A stretch of DNA of 64,000 nt, taken from contig NZ_ANMO01000272.1 in the NCBI RefSeq assembly GCF_000338295.1, positions 1 through 64,000 on the forward strand, in the 5' to 3' direction. The translations under genes and the position numbers were made by a program. A model generated the notes under the pieces. The model was not told the DNA's origin, searched no databases, and saw nothing but the letters and a program-made list of their open reading frames with translations. The DNA comes from Rhodopirellula europaea 6C. GTDB taxonomy: Bacteria > Planctomycetota > Planctomycetia > Pirellulales > Pirellulaceae. Below are positions 1 through 64,000 of the stretch, piece by piece (the stretch's first letter is position 1; each line of letters opens with the position of its first letter).

Positions 1-47
1 AAACGCTTGGCAACACAGCACTTCAAAACTGCACGCCCTGTTCAACG

Positions 48-62
48 CGAGAGGTTCTCTCG
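48..62 (-). terminator. Hairpin downstream of sucD
   Basis: A perfect 6-bp stem (CGAGAG/CTCTCG) with a 3-base loop lies 10 bp beyond the sucD stop on the transcribed side. No T-tract follows it, so it is only a weak terminator candidate. Confidence 0.25.
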
Positions 63-71
63 TTGCCGAAA

Positions 72-944
72 CTACTTCGACATTGCCTTGACGACAGCTT
101 CGCCCATTTCTGCTGGCGAAGGAGCGACGACGATGCCGGCGTCTTCCAATGCGGCGACCTTTTCTTCGGCCGTGCCTTTGCCGCCGCTGATGATCGCACC
201 GGCGTGGCCCATGCGTTTTCCGGGAGGTGCCGTGCGACCAGCGATGAAGGCGGCGACCGGTTTGGTCACGTGCTCTTTGACGAACGCGGCAGCTTCTTCT
301 TCGGCGCTGCCACCGATTTCACCGATCATCAAGATCGCTTCGGTTTGGTCGTCTTCTTGGTACATCTTGAACAAATCGATGTAGTTCGTTCCGACGATCG
401 GGTCGCCACCCAGACCAACGCAGGTGCTTTGGCCGAGTTTCAGCGAACTGGTTTGCCAAACGGCTTCGTAGGTCAGCGTTCCACTGCGGCTCATCACGCC
501 AACTTTGCCGGGGTTGTGGATGTAACCGGGCATGATGCCGATTTTGCACTCGCCGGGAGTGATCAAACCGGGGCAGTTGGGGCCGATCAGCGTCGATCCG
601 CTGGCTTTGACCTTTTCATAAACTCGGACCATGTCGATGACAGGCACGCCTTCGGTGATGGCGGCGATAACGCGAATGCCAGCGTCAACGGCTTCCAAGA
701 TGGCGTCCGCGGTGAACGGCGGCGGGACGAAAATCATCGTCGCGTCGGCGCCGGTCTGTTGAACCGCTTCTTCAACGGTATCGAAAACAGGAATGCCTTC
801 GACGTCTTGGCCACCTTTGCCGGGCGTGACACCGCCGACCATTTGCGTGCCGTAGTCGCGGCACCCGAGAGAGTGAAATTTCCCGGCGTTGCCAGTGATC
901 CCCTGGCAGATGACCTTGGTGTTTTTGTCGACCAGAATACTCAT
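72..944 (-). CDS. sucD: Succinyl-CoA synthetase, alpha subunit
   Basis: This is the CoA-binding and phosphohistidine subunit of succinyl-CoA ligase, which makes ATP or GTP from succinyl-CoA in the TCA cycle. The 290-residue product has the family's usual length. The N-terminal Rossmann CoA-binding part contains [11 protein letters not shown] (15-25). IGPNCPG (120-126) and [10 protein letters not shown] (152-161) are family signatures. The phosphorylated histidine is expected at H247 in [10 protein letters not shown]. The ATG at 944 starts [10 protein letters not shown] as in homologues. It follows sucC on the same strand after a gap of about 119 bp that holds short AG-rich intergenic sequence and no gene, so the two are probably co-transcribed. 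Confidence 0.97.
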
Positions 945-1063
945 GGAAGAAAGCTCTTAGCGATTAGCCGCCGGCGATTGGCCAGCAGCAGGAGGTGTGA
1001 TTGGAGGGTTGATTCAAGAAGCTAGAAGCCGACAGCTCATAGCCAACAGCAGCGATGACGCCA

Positions 1064-2248
1064 CTACGCAGTTGCCGCGACGATCTTTTTCGCCGCGTCG
1101 GTCAAATCCATCGCATTGATGATGTCGACATCGCTTTCCGCCAGCATTTTGCGGCCTTCCTCGACTTCGGTTCCTTCCAAACGCACCACCAAAGGAACGT
1201 TGAACCCAACTTCTTTGCTAGCCGTGATCAGTGCTCCCGCGATCGTTGTGCAACGAGCGATCCCGCCGAAGATGTTGACCAAAACACCCTTGCAATTGGG
1301 ATCCGACAATAGAATCCGGAACGCTTCGGTCACCTGAGCCGCGTTGGCTCCACCACCGACGTCCAAGAAGTTGGCCGGTTCGCCACCGTGGTACTTGATG
1401 ATGTCCATCGTCGACATCGCCAGCCCGGCTCCGTTGACCAAGCAAGCGATGTTGCCATCGAGCTTGACGTAGCTGAGCCCAGCCTTCTTGGCCCGCAATT
1501 CTGACTCTTCCTCTTCACTGAGGTCACGCAGCTCTTCCAAATCTTTGTGACGGAACATCGCGTTCTCGTCGAAGGTGACCTTCGCATCCAGAGCCACCAT
1601 TTCGCCGTCGCCGGTGATCACAAGCGGGTTGATCTCCGCCATTTCGCAATCGAAATCGACGAAGAAGCGACACATCGCCGTCATGAATTTGTATGCACTC
1701 TTAGCGGCAGCACCTTCGATGCCGAGCTTCTTGCAAAGCTTGCGAACCTGGTAACCATCCAGCCCAACGGCGGGATCGAAGTGTTCTTTGAAGATCAGCT
1801 CGGGAGTTTCTTCCGCGACGGTTTCGATCTCGACACCGCCTTCGGTGCTGACCATCAGAACGGGCTTGCTTCCCGCACGGTCGACCACGATGCCCAAATA
1901 CAATTCACGAGCGATATCGCATCCAGCTTCGACGAAGACCTTCGAAACCGTTTGGCCTTCGGGCCCGGTTTGAATCGTGACCAACTTGTTGCCCAACAAT
2001 CCTTCGGCTGCCGCTTTGGCTTCTTCGGCCGATTTGACCAGGACGACGCCCTTTTGGTCCGGGTTGTCGATGACATTGCCTTTGCCACGCCCGCCAGCGT
2101 GAATCTGAGCCTTGACGACTGCGATTTTGCCACCGAGCTTGTCGTATGCGGCAGCTGCTTCGTCAGGCGTCGTCACCATGTGCCCTTCCAGGACCGGAAC
2201 GCCGGCGGTTCGGAAAAGCTGTTTGCCTTGATACTCGTGAATTTTCAT
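1064..2248 (-). CDS. sucC: Succinyl-CoA synthetase, beta subunit (ADP-forming type)
   Basis: The nucleotide- and succinate-binding subunit of succinyl-CoA ligase, partner of SucD. The frame is open further upstream, but family members begin [12 protein letters not shown], so the ATG at 2248 is chosen (394 residues, against about 388 in E. coli). An ATP-grasp domain fills the N-terminal half ([24 protein letters not shown]). The C-terminal ligase domain carries [13 protein letters not shown] and [12 protein letters not shown]. No clear Shine-Dalgarno precedes the start. The gene diverges from the uxaA-like gene at 2393 across a 144-bp gap that should hold both promoters. Confidence 0.96.
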
Positions 2249-2392
2249 CGGGGGTTCAGCCCAGTTGGCAAGCGAAAGGAATGCGAAGGTACGTCTCCTC
2301 GCCATGATGGCGAGCGAGTCCGGGGTCTGTCAGACTGCCCAGAAGTGAAAATGGTAGCAGCTCGGAAAATTCCAACCACCACCGCTCAATAG

Positions 2393-4084
2393 ATGACTGG
2401 CACCGACCCACAATCCGCCTCCACGCCAAATCCCAATGCCGACGCGGAAGGTCCCGGAGCAGCCGGTCCAACGATGAATGATTCGGACGGCGGCGGGTCC
2501 AACGGAACCGACCACGGCGTCGTCCAACTGCATGATGGAGACAACGTTTGGATGGCCGCGCGGGCCTTGGTGGCAGGCGAAACGATCGGCAATCTCCGCA
2601 TCGCAGGGTCCGCCGTTCCCGCCGGACACAAAGTCGCCGCTCAAGCGATTCCCGCCGGCGAATTGGTGATCAAATTTGGCCAGCCGATCGGCAAAGCTTC
2701 CTGCGACATCGGCGTCGGTGAACACGTGCACTCGCACAATTTGGTCGACGCTCACCAAGTCGACTCGGATTGGCGGTCGCTGGCCGGAACCGCTTTCTCA
2801 ACATCCTCTCCCGCGAAAAAGCCAACCGTTCCCGCAGAGAAAACTTGGCAAGGATTCGTGCGACCGGACGGCCAAGTCGGCACGCGAAATTACGTTCAGA
2901 TTCTGGCTCGCGTGAATTGCAGTGCGACGGTTTGCCACCATGTCGCGGCCCGGTTTCCTCCCGAACGCTTGGCGGAATTCCCCAACGTGGATGGAATCGC
3001 GATCGGAACGCACACGACCGGCTGCGCGCTTCGCTACGCCGGTCAAAAACAACAAATGCTCGGCCGAGTCCTCAAGGGCTACGCCGGGCACGCGAATGTC
3101 GGATCCTGCCTGACGATCGGACTGGGCTGCGAACAAACGACGCCCGAGTACCTGAGCGAACATCACCAATTGGTCGCGATTTCCGACCCCCGGTCGTTGC
3201 CGGTCACCTCGCCCGAATCAGAATCGGTCTCGACGACGATGCTGACCATGCAAGCCGAAGGCGGCACGCGTGCGACGATCGATCGCGCGGAAAAGCATCT
3301 CGAAACGATGCTCGAGATCGCCAACCAAAATTCACGAACCACGGTCCCGGCTCGCCACCTTCGACTCGCTCTGGAGTGCGGCGGCAGCGATGGTCATTCG
3401 GGATGGACCGCGAATCCGTTGGTCGGTGCACTCGCCGATCGCATGGTCGCTCACGGGGGCGCGGCGGTGCTCAGCGAGACCACCGAACTGATCGGCGCCG
3501 AACACTTGCTCGTCGCCCGTTCGCGTGACGAATCCGTGGCCCAGCGTTTGATGGACAAAGTTGATTGGTGGAAGCAGCACGTCGCGATGTACGGCGGCGA
3601 GATCGACAACAACCCATCGATCGGCAACAAAGCCGGTGGGCTGACCACGATCACCGAAAAATCACTCGGGGCAGTCAGCAAGTCCGGAACGGGGATCCTC
3701 GATGGTGTCCTGGACTACGCGGACACGGTGCCCAAGCAAGGTTTGTACGTGATGGACTCGCCGGGCTTTGATCCGTCCAGCGTCACGGGCAAGGTCGCCG
3801 GCGGTTGCAACTTGGTGCTGTTCACCACCGGCCGCGGAAGCTGCTTCGGCGGCAAACCGGTTCCCGTGATCAAGATCGCCAGCCACTCCACTTTGTTCCA
3901 CGCCATGCGAGACGACATGGATTGGAACGCAGGCCAGTTGCTCGAGGGTGTGTCGATGGACGAACTCGCGGATCAACTGTTCGAAGAACTGCTGCAGTTT
4001 GCCAGCGGAACGCAAACCGCCAGCGAACGGCTTGGTTTGGGCGACCATGAATTCGTGCCGTGGACAGTCGGGCCGGTGCTGTGA
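2393..4084 (+). CDS. UxaA-family sugar-acid dehydratase (altronate/galactarate dehydratase type)
   Basis: Predicted to dehydrate a hexonate or hexarate to a 2-keto-3-deoxy acid; the family is iron-dependent. The 563 residues contain an N-terminal SAF domain (about 40-105, VVQLHDGDNVW). The UxaA body begins with FVRPDGQVGTRNYV (about 147-160) and continues with HTTGCALRY, LECGGSDGHSGWT and the C-terminal GRGSCFGGKPVPVIK. SAF and catalytic parts are fused as in UxaA. The first 27 residues are low-complexity; M28 (ATG 2474) is an alternative start. The exact substrate (altronate, galactarate or another uronic-acid derivative) cannot be read from the sequence. A GntP-type permease lies 28 kb away; any link is speculative. 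Confidence 0.85.
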   Translation: MTGTDPQSASTPNPNADAEGPGAAGPTMNDSDGGGSNGTDHGVVQLHDGDNVWMAARALVAGETIGNLRIAGSAVPAGHKVAAQAIPAGELVIKFGQPIGKASCDIGVGEHVHSHNLVDAHQVDSDWRSLAGTAFSTSSPAKKPTVPAEKTWQGFVRPDGQVGTRNYVQILARVNCSATVCHHVAARFPPERLAEFPNVDGIAIGTHTTGCALRYAGQKQQMLGRVLKGYAGHANVGSCLTIGLGCEQTTPEYLSEHHQLVAISDPRSLPVTSPESESVSTTMLTMQAEGGTRATIDRAEKHLETMLEIANQNSRTTVPARHLRLALECGGSDGHSGWTANPLVGALADRMVAHGGAAVLSETTELIGAEHLLVARSRDESVAQRLMDKVDWWKQHVAMYGGEIDNNPSIGNKAGGLTTITEKSLGAVSKSGTGILDGVLDYADTVPKQGLYVMDSPGFDPSSVTGKVAGGCNLVLFTTGRGSCFGGKPVPVIKIASHSTLFHAMRDDMDWNAGQLLEGVSMDELADQLFEELLQFASGTQTASERLGLGDHEFVPWTVGPVL

Positions 4085-4116
4085 ATTGTGAGTGGCTCTG
4101 ATTTGCGATTGGCACC

Positions 4117-5226
4117 ATGAACATTGACCTGATCATCACCGAGATGAACTTTGGCGGGGCCGAACGAGCGCTCACACAGCTCGCCATCGGTCTTCGCGAT
4201 CGAGGCGATGACGTGCGACTCTTCAGCTTCGGCAAACTGCCCACCGCAGACTCTCTGCCCAAAGGCAACGACCGACTTGTCCAACAGTTGCATGACGAAG
4301 ACATTGAGGTCACCAGCGGCGGAGTCCAAACGTCTCGCGGTTTTCTGCCAGCGACGATTCAGTTGCGACGTTGGCTGGCACGTCGACCTGGTGCATTGGT
4401 TCAAACGTTTCTGTGGCACGCCAACGTGCTCGGCATGCTCAACGTCTCGTCCCGACAACCACGAGTCGCCGGCATCCGTGTCGCCGAACCCAATTCGTTG
4501 CGACTGGCGGTGGAACGACAAACGCTTCGCAACGTGGACCACGTGGTCTGCGTCAGCCGAGCGGTGGAGGCCTTCGCGCAGCAACAACTGAACCTCTCAC
4601 CGGATCGCACATCGGTGATCCCAAACGCGGTCGACGTCGATGCGTTTGCATCCGCCGATCCAATCGACTGGACCGAATTGGGCTGGCCCGCCGACAGCCC
4701 CGTGGTTCTGTTCGTCGGCCGACTGCACACGCAAAAAGGCTTGGAGCATTTGCAGCGCACCGTCGAGCGGTTCGCTCCGGCAGGCAGCAATCGCAAGCTA
4801 GTGCTGATCGGCAACGGCCCACTGCAAAACGAACTGGCTACTTGGGCCAAACAAGTCTCCGGCGACCGCGTTCGAGTGCTGACATGGCAAAGCAACATCG
4901 CAAGCTGGATCGCCGCCAGCCGCGTGGTGGTTTTGCCAAGCCGTTATGAAGGCATGCCCAACGTGATCTTGGAAGCCATGGCGGCGGGCAAGCCCGTTGT
5001 CAGCAGCCGTGTCGAAGGCAGCCAAGAATTGATCGGCCATGATCCCCATCAAGGCTTCGAGCTGAACGATGACACGTCGCTCGTTCATTCGCTGGAACGA
5101 TTCTTGGCCGACGAAGACCTGGCAAACCAAACCGGACAAGCCAACCAGTCTCGCGTCCGTTCCCAATTCACCATCGACGCCATGGTCGATGCCTATCGCG
5201 AACTGTACGCCAAGTTAGTGGCATAG
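4117..5226 (+). CDS. GT4-family glycosyltransferase
   Basis: A retaining GT-B glycosyltransferase of 369 residues. The N-terminal acceptor domain opens with MNIDLIITEMNFGGAERAL, where GGAE (13-16) is the usual nucleotide-sugar loop. The C-terminal donor domain begins at VVLFVGRLHTQKGLEHL (about 196-212) and carries EGMPNVILEAMAAGKPVV (278-295) with the EX7E pair. It lacks a signal peptide and is probably cytoplasmic or membrane-associated, adding sugars to a polysaccharide or lipid carrier; donor and acceptor are unknown. It starts 32 bp after the dehydratase. Its last codons (GTG GCA TAG) lie inside the left arm of the inverted repeat at 5217-5274. Confidence 0.88.
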   Translation: MNIDLIITEMNFGGAERALTQLAIGLRDRGDDVRLFSFGKLPTADSLPKGNDRLVQQLHDEDIEVTSGGVQTSRGFLPATIQLRRWLARRPGALVQTFLWHANVLGMLNVSSRQPRVAGIRVAEPNSLRLAVERQTLRNVDHVVCVSRAVEAFAQQQLNLSPDRTSVIPNAVDVDAFASADPIDWTELGWPADSPVVLFVGRLHTQKGLEHLQRTVERFAPAGSNRKLVLIGNGPLQNELATWAKQVSGDRVRVLTWQSNIASWIAASRVVVLPSRYEGMPNVILEAMAAGKPVVSSRVEGSQELIGHDPHQGFELNDDTSLVHSLERFLADEDLANQTGQANQSRVRSQFTIDAMVDAYRELYAKLVA

Positions 5227-5274
5227 GCTTCCAGCCTGTGGAGTCGGAATCACAGGCTGGAAGCCTATGCCACT
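5217..5274. repeat. Perfect 24-bp inverted repeat between convergent genes
   Basis: The left arm 5217-5240 (AGTGGCATAGGCTTCCAGCC then TGTG) and the right arm 5251-5274 are exact reverse complements around a 10-bp loop. The left arm encodes the last two residues and the stop codon of the glycosyltransferase. The right arm ends 8 bp before the stop codon of the convergent sulfatase. A transcript from either strand would form a very stable 24-bp hairpin, so a bidirectional terminator is likely. Its form also suggests a dispersed palindromic element. There is no T-tract. Confidence 0.85.
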
Positions 5275-5282
5275 TTGTCTGC

Positions 5283-6761
5283 TCAGAACTGCTGACGGTT
5301 GGCCAAGCGTTCTTTCAAATGTTGTTGCAACTTCTGGACGAGCTCAGGGTTTTCGTCGGCGACATTTTTGGTTTCGCCGGGGTCCGTTTCATGATCGTAC
5401 AGCTCATAGAAACCTCTTGGATGTGCGATCAACCGATGTGTGGACGTGCGAATCGTCGTCGCCTTCGCATACGAAACCGCTTCGCCTTCGGATGATGCCG
5501 GGTCTTTCAACACAGGCACCAACGACTCGCCATCGACCTTTGGCGGCGACGGCAAATTGGTCAGCTCGCACAACGTTGGAAACACATCGATCGTTTCCGC
5601 GATCGCTTCCGTTTGGCTGGCGCTGCTCATCGACGGATCGTGAATGATCAGCGGCGAGTGCAGCGATTCCTCGAACAAAGCGTGCTTGCCCCAAATCGCA
5701 TGCTCGCCCAAGTGCCAGCCGTGATCTCCCCAAACGACCACCACCGTGGATTCTCGCAAGCCAAGCTCATCGAGTTGCTTCAACACCTCACCCACATTCG
5801 CATCCGCGTAGGACACACACGCGGCGTAGTGCCGCCGGACGGCCTCCGCGAATTCGGCGTCTTGGTTCGGATCCTTGCCCCAGCGGTTGTACCGCATGAA
5901 CTCACCGGATCGATGCCAAGTCGTTTGGCCTGATGGCTTGCTTGGATGCTCGATCCTCGGCAACACGGTCTGCCGGTAAGGTTCCATGTGCTCGGCGGGA
6001 GCCCCAAAGGGCAGGTGCGGACGAATGACTCCGACCGCTAAAAAGAACGGCTTGTCGGCGACGTCCTTGGCCAGCGTGGCAAGCTCATCCAGCGACGTTT
6101 CCAGAATCAAATCATCGGGGTACTTCGCCTCGCCGCCTTCCGATTGAAACACATCCATTTGGCTGGCGTCCTTGCGAATCTCGCCATCGGCCAACCCGTG
6201 CATGGCACCGCGAGGATGCTGCCACGGCCCGGTTGGCATGAGGTGCCGGTCCCATGCACCTGGCATTTCAATCTCGTCCTCTTTGTTCCAGTCCGCTCCG
6301 CCACGACCGCCGGGATGATGCGAGACCTTCCCGACGGAAACGCTAGTGTACCCATGATCGCGGAACCAACGCGGCATCGACGGGGTGACGGAACTCGGGT
6401 CCTTCGCCATCCGCTTGGCTCGCGAAAACAACGCGTGGTTTCCCGAAGGACCGTAACAACCAGTCAGCATCGCAAACCGAGAGGCACCGCAGGTCGGGGC
6501 CTGAACGAAATGCCGATTGAACTGGATGCCTTTGGCGGCGAGTGAATCAATGTTGGGCGACGAGATGTCGTCCGCTCCATAACAGCCCAACTCAGGTCGC
6601 AAGTCATCGACACAGATCAGCAACACGTTCTTCGGCTTCTCCGCGAAACCGTTGATCGTGGAAGCCAACAGGACGAGGGGCACGATCAAACTTCGCAAGA
6701 TCCAGACCAACGGGGAGTCAACTTGCTGAGACGAAAACGGCAGCTGGAGCAAGGCTCGCAT
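5283..6761 (-). CDS. Secreted sulfatase, iduronate-2-sulfatase-like
   Basis: A type I, formylglycine-dependent sulfatase that hydrolyses sulfate esters, probably on a sulfated polysaccharide. The long frame is cut to the ATG at 6761 because that start has a good ribosome site (AAGGA, 8 nt upstream) and begins a signal peptide ([10 protein letters not shown], hydrophobic 19-40). The mature part opens with [19 protein letters not shown]52 and D53 are metal ligands. The active-site motif is CGASR at 91-95, a C-x-A-x-R form instead of the usual C-x-[12 protein letters not shown] and [12 protein letters not shown] are further metal and sulfate-binding motifs typical of iduronate-2-sulfatase relatives. 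The product is 492 residues. Substrate unknown. Confidence 0.9.
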
Positions 6762-7036
6762 CGCGAGAATCCTTCGTGGGGAGGGGTGGGCGTTGGGACG
6801 CCTACCATACTTCATCTCCATCACGATTTGTCGATTTGCCGTGGGGCCAATTTGTGGCGCATCATCGACGACGGCCCCTGCCGGGGCGGCCTGGTTTTCT
6901 TTGGGATGGTGGTCTCGAGGCTTCCGCCCCGAGCTATGAACGCGGGCTCCTCCGGAGCCATCCATCCCCATTCGCCCCGGATGGGGCCGTCTTCCGTGAT
7001 AATCTTCGCGTTCGGCCATTAAGCCCCAACCGTTTG
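6762..7036. repeat. Hairpin-rich intergenic stretch
   Basis: No gene is supported here, although frames stay open on both strands. Short palindromes crowd the stretch: GCCCC/GGGGC at 6874-6887, GGCTCC/GGAGCC at 6945-6959, CTCGAGG with CCCCGAG near 6914-6932, and CCCCA/TGGGG near 6967-6988. Such clusters look like a mosaic of small palindromic repeats and may form structured RNA between the secreted hypothetical and the sulfatase, both on the minus strand. Confidence 0.5.
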
Positions 7037-7792
7037 CTATCGATTCAGAAAGCTATTCAACAACACCAAACCAATCTCAGCTCCCTTGGGCACCGACTTC
7101 CGTGAAGGAATCGAGGCTCGGTAGTTGCCGGGACGAGGAGCGTCGCGATGCGAAGAACCTCGGTAGAAGTCATGCGAGTTGAAATCAGGCGAACTGCGGT
7201 GGGGATAGCTGATTGGTTTCTGCTGCACGTGCGGCACGGTCCGTGGAAGTGGCAACGGCGTTTGACCAGGAAAGACAACCGGAGGAGTCGATGGGTAGGT
7301 CGGTGCCGAATAGCGGCTTCGATGATGAACGTCACAGGTCACCGATGGGCGAGCGGAAACGTAAGGTTGGACGTAGGCCATTTGCTGCTGGAGCGCGGCA
7401 AACGAACCCAGCACATCGCTCCAACAACGCGTGAGCGCTCGGGCGATAATCGGGCATCCACTGCCGAAGACGGCTTGTTCGGTTTGTGCCTGCAGAAACT
7501 GAACGTCATTGAACTCCCGAGCCAATCGATCCGAGCGATCAGGATGTCGAGCGGCGGAACGAACGTCGCTCGTCTGGTCTTCGAAATCGTCGATCAAACG
7601 CAACACACCACGATCCAGGCTTCGACCCCGCCGGGCCTCGTCTTCAAAGTGGCTGACGGCATCGCGATAGCGGTCTGCGGCAACGTACAGTGGCGAATCG
7701 TGTCCGGCTTGGGCGGTTTGCGGCCCGGCCAACACGGCAACCATGGCGGCGAAGAAAGTGCCCGTGGCGAAAGTCCGAAGTGAGCGTGTCAT
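7037..7792 (-). CDS. Secreted hypothetical protein, His/Pro-rich C-terminus
   Basis: I do not recognise this family. The ATG at 7792 is preferred because it starts a clear signal peptide ([20 protein letters not shown], likely cleaved after AQA at about residue 28) and has AGGA 10 nt upstream; the open frame extends 45 codons further. The mature N-terminal half (about 30-150) is predicted helical and charged ([20 protein letters not shown]). The C-terminal half is rich in Pro, Ser, His and Tyr and probably disordered. Total 251 residues. It is followed by the sulfatase on the same strand and diverges from a second sulfatase, so it may be exported with them. No function assigned. Confidence 0.7.
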
Positions 7793-8143
7793 GTGCTTGA
7801 GTCCTAGTGATCCATTGGGAGAAGCCGTCCTTGATCCATTCCCCGACATCCTCATCGAGACAGCATTCCCTGATGCGAGGCGGATGCCAAACTGCCACGC
7901 AAACTGGACCCTCTCCCCATAAGACACGACTCACAAACGACTTAGAATCAAAAAGCTATTTCCACGACTTGCCAATCCAGCTTCACGAGAGGAATCACAA
8001 TGACTACATCGACACCAATCCGACATCTCAAGGCGAGACACTTTTGACGACACAAGCTCGGCCCGCTCGGTGATTTGCACGGAATTGATTTGCGGAGCTA
8101 CATTGTTAGCCACACCGAGTCCGCGTCTCCGAGAGCTTCCCGC
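7793..8143. other. Divergent intergenic region (351 bp)
   Basis: This region separates the minus-strand secreted hypothetical from the plus-strand sulfatase and must carry both promoters. I see no convincing gene, tRNA or strong inverted repeat. A-rich stretches around 7938-7965 are the most promoter-like part. The sulfatase frame extends back to a TTG at 8075, inside this region. Confidence 0.4.
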
Positions 8144-9805
8144 ATGCGACCAACCAGCTTCGTTCCCCGACCTACAACGCCACACTCCGATCGCGAGAGA
8201 GCCATCACCATTGGCTCGCTCGACGTCGCTTCGTCGACACTGCTCTGGATGCTGTTTGCGACCATCACGTTTGCATGCTTGTCCATCTCACAGGCCAAAG
8301 CCGAGGACGCTCGCCCCAACGTGGTGCTGATTTTGGTCGACGATTTGGGCCTGCATGACATCGGAATCGAAGGCAGCAAGTTTCACCAAACGCCTCACAT
8401 CGACGCACTCGCCAAACGAGGCATGCGATTCACGGCAGGCTATGCCAACTGCCGCGTCTGCAGCCCCTCGCGAGCCAGCATTCAACTGGGGCAGTTCACC
8501 GCTCGCCACGGAATCACGGACTGGATCGGTGCCAAGACCGGCATGAACTTTAACCGTGGCGACGAACTGCTGCCGGCCGAGTACGCCCACGAGATGCCCG
8601 CGAAAGACGTGACCTTGCCGGAAGCTCTTCGCGAATCGGGCTACAAAACGTTCTTTGCCGGCAAGTGGCACTTGGGCGGCGAAGGCTCGATGCCGACCGA
8701 CCACGGTTTTGACATCAACATCGGTGGCCACCATCGCGGCAGCCCTCCCGGTGGCTTCTTCGCACCTTACAAAAACCCGGTGATGGAAGACGGGCCCGAT
8801 GGTGAATCGCTGACGCGTCGGCTGGGAAAAGAAACGGCTTCGTTCATCGAAGAGCAAGACGACCAGCCCTACTTCGCGATGCTTTCGTTCTACGCCGTTC
8901 ACGGGCCGATCCAAACCACGCAAGAACTCTGGCAGAAGTACCGAGAATCAGCACCGACGCCGCCGGCCGACGGCAATCGGTTCAAGATCGATCGCACGTT
9001 GCCCGTTCGTCAAATCCAAGACAACCCGGTGTACGCCGGCATGATGGAAACACTCGACAACGCGGTCGGCGACGTGATGGCGGCGATCGAAGCATCCGGC
9101 AAAGCCGACAACACCCTAGTCATCTTCACCGGCGACAACGGCGGTGTCTCCTCCGGCGACGCTTACTCGACCAGCAACTTGCCACACCGCGGCGGCAAGG
9201 GCCGACAATGGGAAGGCGGACTGCGTGAGCCCTACTATGTTTCGATGCCAGCGATCGTCCCTGAGAATTCCACCAGCGACGTACCTGTGATTGGCTCCGA
9301 TTTGTATCCCACGATTCTGGACGTTTGCAATTTGCCTCTGCGTCCGCAGCAACACGTCGACGGCCGGTCACTGGAAACCGTGTTGACCAGCGGCATAGAC
9401 GAATCGCTGGAGCAACGTTCGCTGATCTGGCACTACCCACACTATGGCAATCAAGGTGGTGAACCATCGTCCGTGATCCGAACCGGTGACTACAAGCTGA
9501 TCCATTACCACTTGGATTCACACGACGAGCTGTACCATTTGCCCACCGACATTGGCGAACAAAATGACCTCGCGTCGGAGCAACCTGAACGAGTCGCAGC
9601 CATGCGAAAAGAACTGCTGGCGTACCTCAAATCGGTCGACGCGAAATTCCCAGAACCCGACCCACGTTTCGATCCTGAAAAGGCCAAGCAACGCTGGGCT
9701 CGCACTCACGGTCCCAACAAAGAACGCCTGGAAAAACGCGAAGCGGCGATGCTGGCCCCCAACTGGAAACCCAACGGTGACTGGTGGGGAAGCACCGTTG
9801 ACTGA
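8144..9805 (+). CDS. Secreted arylsulfatase-type sulfatase
   Basis: A formylglycine-dependent sulfatase with canonical motif CSPSR (C106 counted from the ATG at 8144). The mature region begins RPNVVLILVDDLGLHDIG with two Asp metal ligands. FFAGKWHLG and IFTGDNGGVSS supply the conserved Lys/His and Asp/Asn of the metal site. The frame is open to a TTG at 8075; the first ATG (8144) is used here. The export signal is a hydrophobic segment about 35 residues in (STLLWMLFATITFACLSI, ending near QAKA), an unusually long n-region, so the true start may be downstream. Length 553 residues, family-typical. Probably acts in the periplasm on sulfated glycans. Confidence 0.9.
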   Translation: MRPTSFVPRPTTPHSDRERAITIGSLDVASSTLLWMLFATITFACLSISQAKAEDARPNVVLILVDDLGLHDIGIEGSKFHQTPHIDALAKRGMRFTAGYANCRVCSPSRASIQLGQFTARHGITDWIGAKTGMNFNRGDELLPAEYAHEMPAKDVTLPEALRESGYKTFFAGKWHLGGEGSMPTDHGFDINIGGHHRGSPPGGFFAPYKNPVMEDGPDGESLTRRLGKETASFIEEQDDQPYFAMLSFYAVHGPIQTTQELWQKYRESAPTPPADGNRFKIDRTLPVRQIQDNPVYAGMMETLDNAVGDVMAAIEASGKADNTLVIFTGDNGGVSSGDAYSTSNLPHRGGKGRQWEGGLREPYYVSMPAIVPENSTSDVPVIGSDLYPTILDVCNLPLRPQQHVDGRSLETVLTSGIDESLEQRSLIWHYPHYGNQGGEPSSVIRTGDYKLIHYHLDSHDELYHLPTDIGEQNDLASEQPERVAAMRKELLAYLKSVDAKFPEPDPRFDPEKAKQRWARTHGPNKERLEKREAAMLAPNWKPNGDWWGSTVD

Positions 9806-9857
9806 ACGTGCGAGCGAGGCTCGATCCAGAATCAACTTCTCCACGCTGTGACCGCGA

Positions 9858-10997
9858 ATGACGACCTGCGACTCCGCATCCCCTTCGCGTCACAGCCTGG
9901 AACGCTTGCCGTGGTTGTTCTCACCCGCGGTTGATTTGGCAACGTTCGGCGGCAGCGCGTTGGTCGCCCTGGCGATGCTGCCGCTCGGTGCCGCACTCGG
10001 GTTCCTTCACGACGAAACACCCGGTTGGACTTGGGTCGCGACGATCTTGCTGATCGATGTCGCTCACGTTTACGCCACTGGGTTTCGTGTCTACTTCGAC
10101 GGCAACGAACTTCGCCGGCGGCCTTGGTTGTACGGGCTGACCCCGGTGCTCGCGTTTGCGATCGGCGGTGCGATCTACAGCGAAAGCGTGACGCTATTCT
10201 GGAGTGTGCTGGCGTATCTCGCGGTCTTCCATTTCATCCGCCAGCAATACGGCTGGGTCGCTCTCTATCGATCACGAGAGCACGACAGCGAAAGAACCGG
10301 CTGGTGGATCGATGCGTCAGCGATTTACCTGGCCACGCTGTATCCGCTGATCCATTGGCACGCTCATTTGCCGAGGCACTTTTGGTGGTTCGCCGAAGGC
10401 GACTTCATTCAGGTGCCGGAAGTCGCGGCGACGATCGTGATGCCAATCTACTGGCTCAGCATATTGACCTACGCCGCTCGCAGCCTGCACCGTGGTTTCC
10501 GTGATGGGGCTTGGAATCCAGGCAAGGACATCGTGGTCCTGACGACAGCGGTGTGCTGGTACGTCGGCATCATCACGTTCAATTCCGATTACGCGTTCAC
10601 GGTCACCAACGTCATCATTCACGGCGTGCCGTACATGGTGTTGATCTATTGGTATCGATGGTGCCGGATCGCAGAGAGTTCTGATTCGGCAACTGACCAA
10701 GCTTCGACTCATCCGTCTCGCCCGACGTCGCGATGGCAAACCAACACCGGCCGAGTCGCATTGTTTCTGGGCGTGGTCTGGATCCTCGCCTACGCGGAAG
10801 AAATGCTGTGGGACTTTGGGATCTGGCAGGAACGCGGTTGGTTGTTCGCTTGGATGCCCCCTGGTTTCGCGGATTCGGCGGGCGAAACTCTGGCGGAAGC
10901 GTCCGTTTGGCTGGCCCCCGCCTTGGCGGTCCCCCAGATCACGCATTACGTTCTGGACGGGTTTCTTTGGCGACGCAGACAACGAGCATCTTCATGA
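9858..10997 (+). CDS. Polytopic membrane protein of unknown function
   Basis: A 379-residue protein with about eight to ten hydrophobic segments (for example 32-50, 60-77, 93-112, 115-130 and 205-222). Charged and histidine residues recur at membrane boundaries: DVAHVYATG, FHFIRQQYGW, HWHAHLPRHFWW, IHGVPYMVLIYWYRW and ITHYVLDGFLWRRR. That pattern suggests a histidine-dependent membrane enzyme or a transporter, but I cannot name the family. The stop codon overlaps the start of the glucosidase gene (ATGA at 10994-10997), so the two are translationally coupled and probably function together. Confidence 0.75.
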   Translation: MTTCDSASPSRHSLERLPWLFSPAVDLATFGGSALVALAMLPLGAALGFLHDETPGWTWVATILLIDVAHVYATGFRVYFDGNELRRRPWLYGLTPVLAFAIGGAIYSESVTLFWSVLAYLAVFHFIRQQYGWVALYRSREHDSERTGWWIDASAIYLATLYPLIHWHAHLPRHFWWFAEGDFIQVPEVAATIVMPIYWLSILTYAARSLHRGFRDGAWNPGKDIVVLTTAVCWYVGIITFNSDYAFTVTNVIIHGVPYMVLIYWYRWCRIAESSDSATDQASTHPSRPTSRWQTNTGRVALFLGVVWILAYAEEMLWDFGIWQERGWLFAWMPPGFADSAGETLAEASVWLAPALAVPQITHYVLDGFLWRRRQRASS

Positions 10998-13666
10998 CGA
11001 CGTCCGAACAGCAACGACTCGACGAAGACGAACGCCGCGAAAAGAACTGGAAACGTTGGGGGCCGTACCTTTCCGAGCGTCAATGGGGAACGGTTCGAGA
11101 GGACTACTCCGAGGGTGGCAACTCCTGGAGCGATTTCCCGCACGAGCACGCTCGCAGTCGCGCCTATCGCTGGGGCGAAGACGGTTTGCTCGGGTTCTCC
11201 GACCGCCAATGCCGGCTGTGTTTTTCGATTGCACTTTGGAATGGCAACGACACGATTCTGAAAGAACGCCTGTTTGGGCTCACCGGCCCGGAAGGCAACC
11301 ACGGCGAAGACGTCAAGGAACTCTACTACTACCTGGATTCGACGCCGACGCATTCCTACGCCAAGGCGATGTATCGCTACCCGCAACAGCGATACCCATA
11401 CCGTGATCTGGTCAGCATCAATGCACAACGCGGGTTGAACGATCGCGAATATGAGCTGATCGACACAGGATTGCTGGACGAGAATCGCTTCTTCGATGTC
11501 ACGGCGACCTACGCGAAAGCGTCGGACAACGATTTGCTAATCGACATTGCGATCACCAACCAAGGCCCCGACGCTCACGACATCACATTGCTGCCAACGC
11601 TGTGGTTCCGCAACACGTGGGTTTGGGGATGCTTGCACGAAGGCTGCACGGCAAAGCCCACCATTCAAGCGATTGATTCACACATCGTTCAAACGCGACA
11701 CGACACGTTGGAACCGTTTGTTTGTGCGTTCGAGAATCAACCAGACAGCGAACTGCTGTTCACGGAAAACGAAACCAATTCCGAACATTTGTTTGGCACC
11801 GAAAACTTCTCACCGTACACAAAAGACGCCTTCCATCGGTACGTCATCGACGACCAAACCGACGCGGTGAACCCCAAGCGACACGGAACCAAAGTCGCGG
11901 CCTTGTATCGTTGGAACTTGGCACCGGGCGAAACACGACACGTCAAAGTTCGCTTGAGCGAGAAAGAAAAGGTCGGCGAGTTTCATCCGGACCTGGGCGA
12001 CGACTTTGACAACGTCCTGACTCAGCGACGCGAAGAAGCTGACGAGTTCTATCAAGCCATCATTCCGCCCAAAGCAACCGACGAGCAGCGTCTTGTCTCT
12101 CGGCAAGCCTACGCGGGGCTGATGTGGACGAAGCAGTTTTATCACTACATCGTCGCCGATTGGTTGGACGGTGATCGCGACGTGATGACGCCTCCCGCCG
12201 CACGTCACGAAGGTCGCAACAAAGACTGGCGGCACCTGTACGCTCGCGACGTTTTGTCGATGCCGGACAAGTGGGAATACCCTTGGTTCGCCGCCTGGGA
12301 TCTGGCGTTTCACATGATCCCAGCGGCTCGCATCGACCCCGCTTTTGCAAAGAAGCAATTGATGGTGCTGCTGCGGGAATGGTACATGCATCCCAACGGT
12401 CAGTTGCCGGCTTACGAGTTCTACTTCGACGACGTGAACCCGCCAGTTCATGCGTGGGCATGTTTACGTGTCTTCCAAATGGAAGCCGAAACAGGCAAAC
12501 GCGATTACAAGTTTCTCTCGCAAGCCTTCCAGCGGTTGCTGGTGAACTTCACTTGGTGGGTCAACCAAGTCGACAGCAACGGAGACAACGTTTTCGCTGG
12601 CGGGTTCCTGGGACTGGACAACATCGGCGTCTTCGACCGCAGCAAAGGGCTGCCCGAAGGAGCTGAACTGGAACAAGCCGACGGAACCGCTTGGATGGCA
12701 TTCTACTGCGGCACGATGATGTCGATGGCTCTCGAGCTCGCTCGCCACGATCGATCGTATTCCGACATGGCCTCGAAGTTCCTGGATCACTTCATCCGCA
12801 TCGTCGACGCGATGAACGGCGGCGAGAGCGGCGGACTGTGGGACGAAGATGACGGCTTTTACTACGACCAATTGCAGATCGACGGCGAGACTCACCCGAT
12901 GCGAGTCAAATCGCTGGTCGGGTTGCTGCCCCTGATCGCGGTCGAGATCCTGGACGAAGACCTGTTGGCGGACTTGCCCGGTTTCCGCAATCGTTTGGAA
13001 TGGTTCCTCAACAATCGACATGACCTGGTGCAACACATCACATTTTGTCAAACGACGAAACGCCACCACCGAATGTTGATTTCCATTCCGACGCAAGAAC
13101 GCTTGGAACGCGTCTTGGAGATTCTGCTCGATGAATCGGAGTTCTTGTCGGACTTCGGAATTCGATCGCTTTCAAAGAAGCATGAAAGCGAACCGTTTCG
13201 AGTCACCGTTCGAGGCAAAGAACACACCGTTGCCTACGTGCCAGGCGAATCCGACAGCTGGATGTTTGGTGGCAACAGCAATTGGCGAGGCCCGATCTGG
13301 TTCCCGACCAGTTACTTGTTGATCGAAGCCTTGCAGCGGTACCACGAGTTCTATGGCGACGACATCCAAGTCGAATGTCCCACAGGATCGGGCGTGAAGA
13401 TGAATCTTCGCGAGGTGGCCGATGAACTGAATCGTCGGATGTCCAAAATCTTTTTGTCGCCCGAGAAAGGCGGTTCACGGCCATGCCTTCGCGGCAGCGG
13501 GATGAAGAGCGACGAATCGTTGTGGCAGGACCAAATCTTGTTCTACGAATACTTCAACGGCGATACCGGCGAAGGCTTGGGCGCGAGTCACCAAACCGGT
13601 TGGACGGCGCTGATTGCAACCTGCATCGAACATCTGCATGGCCGCATCACCGAAGGCGTTGAGTGA
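10994..13666 (+). CDS. GH63/MGH1-like glucosidase
   Basis: A large predicted glycoside hydrolase of the MGH1-like/GH63 group (relatives of mannosyl-oligosaccharide glucosidase). The ATG at 10994 is chosen because it overlaps the upstream stop and because family members begin near WGPYLSERQWGTVREDYS; the frame is open 87 codons further back without similarity. Length 890 residues. Family blocks seen: FPHEHARSRAYRWGEDG, LTGPEGNHGEDVKELYYY and the (alpha/alpha)6-barrel segments WEYPWFAAWDLAFHMIP and GNSNWRGPIWFPTSYLL, with acidic residues that could be catalytic. There is no signal peptide, so it is probably cytoplasmic, acting on glucosyl disaccharides or glucosylglycerate-like solutes. Substrate is an inference. 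Confidence 0.82.
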   Translation: MTTSEQQRLDEDERREKNWKRWGPYLSERQWGTVREDYSEGGNSWSDFPHEHARSRAYRWGEDGLLGFSDRQCRLCFSIALWNGNDTILKERLFGLTGPEGNHGEDVKELYYYLDSTPTHSYAKAMYRYPQQRYPYRDLVSINAQRGLNDREYELIDTGLLDENRFFDVTATYAKASDNDLLIDIAITNQGPDAHDITLLPTLWFRNTWVWGCLHEGCTAKPTIQAIDSHIVQTRHDTLEPFVCAFENQPDSELLFTENETNSEHLFGTENFSPYTKDAFHRYVIDDQTDAVNPKRHGTKVAALYRWNLAPGETRHVKVRLSEKEKVGEFHPDLGDDFDNVLTQRREEADEFYQAIIPPKATDEQRLVSRQAYAGLMWTKQFYHYIVADWLDGDRDVMTPPAARHEGRNKDWRHLYARDVLSMPDKWEYPWFAAWDLAFHMIPAARIDPAFAKKQLMVLLREWYMHPNGQLPAYEFYFDDVNPPVHAWACLRVFQMEAETGKRDYKFLSQAFQRLLVNFTWWVNQVDSNGDNVFAGGFLGLDNIGVFDRSKGLPEGAELEQADGTAWMAFYCGTMMSMALELARHDRSYSDMASKFLDHFIRIVDAMNGGESGGLWDEDDGFYYDQLQIDGETHPMRVKSLVGLLPLIAVEILDEDLLADLPGFRNRLEWFLNNRHDLVQHITFCQTTKRHHRMLISIPTQERLERVLEILLDESEFLSDFGIRSLSKKHESEPFRVTVRGKEHTVAYVPGESDSWMFGGNSNWRGPIWFPTSYLLIEALQRYHEFYGDDIQVECPTGSGVKMNLREVADELNRRMSKIFLSPEKGGSRPCLRGSGMKSDESLWQDQILFYEYFNGDTGEGLGASHQTGWTALIATCIEHLHGRITEGVE

Positions 13667-13685
13667 TCACGCCGACAAAGTGATC
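13665..13685 (+). terminator. Hairpin at the end of the glucosidase gene
   Basis: A 6-bp stem (GATCAC/GTGATC) with a 9-base loop begins inside the glucosidase stop codon. No T-run follows. The remaining sequence up to pyc (to 13951) holds further short palindromes such as CTCGG/CCGAG near 13737-13755 but no gene. Confidence 0.25.
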
Positions 13686-13951
13686 GGTGGTGGTTCGGTG
13701 AAGTTGTTTTGTGAGCCCGCGTGTTTGGTACGGGTCTCGGTGGGGACGACCGAGCTACAGATTTGACGCTGGAAACGCGGGATTAGTGTTCCGAGCGGAA
13801 GCGTCATTGCTGGTTTCGTCAGTCAGCCGAATTGCCCGCCGAAACCGGTCTCAGAACAACAATTGCTTTTGCAGGCGGGTCAAGTCGTTCCAGTTGCTGA
13901 ACGAGCGTTTCGAAATGTGTAAATTAGCAAACCGACTATGACTTCCCCGCA

Positions 13952-16900
13952 ATGGATGCCCCGATGACCGTCGCTGAATCGACCGCTGCCACAGACTCCG
14001 CCAACATTCGTCCGATCCGCAAAATCTTGGCTGCCAATCGCAGCGAAATTGCCACCCGAGTGTTTCGCTCGGCTCACGAATTGGGCATTCGCACCGTCGC
14101 GATTTATTCTCATGAAGACCGCTACGCGTTGCACCGATTCAAAGCCGACGAGGCCTACCAAATCGGGACGCCCGGCGAACCCATTCGGTCTTACCTCAAC
14201 ATCGATGCGATCGTCGGTTTGTGCTTAAAGCATCACATCGACGCGGTGCATCCGGGTTACGGATTCCTGTCCGAGAACCCCGATTTCGCGAAAGCACTCA
14301 CAGACGCAGGCATCTTGTTTGTCGGTCCTAGCGAACAAAGCTTGCGAGATCTGGGTGACAAAACCAGCGCTCGTCGCTTGGCCGAGATCGCTGGCGTGCC
14401 CGTGTTGGGCGGAACCGCACAAGCCGTCGCATCGATCAAAGAAGCCACCGAAGCTGCTGAAAAACTTGGCTACCCGATCATGCTCAAAGCGGCCAAGGGT
14501 GGCGGCGGTCGAGGCATGCGAGTCGTGATGGAACCGAGCGAATTGGCCAGCTCGCTCGATTCCGCTCAACGCGAAGCCAAGACAGCATTCGGGAGCGACG
14601 AAGTGTTCCTGGAACGTTTCGTCCAAAGAGCCCGTCACCTCGAAGTCCAATTGCTCGGTGACCGCCATGGCAACTTGGTTCACTTGTATGAACGCGACTG
14701 CAGCGTCCAACGACGGCACCAAAAGGTGGTCGAACTTGCCCCCGCACCGAACCTTTCCACCGAAATGCGTGACGCCATCTGCGATGCGGCGCTGCGAATC
14801 GGGCGCGCGGTCGGCAAAGAAAGCGGTGGCTACGAGAACGCGGGCACGGTTGAGTTTTTGCTCGACGTCGACAAGGACGAGTTCTACTTCATCGAAGTCA
14901 ACCCGCGAATTCAAGTCGAACACACGGTGACGGAAGAGGTCACTGGCATCGACATCGTTCGCAACCAAATCTTGGTCGCTCAGGGCCACCCTCTTCCTAG
15001 CGAAGAAGTCGGGCTGCCATCACAGGACGTCATCCGAACCATGGGATTCGCGATGCAATGCCGGATCACGACGGAAGATCCGGCCACCGAATTCCGCCCC
15101 GACTATGGCCGAATCAGCCACTATCGAAGTGCGGCTGGCCTGGGCGTTCGCCTCGATGCGGGCACGGCATTCAGTGGCGCGGTCGTCAATCCCTTCTACG
15201 ATTCCATGTTGGTGAAGGTCACCGCGCGAGCTCCCACCCTCGCCGCAGCCGCTCGCCGGATGGATCGGTGCCTGCACGAATTCCGCATTCGTGGCGTGAA
15301 GACAAACATTCCGTTTCTAACGCGGCTGGTGAATCATCCCACGTTCTTGGCCGGCGAAGCCACGACGCGGTTGATCGACACAACGCCGGAACTGTTCCGT
15401 TTGCCACGCCGGCGCGACCGAGCCACCAAGCTGCTGACCTTCTTGGGCGAAACGATCGTCAACGGCAACTCGCTTGTCACTGGACGCCCGCCAGCCGTCC
15501 GCCGCGAACCGGCACCTGTTCCCGAGATCCCGACCGCAGCCAAACCGCCTCGCGGAACCGCTGACATCTTCCGAGAAGAAGGCGCCGATGGTTTGGTGCG
15601 TTGGATTCGTGAGCAGAAGGGTCTGCTGCTGACCGACACGACGATGCGTGACGCGCACCAATCGTTGCTGGCCACGCGAGTTCGCACCAACGACATGCTC
15701 CGCATCGCGCCGGCCTACGCTCACTTGGCCCCGCAATTGTTCTCACTTGAAATGTGGGGCGGAGCGACGTTTGACACATCGATGCGATTCCTCAAGGAAT
15801 CGCCATGGCAACGTCTGGCTGATCTTCGCGCGGCGGTTCCCAACATCCTGACGCAAATGTTGCTGCGGGCCAGCAACGCGGTTGGCTACACCAATTATCC
15901 CGACAACGTCGTGCGAATGTTCGTTCGCGAAGCGGTCCAAGCCGGCATGGACGTGTTCCGTGTCTTCGACGCGTTGAACTGGGAAGAGAACATGCGTGTG
16001 GCGATGGACGCAGTGATCGAAGAAGGCGGCATCTGCGAAGCATCGATCTGCTACACCGGCGACCTGCAAGACCCTCGGCGGACCAAGTACGACTTGAAGT
16101 ACTACGTCGATCTGGCGAAGAAACTGCAGGCGGGCGGCGCTCACATGATCGCGATCAAAGACATGGCGGGTTTACTCAAACCGGCCGCGGCGGTGAAGCT
16201 ACTGCGTGCCCTGCGTGAGGAAGTCGACTTGCCGATTCACTTGCACACTCACGACACGGCGGGCATCCAAGCGTCGACGTTGATGGCGGCTGCCGGCGAA
16301 GGTTTGCAAATCGCGGACGCGGCACTGGCACCGTTGTCGGGCGGAACCAGCCAAGTGAACTTGAACACGCTGGTCGAAGCCCTTCGTTTCACCGATCGGG
16401 AATCTTCGCTCGACAGCGAATCGCTGACGCAGTTGGCAACTTACTGGCAAGCCGCTCGCGAATTCTACAAACCGTTTGAAAGCGATGTCTTGCCGGCAAC
16501 GGGTGACTTGTACGATCACGAGATGCCTGGCGGACAATACACGAATCTGTTTCAGCAAGCTCGCGCGTTGGGCTTGGCCGACCAGTGGGCTGGTGTCTGC
16601 CGCGCCTACGCGGACGTGAACCGATTGTTCGGCGACATTGTGAAGGTGACTCCAACGAGCAAGGCCGTCGGCGACATGGCGTTGTTCTTGGTCGCCAACG
16701 AGATGTCAGCGGAAGACGTCCTGACGACCAACAAAGCTCTCGCGTTTCCCGCCAGCGTGCTGGACTTGATCGGCGGCCGAATGGGCCAACCACCGGGTGG
16801 TTTCCCCGAAAAAGTCATGCGGAAAATCCTTGGCGACCAAGCTCCCGTGCTGGAACGCCCGGGTGCATCGATGCCACCAGCGGATCTCGAAGCGGCGAAA

Positions 16901-17464
16901 GCTCAAGCCGCCGAGCTGACCCAAGAAGCACCCAGCGATCGAGACGCGGTGACGTACTTGCTGTATCCCAAAGTGTTCGAAGAGTACTCGCAGCATCGCA
17001 ACACCTATGGCGATGTGGAAACGCTTCCGACACCCAACTTCTTCTATGGACAAGAACCGGGCGACGAGATCGCCGTCGACATCGAACCCGGCAAGCGATT
17101 GATCGTCAAATACCTGGCCGTCGGACAACCGTATCCCGATGGAACGCGAACGGTGTTCTTCGAACTCAACGGACAACCGCGAGAAGTCGTGGTCGTCGAT
17201 CGATCGCTGGACGTTGACATCAAAGCCGCGGTGAAGGCCGACCCTTCGGATGCCACTCACGTCGCAGCGTCGATGCCCGGCATGGTGATCACCGTCGCGG
17301 CCGCCGAAGGCGAAAAGGTCAAGGCAGGTCAAAAGCTGTTGGTTCTCGAAGCCATGAAAATGGAAACGACCATCAATGCTCCGGCCGATGGTGTCGTCAC
17401 CAAAATCCATACACCTCCAGGAACCCAGGTCGAAGCGGGAGATTTGCTGGCGGTGGTGGAGTGA
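13952..17464 (+). CDS. pyc: Pyruvate carboxylase
   Basis: A single-chain biotin enzyme that carboxylates pyruvate to oxaloacetate, replenishing the TCA cycle. Domains in order: biotin carboxylase (about 25-480, with GYGFLSENPDFA, the ATP-grasp loop KAAKGGGGRGMRVV and EVNPRIQVEHTVTEEVTG); carboxyltransferase (about 550-830, TTMRDAHQSLLATRVRT, VFRVFDALNWEENM, KDMAGLLKP, HLHTHDTAG); the PYC/OADA domain (about 850-1050); and a C-terminal biotinyl domain with AMKM, the biotinylated lysine being about K1136. At 1170 residues it has full family length with all key motifs. Start is the ATG at 13952, with M5 as alternative. It stands as a single transcription unit. Confidence 0.97.
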   Translation: MDAPMTVAESTAATDSANIRPIRKILAANRSEIATRVFRSAHELGIRTVAIYSHEDRYALHRFKADEAYQIGTPGEPIRSYLNIDAIVGLCLKHHIDAVHPGYGFLSENPDFAKALTDAGILFVGPSEQSLRDLGDKTSARRLAEIAGVPVLGGTAQAVASIKEATEAAEKLGYPIMLKAAKGGGGRGMRVVMEPSELASSLDSAQREAKTAFGSDEVFLERFVQRARHLEVQLLGDRHGNLVHLYERDCSVQRRHQKVVELAPAPNLSTEMRDAICDAALRIGRAVGKESGGYENAGTVEFLLDVDKDEFYFIEVNPRIQVEHTVTEEVTGIDIVRNQILVAQGHPLPSEEVGLPSQDVIRTMGFAMQCRITTEDPATEFRPDYGRISHYRSAAGLGVRLDAGTAFSGAVVNPFYDSMLVKVTARAPTLAAAARRMDRCLHEFRIRGVKTNIPFLTRLVNHPTFLAGEATTRLIDTTPELFRLPRRRDRATKLLTFLGETIVNGNSLVTGRPPAVRREPAPVPEIPTAAKPPRGTADIFREEGADGLVRWIREQKGLLLTDTTMRDAHQSLLATRVRTNDMLRIAPAYAHLAPQLFSLEMWGGATFDTSMRFLKESPWQRLADLRAAVPNILTQMLLRASNAVGYTNYPDNVVRMFVREAVQAGMDVFRVFDALNWEENMRVAMDAVIEEGGICEASICYTGDLQDPRRTKYDLKYYVDLAKKLQAGGAHMIAIKDMAGLLKPAAAVKLLRALREEVDLPIHLHTHDTAGIQASTLMAAAGEGLQIADAALAPLSGGTSQVNLNTLVEALRFTDRESSLDSESLTQLATYWQAAREFYKPFESDVLPATGDLYDHEMPGGQYTNLFQQARALGLADQWAGVCRAYADVNRLFGDIVKVTPTSKAVGDMALFLVANEMSAEDVLTTNKALAFPASVLDLIGGRMGQPPGGFPEKVMRKILGDQAPVLERPGASMPPADLEAAKAQAAELTQEAPSDRDAVTYLLYPKVFEEYSQHRNTYGDVETLPTPNFFYGQEPGDEIAVDIEPGKRLIVKYLAVGQPYPDGTRTVFFELNGQPREVVVVDRSLDVDIKAAVKADPSDATHVAASMPGMVITVAAAEGEKVKAGQKLLVLEAMKMETTINAPADGVVTKIHTPPGTQVEAGDLLAVVE

Positions 17465-17482
17465 GGGAGGAGCGTGGGGGCG

Positions 17483-17812
17483 ATTGAAAAAGTTAAATTG
17501 ACAATTGTAAAATTGGAGCTCGGGCGTTGGATTTGCACGAGTTCAGCTGATGGCCAAAGGCCTTGTTCAGCTCGTCCCATTTCGGCTTGTTGATTTAATC
17601 GATTTCACAACCCGACGCGTGAGCGAGGGATCCACAGGCTCGCTGCAAGGGCACGCGATCCCTCTCTCACGCTTTGGGTTAGGATTAAATCAACTGGTCC
17701 CATTTGGTTTGAGTTTGGCCGTTGGCCAAACCGATTCGCCCCGCATCTTCCTCTCGCCAAATTGAGGCTCAACCAGTTTCAAATTTACAATTGTCAATTT
17801 AACTTTTTCAAT
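17483..17812. repeat. 330-bp intergenic element with 29-bp perfect terminal inverted repeats
   Basis: The arms 17483-17511 (ATTGAAAAAGTTAAATTGAC then AATTGTAAA) and 17784-17812 are exact reverse complements. Inside is a second, imperfect palindrome: 17589-17633 pairs with 17657-17694 (GTTGATTTAATC against GATTAAATCAAC, and GCGTGAGCGAGGGATC against GATCCCTCTCTCACGC). Smaller stems include GGCC-AAA-GGCC near 17553 and a GTTTGGCC/GGCCAAAC stem near 17713-17731. The AT-rich ends contrast with the GC-rich core. No open frame is credible. The shape resembles a miniature inverted-repeat element. The sequence at 17583-17599 recurs inverted at 53976-53992. Confidence 0.75.
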
Positions 17813-17966
17813 GACCACGAGTCTCGTGATGAAACGCGAATCTTTGAAACAATGCAATTGACCGCCCGAGAATGCCATTCCTGACGGGGCGACGAAAATC
17901 CGATGATTCGATAGGCTTTTAGAAAATTCACGCGTTCGCGCCCTTTGAGCTTTCGGAACCAACCTC

Positions 17967-19193
17967 ATGTCGATCAAACGTGTCGGAATCCTCACCGCCG
18001 GTGGCTTGGCCCCGTGTCTGTCGTCGGCCATCGGAGCCCTGATTGAAGCCTATACAGAGCAAGCTCCTGAAATTGAAATTGTCTGCTACCGATCCGGGTA
18101 CAAAGGTTTGCTGCTCGGCGACAGCTTTGTCGTCGACGACCACTCGCGGAAGAACGCGGCGATCTTGCACCAGCACGGCGGCAGCCCCATCGGCAACAGC
18201 CGGGTCAAGCTGACCAACGTCGCCGATTGTGTGAAACGCGGTTTGGTCAGCGAAGGCCAAGACCCACTGCAGGTTGCCGCGGAGCGATTGCAATCGGACG
18301 AAGTCGATGTGTTGCACACCATCGGTGGCGACGACACCAACACCACCGCCGCAGACTTGGCCGCTTACTTGGCCAAGCACGAATACCAACTGACGGTCGT
18401 TGGTTTGCCCAAGACCATCGACAACGACGTCATCCCCATCAAACAGAGCTTGGGTGCTTGGACGGCCGCCGAAGAAGGCGCCAAGTTCTTTGAAAATGTG
18501 GTCGGCGAACACAACGCCAACCCACGCATGTTGATTGTTCACGAAGTCATGGGGCGCAACTGTGGTTGGTTGACCGCCGCCACCGCAGCCAAATATCGCG
18601 AACGATTGCAGACGCTCAACTTCTTGCCCGAGATGGGACTCAGCCAAGAACGTCGCGACGTGCACGGTGTCTTTGTTCCCGAGATGAGTTTTGATCTCGA
18701 AGAAGAAGCCAAACGCCTGCGGGCAATCATGGACGAGATCGATTGCGTCAACATTTTCATCTCCGAAGGTGCCGGCGTCGACACCATCGTCAAGGAAATG
18801 GAATCGCGTGGCGAAAGCGTCCCCAAAGATGCATTCGGTCACTACAAACTCGACGCCGTGAACCCCGGCAAATGGTTCGGTAAACAATTCGCGGACATGC
18901 TGGGTGCCGAGAAAACGCTCGTGCAAAAGAGCGGTTACTTCAGTCGCGCCGCTGCCGCCAATGCGGACGACATCGCCTTGATCGGTCGCTGTGCCAAGAA
19001 GGCCGTCGAATGTGCCATGCGAGGGATCGGTGGCGTGGTTGGCGAAGACGAAGACCAAAACAACGAACTTCGCGCGATCGAGTTTGAACGCATCGCTGGC
19101 GGCAAACCTTTCGACATCAACGTGGACTGGTTTGGTGACTTGCTTTCACAGATGGGACAACCCAAAGGCGAAGTCCTGGAAACGTCTCACTAA
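17967..19193 (+). CDS. pfp: Pyrophosphate-dependent 6-phosphofructokinase
   Basis: Phosphorylates fructose 6-phosphate, probably with pyrophosphate, in a reversible glycolytic/gluconeogenic step. The 408-residue product has the PFK fold motifs GILTAGGLAPCLS (7-19), IGGDDTNT (119-126) and LPKTIDND (147-154). The second Asp of GGDD replaces the Gly of ATP-dependent enzymes (GGDGS), and the Lys in PKTIDND is the other marker of PPi-dependent enzymes. The first loop reads APC where many relatives have APG. Its stop codon overlaps that of the convergent acyltransferase gene by 2 bases (19191-19192). It begins about 155 bp after the inverted-repeat element, which may therefore sit near its promoter. 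Confidence 0.9.
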   Translation: MSIKRVGILTAGGLAPCLSSAIGALIEAYTEQAPEIEIVCYRSGYKGLLLGDSFVVDDHSRKNAAILHQHGGSPIGNSRVKLTNVADCVKRGLVSEGQDPLQVAAERLQSDEVDVLHTIGGDDTNTTAADLAAYLAKHEYQLTVVGLPKTIDNDVIPIKQSLGAWTAAEEGAKFFENVVGEHNANPRMLIVHEVMGRNCGWLTAATAAKYRERLQTLNFLPEMGLSQERRDVHGVFVPEMSFDLEEEAKRLRAIMDEIDCVNIFISEGAGVDTIVKEMESRGESVPKDAFGHYKLDAVNPGKWFGKQFADMLGAEKTLVQKSGYFSRAAAANADDIALIGRCAKKAVECAMRGIGGVVGEDEDQNNELRAIEFERIAGGKPFDINVDWFGDLLSQMGQPKGEVLETSH

Positions 19194-20788
19194 CGAACTA
19201 GCTGAGCAGCAACGACTTCCGAGCCGGGCACGTCATTCGTGCTCGGCTCGTTCGCGTTTGGCACGGTTGATTTTCGTTTACCGTTGAGCAACCATCCGAT
19301 CGGTGTGTAGCGAACGAAGACTTGGTAGCTGATCAACAACACCACACAGGAGATCGCACTGACGACCGCGAATTTGACGCTCCAAGAGGCCTGCCAATCT
19401 CGTACCCAGTACTGCAAAAACATCACCAGGGGAAGGTGAACGAGGTACAACCAGTAGCTCGAATCGGACAGGTACCGCAGCGTGCGACTGGGATGTGCGA
19501 ACACACTTCGAAACATCCCCATCATGCCGAAGGACACGATCCAGGCATAAGCGGATTGAACCAACACGGACGCGAACAATCCGCTGCCCGACGTTTGGCT
19601 CTTCAGCATCCATCCGATCGCGAGCAAGACGGTGAGCGACAACGGCAAACTGATCTTCCATCCGCGACCCAGGCGACCTTCGCGATCATCCGCGACAAAG
19701 TAGATCGCACCAAAGCCAAAGAACAACGCGTAGTACGCCAACACAGACGGGAGAGGAAGCAAGCCGACCGATGTCGCCGGCCCAAAGCCTTCGTGCCGCA
19801 TGAACCACTGAGTCAACATCGTCAGCGGAATCAACCAGAGCAAACAATGGGGTGAACTTGCCAGCGCCGACGCATTCCAGCGAGACTTCAGCGATTGCGG
19901 CGTGCCTGTCATGACGATCACGAACCCCGCCACCAAGAAGCACAGAAACCAAAGAAACCACAGGTGCCCCGTCGCTGGAAACTCGAACAGCAGAAACATC
20001 AATCCGCTCCAGTTCGCGGCACTCATGCCTCCGTCAGCAGCCTGGTCCGCTGGTGACTCAAACAACGTGACGCCCATCATCGCAGCGATTTCTTCCCGCC
20101 CGGATTCGACGTCGTCCCGATCGACTTCGATTTTTAGCAATCCAGCGACGTACTCGGTTGTTCCCCACGGCGCTCGCATCACATCGATGGGTTGCTCGCC
20201 CTTGTGGTTCCCTAGCTCAGGATCTGCGTCGTGATCCAGCAACACCTTGGCAATGTCATCGCGTCCCAGGAACGCTGCCACCAAGAAGGGCGAATCACCT
20301 TGCTCGGACCGTTGATTGACATCGGCGCCTGCCAGCAAAGCTTTTTCCACTGCCACCAAGTCATCCTGAACAACGGGAGTCAACAGATCGGTTTCGTTGA
20401 ACGCCGTGGCATTGGCCGATGGATTGGCCTGAATATGGCCGGCCACAATCCAGATCGATGGAACGATGGTGCACATCCCGATCACGAACGGAATCGCGAT
20501 TCGCAGCACGCGGTGCTCAATCAATTTGGATGTTCCGCGACGCTGATAAAGCATCATCGTGAAAAAGCCGCTGAGCAGAAAGAACAACGGCATTCGAAAG
20601 CCATGCACCATCGCAATGAACATCGAAACAAAATCGCTGCTTTGCGAATCTTGGATCGGCCAACCGCGGCCCGCATCGGGCGAATAAGCGATGGCTGCAT
20701 GCAAGAAAATCCCCAGCAACATCGCGATGCCTCGCAACGCATCCAAGTCATGTCGTCGAGACGGGATCGCAGTCATTGAATCATTCAT
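19190..20788 (-). CDS. Acyltransferase-3 membrane protein with inserted ankyrin repeats
   Basis: A membrane acyltransferase of the OafA/NodX type, expected to O-acylate a sugar or lipid from a cytoplasmic acyl donor. The ATG at 20788 is chosen because a GAGGAAAG site lies just upstream and the protein then starts close to the family motif LDALRGIAMLLGIFLHAAIA (15-34, with likely catalytic H30). The usual ten or so membrane helices are split by a hydrophilic stretch of about 130 residues after the third helix. About 135-222 of it reads as two to three ankyrin repeats (VVQDDLVAVEKALLAGADVN, DSPFLVAAFLGRDDIAKVLL, HDADPELGNHKGEQPIDVM). The second helix block begins at WSGLMFLLFEF (about 260). 532 residues in total. 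Confidence 0.82.
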   Translation of the reverse strand: MNDSMTAIPSRRHDLDALRGIAMLLGIFLHAAIAYSPDAGRGWPIQDSQSSDFVSMFIAMVHGFRMPLFFLLSGFFTMMLYQRRGTSKLIEHRVLRIAIPFVIGMCTIVPSIWIVAGHIQANPSANATAFNETDLLTPVVQDDLVAVEKALLAGADVNQRSEQGDSPFLVAAFLGRDDIAKVLLDHDADPELGNHKGEQPIDVMRAPWGTTEYVAGLLKIEVDRDDVESGREEIAAMMGVTLFESPADQAADGGMSAANWSGLMFLLFEFPATGHLWFLWFLCFLVAGFVIVMTGTPQSLKSRWNASALASSPHCLLWLIPLTMLTQWFMRHEGFGPATSVGLLPLPSVLAYYALFFGFGAIYFVADDREGRLGRGWKISLPLSLTVLLAIGWMLKSQTSGSGLFASVLVQSAYAWIVSFGMMGMFRSVFAHPSRTLRYLSDSSYWLYLVHLPLVMFLQYWVRDWQASWSVKFAVVSAISCVVLLISYQVFVRYTPIGWLLNGKRKSTVPNANEPSTNDVPGSEVVAAQLVR

Positions 20789-20990
20789 TCGCCCACTTTC
20801 CTCGATATCGGAATCGATCTCGCCTCCGTTTCGGTAACGTAATGTAACCATTTGAAACGAAACCCATGCGAACCGAGGGAAAGACAATCGCCGCGGTTTG
20901 ATTGACGGGCAATAAGAAACTTGCCACAGGACGCGTCAACTTGGACGCGAATTCTGAAGAGCGAGCCCAACGACGGGGCAACGCGTTGAT

Positions 20991-21656
20991 TCAGACCGCG
21001 ACGACCTGCTCGTCAGCGATCACCCAGATGCGATCGTTTTCTTTCGGCGAAATTCTCATCGTTCCGGTGAATCGTCCGCAGGCGGGCAACACCAAACAAC
21101 CGCTGGACCACCAAAAGCACGGCAACTTTCCGGTCGACTCGCCACCATCGCTGAGCACGTGAGCGGGATGCAGGTGACCGCTGACCAGCAGATCAGCATC
21201 GGATGGCAACGAACCGGGCTCGTGGGCCATCGCCAGCGTGTCCAGGTGGAATGTCCCGACGACAACCTGCATCGGCCAAGACTCTGGCAACGTCCCGACC
21301 GCGCGATCATGGTTGCCTTCGACCAAAGTCACCGCGACATCGTGGTGATGATCCAAGAAACCACCAAACAACGAGGTCGCATCCATCGACAACGAACTGC
21401 GTGCATGGAACAAGTCGCCGATGATGAAGAGCTCCGTCGCGCCACTGGATTCCAACATGTCCGAAACGCAACGCAGCGTCGCGCGGCTGGATCCAACCGG
21501 CACGCCAATCCCATGACGCCGAAACGTCGCGTCTTTTCCCAAATGCAAATCCGACACCATCAACGCCTGATGCTTTGGCCAATACAAACCGCCGCCGGGA
21601 TACAGTTCCAATTCGTGTCCCGACAGCGTGATGGCCAGAGGCGTCGAAACAGGCAT
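20991..21656 (-). CDS. Metallophosphoesterase, PdeM-like
   Basis: A calcineurin-like phosphoesterase of 221 residues resembling the ligase-associated PdeM group. The motifs are in order: SDLHLGK (35-41), GDLFHAR (80-86), GNHDR (114-118) and GHLHPAH (about 160). These supply the di-metal ligands. The ATG at 21656 shares its A with the stop codon of the M24 peptidase gene (TGATG), so translation is coupled; a TTG 15 bases upstream is less likely. PdeM proteins elsewhere sit beside a DNA ligase and helicase, but here the partner is a peptidase, so a DNA-repair role is only a family-based guess. Confidence 0.8.
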   Translation of the reverse strand: MPVSTPLAITLSGHELELYPGGGLYWPKHQALMVSDLHLGKDATFRRHGIGVPVGSSRATLRCVSDMLESSGATELFIIGDLFHARSSLSMDATSLFGGFLDHHHDVAVTLVEGNHDRAVGTLPESWPMQVVVGTFHLDTLAMAHEPGSLPSDADLLVSGHLHPAHVLSDGGESTGKLPCFWWSSGCLVLPACGRFTGTMRISPKENDRIWVIADEQVVAV

Positions 21657-22870
21657 CAGTTCGGTTTCCAATCCAGCCCCATGGGTAACTGGTTCAAGTT
21701 GACAGGACCGTCCGCCGTCACGACCAACATGTCTTCGATGCGAACGCCACCAGTTTGGCGACCATAGAGGCCTGGCTCGACCGTGAAAACTTCACCCGCG
21801 AGCATTTCACCTCCGCCGTGATCCAACAGAATTGGCTCGTGAACTTCCAAGCCGATTCCGTGACCGGTGCCGTGCTGAATTGAAGGCCCGTCCGTCAGCT
21901 CACCACGTGAGATCGGATAGCCATGGCCGACCAAGACTTTTTCAACAGCCAACTGGACTTCTTCACCAGTTCGCCCAGGGAACAAAACCGACTCCGCCGC
22001 TTCTTTGGATGCGACCACCGCCGCGTGCATCTTCAGAACGGTTTCGCTGGGCGTTCCATTGACCACCGTTCGCGTGCAGTCGCCGTTGTAACGCGTCGAC
22101 TCATCACGCGGAAACAGATCGACGATGACCGGGTGCCCGGTGTACAAATCGCCGTCGCCACGATGATGGCAATCGGCTGAATCGGGCAACGTCGCAACGA
22201 TCGCACCATGGCTCATCGTGTAGTTGCGTTTCATGAACGCTTCCCCGGCCATCGTGCGAACTCGTTCACTGGTCAATGGTTCGCCACCAAACATCAATCG
22301 GCCTTCGGAACCAACATCCGCGGTTGCGATCATTTCACACATCTGCCGCATGACCGACTCCGTGACCGACTGGGCTTTCCGCAGCCACTCGATCTCTTCG
22401 TCCGTTTTGACTCGGCGGTCGATCACACCAAGATCATCGTCATAGGCAACCGCGATCCCTGCATCGGCCAAATGCCAGGCGTAGATGAACGGGAACGCTC
22501 GATCGACAGTGACTCGATCGATGGATTGAAGCTGCAGGAACCGAGCAACCGATTGAGCCGACGCGGTTTCGCGATCGCCGCTGGCCGAACCCGATGCGGG
22601 CGGAAAATCAGCGGGGCAATGAACTGAATCCAAACGTCCCGCGGCGCGTGTACGGTCCATTTCCAAGTCGCGAACGATCCCAACGTTTTTGCCATCGGGC
22701 AATTTCAGCCAGGCGGCAGGGTCACCGAGCGCAATCCCCAGGCGACGAAACAAATTCGCGTTTCGATCGGCCAAACCGGCCATCACCTGGGCTCCATCGG
22801 AGCCATTGTTGGGGGAACCAGAACCGTCAGCAGAGTCGCTCGTGGCGACCATCAATTTAGAGTGAATCAT
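21656..22870 (-). CDS. M24-family Xaa-Pro aminopeptidase-like metallopeptidase
   Basis: Predicted two-metal peptidase that removes N-terminal residues, probably before proline. The N-terminal creatinase-like domain covers about 30-170. The pita-bread catalytic domain follows with the ligand series VIVDLFPRD, YNGDCTRT, GTGHGIGLEVHE, FTVEPGLY and GGVRIEDM, so all five metal ligands (D, D, H, E, E) appear present. Length 404 residues. The first 28 residues are Ser/Gly/Asn-rich and not conserved; M7 is an alternative start. No signal peptide, so it is cytoplasmic. It is coupled to the downstream phosphoesterase gene by TGATG. Confidence 0.88.
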   Translation of the reverse strand: MIHSKLMVATSDSADGSGSPNNGSDGAQVMAGLADRNANLFRRLGIALGDPAAWLKLPDGKNVGIVRDLEMDRTRAAGRLDSVHCPADFPPASGSASGDRETASAQSVARFLQLQSIDRVTVDRAFPFIYAWHLADAGIAVAYDDDLGVIDRRVKTDEEIEWLRKAQSVTESVMRQMCEMIATADVGSEGRLMFGGEPLTSERVRTMAGEAFMKRNYTMSHGAIVATLPDSADCHHRGDGDLYTGHPVIVDLFPRDESTRYNGDCTRTVVNGTPSETVLKMHAAVVASKEAAESVLFPGRTGEEVQLAVEKVLVGHGYPISRGELTDGPSIQHGTGHGIGLEVHEPILLDHGGGEMLAGEVFTVEPGLYGRQTGGVRIEDMLVVTADGPVNLNQLPMGLDWKPN

Positions 22871-22979
22871 GCTTCCAAACTAACCGACGGAGAGGAAGCT
22901 GCCGAGAGACCGCCGATCGAGCAAATTGCGAACCACTCTTTTGCCAACCGAAACGGGGACTGCCGGAACTCATGCCGCC

Positions 22980-25900
22980 TCAACTGCCGCGATTTGTATC
23001 CGTAGGCTTGGCGACATGACGGTAATCAATCGTGTCGTCTGACTCGATTATCAAGCAATGCGAGTCCGCGGGGATCTCTTCGAATGATTGTCGAATTCCT
23101 GACGGCCACACGATGTGCAAGTGGTCAATTTGTTGGTGAGCGCCAATTCCGATGTCCACCGTATTTTCATTGGCACCCATATAGGTTTCACCCGTCATCC
23201 AACCGTGCCACTGCTCATCACTACAAACAACGATCACCTCTGCGCCCACCGCATCGCGTTGGGACGCGGTGCCAACCAAGTCAACACGCAACCAATGCTG
23301 ACTTTCGGTTCGATTCTCCAATATAGAAACTGGCGTGTCCAGCGAATTGGCCACCAAATCGGGCCGCCCATCTCGGTTAAAATCCAATCGAACCAGCGTT
23401 CTCCCAATCCGTGGCGTTCGCCAAAAGGACGGCGAACCCTCGTCCACCTCAATCGTTGATTGCATCACAAATCCCGATGGGCCGCCTCGATACAACTGCG
23501 GCAACATGCGGAAAGGAATGTCCGGCGTTCCGTTTTGCGCCGGTTCAAACACGTGACCATTCACAACCGTTAGATCCAACCATCCATCTCGATTCAGGTC
23601 CGATGCTTGGGTTCCAAAACCCACCATCTCATGACTGCCTTCGGAAAGTCCATATGATGAAGCCATGTCCGTGAAGAACCCAGGCGTGCGCTGTAAAAAG
23701 AGATTGTTAGGTTGCGCGTAGTAATTGGTCACGAATAAATCCAATGAACCGTCGCGATCAAAGTCGCCGCCGGCGACGCCCATACAACCTTGTGTTTCCG
23801 CATTGTCGCCCGACGCACAACCACGAAGAATCGCCTGCTCCTTCAACTCCAACATGCCATTGCCGTCGATTTGGCTGACCCAGAAGTGATTGCTGGTGGT
23901 GTCATTTGAGAGAAACAAGTCGTTCCCTGCTTTCCGATCGAAATTGGCGATGATTCCAGCGAAGGCGTAGTTGGGTTCTTGGCGGTCCGCCCCAACACTT
24001 GGCCACTGATGCCACTCACCGTTTGCCATCCGCTCCAAAAAGCGATCTTTCGCAGGGGCAAAAATCCGGGGAGAACAATCAAAACCCTCGCCCCAGCACT
24101 TCGTTTCAAACGCGTTTTCGTCGTCGATGTAGTTGATCTCAACCATTTCGGGCAACGCGTCTCCGTTCAGATCCCCGCAGGCAATGCTGCTGGTCCATCC
24201 GTCGGAACCAGCAATCAATTGGGGCGAGAAGGTTCCGTCGCCATTGTTGACACACAGAACGTTGAAACCAATGTTAGCAATCAGCAAATCAGCAAACCCG
24301 TCTTGGTTGACATCGGAGGTCGTGGCTCCTTGCGCGTACGACCGATCATCGCTGCCCGATAAAGCCGAAACGTTCTGGGTGGTCGATCCATTCAAATTTC
24401 GAAACAATTGATTCGGGCCGGAGCCGCGTGAGTCATTCGCTGCACCTCCCGCATCACAAAAATACAAATCCGACCACCCGTCCAGATCAAAGTCGATTAC
24501 GGCGATGCCCCCGCCATTGACTTGACTCATCCGAAGATGGCTGGGGTCGGAATCAGAATGGTTACGAAACTGGAAATTTACGCCAAGCTGCGAAGCAACA
24601 TCCACCATCTCAACCCGAATCGAATCGCCTAGCTGATCCCCCGAACGCAGAGAAGGAGATGATTCCGGTCCAGCATCGGCCAACATCGCGGTGGAGTTGG
24701 GAAGAGGCCAACGCTGCAAATCAATACCGCTTAACAGATCCGACGAAGACGGACGATTTTCACTGAGCTGTTGCCTTGCTTCCACCAACTCTGGCATCGC
24801 TTCTTGCAAGCGGCCTTCCTCATATGCCAAGATCGTTCGCCAGGAGACTGCCTCCCAACTTCGGCCGAGCTTTTCGAGTTGGTCCACGAGCCTCTTCAAA
24901 TCCCCGCGTCGCGTTTCACGATTCAAGCCGACATTCATCGCCATTTGCCAAGCTTCGTCAAGTGATTCTTTGCGTTGAAGGACCCGTTCGGCAGCTTCCA
25001 GTTCGCCTTCCATCGCTAAGGCTTCTGCCATTCGGAGATAGGCGACTCGATCGGTCGGATCAATCTGAACTGCTTCGCCAAAAGCTCGAATGGCTGCGGC
25101 GGACCGCTTCAAACGCAATGACCATTGGCCGATCGCGGTCCAATACTCGGCCTCCTTTTCAATATCTTGTGGTAGTGAGGCGGACCATTTCCAAAGGTCT
25201 TCATTCGACTGCCGTGCCTCGTAAACGCGTCCTTCAAAAGCAGCCACGCTGGCAGAATCGGGAAACGCCGTGCGTAGTTTTTTAATCAGTTTCTCCGCCT
25301 CGACCAGCTCGTCCTGAACGAACAACCGCTTGGCTCTTGCTAGCTCTTTCAGCGTTAACGTTTCACCATTGAAATCATCCGCTGAACCACTCATCAACGC
25401 TCCCGGTTCGCCATCGTGATAAGGAACACTCAGCGTCGTCATGCTCAACAATTCCTTTTCAGTCACATCACCCAACCGAATCAACGCTTCGACATGGCGG
25501 GTCGCTTCGACACGACGGCCTTGTGAATTAAGCAAAACGGCCAAGCGACGGTGAACAGGAGCCAAGTCTCCGAAACGACGAATCATTTCGACGTAGGTCG
25601 CCTCGGCTTCTTCCAACCGGCCGACTTCCTGTAGCCAATCCGCGAGTTGCCCCAAAGCTGGTAAACCCGCCTCAGGGTGATTCGGAGGAATCGCCCGCAG
25701 ATAGGAAATGGCTTCGTCAGCTTCGCCTTTGCCGTGAGCGATCCGTGCCGCCAGAAACAACAAGGTGGGAGAATCCGGACTCAACAGTAACAATGACCGA
25801 TTCAGTTTCTCTGCCTCGGCGTAGCGTGCCTCACTCAATAATTCGCCGACACGATCTTCCAGTTCAGACGGCGTCGGTTTTGCTACTTTTTCCAGCGAAG

Positions 25901-26156
25901 GGTCTACAGTGGACCGCTTGAGTGACTCCCGACTCGTCACGTCGCTTTCGGCAGACTTGGGAACCGAACCAGAACGACTCGATGTGGTTCTTTGTTGTTC
26001 TGACTTGGAACAACCACATCCAGCCAGAACAATCGTGCTGACCAACAGCAGCAGTTTTCCAACTAGCCTCGAACGTCTTTCGCCATATGCCACTTGTGGA
26101 AGATCAATCAAACGATGCCATCTCCATCCACTGCGATTCGTGACCAAATGAACCAT
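22980..26156 (-). CDS. Large TPR / FG-GAP / ASPIC-UnbV lipoprotein
   Basis: A predicted lipoprotein of 1058 residues: the segment KLLLLVSTIVLAGCGCS places the lipobox Cys at about C47, after a long 33-residue n-region. TPR-like helices span about 75-470 (for example AEKLNRSLLLLSPDSPTLL). A beta-propeller of FG-GAP/VCBS repeats follows, each with an Asp-rich calcium-type loop: DFDLDGWSDLYF, DVNQDGFADLLIAN, DFDRDGSLDLFVTN, DLNRDGWLDLTVVN and DFNRDGRPDLVANS. The C-terminus (about 950-1040, HLHIVWPSGIRQSFEEI) is an ASPIC/UnbV domain. Such proteins are abundant in planctomycetes and presumably bind partners or carbohydrate outside the cytoplasm. It is the last gene after the small lipoprotein and DUF1559 genes on the same strand. 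Confidence 0.85.
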   Translation of the reverse strand: MVHLVTNRSGWRWHRLIDLPQVAYGERRSRLVGKLLLLVSTIVLAGCGCSKSEQQRTTSSRSGSVPKSAESDVTSRESLKRSTVDPSLEKVAKPTPSELEDRVGELLSEARYAEAEKLNRSLLLLSPDSPTLLFLAARIAHGKGEADEAISYLRAIPPNHPEAGLPALGQLADWLQEVGRLEEAEATYVEMIRRFGDLAPVHRRLAVLLNSQGRRVEATRHVEALIRLGDVTEKELLSMTTLSVPYHDGEPGALMSGSADDFNGETLTLKELARAKRLFVQDELVEAEKLIKKLRTAFPDSASVAAFEGRVYEARQSNEDLWKWSASLPQDIEKEAEYWTAIGQWSLRLKRSAAAIRAFGEAVQIDPTDRVAYLRMAEALAMEGELEAAERVLQRKESLDEAWQMAMNVGLNRETRRGDLKRLVDQLEKLGRSWEAVSWRTILAYEEGRLQEAMPELVEARQQLSENRPSSSDLLSGIDLQRWPLPNSTAMLADAGPESSPSLRSGDQLGDSIRVEMVDVASQLGVNFQFRNHSDSDPSHLRMSQVNGGGIAVIDFDLDGWSDLYFCDAGGAANDSRGSGPNQLFRNLNGSTTQNVSALSGSDDRSYAQGATTSDVNQDGFADLLIANIGFNVLCVNNGDGTFSPQLIAGSDGWTSSIACGDLNGDALPEMVEINYIDDENAFETKCWGEGFDCSPRIFAPAKDRFLERMANGEWHQWPSVGADRQEPNYAFAGIIANFDRKAGNDLFLSNDTTSNHFWVSQIDGNGMLELKEQAILRGCASGDNAETQGCMGVAGGDFDRDGSLDLFVTNYYAQPNNLFLQRTPGFFTDMASSYGLSEGSHEMVGFGTQASDLNRDGWLDLTVVNGHVFEPAQNGTPDIPFRMLPQLYRGGPSGFVMQSTIEVDEGSPSFWRTPRIGRTLVRLDFNRDGRPDLVANSLDTPVSILENRTESQHWLRVDLVGTASQRDAVGAEVIVVCSDEQWHGWMTGETYMGANENTVDIGIGAHQQIDHLHIVWPSGIRQSFEEIPADSHCLIIESDDTIDYRHVAKPTDTNRGS

Positions 26157-26287
26157 TGCCTGTCCCTTTGAGACCTGGCCAAATCCAGGACTAAAATTGC
26201 TGGCCGTAGAAACGACAAAAGTGCTGTCCAGATCATTACGACCTGAACAACACTCGGTCGTTCAAACTTTGACGATTGAAGTTAGCT

Positions 26288-27442
26288 CTACTCGAGCGAC
26301 TTCGTTTCTTTTCCGGCTTTGGTTCCCAAAGCACCCCACAAACCGTACGGACTCTCTTCGCCAGGCTGACCGGCCTTTGGAAGCGTCGCACGATTTTGAT
26401 TACCGGCCTCAATGCTGTCGGTGATGAACTTCACCGCCCCATCGGCCATGAGGATGTGACAACCACCTTGGTGGCGACTTCCCATCGTGTAGGTTCCGTC
26501 CGAACCATCACCGCCCCAAAGACAGCTTTCTTTGTTGGGTGGACGAACTGTATTCACGCTGGTGAACATTGGACGACCATCTGCCCAACGCTTGCCGCGG
26601 CGTTGATCAGCAGCACCTGTGTCGTTTGCATTCGCCCAAAACTGAGGTCGGTTCGGGTCAACATTGTCGCGGTAGCACAACTCCGGATCAAAGAAGAATG
26701 GGTCTTGCTGGTTCATCTTGGGTTGCGAGTTGATTTCCAAGTTGCCCGCGTCGGTGACGATCTCGCCACACGCGATCGTGTTAGAGGTACCGTCCAAGAT
26801 GTCGCGGAACCGAGTCGTGTAACGACTCTCGAAAACACCACGTTGCCGAGACTTCGCTCCGGCATCGACAACGTTACCCTCTCCGTCAACTCCACCCGTA
26901 TGTGTCGTCTGCATCGAGTCTCCGATACACGCGGAGTAATTGTTCAGCCCTGTTTGTCCACCCACACCGACGGTCGGATCGCTCGGGCAACGGAAGGTCC
27001 CAACGGTCGTACGCCATGGGGTGTAGTTGGTGTCCCACGGCACAGGCCCCATCGCTTGGTAAGGAGGATTCTTGACGCTTCCATCACCGTTCAAGGCGTA
27101 TGGATTGCTAATCTGCTCCCACAGTCCTTGCTGTTCAATTTGTGGCAAGATGCCTACCAACCAGCTTAAAATGTACTCATTATCACCAGCTGCCCCCGCG
27201 CCGGTGCAGCAGTATGTACCGCCCATCTGCTGAGGGAATTGGTTGAATGCAGAATGATAGTTGTGCAGCCCCAAGCCAATTTGCTTGAAATTATTGCTAC
27301 AGCTCATGCGGCGAGCTGCTTCGCGAGCTGCCTGCACAGCTGGCAAGAGCAACCCGACGAGCACACCGATGATAGCGATCACGACAAGGAGTTCCACCAA
27401 TGTAAAGCCCTTACGGCTTTGGCGAAAAAAGTTTGACTTCAT
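26288..27442 (-). CDS. DUF1559 prepilin-like secreted protein
   Basis: A 384-residue member of the large planctomycete DUF1559 family. It begins with a type IV prepilin leader, KGFTLVELLVVIAIIGVLVG: G12 is the cleavage position, F13 is +1 and E17 the conserved +5 Glu, followed by the helix that anchors pseudopilins. SCSNNFKQIGLGLHNYHSAF (about 48-67) and, near the C-terminus, GGCHILMADGAVKFI are the family hallmarks. Substrate for a prepilin peptidase is expected; the role of the family (pseudopilus or surface structure) is unknown. It lies between a small lipoprotein gene (upstream) and the ASPIC lipoprotein gene (downstream). Confidence 0.93.
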   Translation of the reverse strand: MKSNFFRQSRKGFTLVELLVVIAIIGVLVGLLLPAVQAAREAARRMSCSNNFKQIGLGLHNYHSAFNQFPQQMGGTYCCTGAGAAGDNEYILSWLVGILPQIEQQGLWEQISNPYALNGDGSVKNPPYQAMGPVPWDTNYTPWRTTVGTFRCPSDPTVGVGGQTGLNNYSACIGDSMQTTHTGGVDGEGNVVDAGAKSRQRGVFESRYTTRFRDILDGTSNTIACGEIVTDAGNLEINSQPKMNQQDPFFFDPELCYRDNVDPNRPQFWANANDTGAADQRRGKRWADGRPMFTSVNTVRPPNKESCLWGGDGSDGTYTMGSRHQGGCHILMADGAVKFITDSIEAGNQNRATLPKAGQPGEESPYGLWGALGTKAGKETKSLE

Positions 27443-27515
27443 AATGTCCTCTTGAAAAGCTTGCTAAAAAAACAGGGATGGGTCAGACCGTGCTGGCTCC
27501 AATCCCCTAAAAAAA

Positions 27516-27719
27516 CTACCGGCCTGAATCCCGCTTCTGCATCTCTCGTTGTTGCTCTGCGTAATCCTTGGCCTGACTCTTGTAGGATTCGGCCAACTCT
27601 TCCGCAGTCGGGACATCTTCCGGGGGGGCCGTGACTGAGTTCTCCGCACCGCCACCACATCCGGGCAATGAAACACAAAAGAACACGGCCAGAACGGCAG
27701 CGAATATCGAATACTTCAT
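27516..27719 (-). CDS. Small lipoprotein
   Basis: A 67-residue protein starting at the ATG at 27719 (a weaker start lies 21 bases upstream). MKYSIFAAVLAVFFCVSLPG is a signal sequence with the lipobox LPGC and acylated C21, followed by GGG and a charged helical tail (TAEELAESYKSQAKDYAEQQ) ending in KRDSGR. Upstream is GGTAAG, a modest ribosome site. Tiny lipoproteins of this type beside DUF1559 genes are a pattern I associate with planctomycetes. It lies 73 bp upstream of the DUF1559 gene on the same strand and probably shares its transcript. No molecular function known. Confidence 0.75.
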   Translation of the reverse strand: MKYSIFAAVLAVFFCVSLPGCGGGAENSVTAPPEDVPTAEELAESYKSQAKDYAEQQREMQKRDSGR

Positions 27720-28315
27720 GGATATATTTCTTACCTTCAACCAAGTGGGTTCATTTTGAGCAATTGCGAGACTTGCTTGCTGCTGTCGCGGCTTTGAGCT
27801 TCACAGAAGCTATTCGGCAACCCCTTCATGCTGCAATCGTTATTCCATACATATATTAGCCCACACCCAACTGACAACATACCTTATTAATACAATTTGC
27901 ATGCGTTTTTTTACGCAAAGGGCTTGCGTCCAACCGCAAAGAAGCATTCAGGTTGATCATTCTGCCGCCAATTCAAACCGTTCGACCAATTGGATCCGAA
28001 AAGCCGTTGTCGCAACGTCTTCGCCTATCGACCCGACTTGTGTTGTTCGATTTCGCTCATTGCGCTGCGATCTGACTGGAACTGCGGCTGAAATGCTTTG
28101 CAAAACCATTCTCGAACTCGGATACGAACCTTCAAGATTCACTAACCGCGCTGACCGTCCCAACGGCTGCAAAAATCATTTGCGACTGTTCTGGCGGATG
28201 AAGCGATCGGGTCGTTCGCGTCGATCCCTGGGAGAGACGTCGCTCTGACGCGATCGCATGGCACCGCTTCGGCGACCAAGCGTCTCGTCCCGCCGCCATC
28301 GCTTGAGTCTGTTTC
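27720..28315. other. Divergent intergenic region (about 600 bp)
   Basis: This region lies between the minus-strand lipoprotein/DUF1559 unit and the plus-strand Cys-motif protein. Positions about 27830-27915 are clearly AT-rich compared with the surroundings and contain a small hairpin, TGCGT/ACGCA around a T6 loop (27902-27917). Reading frames at 27901-28248 (plus) and 27957-28172 (minus) are present, but their composition (Arg/Ser/Thr-rich, no start signal) looks like chance. I see no RNA gene. Confidence 0.4.
27850..27877 (-). promoter_or_regulatory. Possible sigma-70-like promoter for the lipoprotein-DUF1559 unit
   Basis: On the minus strand TTGTCA (27877-27872) is followed after 16 bp by TATATG (27855-27850), five and four matches to TTGACA and TATAAT. 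It sits in the AT-rich part of the gap about 130 bp upstream of the lipoprotein ATG. This is a pattern match only. Confidence 0.3.
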
Positions 28316-29641
28316 ATGACATGGTTTTCAAAACCCACTGATGCTTCCGCCTCCGACGCCCACGAAGCAACATCCACTCGCATGATCGCTTCCGCGGTCC
28401 TTCGGGTGGATCGAATGCTTCGACGCCGTCGGATACTCGCCGTCGCGATTGGGTGCACCATGCTGTCGGCTGGTCCCGGCTGGATCGGAACCAGCTCGGC
28501 AGGATTCCCGGAGATGGTTGAGCGGGTCGGACGCTTTTGCGGGTGCAGTTGGGGCGATGGCTATCACACTTGCCACAGCAGCGGCATGCGTCCGATGGCG
28601 AATCTACCGCCACGCTCTTATCCGGCTCGCACCGGCAACTTGGCCGACAAAGTGATGGGGTGCCGCAACTGCCAATCACCAAGTTGCCAGGGGACATGCA
28701 AACCAAACTCATTGCATGCCAGCCGTACCCGCGATGGCTTCAGCATGTTGCGTCCGACCTTGTTGCCCAGCACAAGGCGGCCAACATTCTACGATCGCTT
28801 TGATGAGTACGCTCGCGAAGTCAGCTTCCAAGCCGCCGCGACCGAAGTGGGTGCTCGCCCCGTCGATCCTATTGTCGATCACGAGTCCATCGAGGGTCAC
28901 TATCCACGGACCAACTCACCGCGTTTCGAATTGCACTCCAATCATATCGACGAGTTCACCCACCATGGGTTCTCGGTGTTGGCCAATGAGGATCCCTCCG
29001 CGGCATCGCAACCCGCACAAACATCCAACAACGCTGACACCAACATCGATGCACCTGCGGAAGCCACATCGCTTCCCAAGCATCAGTTAACTGAAGAAGA
29101 GATCCAACGCTTTCGTGACTACCAAGAACACCAGCGTTTGGAAAAGAAGTACAAGAAGTACTTGATCGAACCAGACGAAGTGGAACCGTTTCAAACGTTT
29201 GGAGGACCACCCGTTGGAAGCGAGCAACGACGACTGCTCGACGAGAACAAGGTCAACGAACTGTTGAAAGAAAAGTCGCTGCAACTACCGCCACCTTCGA
29301 TCAAAGAAGAACCCTCGGAAGACCTGCAACCTAGTTCGAGCGACCTGCTGGACTCTTCTCTCGAAGAACCCGAGTTGGACGATGCGGTGCCGCTGGAACA
29401 ATTGCTTCCGCCTTATCCAGAAGATGAAACGGATCCGTCAACGGACTCTGTCGGACCTCTGTCTTGGCCCACGCCTTCCGCGACGGACTCGCTGACTCAT
29501 CAACCGCCACCATCGGCATCAACGCGAAGTTTCATCCGGCAACCGTCCGACAATCCGGTCACGCCAAAAGCAACTGACAGCAGTCCGAATGAGCGTGTGG
29601 CAGAAATACCGGATTGGCGATTTGTCAGACAACCTCGCTAG
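28316..29641 (+). CDS. Secreted or membrane-anchored hypothetical with Cys clusters and acidic Pro-rich tail
   Basis: A 441-residue protein I cannot assign. A basic stretch (LRRRR, 35-39) precedes a hydrophobic segment (ILAVAIGCTMLSAGPGWIG, 40-58) that looks like a signal or anchor. Then come two cysteine groups: FCGCSWGDGYHTC (74-86) and CRNCQSPSCQGTC (116-128), seven Cys in total, suggesting metal or disulfide sites. A mixed-charge segment (QRFRDYQEHQRLEKKYKKYL) is likely coiled coil. The last 130 residues are Glu/Asp/Pro/Ser-rich and likely disordered. The WGDGYHTC-type motif recalls short GYH motifs in other planctomycete secreted proteins. It ends 9 bp from the convergent zinc-ribbon gene. 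Confidence 0.72.
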   Translation: MTWFSKPTDASASDAHEATSTRMIASAVLRVDRMLRRRRILAVAIGCTMLSAGPGWIGTSSAGFPEMVERVGRFCGCSWGDGYHTCHSSGMRPMANLPPRSYPARTGNLADKVMGCRNCQSPSCQGTCKPNSLHASRTRDGFSMLRPTLLPSTRRPTFYDRFDEYAREVSFQAAATEVGARPVDPIVDHESIEGHYPRTNSPRFELHSNHIDEFTHHGFSVLANEDPSAASQPAQTSNNADTNIDAPAEATSLPKHQLTEEEIQRFRDYQEHQRLEKKYKKYLIEPDEVEPFQTFGGPPVGSEQRRLLDENKVNELLKEKSLQLPPPSIKEEPSEDLQPSSSDLLDSSLEEPELDDAVPLEQLLPPYPEDETDPSTDSVGPLSWPTPSATDSLTHQPPPSASTRSFIRQPSDNPVTPKATDSSPNERVAEIPDWRFVRQPR

Positions 29642-29650
29642 CGGCAACAC

Positions 29651-29869
29651 TTAGATGCGGCCGCCTTCACAGCAAGTTTCGCAAATCGTGTGACAACGCT
29701 GGCACTGCAACTTACCGCGAATTTCGATCAAGGTTCGCCCCAAACAAACGGGGCAAACACCCTGCGTCGCATTCGCGGGTGAGCACTGATTCCACTGGGG
29801 TTCAGTTTCATCTTGGGATGAATTCCCTGGCGTTTGCCGGTTCGATTCGGAAGCTTGCGGTTCATTCAT
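29651..29869 (-). CDS. Small zinc-ribbon protein
   Basis: A 72-residue protein starting at the ATG at 29869 (M22 of the longer frame, at 29881, is an alternative). The N-terminal 40 residues are polar and low-complexity. The C-terminus holds CPVCLGRTLIEIRGKLQCQR followed by CHTICETCCEGGRI: two C-x2-C knuckles about 14 residues apart, as in a zinc ribbon, plus extra Cys. It may be a nucleic-acid or protein-binding module; the target is unknown. It is convergent with the Cys-motif gene and divergent from the DUF2306 gene 60 bp away. Confidence 0.65.
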   Translation of the reverse strand: MNEPQASESNRQTPGNSSQDETEPQWNQCSPANATQGVCPVCLGRTLIEIRGKLQCQRCHTICETCCEGGRI

Positions 29870-29929
29870 GCTGCAATCCATTTGGTGCGGTGATTCCGGA
29901 GCGGTTAGACTTAAGCCGGAGGATAACCG

Positions 29930-30664
29930 ATGGCTTCCGAGCATTCACTCTTCAAAAATTCCGATCGAGATACGCTTGCAAATCTTGATCGAGCGAGACT
30001 GAACCGACTACTGCGAGTGGCAACCGCCATGACCATCGTGCTCGGCGTGAGTGTTTTGATTCAGTTGCTGATTCCATACCGCGGTTACTTCCCCGCCAAC
30101 CTGCAAGACTCCGTGTTTTTGTCCGCACATCGAGGTCACTTTCACGGTTGGTATCGGTTCGCGTTCTACGTCCACATTGTTGCCGGACCAATCGCATTGG
30201 TTCAAGGTGCGGCGCTGTTCTTCAGCGGATCTCGGCGGAAACGCATTCCACCGTGGCACCGTGTTATCGGCCGCGTGCAAGCCGCAGTGGTTCTGTTTTT
30301 TCTGTTCCCCAGCGGTTTGGTGATGGCCCAGTACGCCATGGCCGGTCCAACCGCTGAAGCAGCCTTCACGCTGTTGTCATTGGCAACAGCGGTCACGATG
30401 GCAATGGCAATCCGCAGTGCGATGGTTGGGCGAATGACCCAACATCGTCTTTGGGCAGCTCGTTGCTTTTTGTTGCTGTGTTCACCCTTGCTGCATCGAG
30501 TGGTGGTGGGGTTCACGATCGTCACGGGTACCGAAACGGATTTCGCACACCGTCTTATCGCCTGGACCAGTTGGTTGGTCCCATGGTTCCTTTTCGAAGT
30601 CGGGAGAAAATGTCATGACGCTGCACACCGCGAAACCAAGACGTCACGCCTTCACACTGCTTGA
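29930..30664 (+). CDS. DUF2306 membrane protein
   Basis: A 244-residue integral membrane protein with about six helices. It resembles DUF2306: the HGWYRFAFYVHIVAGPIALV and WHRVIGRVQAAVVL segments carry the conserved His residues on neighbouring helices, which could bind heme or metal, and TQHRLWAARCFLLLCSPLLH is also typical. The ATG at 29930 follows a strong GGAGG ribosome site with 7-nt spacing. Its 3' end overlaps the start of the DUF1559 gene by 50 bp in another frame, implying coupled translation. Function of DUF2306 is not known. Confidence 0.8.
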   Translation: MASEHSLFKNSDRDTLANLDRARLNRLLRVATAMTIVLGVSVLIQLLIPYRGYFPANLQDSVFLSAHRGHFHGWYRFAFYVHIVAGPIALVQGAALFFSGSRRKRIPPWHRVIGRVQAAVVLFFLFPSGLVMAQYAMAGPTAEAAFTLLSLATAVTMAMAIRSAMVGRMTQHRLWAARCFLLLCSPLLHRVVVGFTIVTGTETDFAHRLIAWTSWLVPWFLFEVGRKCHDAAHRETKTSRLHTA

Positions 30665-31799
30665 ACTTCTTGTGGTCATCATCATCCTCGGTGTCTTGGC
30701 TGGCTTGCTGATGCCCGCGATGCGCACGACCGGCGAAGCATCCAGAAGGATGATGTGCAGCAACAACTTCAAACAGATCGGGCTTGGCCTTCACAATTAT
30801 CACTCTGCCTACAAACACCTTCCTTCCGCTCAAGGAGGCACACTTCGAGGGCCATCCGAACGCGATGGCAACTCTCGACGACTCAGTGGCTTGGTGGCGT
30901 TGCTTCCGTTTATGGAGCAACCCGAGCTATGGCAAACCATTTCTAACCCCGCTGAGTTCAACGGAATGCTGTACCCGCCAATGGGCCCGGCGCCCTGGGT
31001 CGAAACTTACGAACCTTGGACCACGCAGATTCAAACCTATCAGTGTCCCGCTTCACCGGCCGGTCCTGAGCCATTTGGATTGACGAGCTATGCGTTTTGC
31101 GTCGGCGACCAAGTTGACCTGCTCAACACCGAGCACTCGTCGACAAGAACAGTGCGAGGCATTTTCGCAGGGGCGCATATCCCAAACTTCCGAACGATCA
31201 CTGATGGACTGACCAATACGATTGCGATGTGTGAAATCGGCCATGATTCGGGTGACGGCCATATAATTGGACAAACGGCAATTGGGCAGAGCATAGGAAT
31301 TCTTCAGTCTCCCAGTCGATGCAAAGAGACCCTGGATGTGGATCGTCCCAATTTCTACGAACCATCGGTCCAACTCGCCAGCGTCGGGCGGGGCGGTCGG
31401 TGGGCAGATGGAGCTTCGGCAATTGCCGCCGTCAACACAATTCTGCCACCCAATTCGCCAAGCTGTTCCGTCGGAACGCGATTGACCGCCCCAGGCATCT
31501 ATTCGGCCGGCAGCTTTCATCAAGGTGGAGCACATGTGTTGATGGCCGATGGCGCGGTCAAATTCATCACCGAATCGATCGACCATGGCGACTCAACCGC
31601 CGCGGTCGTTCTAACGACGGAATCCGATGAGACGACCTCCGCCAACGCTTCCGAAACGGCTGGCGTTGCCGATGACAACTCTTCCAAGCAAACCGCCTCG
31701 GAATCACCTACCTCAATCTTTCACCCAGAAAGCCCGTATGGTGTCTGGGGTGCACTTGGGACCGCTCGCAGCCAGGAATTGGCGACCACCGAATTTTGA
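30615..31799 (+). CDS. DUF1559 prepilin-like protein with Ala at the cleavage site
   Basis: A second DUF1559 protein (394 residues). The leader HAFTLLELLVVIIILGVLAG aligns residue for residue with the one at 26288-27442, F13 being +1 and E17 +5, but the residue before the cut is Ala12, not Gly12. MMCSNNFKQIGLGLHNYHSA and GGAHVLMADGAVKFI are family hallmarks. Residues about 335-372 before the end (a Ser/Thr/Glu/Ala-rich stretch) form an insertion absent from the first copy. The ATG at 30615 follows GGGAG with 9-nt spacing and lies 50 bp inside the DUF2306 gene. The Bpt gene starts 43 bp downstream. Confidence 0.92.
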   Translation: MTLHTAKPRRHAFTLLELLVVIIILGVLAGLLMPAMRTTGEASRRMMCSNNFKQIGLGLHNYHSAYKHLPSAQGGTLRGPSERDGNSRRLSGLVALLPFMEQPELWQTISNPAEFNGMLYPPMGPAPWVETYEPWTTQIQTYQCPASPAGPEPFGLTSYAFCVGDQVDLLNTEHSSTRTVRGIFAGAHIPNFRTITDGLTNTIAMCEIGHDSGDGHIIGQTAIGQSIGILQSPSRCKETLDVDRPNFYEPSVQLASVGRGGRWADGASAIAAVNTILPPNSPSCSVGTRLTAPGIYSAGSFHQGGAHVLMADGAVKFITESIDHGDSTAAVVLTTESDETTSANASETAGVADDNSSKQTASESPTSIFHPESPYGVWGALGTARSQELATTEF

Positions 31800-31842
31800 T
31801 TCAGGAAACCGTTTGGCAACAAAACAGCAGCCTTCTCCATCG

Positions 31843-32616
31843 ATGAAGCAATCCGATACGCTGGATGACATGAGTCCCGCGAGAGATGGCTATCCCGAAA
31901 GTGCTGAGCCCCTGCGTCATCGAATGATGTTGGTTCAGGATGCCGTCAGCGATTGCCCCTACATCGATGGCGAACCGGCTCGTATGCCGCTGTACTTCCC
32001 AACGCCACCACGCCGTAGCGAAGACACCGACACGCTGCTGGCCGCGGGCTTTCGTCGTAGCAGCCAATTCGTCTATCACACGAATTGTCCAAATTGCCGT
32101 GCTTGCCAACCAACTCGCTTGCTAGCGGATGAGTTCCAGCTGACCAAATCACTGCGTCGTGTCCTGAAGAAGGCGGAGCGTGAACTGACCTGGAGTTGGC
32201 AAACCCCGCGAGTCGACGCTGATCGTGTTCGTCTTTACAACGACCATCGCAACCTCCGTGGTTTGGCCCAAGATGGCGACATCAGCGCATCGGACTACGA
32301 AACGTTTTTGATCGCGACGTGCTGGCCAACGCTCGAGCTTGAGATCCGACACCAAGACCAATTGGTCGGCATATCAATCATGGACATCGGTCGACAAAGC
32401 ATCAGTGCGGTGTATACCCACTTTGATCCGATCGCATCCAAATTCAGCTTGGGCACGTTCGCGGTGCTGCAGCAAATTCAGTGGGCCAAAGACAACGGTC
32501 GCACCTGGGTCTACTTGGGTTTGTATGTCGCTGAGAACCCGCACCTGAATTACAAATCTCGTTTCGTACCACAAGAACGTTTGATCGACGGGCAATGGCG
32601 TGTCTGCTTGGAGTAG
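31843..32616 (+). CDS. bpt: Aspartate/glutamate leucyltransferase (Bpt, arginyltransferase-like)
   Basis: A leucyl/arginyl-tRNA-protein transferase of the Ate1/Bpt family, which adds an amino acid to N-terminal acidic residues and marks proteins for N-degron proteolysis. The frame is open 72 codons upstream within the DUF1559 gene; the ATG at 31843 (257 residues) matches family length. Motifs: CPYIDGEPARMPLYFP, GFRRSSQFVYHTNCPNCRAC (the conserved Cys pair), the basic stretch LRRVLKKAERELTW, and YVAENPHLNYKSRFVPQE at the C-terminus. M10 (ATG 31870) is an alternative start. Whether it uses Leu-tRNA (Bpt) or Arg-tRNA (Ate1) is inferred from bacterial precedent. Confidence 0.88.
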   Translation: MKQSDTLDDMSPARDGYPESAEPLRHRMMLVQDAVSDCPYIDGEPARMPLYFPTPPRRSEDTDTLLAAGFRRSSQFVYHTNCPNCRACQPTRLLADEFQLTKSLRRVLKKAERELTWSWQTPRVDADRVRLYNDHRNLRGLAQDGDISASDYETFLIATCWPTLELEIRHQDQLVGISIMDIGRQSISAVYTHFDPIASKFSLGTFAVLQQIQWAKDNGRTWVYLGLYVAENPHLNYKSRFVPQERLIDGQWRVCLE

Positions 32617-32660
32617 ACTCTGGCGTCACACATCCATTCCCCACGCTGTGAGTAGAAACC

Positions 32661-34112
32661 TTGACGATTTGGTGGTTGGTCGCGCTCGCCGTGACGATGG
32701 TGCTGGTCTCGATCCTCGCGTTTCGACTGCATCCGTTTCTGGCGTTGCTATCGACGGCAATCATGGTTGCGATGCTAACCACGCCGGCTCAATTGTCATC
32801 GTTCGCATCGGCAAGATTGGCCGAAGGCAAATTCACTGACGCCGAAGCCACCGCCTTCGTGGGCCAATCCGCGTCGGCACGAGTCGCAGATGCCTTCGGC
32901 GCGACCGCCGGTTCCATTGGAATCGTGATCGCGTTGGCCAGCGTTATCGGCGGATTGCTGATGCAGTCCGGTGCGGCGGCAAAAATCGTCGACACCATGC
33001 TTCGCTGGACCGGGGAACAACGTGCTCCCGAAGCAATGGCTGCGGCGTCGTTTGTGCTGGGCATTCCCGTGTTCTTCGACACGGTTTTCTACCTGATGCT
33101 TCCGCTGGCTCGATCCTTGCGACGCAAAACCGGCAAGAACTACGTGTTGTTCATCCTGGCCATTTTGGCGGGTGGATCGATCACGCACTCGTTGATCCCG
33201 CCCACGCCCGGCCCACTTCAGGTTGCCGCTTTTCTGGAAGTCGAAATCGGTGCGATGTTGATCGCCGGTCTCGGCATCGGCAGCATCACCAGCGTGATTG
33301 CATTGGCAGCGGCTAGAGTCATCAATCACTTTGTCGACCTGCCACTTCGCAACGAAGATGGCGAGGAGATTCGCCCCGAAACGCAGCGTCTGGCATCAGC
33401 CGGCGATCAATCAACGGAGATCCCACCCAAGCCGCCGTTGTGGCTGTCGCTATTCCCGATCGCTTTGCCAGTGGTTCTGATCGCGTTGGGTTCGACCATC
33501 AAATCCATTTACGGAAGCGAAGCCGTCGCGGAATCGGAACTGCTGGGCTGGATCCTTCGCTTGGGCGACAAAAACCTCGCGTTGGGTTTGGGTTGCCTCG
33601 TCGCTTTTGGATTGATCCGCTGGGTTCCCAACGATCAACGACGCAAAGTGGTTTCGGCTGCGATCGCGTCCGCCGGATCCATCATCCTGATCACCGCCGC
33701 GGGCGGGGCGATGGGCAAAATGCTTTACCAAGCCGGTATCGCAGAAGTCGTCGGCTCCATCGCAAAGGGATTCCCGGGGCTTTGGTTGCTTCCGCTGGCG
33801 TTCCTCGTGACAACCGCGATCCGAACAATCCAAGGCTCGGCGACCATCGCGATGATCACTTCGGCCAGCATTCTGCAATCGCTGGCAACAAGCGGCGAGC
33901 TTCCGTTTCACCCGGTCTACTTGGCGATGGCGATCGGTGCGGGAAGCAAACCAATCTCATGGATGACCGACAGCGCGTTTTGGATCATCTCCGAAATGAC
34001 GGGCATGACCGAAAAAGAAGCCTTGCGAACCATCTCTCCCATGAGTGCCGCATTGGGTGTTTCGGCATTGCTGGTCACCGTGGTTGCCGCGGCGATCTTT
34101 CCCGCCGTGTGA
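32661..34112 (+). CDS. GntP-family gluconate/organic-acid permease
   Basis: A 483-residue permease with about 12 to 14 membrane segments, resembling GntP/GntT transporters that import gluconate or other hydroxy acids with protons. The family blocks are IPVFFDTVFYLMLPLARSL (about 134-152), GGSITHSLIPPTPGPLQVA (about 170-188), IRTIQGSATIAMITSA and AIGAGSKPISWMTDSAFWII. The start is TTG at 32661: an in-frame stop lies 12 bases before it and the next ATG (residue 13) would remove half of the first helix. It may supply substrate for sugar-acid catabolism such as the UxaA-like enzyme. Confidence 0.86.
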   Translation: MTIWWLVALAVTMVLVSILAFRLHPFLALLSTAIMVAMLTTPAQLSSFASARLAEGKFTDAEATAFVGQSASARVADAFGATAGSIGIVIALASVIGGLLMQSGAAAKIVDTMLRWTGEQRAPEAMAAASFVLGIPVFFDTVFYLMLPLARSLRRKTGKNYVLFILAILAGGSITHSLIPPTPGPLQVAAFLEVEIGAMLIAGLGIGSITSVIALAAARVINHFVDLPLRNEDGEEIRPETQRLASAGDQSTEIPPKPPLWLSLFPIALPVVLIALGSTIKSIYGSEAVAESELLGWILRLGDKNLALGLGCLVAFGLIRWVPNDQRRKVVSAAIASAGSIILITAAGGAMGKMLYQAGIAEVVGSIAKGFPGLWLLPLAFLVTTAIRTIQGSATIAMITSASILQSLATSGELPFHPVYLAMAIGAGSKPISWMTDSAFWIISEMTGMTEKEALRTISPMSAALGVSALLVTVVAAAIFPAV

Positions 34113-34249
34113 CCTCATTTTGATGGCGAAACAACAGCCAGCTCACCCAACGAAGGCACAGATGTACCGATGAACGGTTTCAAATTTCCAGTCGAGCGAT
34201 TTTAATGAGACGTTCCGATTTGCCCAAAAATTGCTAGCAACGAACGTTC

Positions 34250-34708
34250 ATGGATACAACCCAACCCGATTTGATCAACGCCTCCCACTCGGAGAACTCC
34301 GTTCCAACTGCCAGCAACGACGCTGGATCGCCGTCGAAGTCAGATGCACCTGCGATGAGCAAAAGTGAGCGAATTCGCCGCTACATCCAGGCTCATCCCG
34401 AGGCTCGAAACACGGAAATCGTTGCCGCTTTGGAAGAACACGGCATCAAATACCAGGACGTCGGGAACGTTCGCTCGCAGGAAAAACGCAAGGCGGCAAA
34501 GAAGTCCGCTCCGTCGAAACGCCGCCGCCAAGCCGCCGCGGCCCCGGAACCGGCAGCGACGCCAAACCCACCGTCCGTACCTACCCCCACTTCGGGTGCT
34601 GTCAGCATGGAAACGCTGCAGGCAGGTGCTGAATTCGTGAAGCAAGCTGGTGGAATCGACCAAGCCGAGGCAATTCTCGCCCTGATTCGGCAAATTCGAT
34701 CCGCTTGA
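34250..34708 (+). CDS. Small basic protein with Ala/Pro-rich linker
   Basis: A 152-residue protein not recognised as a named family. After a polar N-terminus, residues about 36-80 (MSKSERIRRYIQAHPEARNT and the following EIVAALEEHGIKYQDVGNVR) look like a small helical, possibly winged-helix or HTH-like, DNA-binding unit. A basic linker (EKRKAAKKSAPSKRRRQAAA) and a Pro/Thr/Ala stretch follow. The C-terminus (about 118-152, METLQAGAEFVKQAGGIDQA) is helical. Composition suggests a nucleoid- or DNA-associated role, which is inference. It stands alone between the permease and the secretin-N gene. Confidence 0.65.
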   Translation: MDTTQPDLINASHSENSVPTASNDAGSPSKSDAPAMSKSERIRRYIQAHPEARNTEIVAALEEHGIKYQDVGNVRSQEKRKAAKKSAPSKRRRQAAAAPEPAATPNPPSVPTPTSGAVSMETLQAGAEFVKQAGGIDQAEAILALIRQIRSA

Positions 34709-35034
34709 GCCCACCACGCAGCCACCGAGATGGACGCTCGGCACCCCTCTTTCGGGCCGCATTTAGATTTGTCGGTCAATCCGCGTCGCGACTTCGAATG
34801 ATTCAACGTCTGAATACGGCGACTTTGCCAAGAAAGACGCTGTGAAACTAGCGAAGGCCATCGATTGTGAGGGGCTTCGACAGCCCGAAACCCCCGAAAA
34901 ACATTGACTCTGCTAGATAATTCAGTAGTCTACAAGTCCCCCCTGCGATCAGCATTTTCGACAGTTCCTACGATCGCTCCCACCTCCCACCGAATCAAAG
35001 CCGCTGGTTTCACCGCCACCGAGCTTCCAGCCTC
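34709..35034. other. Intergenic region upstream of the secretin-N pair (326 bp)
   Basis: No gene is supported; frames on either strand are shadows. An AT-richer part around 34900-34935 includes TTGACT and GATAAT-like hexamers, but their spacing is not right for a single convincing promoter. It probably holds the promoter of the two-gene unit that follows. Confidence 0.35.
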
Positions 35035-37707
35035 ATGAACAATGCATTGAACTTCCCAAAGCGATGGGTCGCTTTGGACGAATGTTTCTCAGGCCGCGAT
35101 GCGTCCGCAGGTCTGAAGACCAAGCGTCATCGCAGCGTCTCGAGCAAACGACGGGTTCGAGCTTCGCTGGTTCTGGCCGTGCTGGCCGGCGCGTGCATGG
35201 GCACTGGCACCGCAGCACCGAACATTCGTCCATGTTCAGCCGACGAAGTTGTCGACGTCACCCCTGCCGATTCGGTCGAACAACCAAACGTTGATTCGCA
35301 AACAGCGGAAACCTTGCGGTTCTCGTTCAACGGCGTTCCATGGCGTGAAGTGATCCAGTGGCTGGCCGATGAAGCGGACCTAGCCTTGCACATCAGTGAG
35401 TTGCCATCGGGCAGCTTCACCTACACCGACAACAGCGAGTTCACCGTTCAAGAAGCGATTGACCGAGTCAATCTGTTTCTGATCTCGGAAGGCTTCACGT
35501 TGGTTCGCAGCGGTCGCTTGCTTTCGGTCATCGATTTGACCGACCCGCGCGGAGTCCAACAGCTTGAAACGTTGGCCGAGTTCGTCGACGCCGAACAACT
35601 CGCCGACAGAAAACCACACGACGTCGTCAAATGCATTTTCTCACTCGGTGAGATCGATGGAGAAGACGCTGTTCAAGAATTGTCGGCGCTGAACTTGATG
35701 ACCAGTCCCACGGTCCTCAACAAAACCAACCAACTGATCGTTACCGATTCCGTCGCGAAACTGAGAAGCGTTCAACGAGTTCTGTCGGCGTTCAAATTGG
35801 ACGAAATGGACAACGGCACGATCGTCCAATCGTTCCAGTTGCAACACGTTACCGCGGACGACGTGCTGACGGTTGCTCGACCGCACTTGGGCCTGGCGAC
35901 GGATGAGATGATCGGCATTGATGTCAGCCTGTCGGCTGATCTAGGTGGTAACAGCATCTTCGTCACCGGCATCGAAGACAAAGTGAAGCTACTAGAAGGT
36001 TTGGTCAAAGCGGTCGATCAACCCGACTCTGCCAAGGCCACTTCGAACGAATCGATGCAACTTCGGTCTTACCTCGTTCCCGGCGGAAACGTTCGGACGG
36101 TCTACAACGTCTTGCAAACACTGCTTTCCGGCAAAACTGTTCGTCTTTCGATGGACGATGACGCGGGCACGATCGTCGCTTTGGCTTCGGCTGAAACCCA
36201 AGCAGAAATCAGCCAGACCGTGTCAGAACTGCGAGCCGCCGATGATGAGTTCGAAGTCATCCAACTGAAGTCCGTCGATCCATCCTACGCGATCAGCTTG
36301 ATCGATCAGATGTTGGACTTGCCTGACGAGTACGCCGATCCAGACGACATCGATCCGGACACCCCTCGAATCGACGCTGACCCGGGCAATCGCCGACTCT
36401 TCGTTCGAGGCAAACGTCATCGCATCGACCAAATTAAAACCATCGTCGAAGGACTCGAAAAAGGCGGTGGGGCAAGCGACGCCGAGCAAATTCGCGTGCT
36501 TCCGTTCAAAGGCAAAAACGCGGAACGCTTGCTGGAGACCGGCGCCAAGTTTTGGCAATCGACGAATCCGGTGATCCTCTATCCAGGACACCAATCCGAT
36601 TCGCCAAATGTCCTTGAACGCGTCCCCAACGAAGACAAAAGTGACGCGTCTGAAAGCTCTGATCCCGGACCTGACCACAAGGCCCTCGAACTGACCAGCA
36701 AACGCAGCCTGACCGACGAACCCACCGAAGCTCGCTTGCTGACAACCGTTACACGTTCGCGATCCGAGCCGATCACTTGCCAAATCACGTCACGTGGGTT
36801 GATCCTGCAATCCGAAGACACCACGGCCCTCAATGAGTTTGAGCAACATTTACGTTCGCTCGGCACATCGATGCAGCCTGCGTCATCTCCCCCCATCGCA
36901 TTCTACCTGCAACACATTCGTCCAGACGACGCCCTGCGAATGCTGGCTGAGTTGCTTGAGGGTGGAGAGGCAGCCAAGGAAGGCGAAGCTGGAACGCTGA
37001 TCAATGGAACCATGACTTCGGTTTCATCCGGCGGCTACCTTGGCAGCTTCCTGACCACTCGTGACGGAACGATGACGTTGCTGTTTGGCTCCATCACGAT
37101 CGTTTCCGATTCGCGTTTGAATCGCTTGATCGCTCAGGGATCCTCCGACGACATCGACTTGATCGAAAACTATCTCAAGATCATCGACAAAGACCGCAGC
37201 ATCACGACGGTTCAAACCTACGGCACTTCCCGCGTCATCGAACTCAAGCACACCCGTGCGGAGGATGTTGCGGAAGCCGTTCAAGCAGCCTACGCCGGTC
37301 GTATGGCCGAAGGACCGGGCAAAGCCAATGCGGCAGCCGGTGGTGGAAACGATGCCGATGCACGCGACGCGGCGCGCAATGGCGACAACCGCGGCAATTC
37401 AAAGAATCCACCCAAGAAATCGGCCTCCCAAGCGGCTCGTGACTTGGAACCGAAGATGACCGTCGCCGTTCACGAAGCCAGCAATTCCTTGATCGTGACC
37501 GCACCTCAGCAACTGTTTGCCGAAGTGGAAACGCTCGTTCAAACGATCGATTCGCGTGGCGAACAAGCGGTCGAAGTCATCATTCCCAGCAGCGATGAAG
37601 TCATGGGCGAAGTGCTGCAACAAGTGCTTGGTGCGTCGACGATCACTAGCCGGCGACCGACCACATCTTCATCCCGCGATCGTTCGCGAGACCGAGGAGG
37701 ACGATGA
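35035..37707 (+). CDS. Secretin-N/NolW-like repeat protein without a secretin barrel
   Basis: A predicted exported protein of 890 residues. The N-terminus has a basic stretch and a hydrophobic segment (RASLVLAVLAGACMGTGTAA, about 43-62), a signal peptide or anchor. A secretin N0-like domain (about 90-180: LRFSFNGVPWREVIQWLADE) is followed by several N1/NolW-type domains, recognisable by pairs such as VVKCIFSLGEIDGEDAVQEL and NKTNQLIVTDSVAKLRSVQR, and again NSLIVTAPQQLFAEVETLVQ near the end. I see no C-terminal secretin beta-domain; the tail is Ser/Arg-rich (RDRSRDRGGR). So it is probably a periplasmic binding or scaffold protein. It overlaps the next gene by ATGA. Confidence 0.82.
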   Translation: MNNALNFPKRWVALDECFSGRDASAGLKTKRHRSVSSKRRVRASLVLAVLAGACMGTGTAAPNIRPCSADEVVDVTPADSVEQPNVDSQTAETLRFSFNGVPWREVIQWLADEADLALHISELPSGSFTYTDNSEFTVQEAIDRVNLFLISEGFTLVRSGRLLSVIDLTDPRGVQQLETLAEFVDAEQLADRKPHDVVKCIFSLGEIDGEDAVQELSALNLMTSPTVLNKTNQLIVTDSVAKLRSVQRVLSAFKLDEMDNGTIVQSFQLQHVTADDVLTVARPHLGLATDEMIGIDVSLSADLGGNSIFVTGIEDKVKLLEGLVKAVDQPDSAKATSNESMQLRSYLVPGGNVRTVYNVLQTLLSGKTVRLSMDDDAGTIVALASAETQAEISQTVSELRAADDEFEVIQLKSVDPSYAISLIDQMLDLPDEYADPDDIDPDTPRIDADPGNRRLFVRGKRHRIDQIKTIVEGLEKGGGASDAEQIRVLPFKGKNAERLLETGAKFWQSTNPVILYPGHQSDSPNVLERVPNEDKSDASESSDPGPDHKALELTSKRSLTDEPTEARLLTTVTRSRSEPITCQITSRGLILQSEDTTALNEFEQHLRSLGTSMQPASSPPIAFYLQHIRPDDALRMLAELLEGGEAAKEGEAGTLINGTMTSVSSGGYLGSFLTTRDGTMTLLFGSITIVSDSRLNRLIAQGSSDDIDLIENYLKIIDKDRSITTVQTYGTSRVIELKHTRAEDVAEAVQAAYAGRMAEGPGKANAAAGGGNDADARDAARNGDNRGNSKNPPKKSASQAARDLEPKMTVAVHEASNSLIVTAPQQLFAEVETLVQTIDSRGEQAVEVIIPSSDEVMGEVLQQVLGASTITSRRPTTSSSRDRSRDRGGR

Positions 37708-39269
37708 TGCGATTCCACTGGAACGTCACCATGTCCTCTTCGTTCATCAAGTCATTGCGTCGCACCGTTCTTCGAGCCGCTCTGCCGGTCTCGATGGCAG
37801 CCATGGCCGCTGCCGTGGTGTCGGACGGCAACGTCGCCCGCGCACAATCGGGGCTTCGCGAATCGTTGGAAAGACTCGATCGCGATCAAGACGGCGATAT
37901 TGAACCAGAAGAAATCACGGCACTCGCTCGGCCCTATCTCGAACGTGTGGCCGAAGCGCGCCGAATGGACCTGAACCGGGACAACTCGGTCGAGCGTTGG
38001 CAGGAAGCGGTGCGTATTTATCACGCATTGCAGAACGGCACTTCTTCACGAGAGGTCGACCCCGAAAGCGAAATCACTGTGCGACCTTTCGGTCCAATGG
38101 ACGATGAACCGATGGTTCCCGAGTTCGGGCTGGGTGAGATGAAGTTCCAGTACACGGCCGCCGACTATCGCCAAGCCGAGCGCACTTTATCGCGAAGTGA
38201 TCGCAATCGAGATGGATTCCTTGACCGACGTGAAGTGGAACGAGCAGATTGGCGATACCGGGATCCATTCGAAGAAGACTACGACGGTGACAATCGACTC
38301 AGCGTCATCGAATTGGCCCAACGCTACGCTCGACGGCGTCTGCTTTCGAATGCATCGGGTGAACTGATCAAGAAACGCCGACGAGTGGGTAGCGAGGTCC
38401 GCGAGACAGAACGGCCCAGCCGCGAAGATGAGTCACGTTACTGGCGTCGCGATCGGCGCTACTACCTCGCTTCGACCGTGATGGAACGATTTGACAAGAA
38501 TCGCAACGGGCGGCTGGAAGCAAGCGAGACCGTCGCGATGGGCATCCCCTTCGGTCGCATTGACCTCGACCGAGACGGCGAGATTTCTCGCGGCGAACTC
38601 AACGACCACCTCATTCAAGTTCAAGAACAAGAAGACCAGGACGCAGAAGGCTTGCCACCGTGGTTCTTCGAACGCGACGAAGACGGTGATCAACAGATCT
38701 CCATGCCCGAATTCACCTCCGAATGGACCCCTGAATTGCTGGCTGAGTTTGAATCTTACGACCAGAATGCGGATGGGCTGCTAACCAAAAGCGAGCTTGC
38801 AGGATCGACCGCTTTAATGGGCGGCAACTACCGAAACGAAACCGCTTCTGCTCTACCACCTCGCAAAACAGTCGTCTCCGAAATCTTCATCGAGGAAGAT
38901 TATGTGATCGCGGACGTAAACGTGCAGCTCTCAATCACACACACTCACGATGAAGCACTCGATGCTTATTTGATCGGTCCCGATGAAACGAAGATCGAAC
39001 TCTTCTCCGGTGTCGGCGGGCACGACGATCACTTCGACCGAACACGATTCGATGACGACGCACGACTGCCGATCACAAAGGCTCGCCCACCATTCGAAGG
39101 AACGTTCATTCCCGAAGGCCGCCTCAAGAATCAACCTAGCCTCAGCTCTTTCAATGGAAAAAGCGTTCAAGGCACTTGGCAATTGGTCATCGCGGGGACA
39201 CGCAGCGAACGCTTTGGATTGCTGCACAACTGGAGTCTCGACATCACGCCGGACACGTCGAAGCCCTGA
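37704..39269 (+). CDS. Secreted EF-hand protein with C-terminal P (Homo B) domain
   Basis: A 521-residue protein coupled by ATGA (37704-37707) to the secretin-N gene. A signal peptide (RTVLRAALPVSMAAMAAAVV, ending near ARA at about 47) is followed by a series of EF-hand-like calcium loops: LDRDQDGDIEPEEI, SDRNRDGFLDRREV, DYDGDNRLSVIEL, FDKNRNGRLEASE, DLDRDGEISRGEL, RDEDGDQQISMPEF and DQNADGLLTKSEL. The last 120 residues (about 395-515, with AYLIGPDETKIELFSGVGG and GTWQLVIAGTRSERFGLLHN) match the proprotein-convertase P domain, normally attached to a subtilisin protease. No protease domain is present. Probably a calcium-binding periplasmic or surface protein. Confidence 0.83.
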   Translation: MMRFHWNVTMSSSFIKSLRRTVLRAALPVSMAAMAAAVVSDGNVARAQSGLRESLERLDRDQDGDIEPEEITALARPYLERVAEARRMDLNRDNSVERWQEAVRIYHALQNGTSSREVDPESEITVRPFGPMDDEPMVPEFGLGEMKFQYTAADYRQAERTLSRSDRNRDGFLDRREVERADWRYRDPFEEDYDGDNRLSVIELAQRYARRRLLSNASGELIKKRRRVGSEVRETERPSREDESRYWRRDRRYYLASTVMERFDKNRNGRLEASETVAMGIPFGRIDLDRDGEISRGELNDHLIQVQEQEDQDAEGLPPWFFERDEDGDQQISMPEFTSEWTPELLAEFESYDQNADGLLTKSELAGSTALMGGNYRNETASALPPRKTVVSEIFIEEDYVIADVNVQLSITHTHDEALDAYLIGPDETKIELFSGVGGHDDHFDRTRFDDDARLPITKARPPFEGTFIPEGRLKNQPSLSSFNGKSVQGTWQLVIAGTRSERFGLLHNWSLDITPDTSKP

Positions 39270-39289
39270 AGACTGAAAACTCAGGATCT

Positions 39290-39357
39290 AGTCGGCCGTG
39301 CGACCGACTTCCAAGTTGGTGAAGAACGCTGCCATCGACGGACTTCGAAGTCCATCG
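39290..39357. repeat. Two hairpins between convergent genes
   Basis: AGTCGG/CCGACT with an 8-base loop (39290-39309) and the perfect 14-bp palindrome GGACTTCGAAGTCC (39340-39353), extended by imperfect pairs to about 39336-39357, lie between the convergent EF-hand and HExxH genes. They could act as a bidirectional terminator and look like short dispersed palindromes. No gene is supported in 39270-39395. Confidence 0.5.
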
Positions 39358-39395
39358 TACGGTCATTCAAACCGGAAGTTGCTTTGAGGGACACG

Positions 39396-39785
39396 TTAGA
39401 AGCTTCGCTTTGACGGGTCATCAACTGCGTAAGCTTCGATCTCGAATGGGTTGCCTCGATACGCATCGCGGCCCATCAGCTTTAACACCAACGAAGCACC
39501 TAGATAGGCGGGCAAGAAGAAGGGACCCCAGCGTTCATACTGCCGCACGTGAACACGCTCATGTCTGCGAGTTCGTTCCAGGTCCGCGATCGTGCACCCA
39601 AGCACCACATGGCCGAGCGTCATGGCTGCGGCGGGAACAGGCATCGATCGCAGGCCCCGGGCAATCCAGCGTCCGTGAATTTCAGCGACCCCCGAAACCC
39701 ACACGACACGCCCTCCTAACAACAATCCGATTGTCACTCCGATTAGTGTGTTGGGAGCGGCCCATAAATACCGCAACCAAACCAA
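39396..39785 (-). CDS. Small membrane-associated protein with HExxH motif
   Basis: A 129-residue protein with hydrophobic segments at about 9-32 and 50-66. It contains RRHERVHVRQYERWGPFF: H75-E76-R-V-H79 fits the zinc-metallopeptidase HExxH signature, and the downstream NPFEIEAY supplies a possible third ligand (E115 or E117). I know similar small proteins only as uncharacterised. The first possible start is a TTG at 39785, directly next to the sdhB stop codon (TAA then TTG); a TTG three codons later is also possible, and the first ATG (residue 48) would delete the first hydrophobic segment. It is the last gene of the sdhCAB direction and may be co-transcribed. Confidence 0.65.
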   Translation of the reverse strand: MVWLRYLWAAPNTLIGVTIGLLLGGRVVWVSGVAEIHGRWIARGLRSMPVPAAAMTLGHVVLGCTIADLERTRRHERVHVRQYERWGPFFLPAYLGASLVLKLMGRDAYRGNPFEIEAYAVDDPSKRSF

Positions 39786-40640
39786 TTACTTATCGAACCA
39801 CTTCTTGATAGCGTGAAGTGTCGTCGCTCGCCCTGCACGTGCGATGGAAGTTGTCAGTGGAATTTCTTTAGGACAAACTGCGACACAGTTTTGAGCGTTC
39901 CCGCAGGCTGCCAAACCACCGGGTCCCTCCAATGCGTCCAGTCGCTCGCCGGCCAACGATTTTCCGGTGGGATGGTTGTTGAACAACATCGCCTGGGAAA
40001 TCGCATGAGGACCGACAAACGCCTCGGAGTAAGCCTGGCGTTTGCGAGCCTCGAATTCCTCTTCCGTTTCATCGGACTTTTGCGTCAGCTCGATCTTGTT
40101 GTATTGAGGGCATGCTTCGACGCAACAACCGCAGCTCATACACTGGCTGAGTGGGTAGTTACGTTCTTGGTCTTCCCGCAGGATCCGCTCGCCGGCACCC
40201 ATGTTGTAGTAGCTGTCGACTGGCACCCAAGCTTTGACTCGCTCCAAGCCTTGGAACAACCGAGCCCGGTCGACGACGAGGTCACGAACGACGGGGAATT
40301 TGCTCATCGGCTCCAAAACGATTTCATCAGCATTGTCCACAAGCAAACGATCGACCAACGCACTGCAGCTTTGACGGACTCGGCCGTTGATAACCATTGT
40401 GCATGATCCGCAAACCTCTTCCAGGCAACCACAATCCCAGGCTACAGGAGTCACCTTCTTGCCGTCGCGGTTGGTCGACTGAGCCGCGATCCGTTGAAGA
40501 ACGCTGATCACGTTCATCTCTGGCTCATATTTGATCTTGTGCAGCTCCCAATACGGCGATTCGCCGGGAGCGTCCTGACGGCGCACGCGAACGTTGATGA
40601 ACTCGGGTCGTTTCTTTTTCGAAGGTTCGAGAGCAATCAT
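39786..40640 (-). CDS. sdhB: Succinate dehydrogenase, iron-sulfur subunit
   Basis: The electron-transfer subunit of respiratory complex II. The N-terminal ferredoxin domain has the 2Fe-2S motif DCGCLEEVCGSC. The C-terminal domain has CMSCGCCVEACPQY (4Fe-4S) and CGNAQNCVAVCPKE (3Fe-4S), in the usual order. Length 284 residues with a C-terminal extension. It follows sdhA by 88 bp on the same strand, giving the order sdhC-sdhA-sdhB. The ATG at 40640 begins MIALEPSKKKRPEFINVRVR. Confidence 0.96.
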   Translation of the reverse strand: MIALEPSKKKRPEFINVRVRRQDAPGESPYWELHKIKYEPEMNVISVLQRIAAQSTNRDGKKVTPVAWDCGCLEEVCGSCTMVINGRVRQSCSALVDRLLVDNADEIVLEPMSKFPVVRDLVVDRARLFQGLERVKAWVPVDSYYNMGAGERILREDQERNYPLSQCMSCGCCVEACPQYNKIELTQKSDETEEEFEARKRQAYSEAFVGPHAISQAMLFNNHPTGKSLAGERLDALEGPGGLAACGNAQNCVAVCPKEIPLTTSIARAGRATTLHAIKKWFDK

Positions 40641-40728
40641 CGGAGCAAGAATTCAAAAAGTGGTTGAGAGGCAGTGTGGTGAACAGAGCGATCGTCGGAG
40701 TCGCAGGGATTGAAAATTGAAGGAGAAC

Positions 40729-42738
40729 TCAGTTGGCTCCCACCAACCCCGTGCCCGATTTCGATTGAGCCAACTTCTTGGCGGCCCGTTCGTTCCAAAC
40801 TTCTTCGATCGCCTCGGCACCCACCAATCCATACAAACGCGGACGCGGTGGGATCAACGATGTATCAACATTTTCGTAAGCGAGATCCGGTTGGTTCGTG
40901 CTGGCGTTCCAGGTTGCAACCGTGGTCTTGAGATACTTCTCATTGTTGGCTTCAAACTCATCGCACCATGCTTCGGCTTGGCGACGACGCTCAACGGGAT
41001 CCTCGGAAGTCAACGATGGCTTCTTGAAGTCAGGCTTGAAGTGAGCCCCACGGCACTCGTCTCGCTGCAAAGCTCCCTTGAGCAGGGCTTTTGCCAGTGG
41101 GAACATGTCTTGCAATGACTTCGCGAAAATGACGTTTTGGTTGGTCCACGAACCTGTGTCGGCCAATGAAACCTTCATCGCTCGCTCGTGCAGTTCGTCG
41201 ACCTTCTTGATCGCTTCTTCCAGTTGGTCATTGCGACGAACCACGGTGGCAACGCGGGTCATCAAATCGCCCAGCTCTTGGTGAATCAGGTATGGATTCT
41301 CGTCGCTTCCCGCATTTCCGTTGAGCAGGTGGTCGTGCCGGTCTTGCTGCGTTTTCACGGCGGCATCAAGCAGCGATTGAGGCACATCGTCCGCCCCCGA
41401 CTGCTGAGATGCCGAGTAGTTCATGATCGAAGAACCGGTGAACAAACCGGTAAAAATGCACGACAGCAATGAGTTCGCACCCAATCGGTTTGCACCGTGA
41501 TAGTGGTAATCGCATTCGCCAATGGCATATAGACCGTCGATGCTGGTCATGTGATTGCGAGGTGCTCCGGCTTCCATCCCGCCATCTTCGCTTCTCACAT
41601 AATCCGCCCACAATCCACCCATGCTGTAGTGAACGGCTGGGAAAATCTTCATGGGTTCGTCGCGTGGGTCGACGCCTTGGAACTTCTCGTAGATTTCCAA
41701 GATGCCACCGAGTTTGCGATCCAGCTCGTGACGCGGAATGTGCGTCAAATCGAGGTACACGCACATGCGATCATCTTCGACACTGAGCCCTTCATTGACA
41801 CAGATATCAAAGATCTCACGCGTCGCGATGTCGCGTGGAACCAAGTTCCCGTATTCGGGATAGCGTTCTTCCAAGAAGTAGTAGCGATCCGCTTCGGGAA
41901 TGTCGCGAGGACCGCGAGAATCCTGAGGGGTGCGTGGAACCCAAACGCGTCCGCCTTCACCACGAGCCGATTCGCTCATCAAACGCAGCTTGTCAGCACC
42001 AGGGATGGCCGTTGGGTGCACCTGAATGAATTCCGCGTTGGCGTACTTGGCACCGTTTTGGAAACAACGGCTCGCGGCACTGCCCGTACAGAACACGCTC
42101 ATCGTGCTGCGTCCGTAGATCAGGCCGCATCCGCCCGTCGCAACCACGACAGCGTCCGCAGGAAATGATTTGATTTCCATCGATACCATGTCTTGAGCAA
42201 CCACCCCACGACAGCGGCCGGTTTCATCTTGGATAGGTCCAAGAAAGTCCCAAAATTCGAACTTGCGAACGTTGCCTTCGGCTTCTTGGCGACGCACTTG
42301 TTCGTCCAACGCATACAACAACTGTTGCCCGGTGGTCGCACCCGCGAAAGCGGTTCGTTTGTAGAGGGTTCCACCAAACCGACGTCGGTCAATAAAACCT
42401 TCGCCGGTACGGTTAAACGGCACGCCCAAGCGGTCCATCAGCTCGATGACCTTGGGTGCCCAGTAAGCCATCTCTTTGACGGGCGGTTGGTGATTCAAAA
42501 AGTCACCCCCGTAAACCGTGTCGTCGAGGTGTTTCCACTCATCGTCGCCCAGTTGCCGCGTCGCGTCGTTGCAGCTGTTGATGCCGCCCTGAGCGCAAAC
42601 GCTGTGCGATCGTTTGACCGGGGTCAAACTGATCAAATCGACTTGAGCGCCCAGCTCGGTCAACTTCATCGTCGACGCCAAACCGGCCAAACCACCCCCG
42701 ACGACAACCACGCGGGTAGGCGAGTTGGATTGTGCCAT
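40729..42738 (-). CDS. sdhA: Succinate dehydrogenase, flavoprotein subunit
   Basis: The FAD-containing catalytic subunit of complex II, oxidising succinate to fumarate. The 669 residues open with the dinucleotide motif RVVVVGGGLAGLASTMKL (9-26). RSHSVCAQGGINS carries the histidine of the covalent flavin. AFAGATTGQQLL, VHPTAIPG and the active-site region near YSMGGLWADY are further family blocks. The HSVCAQGG form resembles the Bacillus/epsilon-type enzymes that pair with a single diheme cytochrome b, which fits the five-helix SdhC encoded upstream. The gap to sdhC is 41 bp. Confidence 0.97.
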   Translation of the reverse strand: MAQSNSPTRVVVVGGGLAGLASTMKLTELGAQVDLISLTPVKRSHSVCAQGGINSCNDATRQLGDDEWKHLDDTVYGGDFLNHQPPVKEMAYWAPKVIELMDRLGVPFNRTGEGFIDRRRFGGTLYKRTAFAGATTGQQLLYALDEQVRRQEAEGNVRKFEFWDFLGPIQDETGRCRGVVAQDMVSMEIKSFPADAVVVATGGCGLIYGRSTMSVFCTGSAASRCFQNGAKYANAEFIQVHPTAIPGADKLRLMSESARGEGGRVWVPRTPQDSRGPRDIPEADRYYFLEERYPEYGNLVPRDIATREIFDICVNEGLSVEDDRMCVYLDLTHIPRHELDRKLGGILEIYEKFQGVDPRDEPMKIFPAVHYSMGGLWADYVRSEDGGMEAGAPRNHMTSIDGLYAIGECDYHYHGANRLGANSLLSCIFTGLFTGSSIMNYSASQQSGADDVPQSLLDAAVKTQQDRHDHLLNGNAGSDENPYLIHQELGDLMTRVATVVRRNDQLEEAIKKVDELHERAMKVSLADTGSWTNQNVIFAKSLQDMFPLAKALLKGALQRDECRGAHFKPDFKKPSLTSEDPVERRRQAEAWCDEFEANNEKYLKTTVATWNASTNQPDLAYENVDTSLIPPRPRLYGLVGAEAIEEVWNERAAKKLAQSKSGTGLVGAN

Positions 42739-42779
42739 GGAATGTTTCCTTTAAAGAATCAAAATGGGTGGGTGCAAAC

Positions 42780-43628
42780 TTATTCGGTGATTGAGTCGTC
42801 GTCGGAGTTGGGTTCATTCCCCAGTTCCTCGACGTCGACCTGCGTTCGTTTCTCGGGCATGTCGTAAGCCAACCCGGTTTCCTTGGCCGCTTCGTACATG
42901 ATGTTTTCATCGGCTCGGGCCTGAGCGATGTCTTCGGCGTCCATTCGGACTGCACCCCACCAGGCCGCCGTCCCAATAACCGCCAAAACGACACCGAAGG
43001 CCACACAAACTTTGGTAGCTCGCTGCTGAGCATGTGGCGAAACCCAAAATCCCCAGGTGATTCCAGCGGTCCAGATGCCGTTGGCCAAGTGATAAACTGT
43101 CGCCAAGACACCCGCCAGGTAAAACGCTGGCCAGACATAGCCCTGCATCGCTTCGCCAAGTGACGAAGCAGCGTTGTAAGGGTCAAAGCTCGCAAACCCA
43201 AGCGGCTCGACGATTGCCAGCCAAAATCCAGCATGGAACCAACCGTGCAGGTGCAAAACGTGCGTCATCAAGAAAACGAAGGCGATCAAACCAGTCCAGC
43301 GTTGCCACACATAACGGCGGTTACCGGTGAATTGATAATTGCCAAGGTTTGACTTGCCCGTCCTGATGATCCAAACGCCCAAAATCGCGTGGAACAACAA
43401 CGGGGCAAAAATGCCTCCCCATTCCACCACGGGCAGCAAATTCCCGAGGCTATGGATCATAAACACCGCCCGTTGGAACGTTTCCGTCCCATTGAGCAGG
43501 CTGGCGTTGGTGGTCAAGTGAATGACCATGTAAACGCCCAGCGGCACAATCCCGGTCAGCGAGTGCAGTCGTCGAATGGCGAATTCGTGACGCAGGAAAA
43601 ACGATTGCGAACGAGTGAGTTCAGACAC
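42780..43628 (-). CDS. sdhC: Succinate dehydrogenase, cytochrome b subunit
   Basis: The membrane anchor of complex II, with five hydrophobic helices and no separate sdhD, as in the type B diheme family. His residues suited to heme ligation are RRLHSLTG and VYMVIHL (first helix), LLFHAIL, MTHVLHLHGW and TVYHLANG. The start is uncertain: GTG at 43628 (MSELTRSQSFFLRHEF) fits homologues, while an upstream TTG at 43664 gives 12 more residues; neither has a strong ribosome site. The C-terminal 60 residues are a charged extension (ENIMYEAAKETGLAYDMPEK). Length 282 with the chosen start. Confidence 0.9.
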   Translation of the reverse strand: MSELTRSQSFFLRHEFAIRRLHSLTGIVPLGVYMVIHLTTNASLLNGTETFQRAVFMIHSLGNLLPVVEWGGIFAPLLFHAILGVWIIRTGKSNLGNYQFTGNRRYVWQRWTGLIAFVFLMTHVLHLHGWFHAGFWLAIVEPLGFASFDPYNAASSLGEAMQGYVWPAFYLAGVLATVYHLANGIWTAGITWGFWVSPHAQQRATKVCVAFGVVLAVIGTAAWWGAVRMDAEDIAQARADENIMYEAAKETGLAYDMPEKRTQVDVEELGNEPNSDDDSITE

Positions 43629-43664
43629 GTGGGTCCAGGTCTTCTTGAGGTGGAAACTGGCCAA

Positions 43665-44080
43665 TCGTAGAACCGTCGTTCACCGTTTGAGATAACGCAA
43701 CAACGCGTCCATCGTATCGGTTCCATCGGCTCCACCATCGGAGTTTACGCCTTGCGGACGGTTCAGCCTAGAGAGCCGCGGGAATCGTTCCCCACAACTG
43801 CGACCATCTGTCGCTGAAGTGTCCTCCTGACAACGTCGGTGCTTTCCTCGCTTGCGATCAAACCGCCAGTTGGGTCCAGAAGCCTGAAAATGCGGATAGT
43901 CGCAGAATGCCTGCCCGTAAAACGCTTTGGTGGGCATCGAGCACCACGTGGGCAGTCGAAACGACGCCGATATGCGAGGTACCAAGTGATTATTTCGTGA
44001 ATTGATTTCTTCTTTCGAATCATTGGGACTCGACTTTTGATGTCAGTGGTTATCCTGACACCGAACACGTTGACCTTCGT
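43665..44080. other. Divergent region between sdhC and a phosphoesterase gene (416 bp)
   Basis: This region should hold the sdh promoter and that of the plus-strand phosphoesterase. It contains an inverted repeat TGTCAG/CTGACA (44041-44046 and 44055-44060) with an 8-base spacer, 20 bp before the TTG start, which could be an operator or hairpin. Minus-strand frames at 43680-43985 and 43763-44125 have unconvincing composition and I reject them. Confidence 0.4.
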
Positions 44081-45097
44081 TTGGCCCGATGGACCACCCT
44101 GTTGATCACTTTTTTGCCCACTCAATCGTCCGCCGTTTTGCCTCCTCGCCGCCGGCGAACGGAGTCCCCTTCACGATCTGAAGTGACGGTTGCGCCCGCG
44201 AAAGCGGCGGCTGAACACCGCGCAACCCGGTCAGTTCGTTCGATCTTCATCAGCGACGTTCATCTCGGTCTTCGCCACGCCCAAGTCGACCGGCTGCTTG
44301 CCTTTCTCAACAGCCACTCACCTGAACACTTGTATCTAGTTGGTGATTTCATTGACGCCCGCGTGTTGCACATGCAGCCGTATTGGCCGCCAATTTATGA
44401 CCGCTTGCTGAATCGGTTGGCCGAACTCGCCGCGGAAGGCACGGCAATTTGTTACACGCCGGGAAATCATGACGACTACCTGCGGCATGTGGACTGGCCC
44501 CATACCGCCGAGTCGGATGACGTGACCATCGGCGAGCAATTCGTTCACGAAACCTTCGATGGCCGCCGCATCGTGGTCCTGCACGGTGACCAATTCGATA
44601 AAGTCGAGCGCCAAGCCCATTGGCTCTCACTGATCGGCACGTTCCTGTACACGATTTTGCTGACCGCTGACCGAGCGATCAACCGCGTGTTGAAATGGTT
44701 GCGAATGAAGCCTCGGCGGATCAGCCGTTATTTGAAACAGACCACAAAACGCATGGTTCAGTGGGTCAGCGGATTCAAATCAAAAGTCCGCCAGCACGCT
44801 TGCGAAAATGATTGCGACGCAATCGTTTGCGGCCACATTCACATTCCAACCGTACGACGACTCAGCCCCACGTCGGACAATCCCAATGCCAAGCGTCCTT
44901 TGTATTTCAACCTGGGCGACTGGGTCGAAAACGCCACTGCGATGGTTGAGTACGGAAACGGAGAACTGGAACTGATCGATTTCGACCAACCCGATCGAGT
45001 CCCCCCGGCATCCGCCAAATCTCAATCCCAAGCCACTGACCAACTCACCCCCAAAGCCGCCGCCATCAAACGCCACCTCTTCACCGGCATGGGGTGA
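44081..45097 (+). CDS. LpxH-like metallophosphoesterase
   Basis: A calcineurin-fold phosphoesterase similar to UDP-2,3-diacylglucosamine hydrolases. The ordered motifs are SDVHLGLRHAQ (about 58-68), VGDFIDAR, PGNHDDYLRH, VLHGDQFDKVE and CGHIHIPTVRR, giving the full di-metal site and the Asp/His set seen in LpxH relatives. The product is 338 residues if translated from the TTG at 44081. The first 50 residues are Arg/Ser/Ala-rich and not conserved, so a start at the GTG at 44183 is possible. The C-terminal 40 residues are polar. A separate lpxI gene lies 5 kb away, so this enzyme may act on another substrate. Confidence 0.78.
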   Translation: MARWTTLLITFLPTQSSAVLPPRRRRTESPSRSEVTVAPAKAAAEHRATRSVRSIFISDVHLGLRHAQVDRLLAFLNSHSPEHLYLVGDFIDARVLHMQPYWPPIYDRLLNRLAELAAEGTAICYTPGNHDDYLRHVDWPHTAESDDVTIGEQFVHETFDGRRIVVLHGDQFDKVERQAHWLSLIGTFLYTILLTADRAINRVLKWLRMKPRRISRYLKQTTKRMVQWVSGFKSKVRQHACENDCDAIVCGHIHIPTVRRLSPTSDNPNAKRPLYFNLGDWVENATAMVEYGNGELELIDFDQPDRVPPASAKSQSQATDQLTPKAAAIKRHLFTGMG

Positions 45098-45166
45098 GCG
45101 GGGACTCACACGATCGTTTGATGCGTTCAGGTTGACGTGATAGATCTTCACCACCGTTCTGTGCGC

Positions 45167-45185
45167 GGGTTCTAAGACCGAACCC
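45167..45185. terminator. Hairpin between convergent genes
   Basis: GGGTTC/GAACCC with a 7-base loop lies midway between the convergent phosphoesterase (ends 45097) and glycyl-tRNA synthetase (ends 45253). No T-tract follows. A bidirectional terminator is plausible. Confidence 0.35.
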
Positions 45186-45252
45186 ACGACACAATTCCAG
45201 TTGCATCATCACCCTTTCAGCAAAGCTCAGGAATGGTCGCACAAGAGCCTGA

Positions 45253-46872
45253 TTAGGTGGAGGCTTTCATTCGGGACTGGATCTCTGAAATGACGTCGTC
45301 GATTTTGACTCGGGTTTGTTCCAGGGTGTCTCGGTCGCGGATGGTGACCGTTTTGTCCGTCAGCGAATCGCCATCGACGGTGATGCAGTACGGCGTTCCA
45401 GCCTCGTCCTGACGACGGTAACGTCGACCCACCGCACCCTTGGCGTCGTAGAAGACGTTGTAGTGCTCTTTGAGCGCACCGTAGATCTCTTGCGCGACTT
45501 CCGGCATCCCGTCCTTCTTCACGAGCGGGAATACGGCGGCTTTGATCGGTGCCAAACGTGGGTCCAATTTCATGACCGTTCGAGTTTGCATCTTGCCGTT
45601 TTCGTCGGGCGCTTCGTCTTCCGTGTACGCTTCGCAGAGGAACGCGAGTGCAGCACGGTCCGCACCTGCGGAAGGCTCGATCACGTGCGGCACGAATTTC
45701 TCGTTCGTGATGTCGTCGCGGTAGGCAAGGTCTTTGCCGCTGCCGCGATGCTTCGGCTTGCCGTGCTCGTTCAGTTCGACGGTCATCGGATTGGTTGCCG
45801 GATCCAGCTTGCCTTCCATGTGGCTGCGAAGGTCGAAATCGCCGCGGTGCGCGATACCTTCCAATTCGCCATATTCACCTTCGGGAAGGAAGGGGAACGC
45901 GTACTCGATGTCGGCGGTTCCGACGCTGTAGTGAGCCAGTTCCTCGGTGTGGTGCTCCCGCATGATTAGCGATTCGCTGGACAAACCGAGTTTGGTGTAC
46001 CAAGCCATTCGGCGATCACGCCAATAGCGGTACCACTCCTGCGACTGATTTGGGTGGCAGAAGAATTCGATCTCCATCTGCTCGAACTCACGCGAACGGA
46101 ACGTGAAGTTTCGCGGAGTGATTTCGTTGCGGAAGCTCTTGCCGACCTGGCCAATTCCAAATGGGATGCGAACGCGAGAACTGTCGACGACGTTCTTGAA
46201 GTTGACGAAAATGCCTTGCGCGGTTTCCGGACGCAAGAATGTCGTGTCTTCCTCGCCACCCAAAGCACCCAAGGTGGTCTTGAACATCAAGTTGAATTCG
46301 CGGGGCTCGGTCAGTGTTCCGAGTGTCTTCGCATCGGGAGCGAGGACGTTGTCGGTCGAATCGAGCTTGTCCAGCGTTAGCGATTCTTTTTCGACGGTCA
46401 GTTCATCCGCGTTTTTGGGACGAAGCTTGAAAAACTTCATGCCACGGCGTCGCACTTCGTCTTCTTCTTGCTCGATCTCAGCAAGCGTTGAAACAAAGAT
46501 CTTGGTGCCTTGGTATTCCACAAAACGACCACGGACTTGGTCAAAGCGATATCGTTTCTTCGATTCGCGGCAATCCACCATGTGATCGTGGAAAAGATCG
46601 TAGTGGCCGCTGCACTTCCAAACCTGCGGGTGCATGATGATCGTGCAATCCAGCCCCACCATCTCGAACGTTGATGGAGCACCGGCGGGCGACACCAATT
46701 CGTTGTGCCCGGAGATCATGTCGTGCCACCACGCATCTTTCAGATTGCGTTTTAGCTCCACGCCCAACGGTCCGTAGTCCCAGAAGCCTTGGACACCGCC
46801 GTAAATTTCGCTGGATTGAAAAAGAAAACCGCGTCGTTTGCACAACGACACCAAGGCGTCCATTGATTTCAT
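45253..46872 (-). CDS. glyS: Glycyl-tRNA synthetase, single-chain class II type
   Basis: Charges tRNA-Gly; the homodimeric (alpha2) type, not the alpha2-beta2 GlyQ/GlyS type. The ATG at 46872 (MKSMDALVSLCKRRGFLFQS) is preferred over an upstream ATG at 46929 because homologues start there; 46863 is also possible. Motifs: SSEIYGGVQGFWDYGPLG, the insertion-domain start near CTIIMHPQVWKCSGH, class II motif 2 FRNEITPRNFTFRSREFEQM, and ELEGIAHRGDFDL near the glycine pocket. Motif 3 and the anticodon-binding domain follow (VIEPSAGADRAALAFL; KAAVFPLVKKDG). Length 539 residues, longer than many bacterial forms because of an insertion near residues 120-200. Confidence 0.95.
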   Translation of the reverse strand: MKSMDALVSLCKRRGFLFQSSEIYGGVQGFWDYGPLGVELKRNLKDAWWHDMISGHNELVSPAGAPSTFEMVGLDCTIIMHPQVWKCSGHYDLFHDHMVDCRESKKRYRFDQVRGRFVEYQGTKIFVSTLAEIEQEEDEVRRRGMKFFKLRPKNADELTVEKESLTLDKLDSTDNVLAPDAKTLGTLTEPREFNLMFKTTLGALGGEEDTTFLRPETAQGIFVNFKNVVDSSRVRIPFGIGQVGKSFRNEITPRNFTFRSREFEQMEIEFFCHPNQSQEWYRYWRDRRMAWYTKLGLSSESLIMREHHTEELAHYSVGTADIEYAFPFLPEGEYGELEGIAHRGDFDLRSHMEGKLDPATNPMTVELNEHGKPKHRGSGKDLAYRDDITNEKFVPHVIEPSAGADRAALAFLCEAYTEDEAPDENGKMQTRTVMKLDPRLAPIKAAVFPLVKKDGMPEVAQEIYGALKEHYNVFYDAKGAVGRRYRRQDEAGTPYCITVDGDSLTDKTVTIRDRDTLEQTRVKIDDVISEIQSRMKAST

Positions 46873-47044
46873 GAGAATCGGGCAGGCAATCGAGGAGTGA
46901 AGGGAAATCCAACCCAACATTGTCCCCAAATTCGTTCGCTAGCCTATCCCACTGGTCCAAACGCGAAGAACCGTGAATCTGCCCTGAGTTGACAGCGTTT
47001 GGAACGAAAAACCGCCGAAATCCCGGGAGATTTCAAACCGGAAT

Positions 47045-48034
47045 TCAATAGCGGGACGAGCCGAATCCGGCCGGAGTGGCCATTTGCGTGCCGCCCGCAT
47101 TGAACGATGCCGCGTCGCGGGTCGAGTTGATTTGACGGCTGAGTGCCGCCACTCGTTCGCTGACCATCGCACCGTTGGGGCCCAAAACGCCTCCACCCAG
47201 GGCGAGAGCACGCTGGTAATTCTGCAATGCCTGAACAGGATCGTTGCTGGCCTCTCTCAAACGAGCCAGTGCCAACCACGCTCGAGCGTTGTTGGCGTCT
47301 TGTTGCACGGCGTCTTCCAGGTACTTCAGTGCGGTTTGTGGCTCGCCGTGCTCTTCATAGAGGCGCGCCAATTCGATGCGTGGCTCGGCCAGGGCTGGAT
47401 TTTGGGCCGCCCAGTTCTTCAGCAGAGTGAAGGCTCGGTCGGGACGGCCGGAATCAACCAGCAATACCGCCAATCCGCGATGACAGTCGACGTGATTGGG
47501 ATCGTGATCCAGACATTGATTGTAAAGGGCTTCGCTTTGGCGGATCAGATTGGGATCTTGTCGCTGATTTCCCAATCGATGCGTCGTGGCGGCCAAGTTG
47601 TAGTAGCCGTCCGAGTCGGTTGGATCCGAAGCAATCGCTTTCTGAAATTGCTCCATCGCCGCCGTGTATTGTCCTTGGTTGTACAGAGCCGCACCTTGCG
47701 TGTTCTGACTTCCGGCGGCCCATTGGCACCCGGTCATCGTGGCGAAAATCGTTCCCGCGATCAGGGAGGCGGTCAAACAACTCCAAATGGTCAATCGACT
47801 TTGCCGAACGGGCTCAGTTGCCGATCCCGCCGCCGCGTTGTCATTTGGATTGAAAATCCGCAAACCGTTCGGGTTCGTTGTGGTCGCGTCATTGGCATGC
47901 AACGGCTTGCCGACCGAAACCGGGGAGGCGGACGAAAGATAAGAATCGTTGCGAAGAGCAGGGCTGGGCATCGTTAGCGACTGGGTGCTGGAGCCATTCG
48001 GAAAACGCGCAGGTTGAACACTAACGCGCGTCAT
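47045..48034 (-). CDS. TPR lipoprotein
   Basis: A tetratricopeptide-repeat protein (329 residues from the ATG at 48034). TPR units run from about 112 to 300 (GAALYNQGQYTAAMEQFQKA, then PRIELARLYEEHGEPQTALK and AWLALARLREASNDPVQALQ). A hydrophobic segment with lipobox-like MTGC (C103) sits after an 80-residue polar N-terminus, too long for a normal signal peptide. The true start may be a TTG at codon 81 (47794), which would make a standard lipoprotein of about 249 residues; otherwise the segment is a membrane anchor. The C-terminus is Ala/Gly/Ser-rich. It diverges from lpxD across about 140 bp. Confidence 0.75.
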   Translation of the reverse strand: MTRVSVQPARFPNGSSTQSLTMPSPALRNDSYLSSASPVSVGKPLHANDATTTNPNGLRIFNPNDNAAAGSATEPVRQSRLTIWSCLTASLIAGTIFATMTGCQWAAGSQNTQGAALYNQGQYTAAMEQFQKAIASDPTDSDGYYNLAATTHRLGNQRQDPNLIRQSEALYNQCLDHDPNHVDCHRGLAVLLVDSGRPDRAFTLLKNWAAQNPALAEPRIELARLYEEHGEPQTALKYLEDAVQQDANNARAWLALARLREASNDPVQALQNYQRALALGGGVLGPNGAMVSERVAALSRQINSTRDAASFNAGGTQMATPAGFGSSRY

Positions 48035-48177
48035 GCAGCCCTGTACTAGTCCTTTCTGACGAACCGTCGCAAGACCGACGATTCACGTTGCGTCAATTTG
48101 TGGGTTGCCGCTACAAGGAAGGCACCCACGGTCTCGCCCCGCACCCCGACACACGTCACGAAAAAAGGATTTTTCAA

Positions 48178-49320
48178 ATGGCGTCTTCCAACGGATTGTC
48201 ACTGCAAGAAATCGCCGATCTCGTCGGTGGTCAATTGCTCGACTTCAGCGACTGCACCACTGACGAGGCCAATGCGTCGGACGGTGCCGTTCAAGGAAAA
48301 TCCCCGAGCGTTGAAATCTCCTCCACAATTTGCACGGGTGCTGCTCCGCCGGCCGAAGCGGGACCTCAACAAATCACGCTGATCGACCAAGCCAACCACG
48401 CGGGCCAATTGGCTGACAGCCAAGCCTTCGCGGTGATCGCACCCGAATACGTGGCAGCCTCCCCGATTCGCTTGCAGATTTTGGTCGATGATCCCCACGC
48501 AGCGTTCACGAAACTGGTCAGCCACTACCGTCCGGCACTTGGCGAGACAATGCCGGTCAGCGGAATCGATCCGACAGCCAAGGTGGATCCAACCAGCCAA
48601 GTGCATCCCTCGGCCAACATCGGTGCGAATGTCGAAATCGGTCCCGGTTGCACCATCGCACCGGGAGTCAACATTGGGGCGGGGTGCCAAATCGGTGCGG
48701 ACAGCACGCTTCATCCCAACGTGACTCTGTATGCCTACTGCCAACTTGGCGAGCGTGTCACGCTGCATGCCGGCACCGTCGTGGGAGCCCACGGCTTTGG
48801 ATACAAAATGGTCGACGGTCGCCACATCCCAACGGCACAACTCGGCTATGTCGTGATCGAAAACGATGTGGAAGTCGGCGCCAGCTCAACGATCGACCGT
48901 GGCACTTATGGTGCGACACGAATCGGTGAAGGCACCAAGATCGACAACCAAGTCATGATCGCGCACAACTGCCAAATTGGTCGACACAACTTGTTGTGCA
49001 GCCAAGTCGGAATCGCAGGCAGCTGCACAACCGGGGACTATGTCGTCTTGGCCGGCCAAGTCGGGCTGAAGGACCACATCGCATTGGCCGACGGAGTCAT
49101 CGTCGGTGCTCAAGCCGGTGTGATGGATGACCTTGCTCCCAACCAAGTTTATTTAGGTTCGCCAGCAACACCGCAACGCGATCAAATGCAGATCATGGCC
49201 GTTCAACGCAAACTGCCGGAGATGCGTCGTGAACTGAAACGACTGACTCAACGAATCGGTCGGCTGAGTGAAGCTTTGGAAGAACAACCCGCCGACACCA
49301 ACCAGCGCAAAGCGGCCTAA
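48178..49320 (+). CDS. lpxD: UDP-3-O-acylglucosamine N-acyltransferase
   Basis: Adds the N-linked acyl chain in lipid A synthesis. The ATG at 48178 is chosen because MASSNGLSLQEIADLVGGQL matches LpxD N-termini and AAGGA lies 9 nt upstream; the frame is open 30 codons further back. The N-terminal uridine-binding domain covers about 1-130, with an extra polar loop at 25-60. Hexapeptide repeats of the left-handed beta helix follow from about 137 (VHPSANIGANVEIGPGCTIA). VVGAHGFGYK carries the probable catalytic His. The C-terminus is a helical coiled segment. Length 380. It heads the lpxD-lpxI-ispE-spoVG run. Confidence 0.94.
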   Translation: MASSNGLSLQEIADLVGGQLLDFSDCTTDEANASDGAVQGKSPSVEISSTICTGAAPPAEAGPQQITLIDQANHAGQLADSQAFAVIAPEYVAASPIRLQILVDDPHAAFTKLVSHYRPALGETMPVSGIDPTAKVDPTSQVHPSANIGANVEIGPGCTIAPGVNIGAGCQIGADSTLHPNVTLYAYCQLGERVTLHAGTVVGAHGFGYKMVDGRHIPTAQLGYVVIENDVEVGASSTIDRGTYGATRIGEGTKIDNQVMIAHNCQIGRHNLLCSQVGIAGSCTTGDYVVLAGQVGLKDHIALADGVIVGAQAGVMDDLAPNQVYLGSPATPQRDQMQIMAVQRKLPEMRRELKRLTQRIGRLSEALEEQPADTNQRKAA

Positions 49321-49351
49321 TCAACTTAGGTTCCCGCATAGCTGCACTGCC

Positions 49352-50332
49352 ATGACAAACGCTCTCCCAATGCGACACGCGGTTCACGATACCAGCGAAA
49401 GCCGGCCGCTTGATTGCGAATCAATTCTCCGCGACGTGCCCGATGGCGCGCCGGTTGGTTTGATCGCGGGGTGGGGACGTTTTCCAATCTGCGTTGCCGA
49501 AAAGCTGAAGGCACTCGGGCATCCGGTTCACTGCGTGGCTATCACCGGTCATGCGGGCGATGAGCTCAACGACATTTGTGAAAGCGTGCTTTGGTCAGGC
49601 GTGGGTCGTTTCGGAGGCCATCTTCGATACTTCAAACGCAATGACGTCGCGCATGTGACGATGGCAGGAAAACTCTTCAAGTCAGATTTGCTTTACAGTG
49701 GTTCGGTTTGGATTCGTCATACGCCGGACTGGACGTGTATCAAGACATTTTGGCCCTGCTTGTTTGGCGCTCGCCGAGACGCACGCGACGACAGATTGCT
49801 CGGTGCGGTGATCGACACCTATGAGAATCACGCGATGAAAATATGCTCCGCTACGGACTTAGCCCCTGAGTTGCTTGCCAAAACAGGACAACTGACTCGC
49901 CGTAAACCTTCATCAGTGATTCAGTCTGACATTTCTGCTGGATGGCAAATCGCGAAAACGATGGGTGGATTGGATATCGGACAAGCCATCACGATCAAAG
50001 ATGGAACGATCATCGCAGTCGAGGCCATTGAAGGCACCGACGCGTGCATCGCACGAACTGGCGAACTATGTCGTCGCGGTGGTTGGACATTGGTCAAAGT
50101 CAGCAAACCAGATCAAGACATGCGGTTCGACGTGCCAACGATCGGGCCCCAAACGATTCAACGCGTTCATGAAGCAGGCGGAGCGGCGATCGCAATCGAA
50201 GCCGAAAAAACGATCCTGCTCGACAGCGAAGAAACCATCCAACTTGCCGACCGACTCGGGATCGCTTTGGTAGCGATGGCATCTGCTGATACCATGGAAG
50301 ACCACCTGTCGTCTTCTCGAAAAGCAGCCTGA
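49352..50332 (+). CDS. lpxI: UDP-2,3-diacylglucosamine pyrophosphatase, LpxI type (DUF1009)
   Basis: Hydrolyses UDP-2,3-diacylglucosamine to lipid X and UMP, the LpxI alternative to LpxH. The ATG at 49352 gives 326 residues. Family blocks: PVGLIAGWGRFPICVAE, GRFGGHLRYFKRNDVAHVTM with AGKLFK, SDISAGWQIAKTMGGLDIGQ, EAIEGTDACIARTGEL and KVSKPDQDMRFDVPTIG. The first 40 residues are unconserved. It starts 31 bp after lpxD and ends 4 bp before the ispE start, so these genes form one transcription unit. Confidence 0.92.
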   Translation: MTNALPMRHAVHDTSESRPLDCESILRDVPDGAPVGLIAGWGRFPICVAEKLKALGHPVHCVAITGHAGDELNDICESVLWSGVGRFGGHLRYFKRNDVAHVTMAGKLFKSDLLYSGSVWIRHTPDWTCIKTFWPCLFGARRDARDDRLLGAVIDTYENHAMKICSATDLAPELLAKTGQLTRRKPSSVIQSDISAGWQIAKTMGGLDIGQAITIKDGTIIAVEAIEGTDACIARTGELCRRGGWTLVKVSKPDQDMRFDVPTIGPQTIQRVHEAGGAAIAIEAEKTILLDSEETIQLADRLGIALVAMASADTMEDHLSSSRKAA

Positions 50333-50336
50333 ACCA

Positions 50337-51326
50337 GTGACCGAATCTCGTTGGTATTCCACGTCGCCTCCCGCCAAACTCAATCTCTTTCTCGAGCTCT
50401 TGGCACGTCGCGATGACGGTTTTCATGAACTGGATACCGTGATGGTCGCGATCGATTGGCGTGATGAACTTCGCGTTCGTCACACAACGGTTCCCGGCGT
50501 CCAACTGTCGGTTGATTGGACGGATGGACGAACTTCGGTTGCTGCAGAATTGCAAGTCGATGAAGACAACGAATTGCTGCTTGTCCCGACCGATGACAAA
50601 AATCTCGTCGTGCGTGCTCTCAATCGCCTCACCGAAACGTTGCGTTTAGAAGGCGGCTGGGAAGTTCAACTGAGCAAAAACATTCCAAGTGGGGCGGGAA
50701 TGGGTGGCGCCAGCAGTGATGCGGCTTCGGCTTTGAAATTGGGATGGGCCGCCGCATGCGAGACACAATCTGATCTGTCGGCAACGCTTAAGAACGAAAC
50801 GCTGCTTTCCTTGGCCGCGGAAATTGGAAGTGATGTCCCATTTTTCTTAGGTGATCTGGAAGCCGATCGTGTTGTCCAATGCGCGCATGCAACGGGACGC
50901 GGTGAGAAATTGAAGTTCTTCACATTAGCCAATCCGCTGCACGCAGTCGTGATTTACCCCGCGGCGAGTATTTCGACCGCACAAGTCTATTCAAGGTGCC
51001 AAGTCCCCGATTCTCCCCAATCTAGCAACGATTTACTGCGTGCTTTGCAAGGAATCACAGCGGAATCCGAGTTTTCATTGCATAACGCCTTGCAAGCGCC
51101 CGCACGCGGGCTTTCATCGCGCATCGATCCCGCCCTAGAATGTCTGTCGAAGGCTGGACTGACACATTGCCACATGACGGGCAGCGGTTCGGCTTGCTTC
51201 GCTTTGGCAGACTCGTCGCAACAAGCAGCAATCGCTGCGGAAACTTTGCGTTCGACTTTTCCGGGCGGCGCATTGATCCGAGCGGTTATGAGTTATGTGG
51301 TGCCGTCGGAGATCCACATCGCATAG
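50337..51326 (+). CDS. ispE: 4-diphosphocytidyl-2-C-methyl-D-erythritol kinase
   Basis: A GHMP-superfamily kinase of the non-mevalonate isoprenoid pathway. It starts with GTG at 50337 and opens PPAKLNLFLELLARRDDGFH with the conserved substrate Lys and Asp. The ATP-binding glycine loop is IPSGAGMGGASSDAAS, followed by GSDVPFFLG and the C-terminal HMTGSGSACFAL. Length 329, slightly longer than usual because of an insertion around residues 70-90. It is followed by spoVG after 9 bp; ispE and spoVG are also close neighbours in Bacillus, so this linkage seems old. Confidence 0.93.
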   Translation: MTESRWYSTSPPAKLNLFLELLARRDDGFHELDTVMVAIDWRDELRVRHTTVPGVQLSVDWTDGRTSVAAELQVDEDNELLLVPTDDKNLVVRALNRLTETLRLEGGWEVQLSKNIPSGAGMGGASSDAASALKLGWAAACETQSDLSATLKNETLLSLAAEIGSDVPFFLGDLEADRVVQCAHATGRGEKLKFFTLANPLHAVVIYPAASISTAQVYSRCQVPDSPQSSNDLLRALQGITAESEFSLHNALQAPARGLSSRIDPALECLSKAGLTHCHMTGSGSACFALADSSQQAAIAAETLRSTFPGGALIRAVMSYVVPSEIHIA

Positions 51327-51335
51327 GGGTACGTC

Positions 51336-52043
51336 GTGGAAATTACCGAGATTCGCATCAAGCTGATGGAAAGTTCGGAGGATCGTCTACGGGCGTTTTG
51401 CTCGATCACCATTGATCAATCATTCGTCGTTCGTGATTTGAAAATCATCGACGGTACGAGCGGTCCCTTCGTCGCGATGCCTAGCCGAAAGTTGACCGGC
51501 CACTGCGGACGTTGCAGTTCGAAGAACCACCTGCGAGCAACCTACTGCAACCATTGTGGCGCCAAGCTGAGCGGCCACAACGCGAACTCGCCACAAAAGC
51601 TCTACGCGGATGTCGCACACCCCATCAACAGCGAATGCCGCGAAATGATTCAGCAGGCGGTGATCGAAGAATTCGAGGCCGAACTCGATCGATCGCAGCA
51701 ACCCGGTTACCGAAGTCGTTACGAGGACGACTTTGACGCCGGAGACTACGACGAAGCCGACTACGCCAATTCCTCCTCAGGTGATTCCGGTTCAGTATCC
51801 AACGAAGGTTCCGATCGCGGCAATGCAACGGAAGACGATTCAGAAACACTGATCGTTCGCGGCGAGCAAGGCGATGAAAAACGCATCCCTCAACCCCATC
51901 TTCATCGTCGTGGCGGAGGATCTCGCGGCTCGACCGTGACCAATTCGCCCAACCGCGACGCTGGTGGAGCGACACCCGACGAATCGTCGCAAGACAGTTC
52001 GGATCCGTTTGACGACTTTGGGTCTGGCATTTTCAATGACTGA
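51336..52043 (+). CDS. spoVG: SpoVG-like protein with inserted zinc ribbon and disordered tail
   Basis: SpoVG is a small nucleic-acid-binding regulator, usually about 90-100 residues. Here the N-terminal strand region [20 protein letters not shown] and the second half [20 protein letters not shown] match SpoVG. They are separated by about 30 extra residues containing [19 protein letters not shown], two C-x2-C knuckles (C57, C60, C71, C74) of a zinc ribbon. After residue 115 an acidic, Ser/Gly/Asp-rich tail of about 120 residues looks disordered. It starts with GTG at 51336, preceded by GGGG, and overlaps the next gene by 8 bp. Total 235 residues. Confidence 0.85.
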
Positions 52044-52353
52044 CGCCGCCCCCGTTCATCCGCCCGCCTCCAGGACACCTTCAAGCAACGCACCCCGCCC
52101 ACAGGTCAGCATCGCGGTATCGCTGCTGCTGGTCCTGATCAGCGCCGTCTTTCTGGCAGGGTTGTTTTATGCGTCTCGCGTTCCGAGCGTCCAAACCGAC
52201 ATCGCGATTTGGGCGGGTGCGAAACCTCCCGAAGATGACTCCGGCAGCCTCGCGCAGGTGCTGTTTATCATGTTCACCTTCACCTCGCCGCTCGTGATTG
52301 CGATGACGCTGTCATTGGTGATGTCCGTTTGGAACAAGATCACACGAACGTGA
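52036..52353 (+). CDS. Small two-helix membrane protein
   Basis: A 105-residue protein of unknown function. The ATG at 52036 lies within the end of spoVG (8-bp overlap); a longer frame to 51964 is less likely. A Pro/Ser/Ala-rich N-terminus precedes two hydrophobic helices ([20 protein letters not shown], about 25-44, and [20 protein letters not shown], about 75-94). The loop [14 protein letters not shown] carries the acidic residues. Its stop overlaps the next gene (GTGA), so it is translated as part of the same unit. No family recognised. Confidence 0.72.
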
Positions 52354-53876
52354 GTCGGTCCCGAAAAGGCTCGAAGAAAGCCAGCCGCAAATCCTCGGCG
52401 TCTTCCAAACCATCCGCCAATCGCAAACCAGTTGAGCTGGATGCGGAACAGGTCTCCGCGGCGATCGCACCGATCGAATTGCCAACCGATGAACTGGAGC
52501 GTCTCGCCGCCGCGATGAGTCAGCGTCACGCGAATGTGATGCGCGTTCGTCGCGACCGGACCGATGCGTTTCGAATTAGCCGCAGCGACGCCGATTCGCA
52601 TAACCAAGCCGATGTGCCGTGGTACCCGCTGGCTCTCGCGATACCGGATGGCTTTCACGCTTCTCGTTCCATTGACTTCGCTGCCGGTGAATTCTACTTG
52701 CAGGACGCTGGATCGCTTCTCGCTCTCGCAGCCGCTCAGGCAGATACCGATTCGCTGTCTGGGCAACTGGTTTGCGACCTGTGCGCAGCTCCTGGCGGAA
52801 AGGCGACCGGACTTTTAGAAGCCATCGGCGACGACGGCTTCTTGCTCGCCAACGAACCAATCCGTTCGAGGGTCGCGCCGCTGGCATACAACCTGTCTCG
52901 CACGGGCTCCGATCGTTACGCGATTAGCAGTGAAGATCCCGACGCTCTCGCGGAAAAGCTTCCGGGCGTCTTCGACACAATTCTGATTGATGCACCCTGC
53001 AGCGGCCAAGCCTTGCTGTCGCGAGGCCGGCAATCCAAGGGTGCCGTCAACGAATCGATGGTGGCCACGAATGCGGCACGCCAGCAACGAATCCTTGCAG
53101 CTGCCCACAAGCTGCTTCGACCTGGCGGAACGATCGTCTACAGCACCTGCACCTTTGCAGTGGCGGAGAACGAGGATCAAGTCGATTGGATGATTCGCGA
53201 ATTGGAGATGCAACCATCTCCCGTCTCAACTTTGAGCGACTATCAAAGTCCGCTCGCCGATTGCGGGTACCGAGTGTGGCCACATCGCGATGGATGTGCC
53301 GGTGCGTTCGCGGCTCGATTGACCAAACCAATCGCCGCAGACCCAACCGAAGAAACCGCTGAGTTCTCGGAAGATCCATGGCTACTTCGTCGAGGCGTGT
53401 TGCGATCGGAGCAACCACTGGATTCCGACTGCGATGAACTGATCCAATCCGTCCTCGGAGTTTCCCCTTCGGAAAATGCCACCGAAGATGACTCAGGGTT
53501 CTTTCGACAAAGAGACTGGATCACGGAAGCGTTCTGTAAAGGCGCTCCCGAGTGGGTCAAACAAGACTGGACGATTGGTCCTGAAGTCGCCCACCGTACC
53601 GGACAAACTTGGAAACCCTCGCATGCGTGTGCACTGAGACAGACCAATGATCCTTTGACCGTGAATGTCGTACGCATCGAACTGAACGATGCCGAAGCTG
53701 CAACCTTCTTGGCGGGCGGCACGGTCCCCACAGATCAACGCGGTTGGCTGATTGTGCAACATCAAGGGCGTCCGCTTGGATGGGCCAAAGCCGATGGACG
53801 AATTGGCAAAAACCACTTGCCGACGCACGCTCGGATGCAGGTGGCAAAGAATGCCGTCCAAGAACAATCGACCTAG
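52350..53876 (+). CDS. RsmB/RsmF-type 5-methylcytosine RNA methyltransferase
   Basis: A predicted NOL1/NOP2/Sun-family rRNA m5C methyltransferase using S-adenosylmethionine. The GTG at 52350 overlaps the previous stop (GTGA) and gives 508 residues. DLCAAPGGKATGLLEAI is motif I. The two catalytic cysteines are in DAPCSGQALLSRG (motif IV) and YSTCTFAVAENEDQ (motif VI). The C-terminal half beyond about 320 is a PUA-like/RsmF-type extension ending near GWAKADGRIGKNHLPTHARM, which favours RsmF over RsmB. The basic Ser/Lys-rich N-terminus ([20 protein letters not shown]) is likely flexible. Confidence 0.88.
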   Translation: MSRSRKGSKKASRKSSASSKPSANRKPVELDAEQVSAAIAPIELPTDELERLAAAMSQRHANVMRVRRDRTDAFRISRSDADSHNQADVPWYPLALAIPDGFHASRSIDFAAGEFYLQDAGSLLALAAAQADTDSLSGQLVCDLCAAPGGKATGLLEAIGDDGFLLANEPIRSRVAPLAYNLSRTGSDRYAISSEDPDALAEKLPGVFDTILIDAPCSGQALLSRGRQSKGAVNESMVATNAARQQRILAAAHKLLRPGGTIVYSTCTFAVAENEDQVDWMIRELEMQPSPVSTLSDYQSPLADCGYRVWPHRDGCAGAFAARLTKPIAADPTEETAEFSEDPWLLRRGVLRSEQPLDSDCDELIQSVLGVSPSENATEDDSGFFRQRDWITEAFCKGAPEWVKQDWTIGPEVAHRTGQTWKPSHACALRQTNDPLTVNVVRIELNDAEAATFLAGGTVPTDQRGWLIVQHQGRPLGWAKADGRIGKNHLPTHARMQVAKNAVQEQST

Positions 53877-53911
53877 CGGGCTGCTGATTCAGTCGCATAC
53901 CGAATGGCAAC

Positions 53912-54030
53912 AATCAGCCGATGGGCGTTGGCTCAGGTTGGCGTCTGATTAACCGCCGCTAACGCGGTACGACTTATTAAATCAACAAGCCGCCAGGCGA
54001 ACTTGCGGTTCAGATGAACGAGTTCAACTC
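53912..54030. repeat. Hairpin cluster sharing a 17-bp sequence with the 17.5-kb element
   Basis: Between two convergent genes lie AATCAG/CTGATT (53912-53917 and 53945-53950), ACCGC/GCGGT (53952-53956 and 53964-53968) and GTTCA/TGAAC near 54012. The stretch 53976-53992 (ATTAAATCAACAAGCCG) is the exact reverse complement of 17583-17599 within the pyc-pfp element. No gene is supported between 53877 and 54077. Confidence 0.6.
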
Positions 54031-54077
54031 CGAACCGAAGTCCAGTTGATCGCGCTTGAGCAGCCCCCAGCGGATGC

Positions 54078-54575
54078 TCAAGACGTCGAGCTTTTGGCGG
54101 AATACATCTCGGCGTATTCGATCGCCCACGCGTCGATCAATTGGCTGAAATCTTCCGTTTCCACTTCTGCGATTTTGGTGTAGTGAGTGCGATTGAAAAG
54201 CTCACGGTTCATGACCGTGCCTTTGCCCTTCAAGTCCAGCACTCTCAAATCGCTGTAAGGCCGAATGACCAATTCCAAGCGGCTGTACAAATTGGTGCGA
54301 CGCCCGGCGTCGAGTCTCAAATCATCACGGTAGCAGGCCGCACCCCAGCCTTCTTCACCGAAGACAGATTCGTAGCGGAAGCCAGGGAAGTGATCCGCCA
54401 CGCGTCGCACGGCGGTTTCAATTTGTTCTGACAAGGACAAACGATACGACGTGTGAAGTCGTTTCAGCTCTTCCTCGGACATCTCCTTCTGCCGTTCCTG
54501 CGAAGCTTCATGCTCCGCACGCCGACGTCCGCGAGCGATGGCCGATTCCAATCGAGACTGAAAGTCGTCGCTCAT
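54078..54575 (-). CDS. Conserved hypothetical protein coupled to the Tex-like gene
   Basis: A 165-residue soluble protein that I cannot assign. The N-terminus is a charged helix (SRLESAIARGRRRAEHEASQ, about 7-26). The core (about 40-150: FPGFRYESVFGEEGWGAACY, LYSRLELVIRPYSDLRVLDL) looks like a mixed alpha/beta domain. The C-terminus ends AYAEMYSAKSSTS-like. Its ATG overlaps the stop codon of the Tex-like gene (ATGA at 54572-54575), so it is translationally coupled to it and may act with it. Confidence 0.72.
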   Translation of the reverse strand: MSDDFQSRLESAIARGRRRAEHEASQERQKEMSEEELKRLHTSYRLSLSEQIETAVRRVADHFPGFRYESVFGEEGWGAACYRDDLRLDAGRRTNLYSRLELVIRPYSDLRVLDLKGKGTVMNRELFNRTHYTKIAEVETEDFSQLIDAWAIEYAEMYSAKSSTS

Positions 54576-57500
54576 TCGTCTCCCTCGGAAGCGGCTGGTT
54601 TCGATGCTTCGACGACTGGAGCCTCGGTCTTGGACGCGTCCGCTGGAGGTGCGTCAGTCGGCTTGCCTTCTGCAGGCGTTTCAGCAACCGGCTTCTCGGC
54701 GGCGGGAGGCTTCGCAGCTGGCTTCTTGTCCGCCGGAGGAGTCGTTTGACCTTTTTCCTTGCTGAACATTTGCATCAGATCGCCGAAGGATCGCATGGGC
54801 TCATCGCCTTTGGCCATCGCGTCGCTGATTTTTGGCTTTTCAGGATCCTTGCCGATCACTTCGTAGACTTCTGGTTTCTTTGGTCCACGACCGCGACCGC
54901 CTCGGCCACCATCGCGTCCGCCTGGACGACCACCTGGTTTGCCGCCACGTCCGCCCTGTCCACCACGGCCTTGACCCTGTCCACGACCGCCGCGTTGACC
55001 ACCTTGGCCCGTGCGTCCGTCGCCTCCGGACTGTCCACCACGACCACGTGGTGCCGAGTCCGAACGTTGACCTTGTCCGGTGCTTTGACCACCGCCTTGG
55101 CCGCCACGCTGACCGCGACCGCCGGGGCCACGCCCACCGCGTCCGCCACGTTCGTTTTGGCGTCGCGACTCCATCGCTGCTTCGCGTTCCGGCGAGATTG
55201 CACTCAGTGCCACCCGGCGACGCTTTGCATCGGTCCCGGTCACCCAGGCGGTAATGACGTCACCGACCTGAACGGCTTCGTGCAAATCCTCAACGTAGCT
55301 ATCCGAGATGCGACTGACGTGGATCAAACCACTGCAATCAGGCGACAGCTCAATGAACACGCCGAACGGCATCACACCGACAACCACGCCGATGACTTGA
55401 TCGCCTTGCTTGAGCTCCGAAAGCGATGGCATGGCGGTCATCACGGCAGGTGCTTCACCCTCGGAAGCTCCTTCGCCGAACGGATCGCACAACCAACGAA
55501 CTAGCTGATGCGAACGACGTTTTCCGATTTGCCATTCTTTGATCAGCTTGTCGACAGCGGCACGTTCTGGCATCGGACGACGAACAGGCTCCGGTGCGGC
55601 GGGTGCCGCGGGAGCGTCCGCTTCGGCCTTGATTTCAGCTGCATCGTCTCCGGACGCTGCGGGCTCTTCGCTGGACTCACCATCGCTCGATGCAGATTCA
55701 TCTGACTCGGCGGCGGCTTCAGGTGCGGGGGCGTCTTCTGTAGCTGCGGCTTCCGCCGGTGCTTCGTCAGAACTGGCTTCCGCGGTTGGTTCTTCGCTTG
55801 CGGCATCCGCAGCAGGAGCCTCAGTCGATTCCGTCGCGGTTTCCGCTGACAACTCAGCGGAGGTTTCACTGGCGGAGGTTTCCGAATCGGCGGTTTCCGA
55901 CTCAGCACCGTCTGCTGCTGTTTCTTCACCGGCGGGAGCTGCTTCGCTGGCCGTTTCCGCGGGTGCTTCCACCGCAGCGGCAGCAGGAGCCGGTGCCGGC
56001 GTGCTGTAATCAGGCAGCTCGTAGGCTGGCGGACGGTCTGGCGGCAGCTCGACGTTCAGAGCGGTGGCGAGCTTCTTCGCGAGTGCATAGTCATCCGGGT
56101 GAATCAATGTTCCGTCGAGCGTTTCTTCACTGGCAAAGACACGCAGGAATGGCATCGCTTGACGCGAATGAACGACGGAGGGCCATTCGACCGCGGTCGC
56201 CAAATCTTCGCGGGAAGCAATCAGCTTCTCACGACGACGTTCGTCAATGGCTTGAGAAATCTCCGGCGTGATGCCCGGCAATCGCTGCATCCAGGTCGTT
56301 GCGGTGGAGTTCACATCCACACCGCCGCGGGCAGCACCGCTGACCATCACATCTTCGAGTGCCGACAAAACCGCGTCATCGGACAATTCGCGTTGGAACG
56401 AACCAAGACGCAATTTCAGTGGGTCGACCTTGACCAACGCTTGAGCGGGCTGCATCGCCGAGAAAGCGATCCAGGCGGCGGCTCGGAATCGACGCGGAGT
56501 CGATTTCATTTCTTGATCGCCGGCCGGTCCGCCAGCGTATGCGTCAGCGCCACTGCGGTCAGCCAAAGTCCAACGAACCGATTTGTCCGCTGATTGTTTG
56601 ATCAGTTCGCCAACCGCGATCATGCACGCCCGACGGGCGGGACCGTTGCTGATCACGATCAGATCGACGTGGTGAGCATGAATCAGCTCGCCCATCTTTG
56701 TCACGGCCAACGTCCGCATGGCGGCGGACAATTGACATGGGATGTCTTCGCTGTGTAGCAGGCGTCCGTCCGATGAAACGATCGAAGTGGCGGCGGTACG
56801 AGGCCCAACGGCATCGATCGACATCACCACTTTGGCTTCGACTCCACCACGGTTGATTTGCGAATGCAAGTTGTCGGCGGCGATGGAAACCAAGCGTGCA
56901 GAAGCCTGCTCCTGCAATTCGTCCCACCATGCTGCTTCGGCGGCGTCGCGAATGATGGCTTCGTTTTCGAGCACCAATCCGGACAAACGATCCGCCAGCG
57001 GACGATTGAATCCGGCGGCGGTCTTTTGCAATTCAGCGACCAACTTCGCTGCGTCGTAATCAAACGCACACTGGGCCACTTGGCTTCGCAGGGCACGCCC
57101 GAGCATCACCAATTGGAACGAGCTGAGCTTGTTGGCGGGCATGCTCTTTCCGGCAAGCGGTTTGAGCGTGCTGACCAACCAGCGACGACGACGTTGCCGC
57201 GGAGAGATCTTCTTCGATTTCTTGGCTTTCGCTTTCGCGGGAGCCGCTTTGGCTGCGGGAGCCTGCTTGGTCACCGAGGCGGCTGGCTTTTCCGAGGCAG
57301 GTTGCTCGGTCGCTTCGGCTGCTTCCGCCGCTGGGGCGGGAGCATCGGCGGCCGGTGTCGCTGCGGCTGCAGATTGATCCGCGGGAGCTTCCGCGGCGGC
57401 TGGCTCGGCGGGAGCTGCTTGTTCCGCCGGGGCGGCTTCAGCAACCGGTTCGCTGGCGGGCGTTTCGGCTGTTTCCGCGGCCGGCGGCTCTGAACTGCTG

Positions 57501-58363
57501 GCGGCTTCGGTTCCGCTTGCTTCTGGAGCTGCGGTTTCAGGAGCAGCAGCTTCAGCAGCAGGGGCATCTGCTGCTGGGGCTGCTTCGGTAGTCTCGGTCT
57601 TGGCTTCCGAGGCCGGCGCTTCTGGCGACTCGGATTTGGCGGCCGCTTTCGGTTGATCCTTTGCGGCAGCAGCCGACCTTTGGGCTTTGGGCTGAGAACC
57701 AGACGATTCCGAGGAGTCGTCGTCAGCCTGAATGTGAGGATCGTGAACTTCCATCACGCGAATTTTCGCGTTGCGGGAAAGCCAACGGACCGCGGCACCG
57801 ACGATTCGTGGATCACCAATCAAGCGTTTGGCGATTGTCGCATCCAGCTTTGCCAACGCACCGTCGACATCGTTCGAGGCGGGCTCTGGTGCGGCCGCTT
57901 CGCCCTCGGTCGTGGCTTCAGCCGCGGCTGGATCGGCTGCCAAGGATTCCGCCAAAGCCTTCAGGTCTTCGCCATCGCCCTTTTGCGGGTTGAGCGTGCG
58001 AACGGCCAATCGCTGGGCCAAGTTCGCGGATTCACCCGTTTCCAGCTTGACCCGGCGACTCAGCCGATCGAGCAGACGCTTGGATTGTGCGTTGCCGATC
58101 GCTCGTCCGATAGCGGGGTCCACCAACGGAGTTTGCTTCCAGGCTTCTTGCAGATCAGATCGATATTCATCGAGCTTTTTCTGTGTCCGCACCGCGTGCG
58201 CGAGGTTCCAGAGACTGGCCTCGTCGATATCCCCGAGTTCGTCACGACGATATCGCGAAAGAAACGGGGGCGTGTAACCTTGCTCAATCAGTGGCAGGGC
58301 CAGGCGTAAACTCGAGACCTCGCATCGCCCGCGTTGGGCGATTGCGTCCAGATCAACAGTCAT
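54572..58363 (-). CDS. Tex-like S1 RNA-binding protein with two long disordered inserts and an RGG tail
   Basis: A 1263-residue protein built on the Tex (transcription accessory) plan, which is about 770 residues elsewhere. Order: Tex N-terminal helical region (1-211, ERYRRDELGD-type motif seen as SRYRRDELGDIDEAS); an Ala/Pro/Glu-rich insert (about 212-386) ending in a basic patch; a helical part and a YqgF-like fold (about 508-630, SIDAVGPRTAATSIVSSDGR); HhH segment (about 655-725, LQRLPGITPEISQAIDER-like); a second insert, acidic and Ala/Ser/Glu-rich (about 788-927); S1 domain (about 985-1057, GVVVGVMPFGVFIELSP); then a Gly/Arg-rich tail (1071-1162) and a Pro/Ala/Lys end. Expected to bind RNA; the role of the inserts is unknown. 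Confidence 0.85.
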   Translation of the reverse strand: MTVDLDAIAQRGRCEVSSLRLALPLIEQGYTPPFLSRYRRDELGDIDEASLWNLAHAVRTQKKLDEYRSDLQEAWKQTPLVDPAIGRAIGNAQSKRLLDRLSRRVKLETGESANLAQRLAVRTLNPQKGDGEDLKALAESLAADPAAAEATTEGEAAAPEPASNDVDGALAKLDATIAKRLIGDPRIVGAAVRWLSRNAKIRVMEVHDPHIQADDDSSESSGSQPKAQRSAAAAKDQPKAAAKSESPEAPASEAKTETTEAAPAADAPAAEAAAPETAAPEASGTEAASSSEPPAAETAETPASEPVAEAAPAEQAAPAEPAAAEAPADQSAAAATPAADAPAPAAEAAEATEQPASEKPAASVTKQAPAAKAAPAKAKAKKSKKISPRQRRRRWLVSTLKPLAGKSMPANKLSSFQLVMLGRALRSQVAQCAFDYDAAKLVAELQKTAAGFNRPLADRLSGLVLENEAIIRDAAEAAWWDELQEQASARLVSIAADNLHSQINRGGVEAKVVMSIDAVGPRTAATSIVSSDGRLLHSEDIPCQLSAAMRTLAVTKMGELIHAHHVDLIVISNGPARRACMIAVGELIKQSADKSVRWTLADRSGADAYAGGPAGDQEMKSTPRRFRAAAWIAFSAMQPAQALVKVDPLKLRLGSFQRELSDDAVLSALEDVMVSGAARGGVDVNSTATTWMQRLPGITPEISQAIDERRREKLIASREDLATAVEWPSVVHSRQAMPFLRVFASEETLDGTLIHPDDYALAKKLATALNVELPPDRPPAYELPDYSTPAPAPAAAAVEAPAETASEAAPAGEETAADGAESETADSETSASETSAELSAETATESTEAPAADAASEEPTAEASSDEAPAEAAATEDAPAPEAAAESDESASSDGESSEEPAASGDDAAEIKAEADAPAAPAAPEPVRRPMPERAAVDKLIKEWQIGKRRSHQLVRWLCDPFGEGASEGEAPAVMTAMPSLSELKQGDQVIGVVVGVMPFGVFIELSPDCSGLIHVSRISDSYVEDLHEAVQVGDVITAWVTGTDAKRRRVALSAISPEREAAMESRRQNERGGRGGRGPGGRGQRGGQGGGQSTGQGQRSDSAPRGRGGQSGGDGRTGQGGQRGGRGQGQGRGGQGGRGGKPGGRPGGRDGGRGGRGRGPKKPEVYEVIGKDPEKPKISDAMAKGDEPMRSFGDLMQMFSKEKGQTTPPADKKPAAKPPAAEKPVAETPAEGKPTDAPPADASKTEAPVVEASKPAASEGDE

Positions 58364-58652
58364 CGGATGTCGGTCGCTTTGCTAGCATCGTGGGACGATT
58401 CGAATGCGCGCGTGGCAAAATCTCTCTCACGAGTGACCTAGCCATCGGTCAAAACATTGCGGCGATCGAATCGAAAGAAACGGTTGAGATTGAATCGTAA
58501 GTGTCGTTCACCATCGCAGATGAAGCCACATTGGGGCGAAATGAAACACCGCCGCCAAGTCAGCGTCGCGAGGACCTTCGGTGAACAGCCACCAACGGGG
58601 GCTTGGAACCAAGGCGGGAGAATAGCGCTGCAGGCCCGAACTGTCAACCTTC

Positions 58653-59927
58653 TCAGATCCGCGACACATACTGACCGCTCAAGCGGCGAACAAACCGTTT
58701 CATCTCCAAAATGCTGACAATCGCGTTGACGCGGGACGCGGGCAGCCCGCTGCTGAGCGTCACTTCGTCGATTGCCGTGCCAGATGTCCCCACCGCAGCG
58801 AGAACCTGACGCTCGACATCATTGAGAGTCATTTCGCGACCGTCCCGGACAACATCGCCACCTTCGACCGCCGTTGCCTGAGACACATTTCCGCTCAAAG
58901 GCCCCAGCAATTCCAGCACATCATCGGCGTGCTGAACCAACGTGGCACCGTCCCGAATCAGGTGGTGACACCCCTGCGACGCCCGACTATTCACCTGGCC
59001 GGGCAGGGCACCAACCGAATGCCCCAGCTCAGACGCCAAACGGGCCGTGATCAGCGATCCGCTTCGCATGGGAGCCTCGATCACCAGGGTGGCTTGCCCC
59101 AAAACCGCGATGATTCGGTTGCGTTGCGGAAACATCCCGCCACGGGGTTGGGCCATCGGTGCGTACTCGCTGATGACCGCCCCACGCTCGGAAATTTCGT
59201 CGGCCAAAGGTGCATTTTCGGCCGGATAGATTTTCCCCAGCCCGCCACCAAGAACCGCGATCGTTCGACCATCGGCCTCCAGTGCGGCGCGATGAGCTGC
59301 CGTGTCGACACCTCGAGCCAACCCGCTGACAATCGTCACACCGGCCCGAGCCAGATCCATCGCAATGCGTCGAGTTTGCTGCAATCCATACGCGGTCGCA
59401 TGCCGAGTCCCGACAATTGCGACGGAAATCGTGTCGCGTGGCAAAATTGAACCGCGACAAAACATCAACGGTGGAGCGTCATCGAGTTCTTCCATTGCCG
59501 CCGGATAAGACGACTGCCCCCGCCTGAGAATGTTGACATCCATGGCAGCACACCAAGCAAACACGTCCTCGATATCAACGTGATCGCTCGCCGTGTCGAT
59601 CACGTGAGCCAACTTCGGCCCCACCCCGTGCACCGACGCCAATGAGCTTTTGTCTGCATTCAAAATGGCACGAGCCGAGCCAAACGCTTCCATCAAAGAG
59701 GTCAACGTCCGCGGGCCCAACCCGGGAAGCAAGCACAACTGAACCAATTCGCGGGTCGTGTCATCGGCCGTTGAGTCCGTCGCCTCTGGAGCGACTGCGT
59801 CCTGCAAGACTAGCTCCCGGTGGGAAACTTCCCGACTGGCTGGACTCGGATTGGCATTCGCCACGGATTCCGAAATATTTTCGGCCTCGGAAACATCGCA
59901 ACCGGGAATCGATCGACCGTCGTTCAT
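58653..59927 (-). CDS. dprA: DNA-processing protein DprA
   Basis: DprA binds incoming single-stranded DNA and loads RecA during transformation. Residues about 55-110 form a helix-hairpin-helix/SAM region (LPGLGPRTLTSLMEAFGSA, VHGVGPKLAHVID). The Rossmann core includes VAIVGTRHATAYG, IVSGLARGVDTAAH, LGGGLGKIYPAEN, FPQRNRIIAVLG and SGSLITARLASELG. A winged-helix DprA domain closes the protein (about 360-424). The ATG at 59927 is preferred because AAGGTG lies 8 nt upstream; ATG 59954 and GTG 60020 give longer forms. 424 residues. It is a single gene, without com genes nearby. Confidence 0.93.
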   Translation of the reverse strand: MNDGRSIPGCDVSEAENISESVANANPSPASREVSHRELVLQDAVAPEATDSTADDTTRELVQLCLLPGLGPRTLTSLMEAFGSARAILNADKSSLASVHGVGPKLAHVIDTASDHVDIEDVFAWCAAMDVNILRRGQSSYPAAMEELDDAPPLMFCRGSILPRDTISVAIVGTRHATAYGLQQTRRIAMDLARAGVTIVSGLARGVDTAAHRAALEADGRTIAVLGGGLGKIYPAENAPLADEISERGAVISEYAPMAQPRGGMFPQRNRIIAVLGQATLVIEAPMRSGSLITARLASELGHSVGALPGQVNSRASQGCHHLIRDGATLVQHADDVLELLGPLSGNVSQATAVEGGDVVRDGREMTLNDVERQVLAAVGTSGTAIDEVTLSSGLPASRVNAIVSILEMKRFVRRLSGQYVSRI

Positions 59928-60303
59928 CGGATGGTCACCTTTGAATGGACTCATACAACCTGACTCGCGATGAGACAGCTCCGGAGTCTTCACTCTATCG
60001 AGCTTGCTTCTCACCCGCACGCCATTTCACGTGATCACGGCGAAAGAGTCTCCCCTTCAAGTTTCTCATTTGGTTGCGAGTCCGAGTGCTCAACATGACA
60101 CCCACGCAGCTTCAAAACCCGCTGGCAAGACGCTCAACAGAATGAAAAACGCGATATTCACCCAAGATGGCGAACAAGGTGGACATGCCCAGCCCCCAGA
60201 GTTCAGGCCGATAGAAAAGGCTACCCCGAGCCACTAGCATACAGTTCTTCTCCGATGAGTCCTTCGCTCCTTCCTTCGTTGCTCACAATTCACGGTCGAC
60301 CAT
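59928..60303. other. Divergent dprA-moxR intergenic region (376 bp)
   Basis: This gap carries the promoters of dprA (minus) and the MoxR operon (plus), and the possible N-terminal extension of dprA up to 60020. I see no gene, RNA or strong inverted repeat in it. Confidence 0.4.
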
Positions 60304-61248
60304 ATGTCATTTCGGGCCGCGTCCGACTTATGTCAAAACCTCTGCGATAACTTGGCAAAAGTCGTTTTGGGCAAAGACGAACTGGTGGACTTGTTGGTCG
60401 TTGCCTTACTGGCCGGTGAACACGTTTTGCTGGAAGACGTTCCTGGTGTCGGCAAGACATTGACCGCCAAAGCACTCGCTCGAAGTTTGGACGCCAAATT
60501 CACGCGACTCCAGTTCACACCTGACTTGCTGCCCAGCGACATCACCGGCAGCATGATCTACCGAACCGACACCAGCCAATTCGAATTCGCACCAGGACCA
60601 ATCTTCGCGAACATCGTTTTGGCCGACGAAATCAACCGCGCTCCACCACGAACCCAATCGGCGTTGCTCGAAGCGATGAGTGAAGGGCAAGTCACCGTCG
60701 ATGGCGTGACTCACGAATTGCCAAAACCATTCATGGTGGTCGCCACGCAGAACCCATTTGAATACGAGGGCACCTATGCGTTGCCCGAGAGTCAACTGGA
60801 CCGTTTTCTTCTGCGAACATCGATCGGTTACCCGTCGCGAAACGTTGAACGCGATATTTTGACGACGCACCAATCAGGCGAACCCGTCGACGACCTTCAG
60901 TCGATTGTCGGTGCGGCGGAAGTTTCCGCTGCTCAGGCAAACGTCGGACAAGTCCGCATGGACGAATCATTGGTGGACTACTTATTAGATATCGTGGAAG
61001 CGACACGTCATCACGATGCATTTCAGGTCGGCGTCAGCACACGTGGTCTGCTCAGCTTCCACCGAGGTTGCCAGGCGATGGCGATTCGACGAGGTCGCGA
61101 CTACGTCACCCCTGACGACATCAAACAAATGGCGGTTCCTTCGCTGGCTCACCGAGTTTTGGCAGAAGGCATTTTCCAAGGTGGCAACCGAGCCATTGTC
61201 GAACAGCAGTTGGCCGATTTGATCGAACCCATTCCCGTGCCGGTTTAA
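60304..61248 (+). CDS. MoxR-family AAA ATPase
   Basis: A MoxR AAA+ ATPase of 314 residues thought to act as a chaperone or maturation factor for partner proteins. Walker A is EDVPGVGKTLTAK (44-56), Walker B IVLADEINRAPP (104-115), with the sensor region VVATQNPFEYEGTYALPE and the arginine region FLLRTSIGYPSRNVERDIL; the C-terminal lid follows (HRGCQAMAIRRGRDYVTPDD). It starts with ATG at 60304. The gene order moxR-DUF58-TgpA-like is a widespread conserved cluster and fits a co-transcribed unit (6-bp gap to the next gene). Confidence 0.94.
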   Translation: MSFRAASDLCQNLCDNLAKVVLGKDELVDLLVVALLAGEHVLLEDVPGVGKTLTAKALARSLDAKFTRLQFTPDLLPSDITGSMIYRTDTSQFEFAPGPIFANIVLADEINRAPPRTQSALLEAMSEGQVTVDGVTHELPKPFMVVATQNPFEYEGTYALPESQLDRFLLRTSIGYPSRNVERDILTTHQSGEPVDDLQSIVGAAEVSAAQANVGQVRMDESLVDYLLDIVEATRHHDAFQVGVSTRGLLSFHRGCQAMAIRRGRDYVTPDDIKQMAVPSLAHRVLAEGIFQGGNRAIVEQQLADLIEPIPVPV

Positions 61249-61254
61249 ATCACC

Positions 61255-62523
61255 ATGGCCCTGCAGCGACGCAACACTCGCAATCGCCTGACGCGACTCG
61301 GTTGGCAATTCATGCTGATCGGTATGTTTGGGCTTCTTGGCGGGTCGCTCAACGGATTGAACCTGCTGATCGTTGTCGCTGCGATGACATTGGCAGTTTT
61401 GTTGGCTCAGTGGCGTGTCAGTCGATCCACGATCGAATCCGTTCGCGTCGATCGCCGAGTCCCCAGTGAAGTTTTTGCCGGCAAACCCGCCCGAGTTCGC
61501 TATCAAGTCAGCAACCAGCATCGATTGATGCCACTGTGGTTAGTCTGCCTCAGCGATCAAATCATACGGTTGGGTGCGGAAACGGAAGTGACCGAGTCAG
61601 TCGACATTGTTCCAACGACCACCATCGACACTCGCACGATCCACACGGGCGTCGGACTGCTGCTTCCCAATCAAGCCACCAGTGCCTACCTCGACCTGAC
61701 CTTTGAACGACGCGGTCGATACAGATTGGGACGTTGGCGAGTCTCCACAACCGCCCCCTTTGCTCTGTCGACCGCATGGCGTGAATCGACCGATGAAGAA
61801 GAGTTTGTGGACGTCTACCCGCGTCTGTTGAATCTGCCTCGATCTTGGCGTCAACGACTTCCCACCAAAGTCGGCAACGTTTCATCGTCGGCACACAGAC
61901 AAGGCCACGCGGACGAGGTCTTCTTTGGTCTTCGGGAATATCGCCGGGGTGATAGCCGACGACACATTCACTGGCGAACCACAGCGAGAATCGGTGACCT
62001 AGTGGTGCGTCAATTCGAACAACAGCGGCGTCTGGACGTCTGCTTTCTGGTGGACTCTTATTGCCCAGCGTCCGCGGGCGAGAACGATGCCGCCTATCAA
62101 AACGTCGAAACGGCGATCAGCCTCGCCGCCTCATTGGTGGTTCAATTGTTTGGCGGTTCGGGCAGTCAAATCATGCTGAGCGTTGCTGGCCAACACAACG
62201 AAACCTGTGGTGGCGGTTTATCACGCGAAGCGTTGCGACGAATGCTGCAAATACTCGCCCGCGTTCAAACCACTGCCACGCCCGACTTGGATCAATCGCT
62301 CGAACAAGTCGCCAAGGCGGTCAAGCATTTGCCCGACCTTGTCGTGATCAGTCCGAGGCCACTGTCGGAAATTCTGGCTTCGGATGACAACCAATCCTCA
62401 CTCCTGCGACAATGGCAGCAACGAGGACGCTTGAACTGGGTCGACATATCCGGCCGAGATGCCGCGAATTGGATTGCCGAAGGTTCGTCTTCTAAATCAT
62501 CCAATGAGGCACTGCATGAGTGA
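61255..62523 (+). CDS. DUF58 protein
   Basis: A 422-residue member of DUF58, partner of MoxR. Two hydrophobic helices near the N-terminus (about 17-48, FMLIGMFGLLGGSLNGLNLL) anchor it. The middle forms a beta-rich domain (about 60-180). The DUF58 signature is FFGLREYRRGDSRRHIHWRT (222-241), followed by a von Willebrand A-like fold (LDVCFLVDSYC). It overlaps the next gene by 8 bp (62516-62523), consistent with coupled translation. Function of the cluster is not established; envelope or protein-maturation roles are proposed for the family. Confidence 0.92.
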   Translation: MALQRRNTRNRLTRLGWQFMLIGMFGLLGGSLNGLNLLIVVAAMTLAVLLAQWRVSRSTIESVRVDRRVPSEVFAGKPARVRYQVSNQHRLMPLWLVCLSDQIIRLGAETEVTESVDIVPTTTIDTRTIHTGVGLLLPNQATSAYLDLTFERRGRYRLGRWRVSTTAPFALSTAWRESTDEEEFVDVYPRLLNLPRSWRQRLPTKVGNVSSSAHRQGHADEVFFGLREYRRGDSRRHIHWRTTARIGDLVVRQFEQQRRLDVCFLVDSYCPASAGENDAAYQNVETAISLAASLVVQLFGGSGSQIMLSVAGQHNETCGGGLSREALRRMLQILARVQTTATPDLDQSLEQVAKAVKHLPDLVVISPRPLSEILASDDNQSSLLRQWQQRGRLNWVDISGRDAANWIAEGSSSKSSNEALHE

Positions 62524-64000
62524 CGCTTCGATCACCGACGACGAAATGAGTCGCACCGACGCGCTCAACCTGCGTGAATTGCAGGCGATCACCGAGACCA
62601 TTCCGGACTCACCACTTCGGCTGCGCACCAAGCTTGCTTTTGCGTTGGTGACAATGTTGTCGGGACTGGTCATCGGAAGCAGCGGGCAAACTCAGTCATT
62701 GCCGATCATCGTTATCTTTTTCAGTATGGTCGGCTTTCTGTTTGTCGACTGGATGAAACTATTTGCCTTGCCCGCCGTGATCGCGTACGCCGCCATGGCA
62801 ATCGCTGCGATCTATTGTGTCTCCGGCTTCATGCAGAACGACATGCAAGTCGGCAACAAAATGAGTGCCGTCGCGGAACTGTTGATCATCGCGCAATCGA
62901 TTTTGATGCTGCAAGAAAAGACGTCGCGACTGTTTGAGCAACTCATGGTTTTCGCGTTGCTCAACTGCGTGGTCGCCGCGGTGTTCAACGATGCGTTCGC
63001 CTACGCGATTTTCTTCATCCCACTATCGATCTGCGGTGGCATGGCGATCGCATTGTTGGCTGCGGACAGCGTCGTCGAGCAATCTCAATCACCGGACCAA
63101 AGTGCGACCCTCGCGGCACGTCCCACGGCTTCGATCACCAAACCCGATGATTCCAATATTCAGTGGAACAATTCCGCCGCGGTGGATTCACTTGCGCGAG
63201 CGGGAGTGAATTTGCCGTGGATGGTCGCTGTGATTTTGTTTCCCGCGGTGCTGTTGTTCTCCGCGTTGTTCTTCTTTGGTCTGCCGCGACGAGTGGATGC
63301 TTCCCGAGGAAGCTCACAAGGTGTCGCAATGACCGGATTCAGCGAAGAGCTTCGGTTCGGTGCGATTCAGGAAATGCAACAAAGCACCCAGCGCGCTCTG
63401 CGAGTCGATTTGATCGATCGAAAAACAAAGAAACCTTACCCGGCGATCAACGATTTGTACCTTCGTGGCGCGGTGCTGGAACAATATTTGGTCGAGGCCG
63501 CTACAGCTTGGCGTGCCACTTCAGTCGCCACCTCGCCACCCAATCCACTGCCTCCTGAATTTGTTCCTGATCGGTCCAGCGACACCAACTTTTACGACCG
63601 TGTCAACGTTCGAATCGCGTGCGAATCCATGAGCACAGAGAACCTATTCGCGATCGCTCCTTATCACTGGTCACCCGGCAGTGATGACTTGGTGGAACTG
63701 AGCGGCAAGTGGACGTTTACCCGCCGCAGCTCGTCTGGCGGTTCGAACTCAGCCGGCACAATGGGCCTGCCTTGGTATCCACCGGTGAAATACCACTTCG
63801 GCACTCATGCGTTTCGCAACGGTGCTCAAAGCCGATGGCTTGCTTACAAGACACCCATCTTGGAAAGGTCCATCAAATCACAAGAACCATCGACGGACCT
63901 CACCGCCAACGATCTGAACTACATGGACCAATTGCTGGAATACCCGCAAGTCCTGATTCCCAACGCCGAGATTCTGGCAAACTCCATCGTTGAAAATTTG
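62516..64000 (+). CDS. TgpA-like membrane protein (DUF3488/transglutaminase), N-terminal part, truncated by window end
   Basis: The frame is open from the ATG at 62516 for 495 codons to the end of the window and continues beyond it. Several hydrophobic helices occur in the first 190 residues (LVTMLSGLVIGSSGQTQ, PIIVIFFSMVGFLFVDWM, FALPAVIAYAAMAIAAIY, AIFFIPLSICGGMAIALL), then one more at about 235-255 (WMVAVILFPAVLLFSALFFF). A periplasmic segment follows (RFGAIQEMQQSTQRALRVDL, ATAWRA). This is the layout of TgpA-type proteins, in which a transglutaminase core should lie further downstream. Position after MoxR and DUF58 supports the call. The catalytic Cys/His/Asp triad is not yet visible in this window. 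Confidence 0.85.
   Translation, partial: MSDASITDDEMSRTDALNLRELQAITETIPDSPLRLRTKLAFALVTMLSGLVIGSSGQTQSLPIIVIFFSMVGFLFVDWMKLFALPAVIAYAAMAIAAIYCVSGFMQNDMQVGNKMSAVAELLIIAQSILMLQEKTSRLFEQLMVFALLNCVVAAVFNDAFAYAIFFIPLSICGGMAIALLAADSVVEQSQSPDQSATLAARPTASITKPDDSNIQWNNSAAVDSLARAGVNLPWMVAVILFPAVLLFSALFFFGLPRRVDASRGSSQGVAMTGFSEELRFGAIQEMQQSTQRALRVDLIDRKTKKPYPAINDLYLRGAVLEQYLVEAATAWRATSVATSPPNPLPPEFVPDRSSDTNFYDRVNVRIACESMSTENLFAIAPYHWSPGSDDLVELSGKWTFTRRSSSGGSNSAGTMGLPWYPPVKYHFGTHAFRNGAQSRWLAYKTPILERSIKSQEPSTDLTANDLNYMDQLLEYPQVLIPNAEILANSIVENL

What the first reader, a model, noticed from the sequence alone, without database searches (positions are those of the whole stretch)
19190..20788. Ankyrin repeats inserted into an acyltransferase-3 membrane protein
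Residues about 135-222 (between hydrophobic helices three and four) read as ankyrin-like repeats (ALLAGADVN, AAFLGRDDIAKVLLDHDADP). Acyltransferase-3 proteins often carry SGNH or other C-terminal domains, but an ankyrin insertion in the middle of the membrane domain is not something I know of. It could gate the enzyme or recruit a protein partner.
Basis: partly seen in the sequence, partly recalled or inferred. Interest (0 to 1): 0.7.

Follow-up and report, generated by a model that had tools for sequence, protein, structure and literature searches.

The report
Acyltransferase with inserted ankyrin domain
A bacterial membrane enzyme of the kind that passes acyl groups outward carries a small ankyrin domain built into the loop over its outer pore mouth; the relatives checked share this layout, which suggests, but does not yet show, that a partner or ligand docks there.

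Summary
On the MINUS strand, window 19190-20788 encodes a 532-residue acyltransferase-3 (AT3) protein with three ankyrin repeats (about 136-217) and a conserved helical cap (to about 238) between TM helices 3 and 4. It is not a chimera: orthologues in 5 same-genus genomes keep it, and the insert is under purifying selection as strong as the catalytic TM1-3 half. The layout marks a subfamily: 81 of 81 aligned members carry both domains (56 of the 80 relatives are labelled Planctomycetota). Among hits of a TM4-10-only profile, 32 of 32 close relatives that keep the loop have ankyrin repeats; 0 of 19 more distant AT3s examined do. Motifs, charge and fellow carriers put the insert in the periplasm, in the loop that published modelling of OafB says controls its acyl-CoA channel. 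The ankyrin+cap unit recurs in exported-looking proteins (CotH, beta-propeller, lipoprotein-like, anti-sigma-like), some encoded next door. Best reading: an extracytoplasmic docking lid that recruits an acceptor or partner and gates acyl transfer. Architecture is near certain; mechanism is inference; acyl group and acceptor are unknown.

The parts
19190..20788 (-). Whole gene: AT3 acyltransferase with ankyrin+cap insert, 532 aa from ATG (a TTG start would give 565 aa)
20435..20761 (-). TM helices 1-3 (residues 10-118) with D16xxR19x10H30 and R93xxR96, motifs of the acyl-CoA site
   Evidence: D16, R19, H30, R93 in 81 of 81 and R96 in 80 of 81 rows; motif roles from PMC9833829 and PMC12423673, passages
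20138..20383 (-). Three ankyrin repeats (residues 136-217) in the TM3-TM4 loop
   Evidence: Pfam (one repeat over cut-off), AlphaFold2 helices, Ank_2 in 81 of 81 members
20075..20182 (-). Conserved cap of the insert (residues 203-238, overlapping the last repeat's second helix); G230 in 88% and R231 in 95% of 81 rows
   Evidence: same cap in CotH-domain and beta-propeller proteins
20009..20071 (-). Less confident, less constrained linker (residues 240-260) back to the membrane domain
   Evidence: pLDDT block means 64 at 241-260; omega 0.18-0.64 in 6 of 8 pairs where defined
19274..20008 (-). TM helices 4-10 (residues 261-505), with G360 and S441xxxY445
   Evidence: invariant in 81 rows; helices

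Best explanation
This is an AT3 (TmAT superfamily) transmembrane acyltransferase, with its known active-site motifs intact, whose periplasmic TMH3-4 loop, the pore lid in models of OafB, holds a three-repeat ankyrin domain closed by a family-specific cap. SHOWN: the chain holds both domains; the insert is predicted with confidence to fold as ankyrin repeats; the acyl-CoA-site residues are kept; the layout is conserved across many genomes; the insert is under strong purifying selection. STRONGLY INFERRED: the insert faces the periplasm. INFERRED: acyl-CoA enters from the cytosol, and the ankyrin+cap lid over the outer pore mouth binds an extracytoplasmic partner (an acceptor protein or glycan carrier, or another ankyrin+cap protein), so that binding places the acceptor and/or moves the lid. 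This would parallel the role of the fused SGNH domain in OafB-type enzymes. The acyl group and the acceptor are not known.
For: Both Pfam domains in 81 of 81. With a TM4-10 profile (A3): 33 hits of 184 bits or more beyond the window; 32 of 32 that keep the loop have ankyrin repeats (31, L209), the 33rd (L155) being a 256-aa contig fragment without the loop; 0 of 19 other AT3s examined have them (17 by Pfam; 2 by a family repeat profile). Loop length 166-245 aa in 81 rows against 22-51 aa in 16 non-Ank AT3s. Structure pLDDT 89.9, pTM 0.87. Omega of ankyrin+cap 0.03-0.13 (7 of 8 pairs defined) against 0.04-0.12 for TM1-3 (6 of 8) and 0.09-0.18 for TM4-10 (8 of 8). Side: R93xxR96 heads TM3, the cytoplasmic face in OafB (PMC9833829, passages); TM2-3 loop net charge at least +4 in 81 of 81, insert net negative in 71 of 81. 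Other carriers of the unit look exported or membrane-anchored. Lid: PMC9833829 Fig. [quoted passage not shown] Neighbours: 9 of 80 loci have an adjacent or near non-AT3 gene with ankyrin+cap.
Against: No partner, acceptor or acyl group is identified; neighbours in the window genus (PFK, a Metallophos protein, an M24 peptidase) say nothing about substrate. The gate in OafB is itself a modelling and simulation result. 10 of 81 inserts are not net negative. Of the 9 loci with ankyrin+cap neighbours two pairs are near-copies (L042/L043, L054/L058), leaving 7. A3 was built only from ankyrin-bearing members, so its high scorers lean towards that subfamily. I had no model coordinates, so contact between cap and pore mouth was not measured. 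Foldseek's best PDB hits were DARPins with probability 1.00 but E only 3.8e-3, none at 1e-3. Some dS values are above 1, so omega is rough.
Confidence: 0.5

Rival explanations
1. The ankyrin domain binds the glycan or other acceptor itself and does no gating: a substrate-binding module like the periplasmic parts of AT3-SGNH enzymes.
For: Position at the outer face; the review PMC9558356 (passages) says periplasmic sequence unique to AT3-SGNH proteins seems to restrict acceptor choice.
Against: Ankyrin repeats mostly bind proteins (recalled, no call); the same cap sits on proteins as different as CotH, beta-propeller and anti-sigma-like ones, which need not share an acceptor.
Confidence: 0.2
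2. Signal input: the enzyme is regulated through, or takes part in, an envelope circuit (ECF sigma, kinase or anti-sigma), the ankyrin+cap units sensing a common periplasmic ligand.
For: A kinase-family gene lies directly upstream on the same strand in 16 of 80 loci (one BLAST cluster; Pfam Pkinase in the 3 tested, L041, L050, L097), and a sigma-factor gene one further in 8 of these (one BLAST cluster; L066 tested, Sigma70_ECF). Sigma gene - anti-sigma-like protein with ankyrin+cap - AT3-Ank in L042, L043, L048, L060.
Against: Not found at most of the 80 loci nor at the window; ECF-kinase pairs are common in planctomycetes (recalled).
Confidence: 0.2
3. A structural spacer: the insert only stabilises the outer loop and binds nothing.
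For: Repeat number and linkers vary (loop 166-245 aa; two units in L121 and L125).
Against: Purifying selection on ankyrin+cap as strong as on TM1-3; conserved cap residues; cap reused elsewhere.
Confidence: 0.08
4. Opposite topology: the insert is cytoplasmic and works like ordinary intracellular ankyrin adaptors.
For: Many known bacterial ankyrin proteins act in a cytosol (recalled).
Against: RxxR and charge pattern; other carriers with CxxCH motifs, a lipobox or signal-like N-termini (judged by eye).
Confidence: 0.03

Closest known systems
AT3-SGNH enzymes (OafB, OafA, OatA; PF01757 + SGNH)
   Same: AT3 core motifs DxxRx10H, RxxR, TMH6 Gly, SxxxY (motifs from PMC9833829 and PMC12423673, passages); an extra extracytoplasmic domain
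   Different: SGNH is C-terminal after an 11th helix and takes part in transfer (passages); here ankyrin+cap is inserted in the TMH3-4 loop and Pfam shows no SGNH
OpgC/MdoC (NF003014) and AT3-only proteins
   Same: Best NCBIfam hit, E 4.1e-42
   Different: 144.7 bits against a cut-off of 338, so not that equivalog; 16 AT3-only proteins of related genomes have TM3-4 loops of 22-51 aa
HGSNAT and CASD1 (TmAT superfamily), VanT, NRF-AT3 proteins
   Same: Other TmAT proteins with extra domains (PMC12423673 and PMC9558356, passages)
   Different: Their extra domains are of other kinds; 'ankyrin' occurs 0 times in the main text of the three AT3/TmAT papers searched
Ankyrin-repeat proteins / DARPins
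   Same: Repeat consensus and predicted fold
   Different: Inserted within a polytopic membrane enzyme, probably periplasmic, and closed by a cap that no Pfam model matched at E <= 1 in P0001

Membership tests
AT3 / PF01757 (TmAT superfamily) | Profile match over its cut-off | tested here: met
   E 1.9e-38, 132.8 bits against 31
AT3 / PF01757 (TmAT superfamily) | DxxRx10H in TMH1, RxxR in TMH3 | tested here: met
   D16, R19, H30, R93 in 81 of 81, R96 in 80 of 81
AT3 / PF01757 (TmAT superfamily) | TMH6 Gly and TMH9 SxxxY | tested here: met
   G360, S441, Y445 invariant in 81 rows; their assignment to TMH6 and TMH9 is mine from the helix list
AT3 / PF01757 (TmAT superfamily) | Ten TM helices | tested here: met
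   My count from the AlphaFold2 helix list, where TM2 and TM3 run together in the DSSP line
AT3 / PF01757 (TmAT superfamily) | Acyl transfer to an extracytoplasmic acceptor | not testable with these tools
   needs an assay
Ankyrin repeat | Repeat profile over cut-off | tested here: met
   PF00023 23.7 against 21.1 bits, one repeat; Ank_2 at 22.9 is under its 27.3 cut-off in P0001 but matches 81 of 81 members at E <= 1e-3
Ankyrin repeat | Stacked helix-pair fold | tested here: met
   Predicted only: AlphaFold2; Foldseek best hits DARPins, probability 1.00, E 3.8e-3
AT3-SGNH | C-terminal SGNH domain | tested here: not met
   no SGNH match in Pfam at E <= 1
OpgC/MdoC equivalog NF003014 | Curated cut-off 338 bits | tested here: not met
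   144.7 bits

The most novel reading that the evidence does not exclude
Ankyrin+cap is a mobile periplasmic docking module of planctomycetes and some other phyla: an anti-sigma-like protein, beta-propeller/CxxCH proteins, CotH proteins, lipoproteins and this acyltransferase carry it to meet one another or one shared ligand, and in the acyltransferase the module is the ligand-gated lid of the acyl-CoA pore.
Probability: 0.2. Interest if true: 0.82.

Novelty: new variant of a known kind. Interest (0 to 1): 0.62.

Why it matters
The AT3 review (PMC9558356, passages) asks how AT3-only proteins work without an SGNH domain and whether a partner protein is required. Here an AT3 subfamily has a recognisable binding domain built into the loop thought to open the pore. 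That gives a handle: use the ankyrin domain as bait to find the partner, and delete or swap it to test gating. It also points to an ankyrin+cap module shared by several envelope proteins, mostly of planctomycetes, whose roles are unknown to me.

Tried and rejected
Chimera or misassembly: rejected. Disordered loop: rejected by the model. Chance ankyrin-like match: rejected by 81 of 81 members and by the TM4-10 profile test. The first genome-contig scan, with the single protein, found nothing (27 pattern matches, none confirmed); the alignment A1 was used next. Tree: 59 Ank and 16 non-Ank rows (75 picked from about 130 at hand), one change of state, fitting one origin, but the separating branch has SH-aLRT support of only 42 and several outgroup branches are very long, so single origin is not shown. 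Solved structures by sequence for TM4-10: none at E <= 1. Promoter scan: 0 promoters, terminators at chance level. Window-genus neighbours gave no functional clue. The cap profile built from AT3 members alone found CotH caps but not beta-propeller caps; hhalign on four caps that I cut by pattern, three of them short, joined them (probability 90%, E 1.4e-6, one comparison of my own choosing). Six other AT3 loci at hand (L002, L025, L027, L031, L113, L116) were left out of the alignment; of these L002 was scanned later (no ankyrin).

Literature: searches. In (20 of 46 papers listed; 4 of 4; 20 of 77; none found; 14 of 14; 1 of 1) no listed title is about ankyrin within an AT3 protein; these papers were not opened. 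Only one open-licence library was searched. Pfam and InterPro architecture listings were not available, so the bare domain combination may be listed there.

Full report
WHAT IS THERE. Window 19190-20788 on the minus strand encodes a 532-aa protein, P0001. Pfam finds Acyl_transf_3 (1.9e-38) in two stretches and an ankyrin match: PF00023 at 164-193, 23.7 bits over a cut-off of 21.1, and Ank_2 at 149-218, 22.9 bits, under its cut-off of 27.3. The AlphaFold2 model, from the 81-row alignment A2, has mean pLDDT 89.9 and pTM 0.87. It shows helix pairs of three ankyrin repeats (136-152, 167-185, 200-217), a further helix 224-237, low-confidence stretches near 121-130 (68) and 241-260 (64), and a helix 255-268 before TM4. 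Foldseek against the PDB ranks DARPins first (probability 1.00, best E 3.8e-3, none at 1e-3).

IT IS A SUBFAMILY. Of 60 related genomes, 36 match P0001 at E <= 1e-3, a count that includes plain AT3 and plain ankyrin proteins. Sixteen full-length proteins were aligned (A1; truncated L010 and L020 left out); all 16 rows show the long TM3-TM4 insert by eye. Whether the other 491 carry ankyrin was not tested. All 81 rows of A2 (P0001 and the 80) match both Acyl_transf_3 and Ank_2 at E <= 1e-3. By record title the 80 loci are Planctomycetota 56, Verrucomicrobiota 12, Gemmatimonadota 3, Latescibacterota 3, Acidobacteriota 2, Poribacteria 1, Armatimonadota 1, unplaced 2. Many are MAGs and some labels look doubtful, so the phylum spread is approximate.

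INSERTION-BLIND TEST. Because A1 and A2 were found with the insert in the query, I searched 149 genomes of the phylum and 146 of the order with a profile of TM4-10 only (A3). Apart from the window there are 33 hits at 184 bits or more. All 32 that still contain the TM3-TM4 loop have ankyrin repeats (31 of the 32 scanned; L209); the one without, L155, is a 256-aa contig fragment that lacks the region. All 14 weaker hits of the two searches (128.7 bits or less) and five other AT3s were examined: none of the 19 has an ankyrin match (16 by Pfam, L002; L208 and L210 by a family repeat profile). The TM3-4 loops of the first 16 are 22-51 aa, against 166-245 aa in A2 (boundaries differ by two residues). 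So in these samples the insert marks one AT3 subfamily. A3 was built from ankyrin-bearing members only, so its top scores lean to that subfamily. A tree with the insert columns removed needs one change of state, but that branch is weakly supported (42).

SELECTION. Among six orthologues of the window genus (8 pairs), ankyrin+cap has omega 0.03-0.13 (7 pairs defined), like TM1-3 (0.04-0.12, 6 defined) and below TM4-10 in most pairs (0.09-0.18); the linker after it reaches 0.64 (some dS values exceed 1). The five other genus orthologues lie next to the same PFK gene. Of 13 genus genomes, 6 have this orthologue, G003 has a more distant AT3-Ank, and 6 have only weak matches or none.

WHICH SIDE. 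DxxRx10H (D16, R19, H30) and R93 are invariant in 81 rows and R96 in 80 of 81; G360, S441 and Y445 are invariant. In OafB the RxxR lies on the cytoplasmic face of TMH3 and the TMH3-4 loop is periplasmic (PMC9833829, passages). The TM2-3 loop is at least +4 in 81 of 81, and the insert is net negative in 71 of 81. Other proteins with the unit look exported: CotH-domain proteins (L052 and L192 with two units, L187 with one; L192 with a signal-like start), beta-propeller proteins with CxxCH motifs (L193 complete, Lactonase over cut-off; C-terminal parts in L024, L029, L032, L178, L182-L184, L186), a CxxCH protein (L176), a lipobox protein with two near-identical units (L194), a PQQ_2 protein (L034), a protein with a signal-like start and a C-terminal hydrophobic anchor (L037:8632-9285), and an anti-sigma-like protein with one likely TM helix and two units (L043, L048). 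Signal peptides, lipobox, TM anchor and CxxCH were judged by eye. 'Anti-sigma-like' rests on its place after a sigma gene and its layout; Pfam gave only ankyrin families for it. Its model (pLDDT 73.5, pTM 0.57, 7 rows) shows the same order of helices.

THE CAP. After the last repeat comes a conserved segment, about 'D-W-x-TT-x-x-IA ... V-x-x-GR-x-x-I'. A profile of this cap, from AT3 rows only, finds the CotH caps of L052, the second caps of L023 and L192, and L037's cap at i-E 7e-8 to 1.3e-9, the first caps of L023 and L192 and the cap of L176 only at 1.6e-4 to 2.8e-3, and L194 not significantly; it misses the beta-propeller caps, which hhalign joins at 90% probability. The repeat+cap profile A6 has 26 matches in 17 of 40 relative genomes at E <= 1e-10: 14 in AT3-Ank frames, 11 in nine exported-looking frames that I read, and 1 (L185) not read; in the window's own genome only P0001 passes, out of 66 first-look candidates.

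NEIGHBOURS. In 16 of 80 loci (75 have at least 1 kb upstream) a gene of one kinase cluster is directly upstream on the same strand. Pfam gives Pkinase in the 3 tested (L041, L050, L097); a kinase catalytic-loop pattern is seen in 13 of 16, not in L040, L061 (short frames at a contig end) and L106. In 8 of these a gene of one sigma cluster precedes the kinase; the one tested is Sigma70_ECF. In 9 of 80 loci a non-AT3 gene nearby carries full ankyrin+cap; all 10 neighbour frames that match A6 at E <= 1e-3 are of this kind, though ordinary ankyrin neighbours could score below that. L042/L043 and L054/L058 are near-copies, leaving 7 loci. In 4 loci a MacB/FtsX-type permease gene precedes AT3-Ank (L046, L051, L064, L065; two tested). 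The window locus has none of these.

MECHANISM. PMC9833829 (figure legend) reports from simulation that the TMH3-4 loop of OafB controls channel formation, and PMC12423673 (passages) places acyl-CoA through the membrane with the catalytic site on the extracytosolic face. An ankyrin domain in that loop most simply acts as a docking lid. Partner binding and gating are inference; acyl group and acceptor are unknown.

NOVELTY. 'Ankyrin' has 0 occurrences in the main text of the three AT3/TmAT papers searched, and the literature searches listed nothing on this architecture by title. The parts are known kinds; the insertion, the subfamily and the cap are what is new to me.

Noticed in passing
P0001 residue 338 (window 19775-19777, minus strand): The FGPDTS motif after TM5 has Asp in 77 of 81 rows, but the window protein has Ala, as do the five same-genus orthologues; it may change substrate or chemistry.
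   Followed up: no
L121:133-2271, L125:19-2163 (+): AT3-Ank proteins with what look by eye like two ankyrin+cap units in the same TM3-4 loop: the unit duplicates as a module.
   Followed up: partly
L190:589-3105 (-), L191:489-3020 (-): AT3-Ank relatives of about 840 aa with a longer ankyrin stretch in the same loop; L191 also has extra sequence before its last TM helices.
   Followed up: partly
L194:988-2121 (-): Lipoprotein-like protein with two nearly identical ankyrin+cap units, probably a recent internal duplication.
   Followed up: no
L208:1154-3034 (+): AT3 without ankyrin, but with a long insert in a later loop instead (by eye).
   Followed up: no
L093 and L099; L085 and L103: Nearly identical AT3-Ank genes in MAGs titled with different families or phyla: mislabelled MAGs or recent transfer.
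   Followed up: no
window 17967-19193 (+): The convergent PFK gene overlaps the last bases of the AT3-Ank gene (19190-19193); the two genes are also neighbours in the five genus orthologues.
   Followed up: partly
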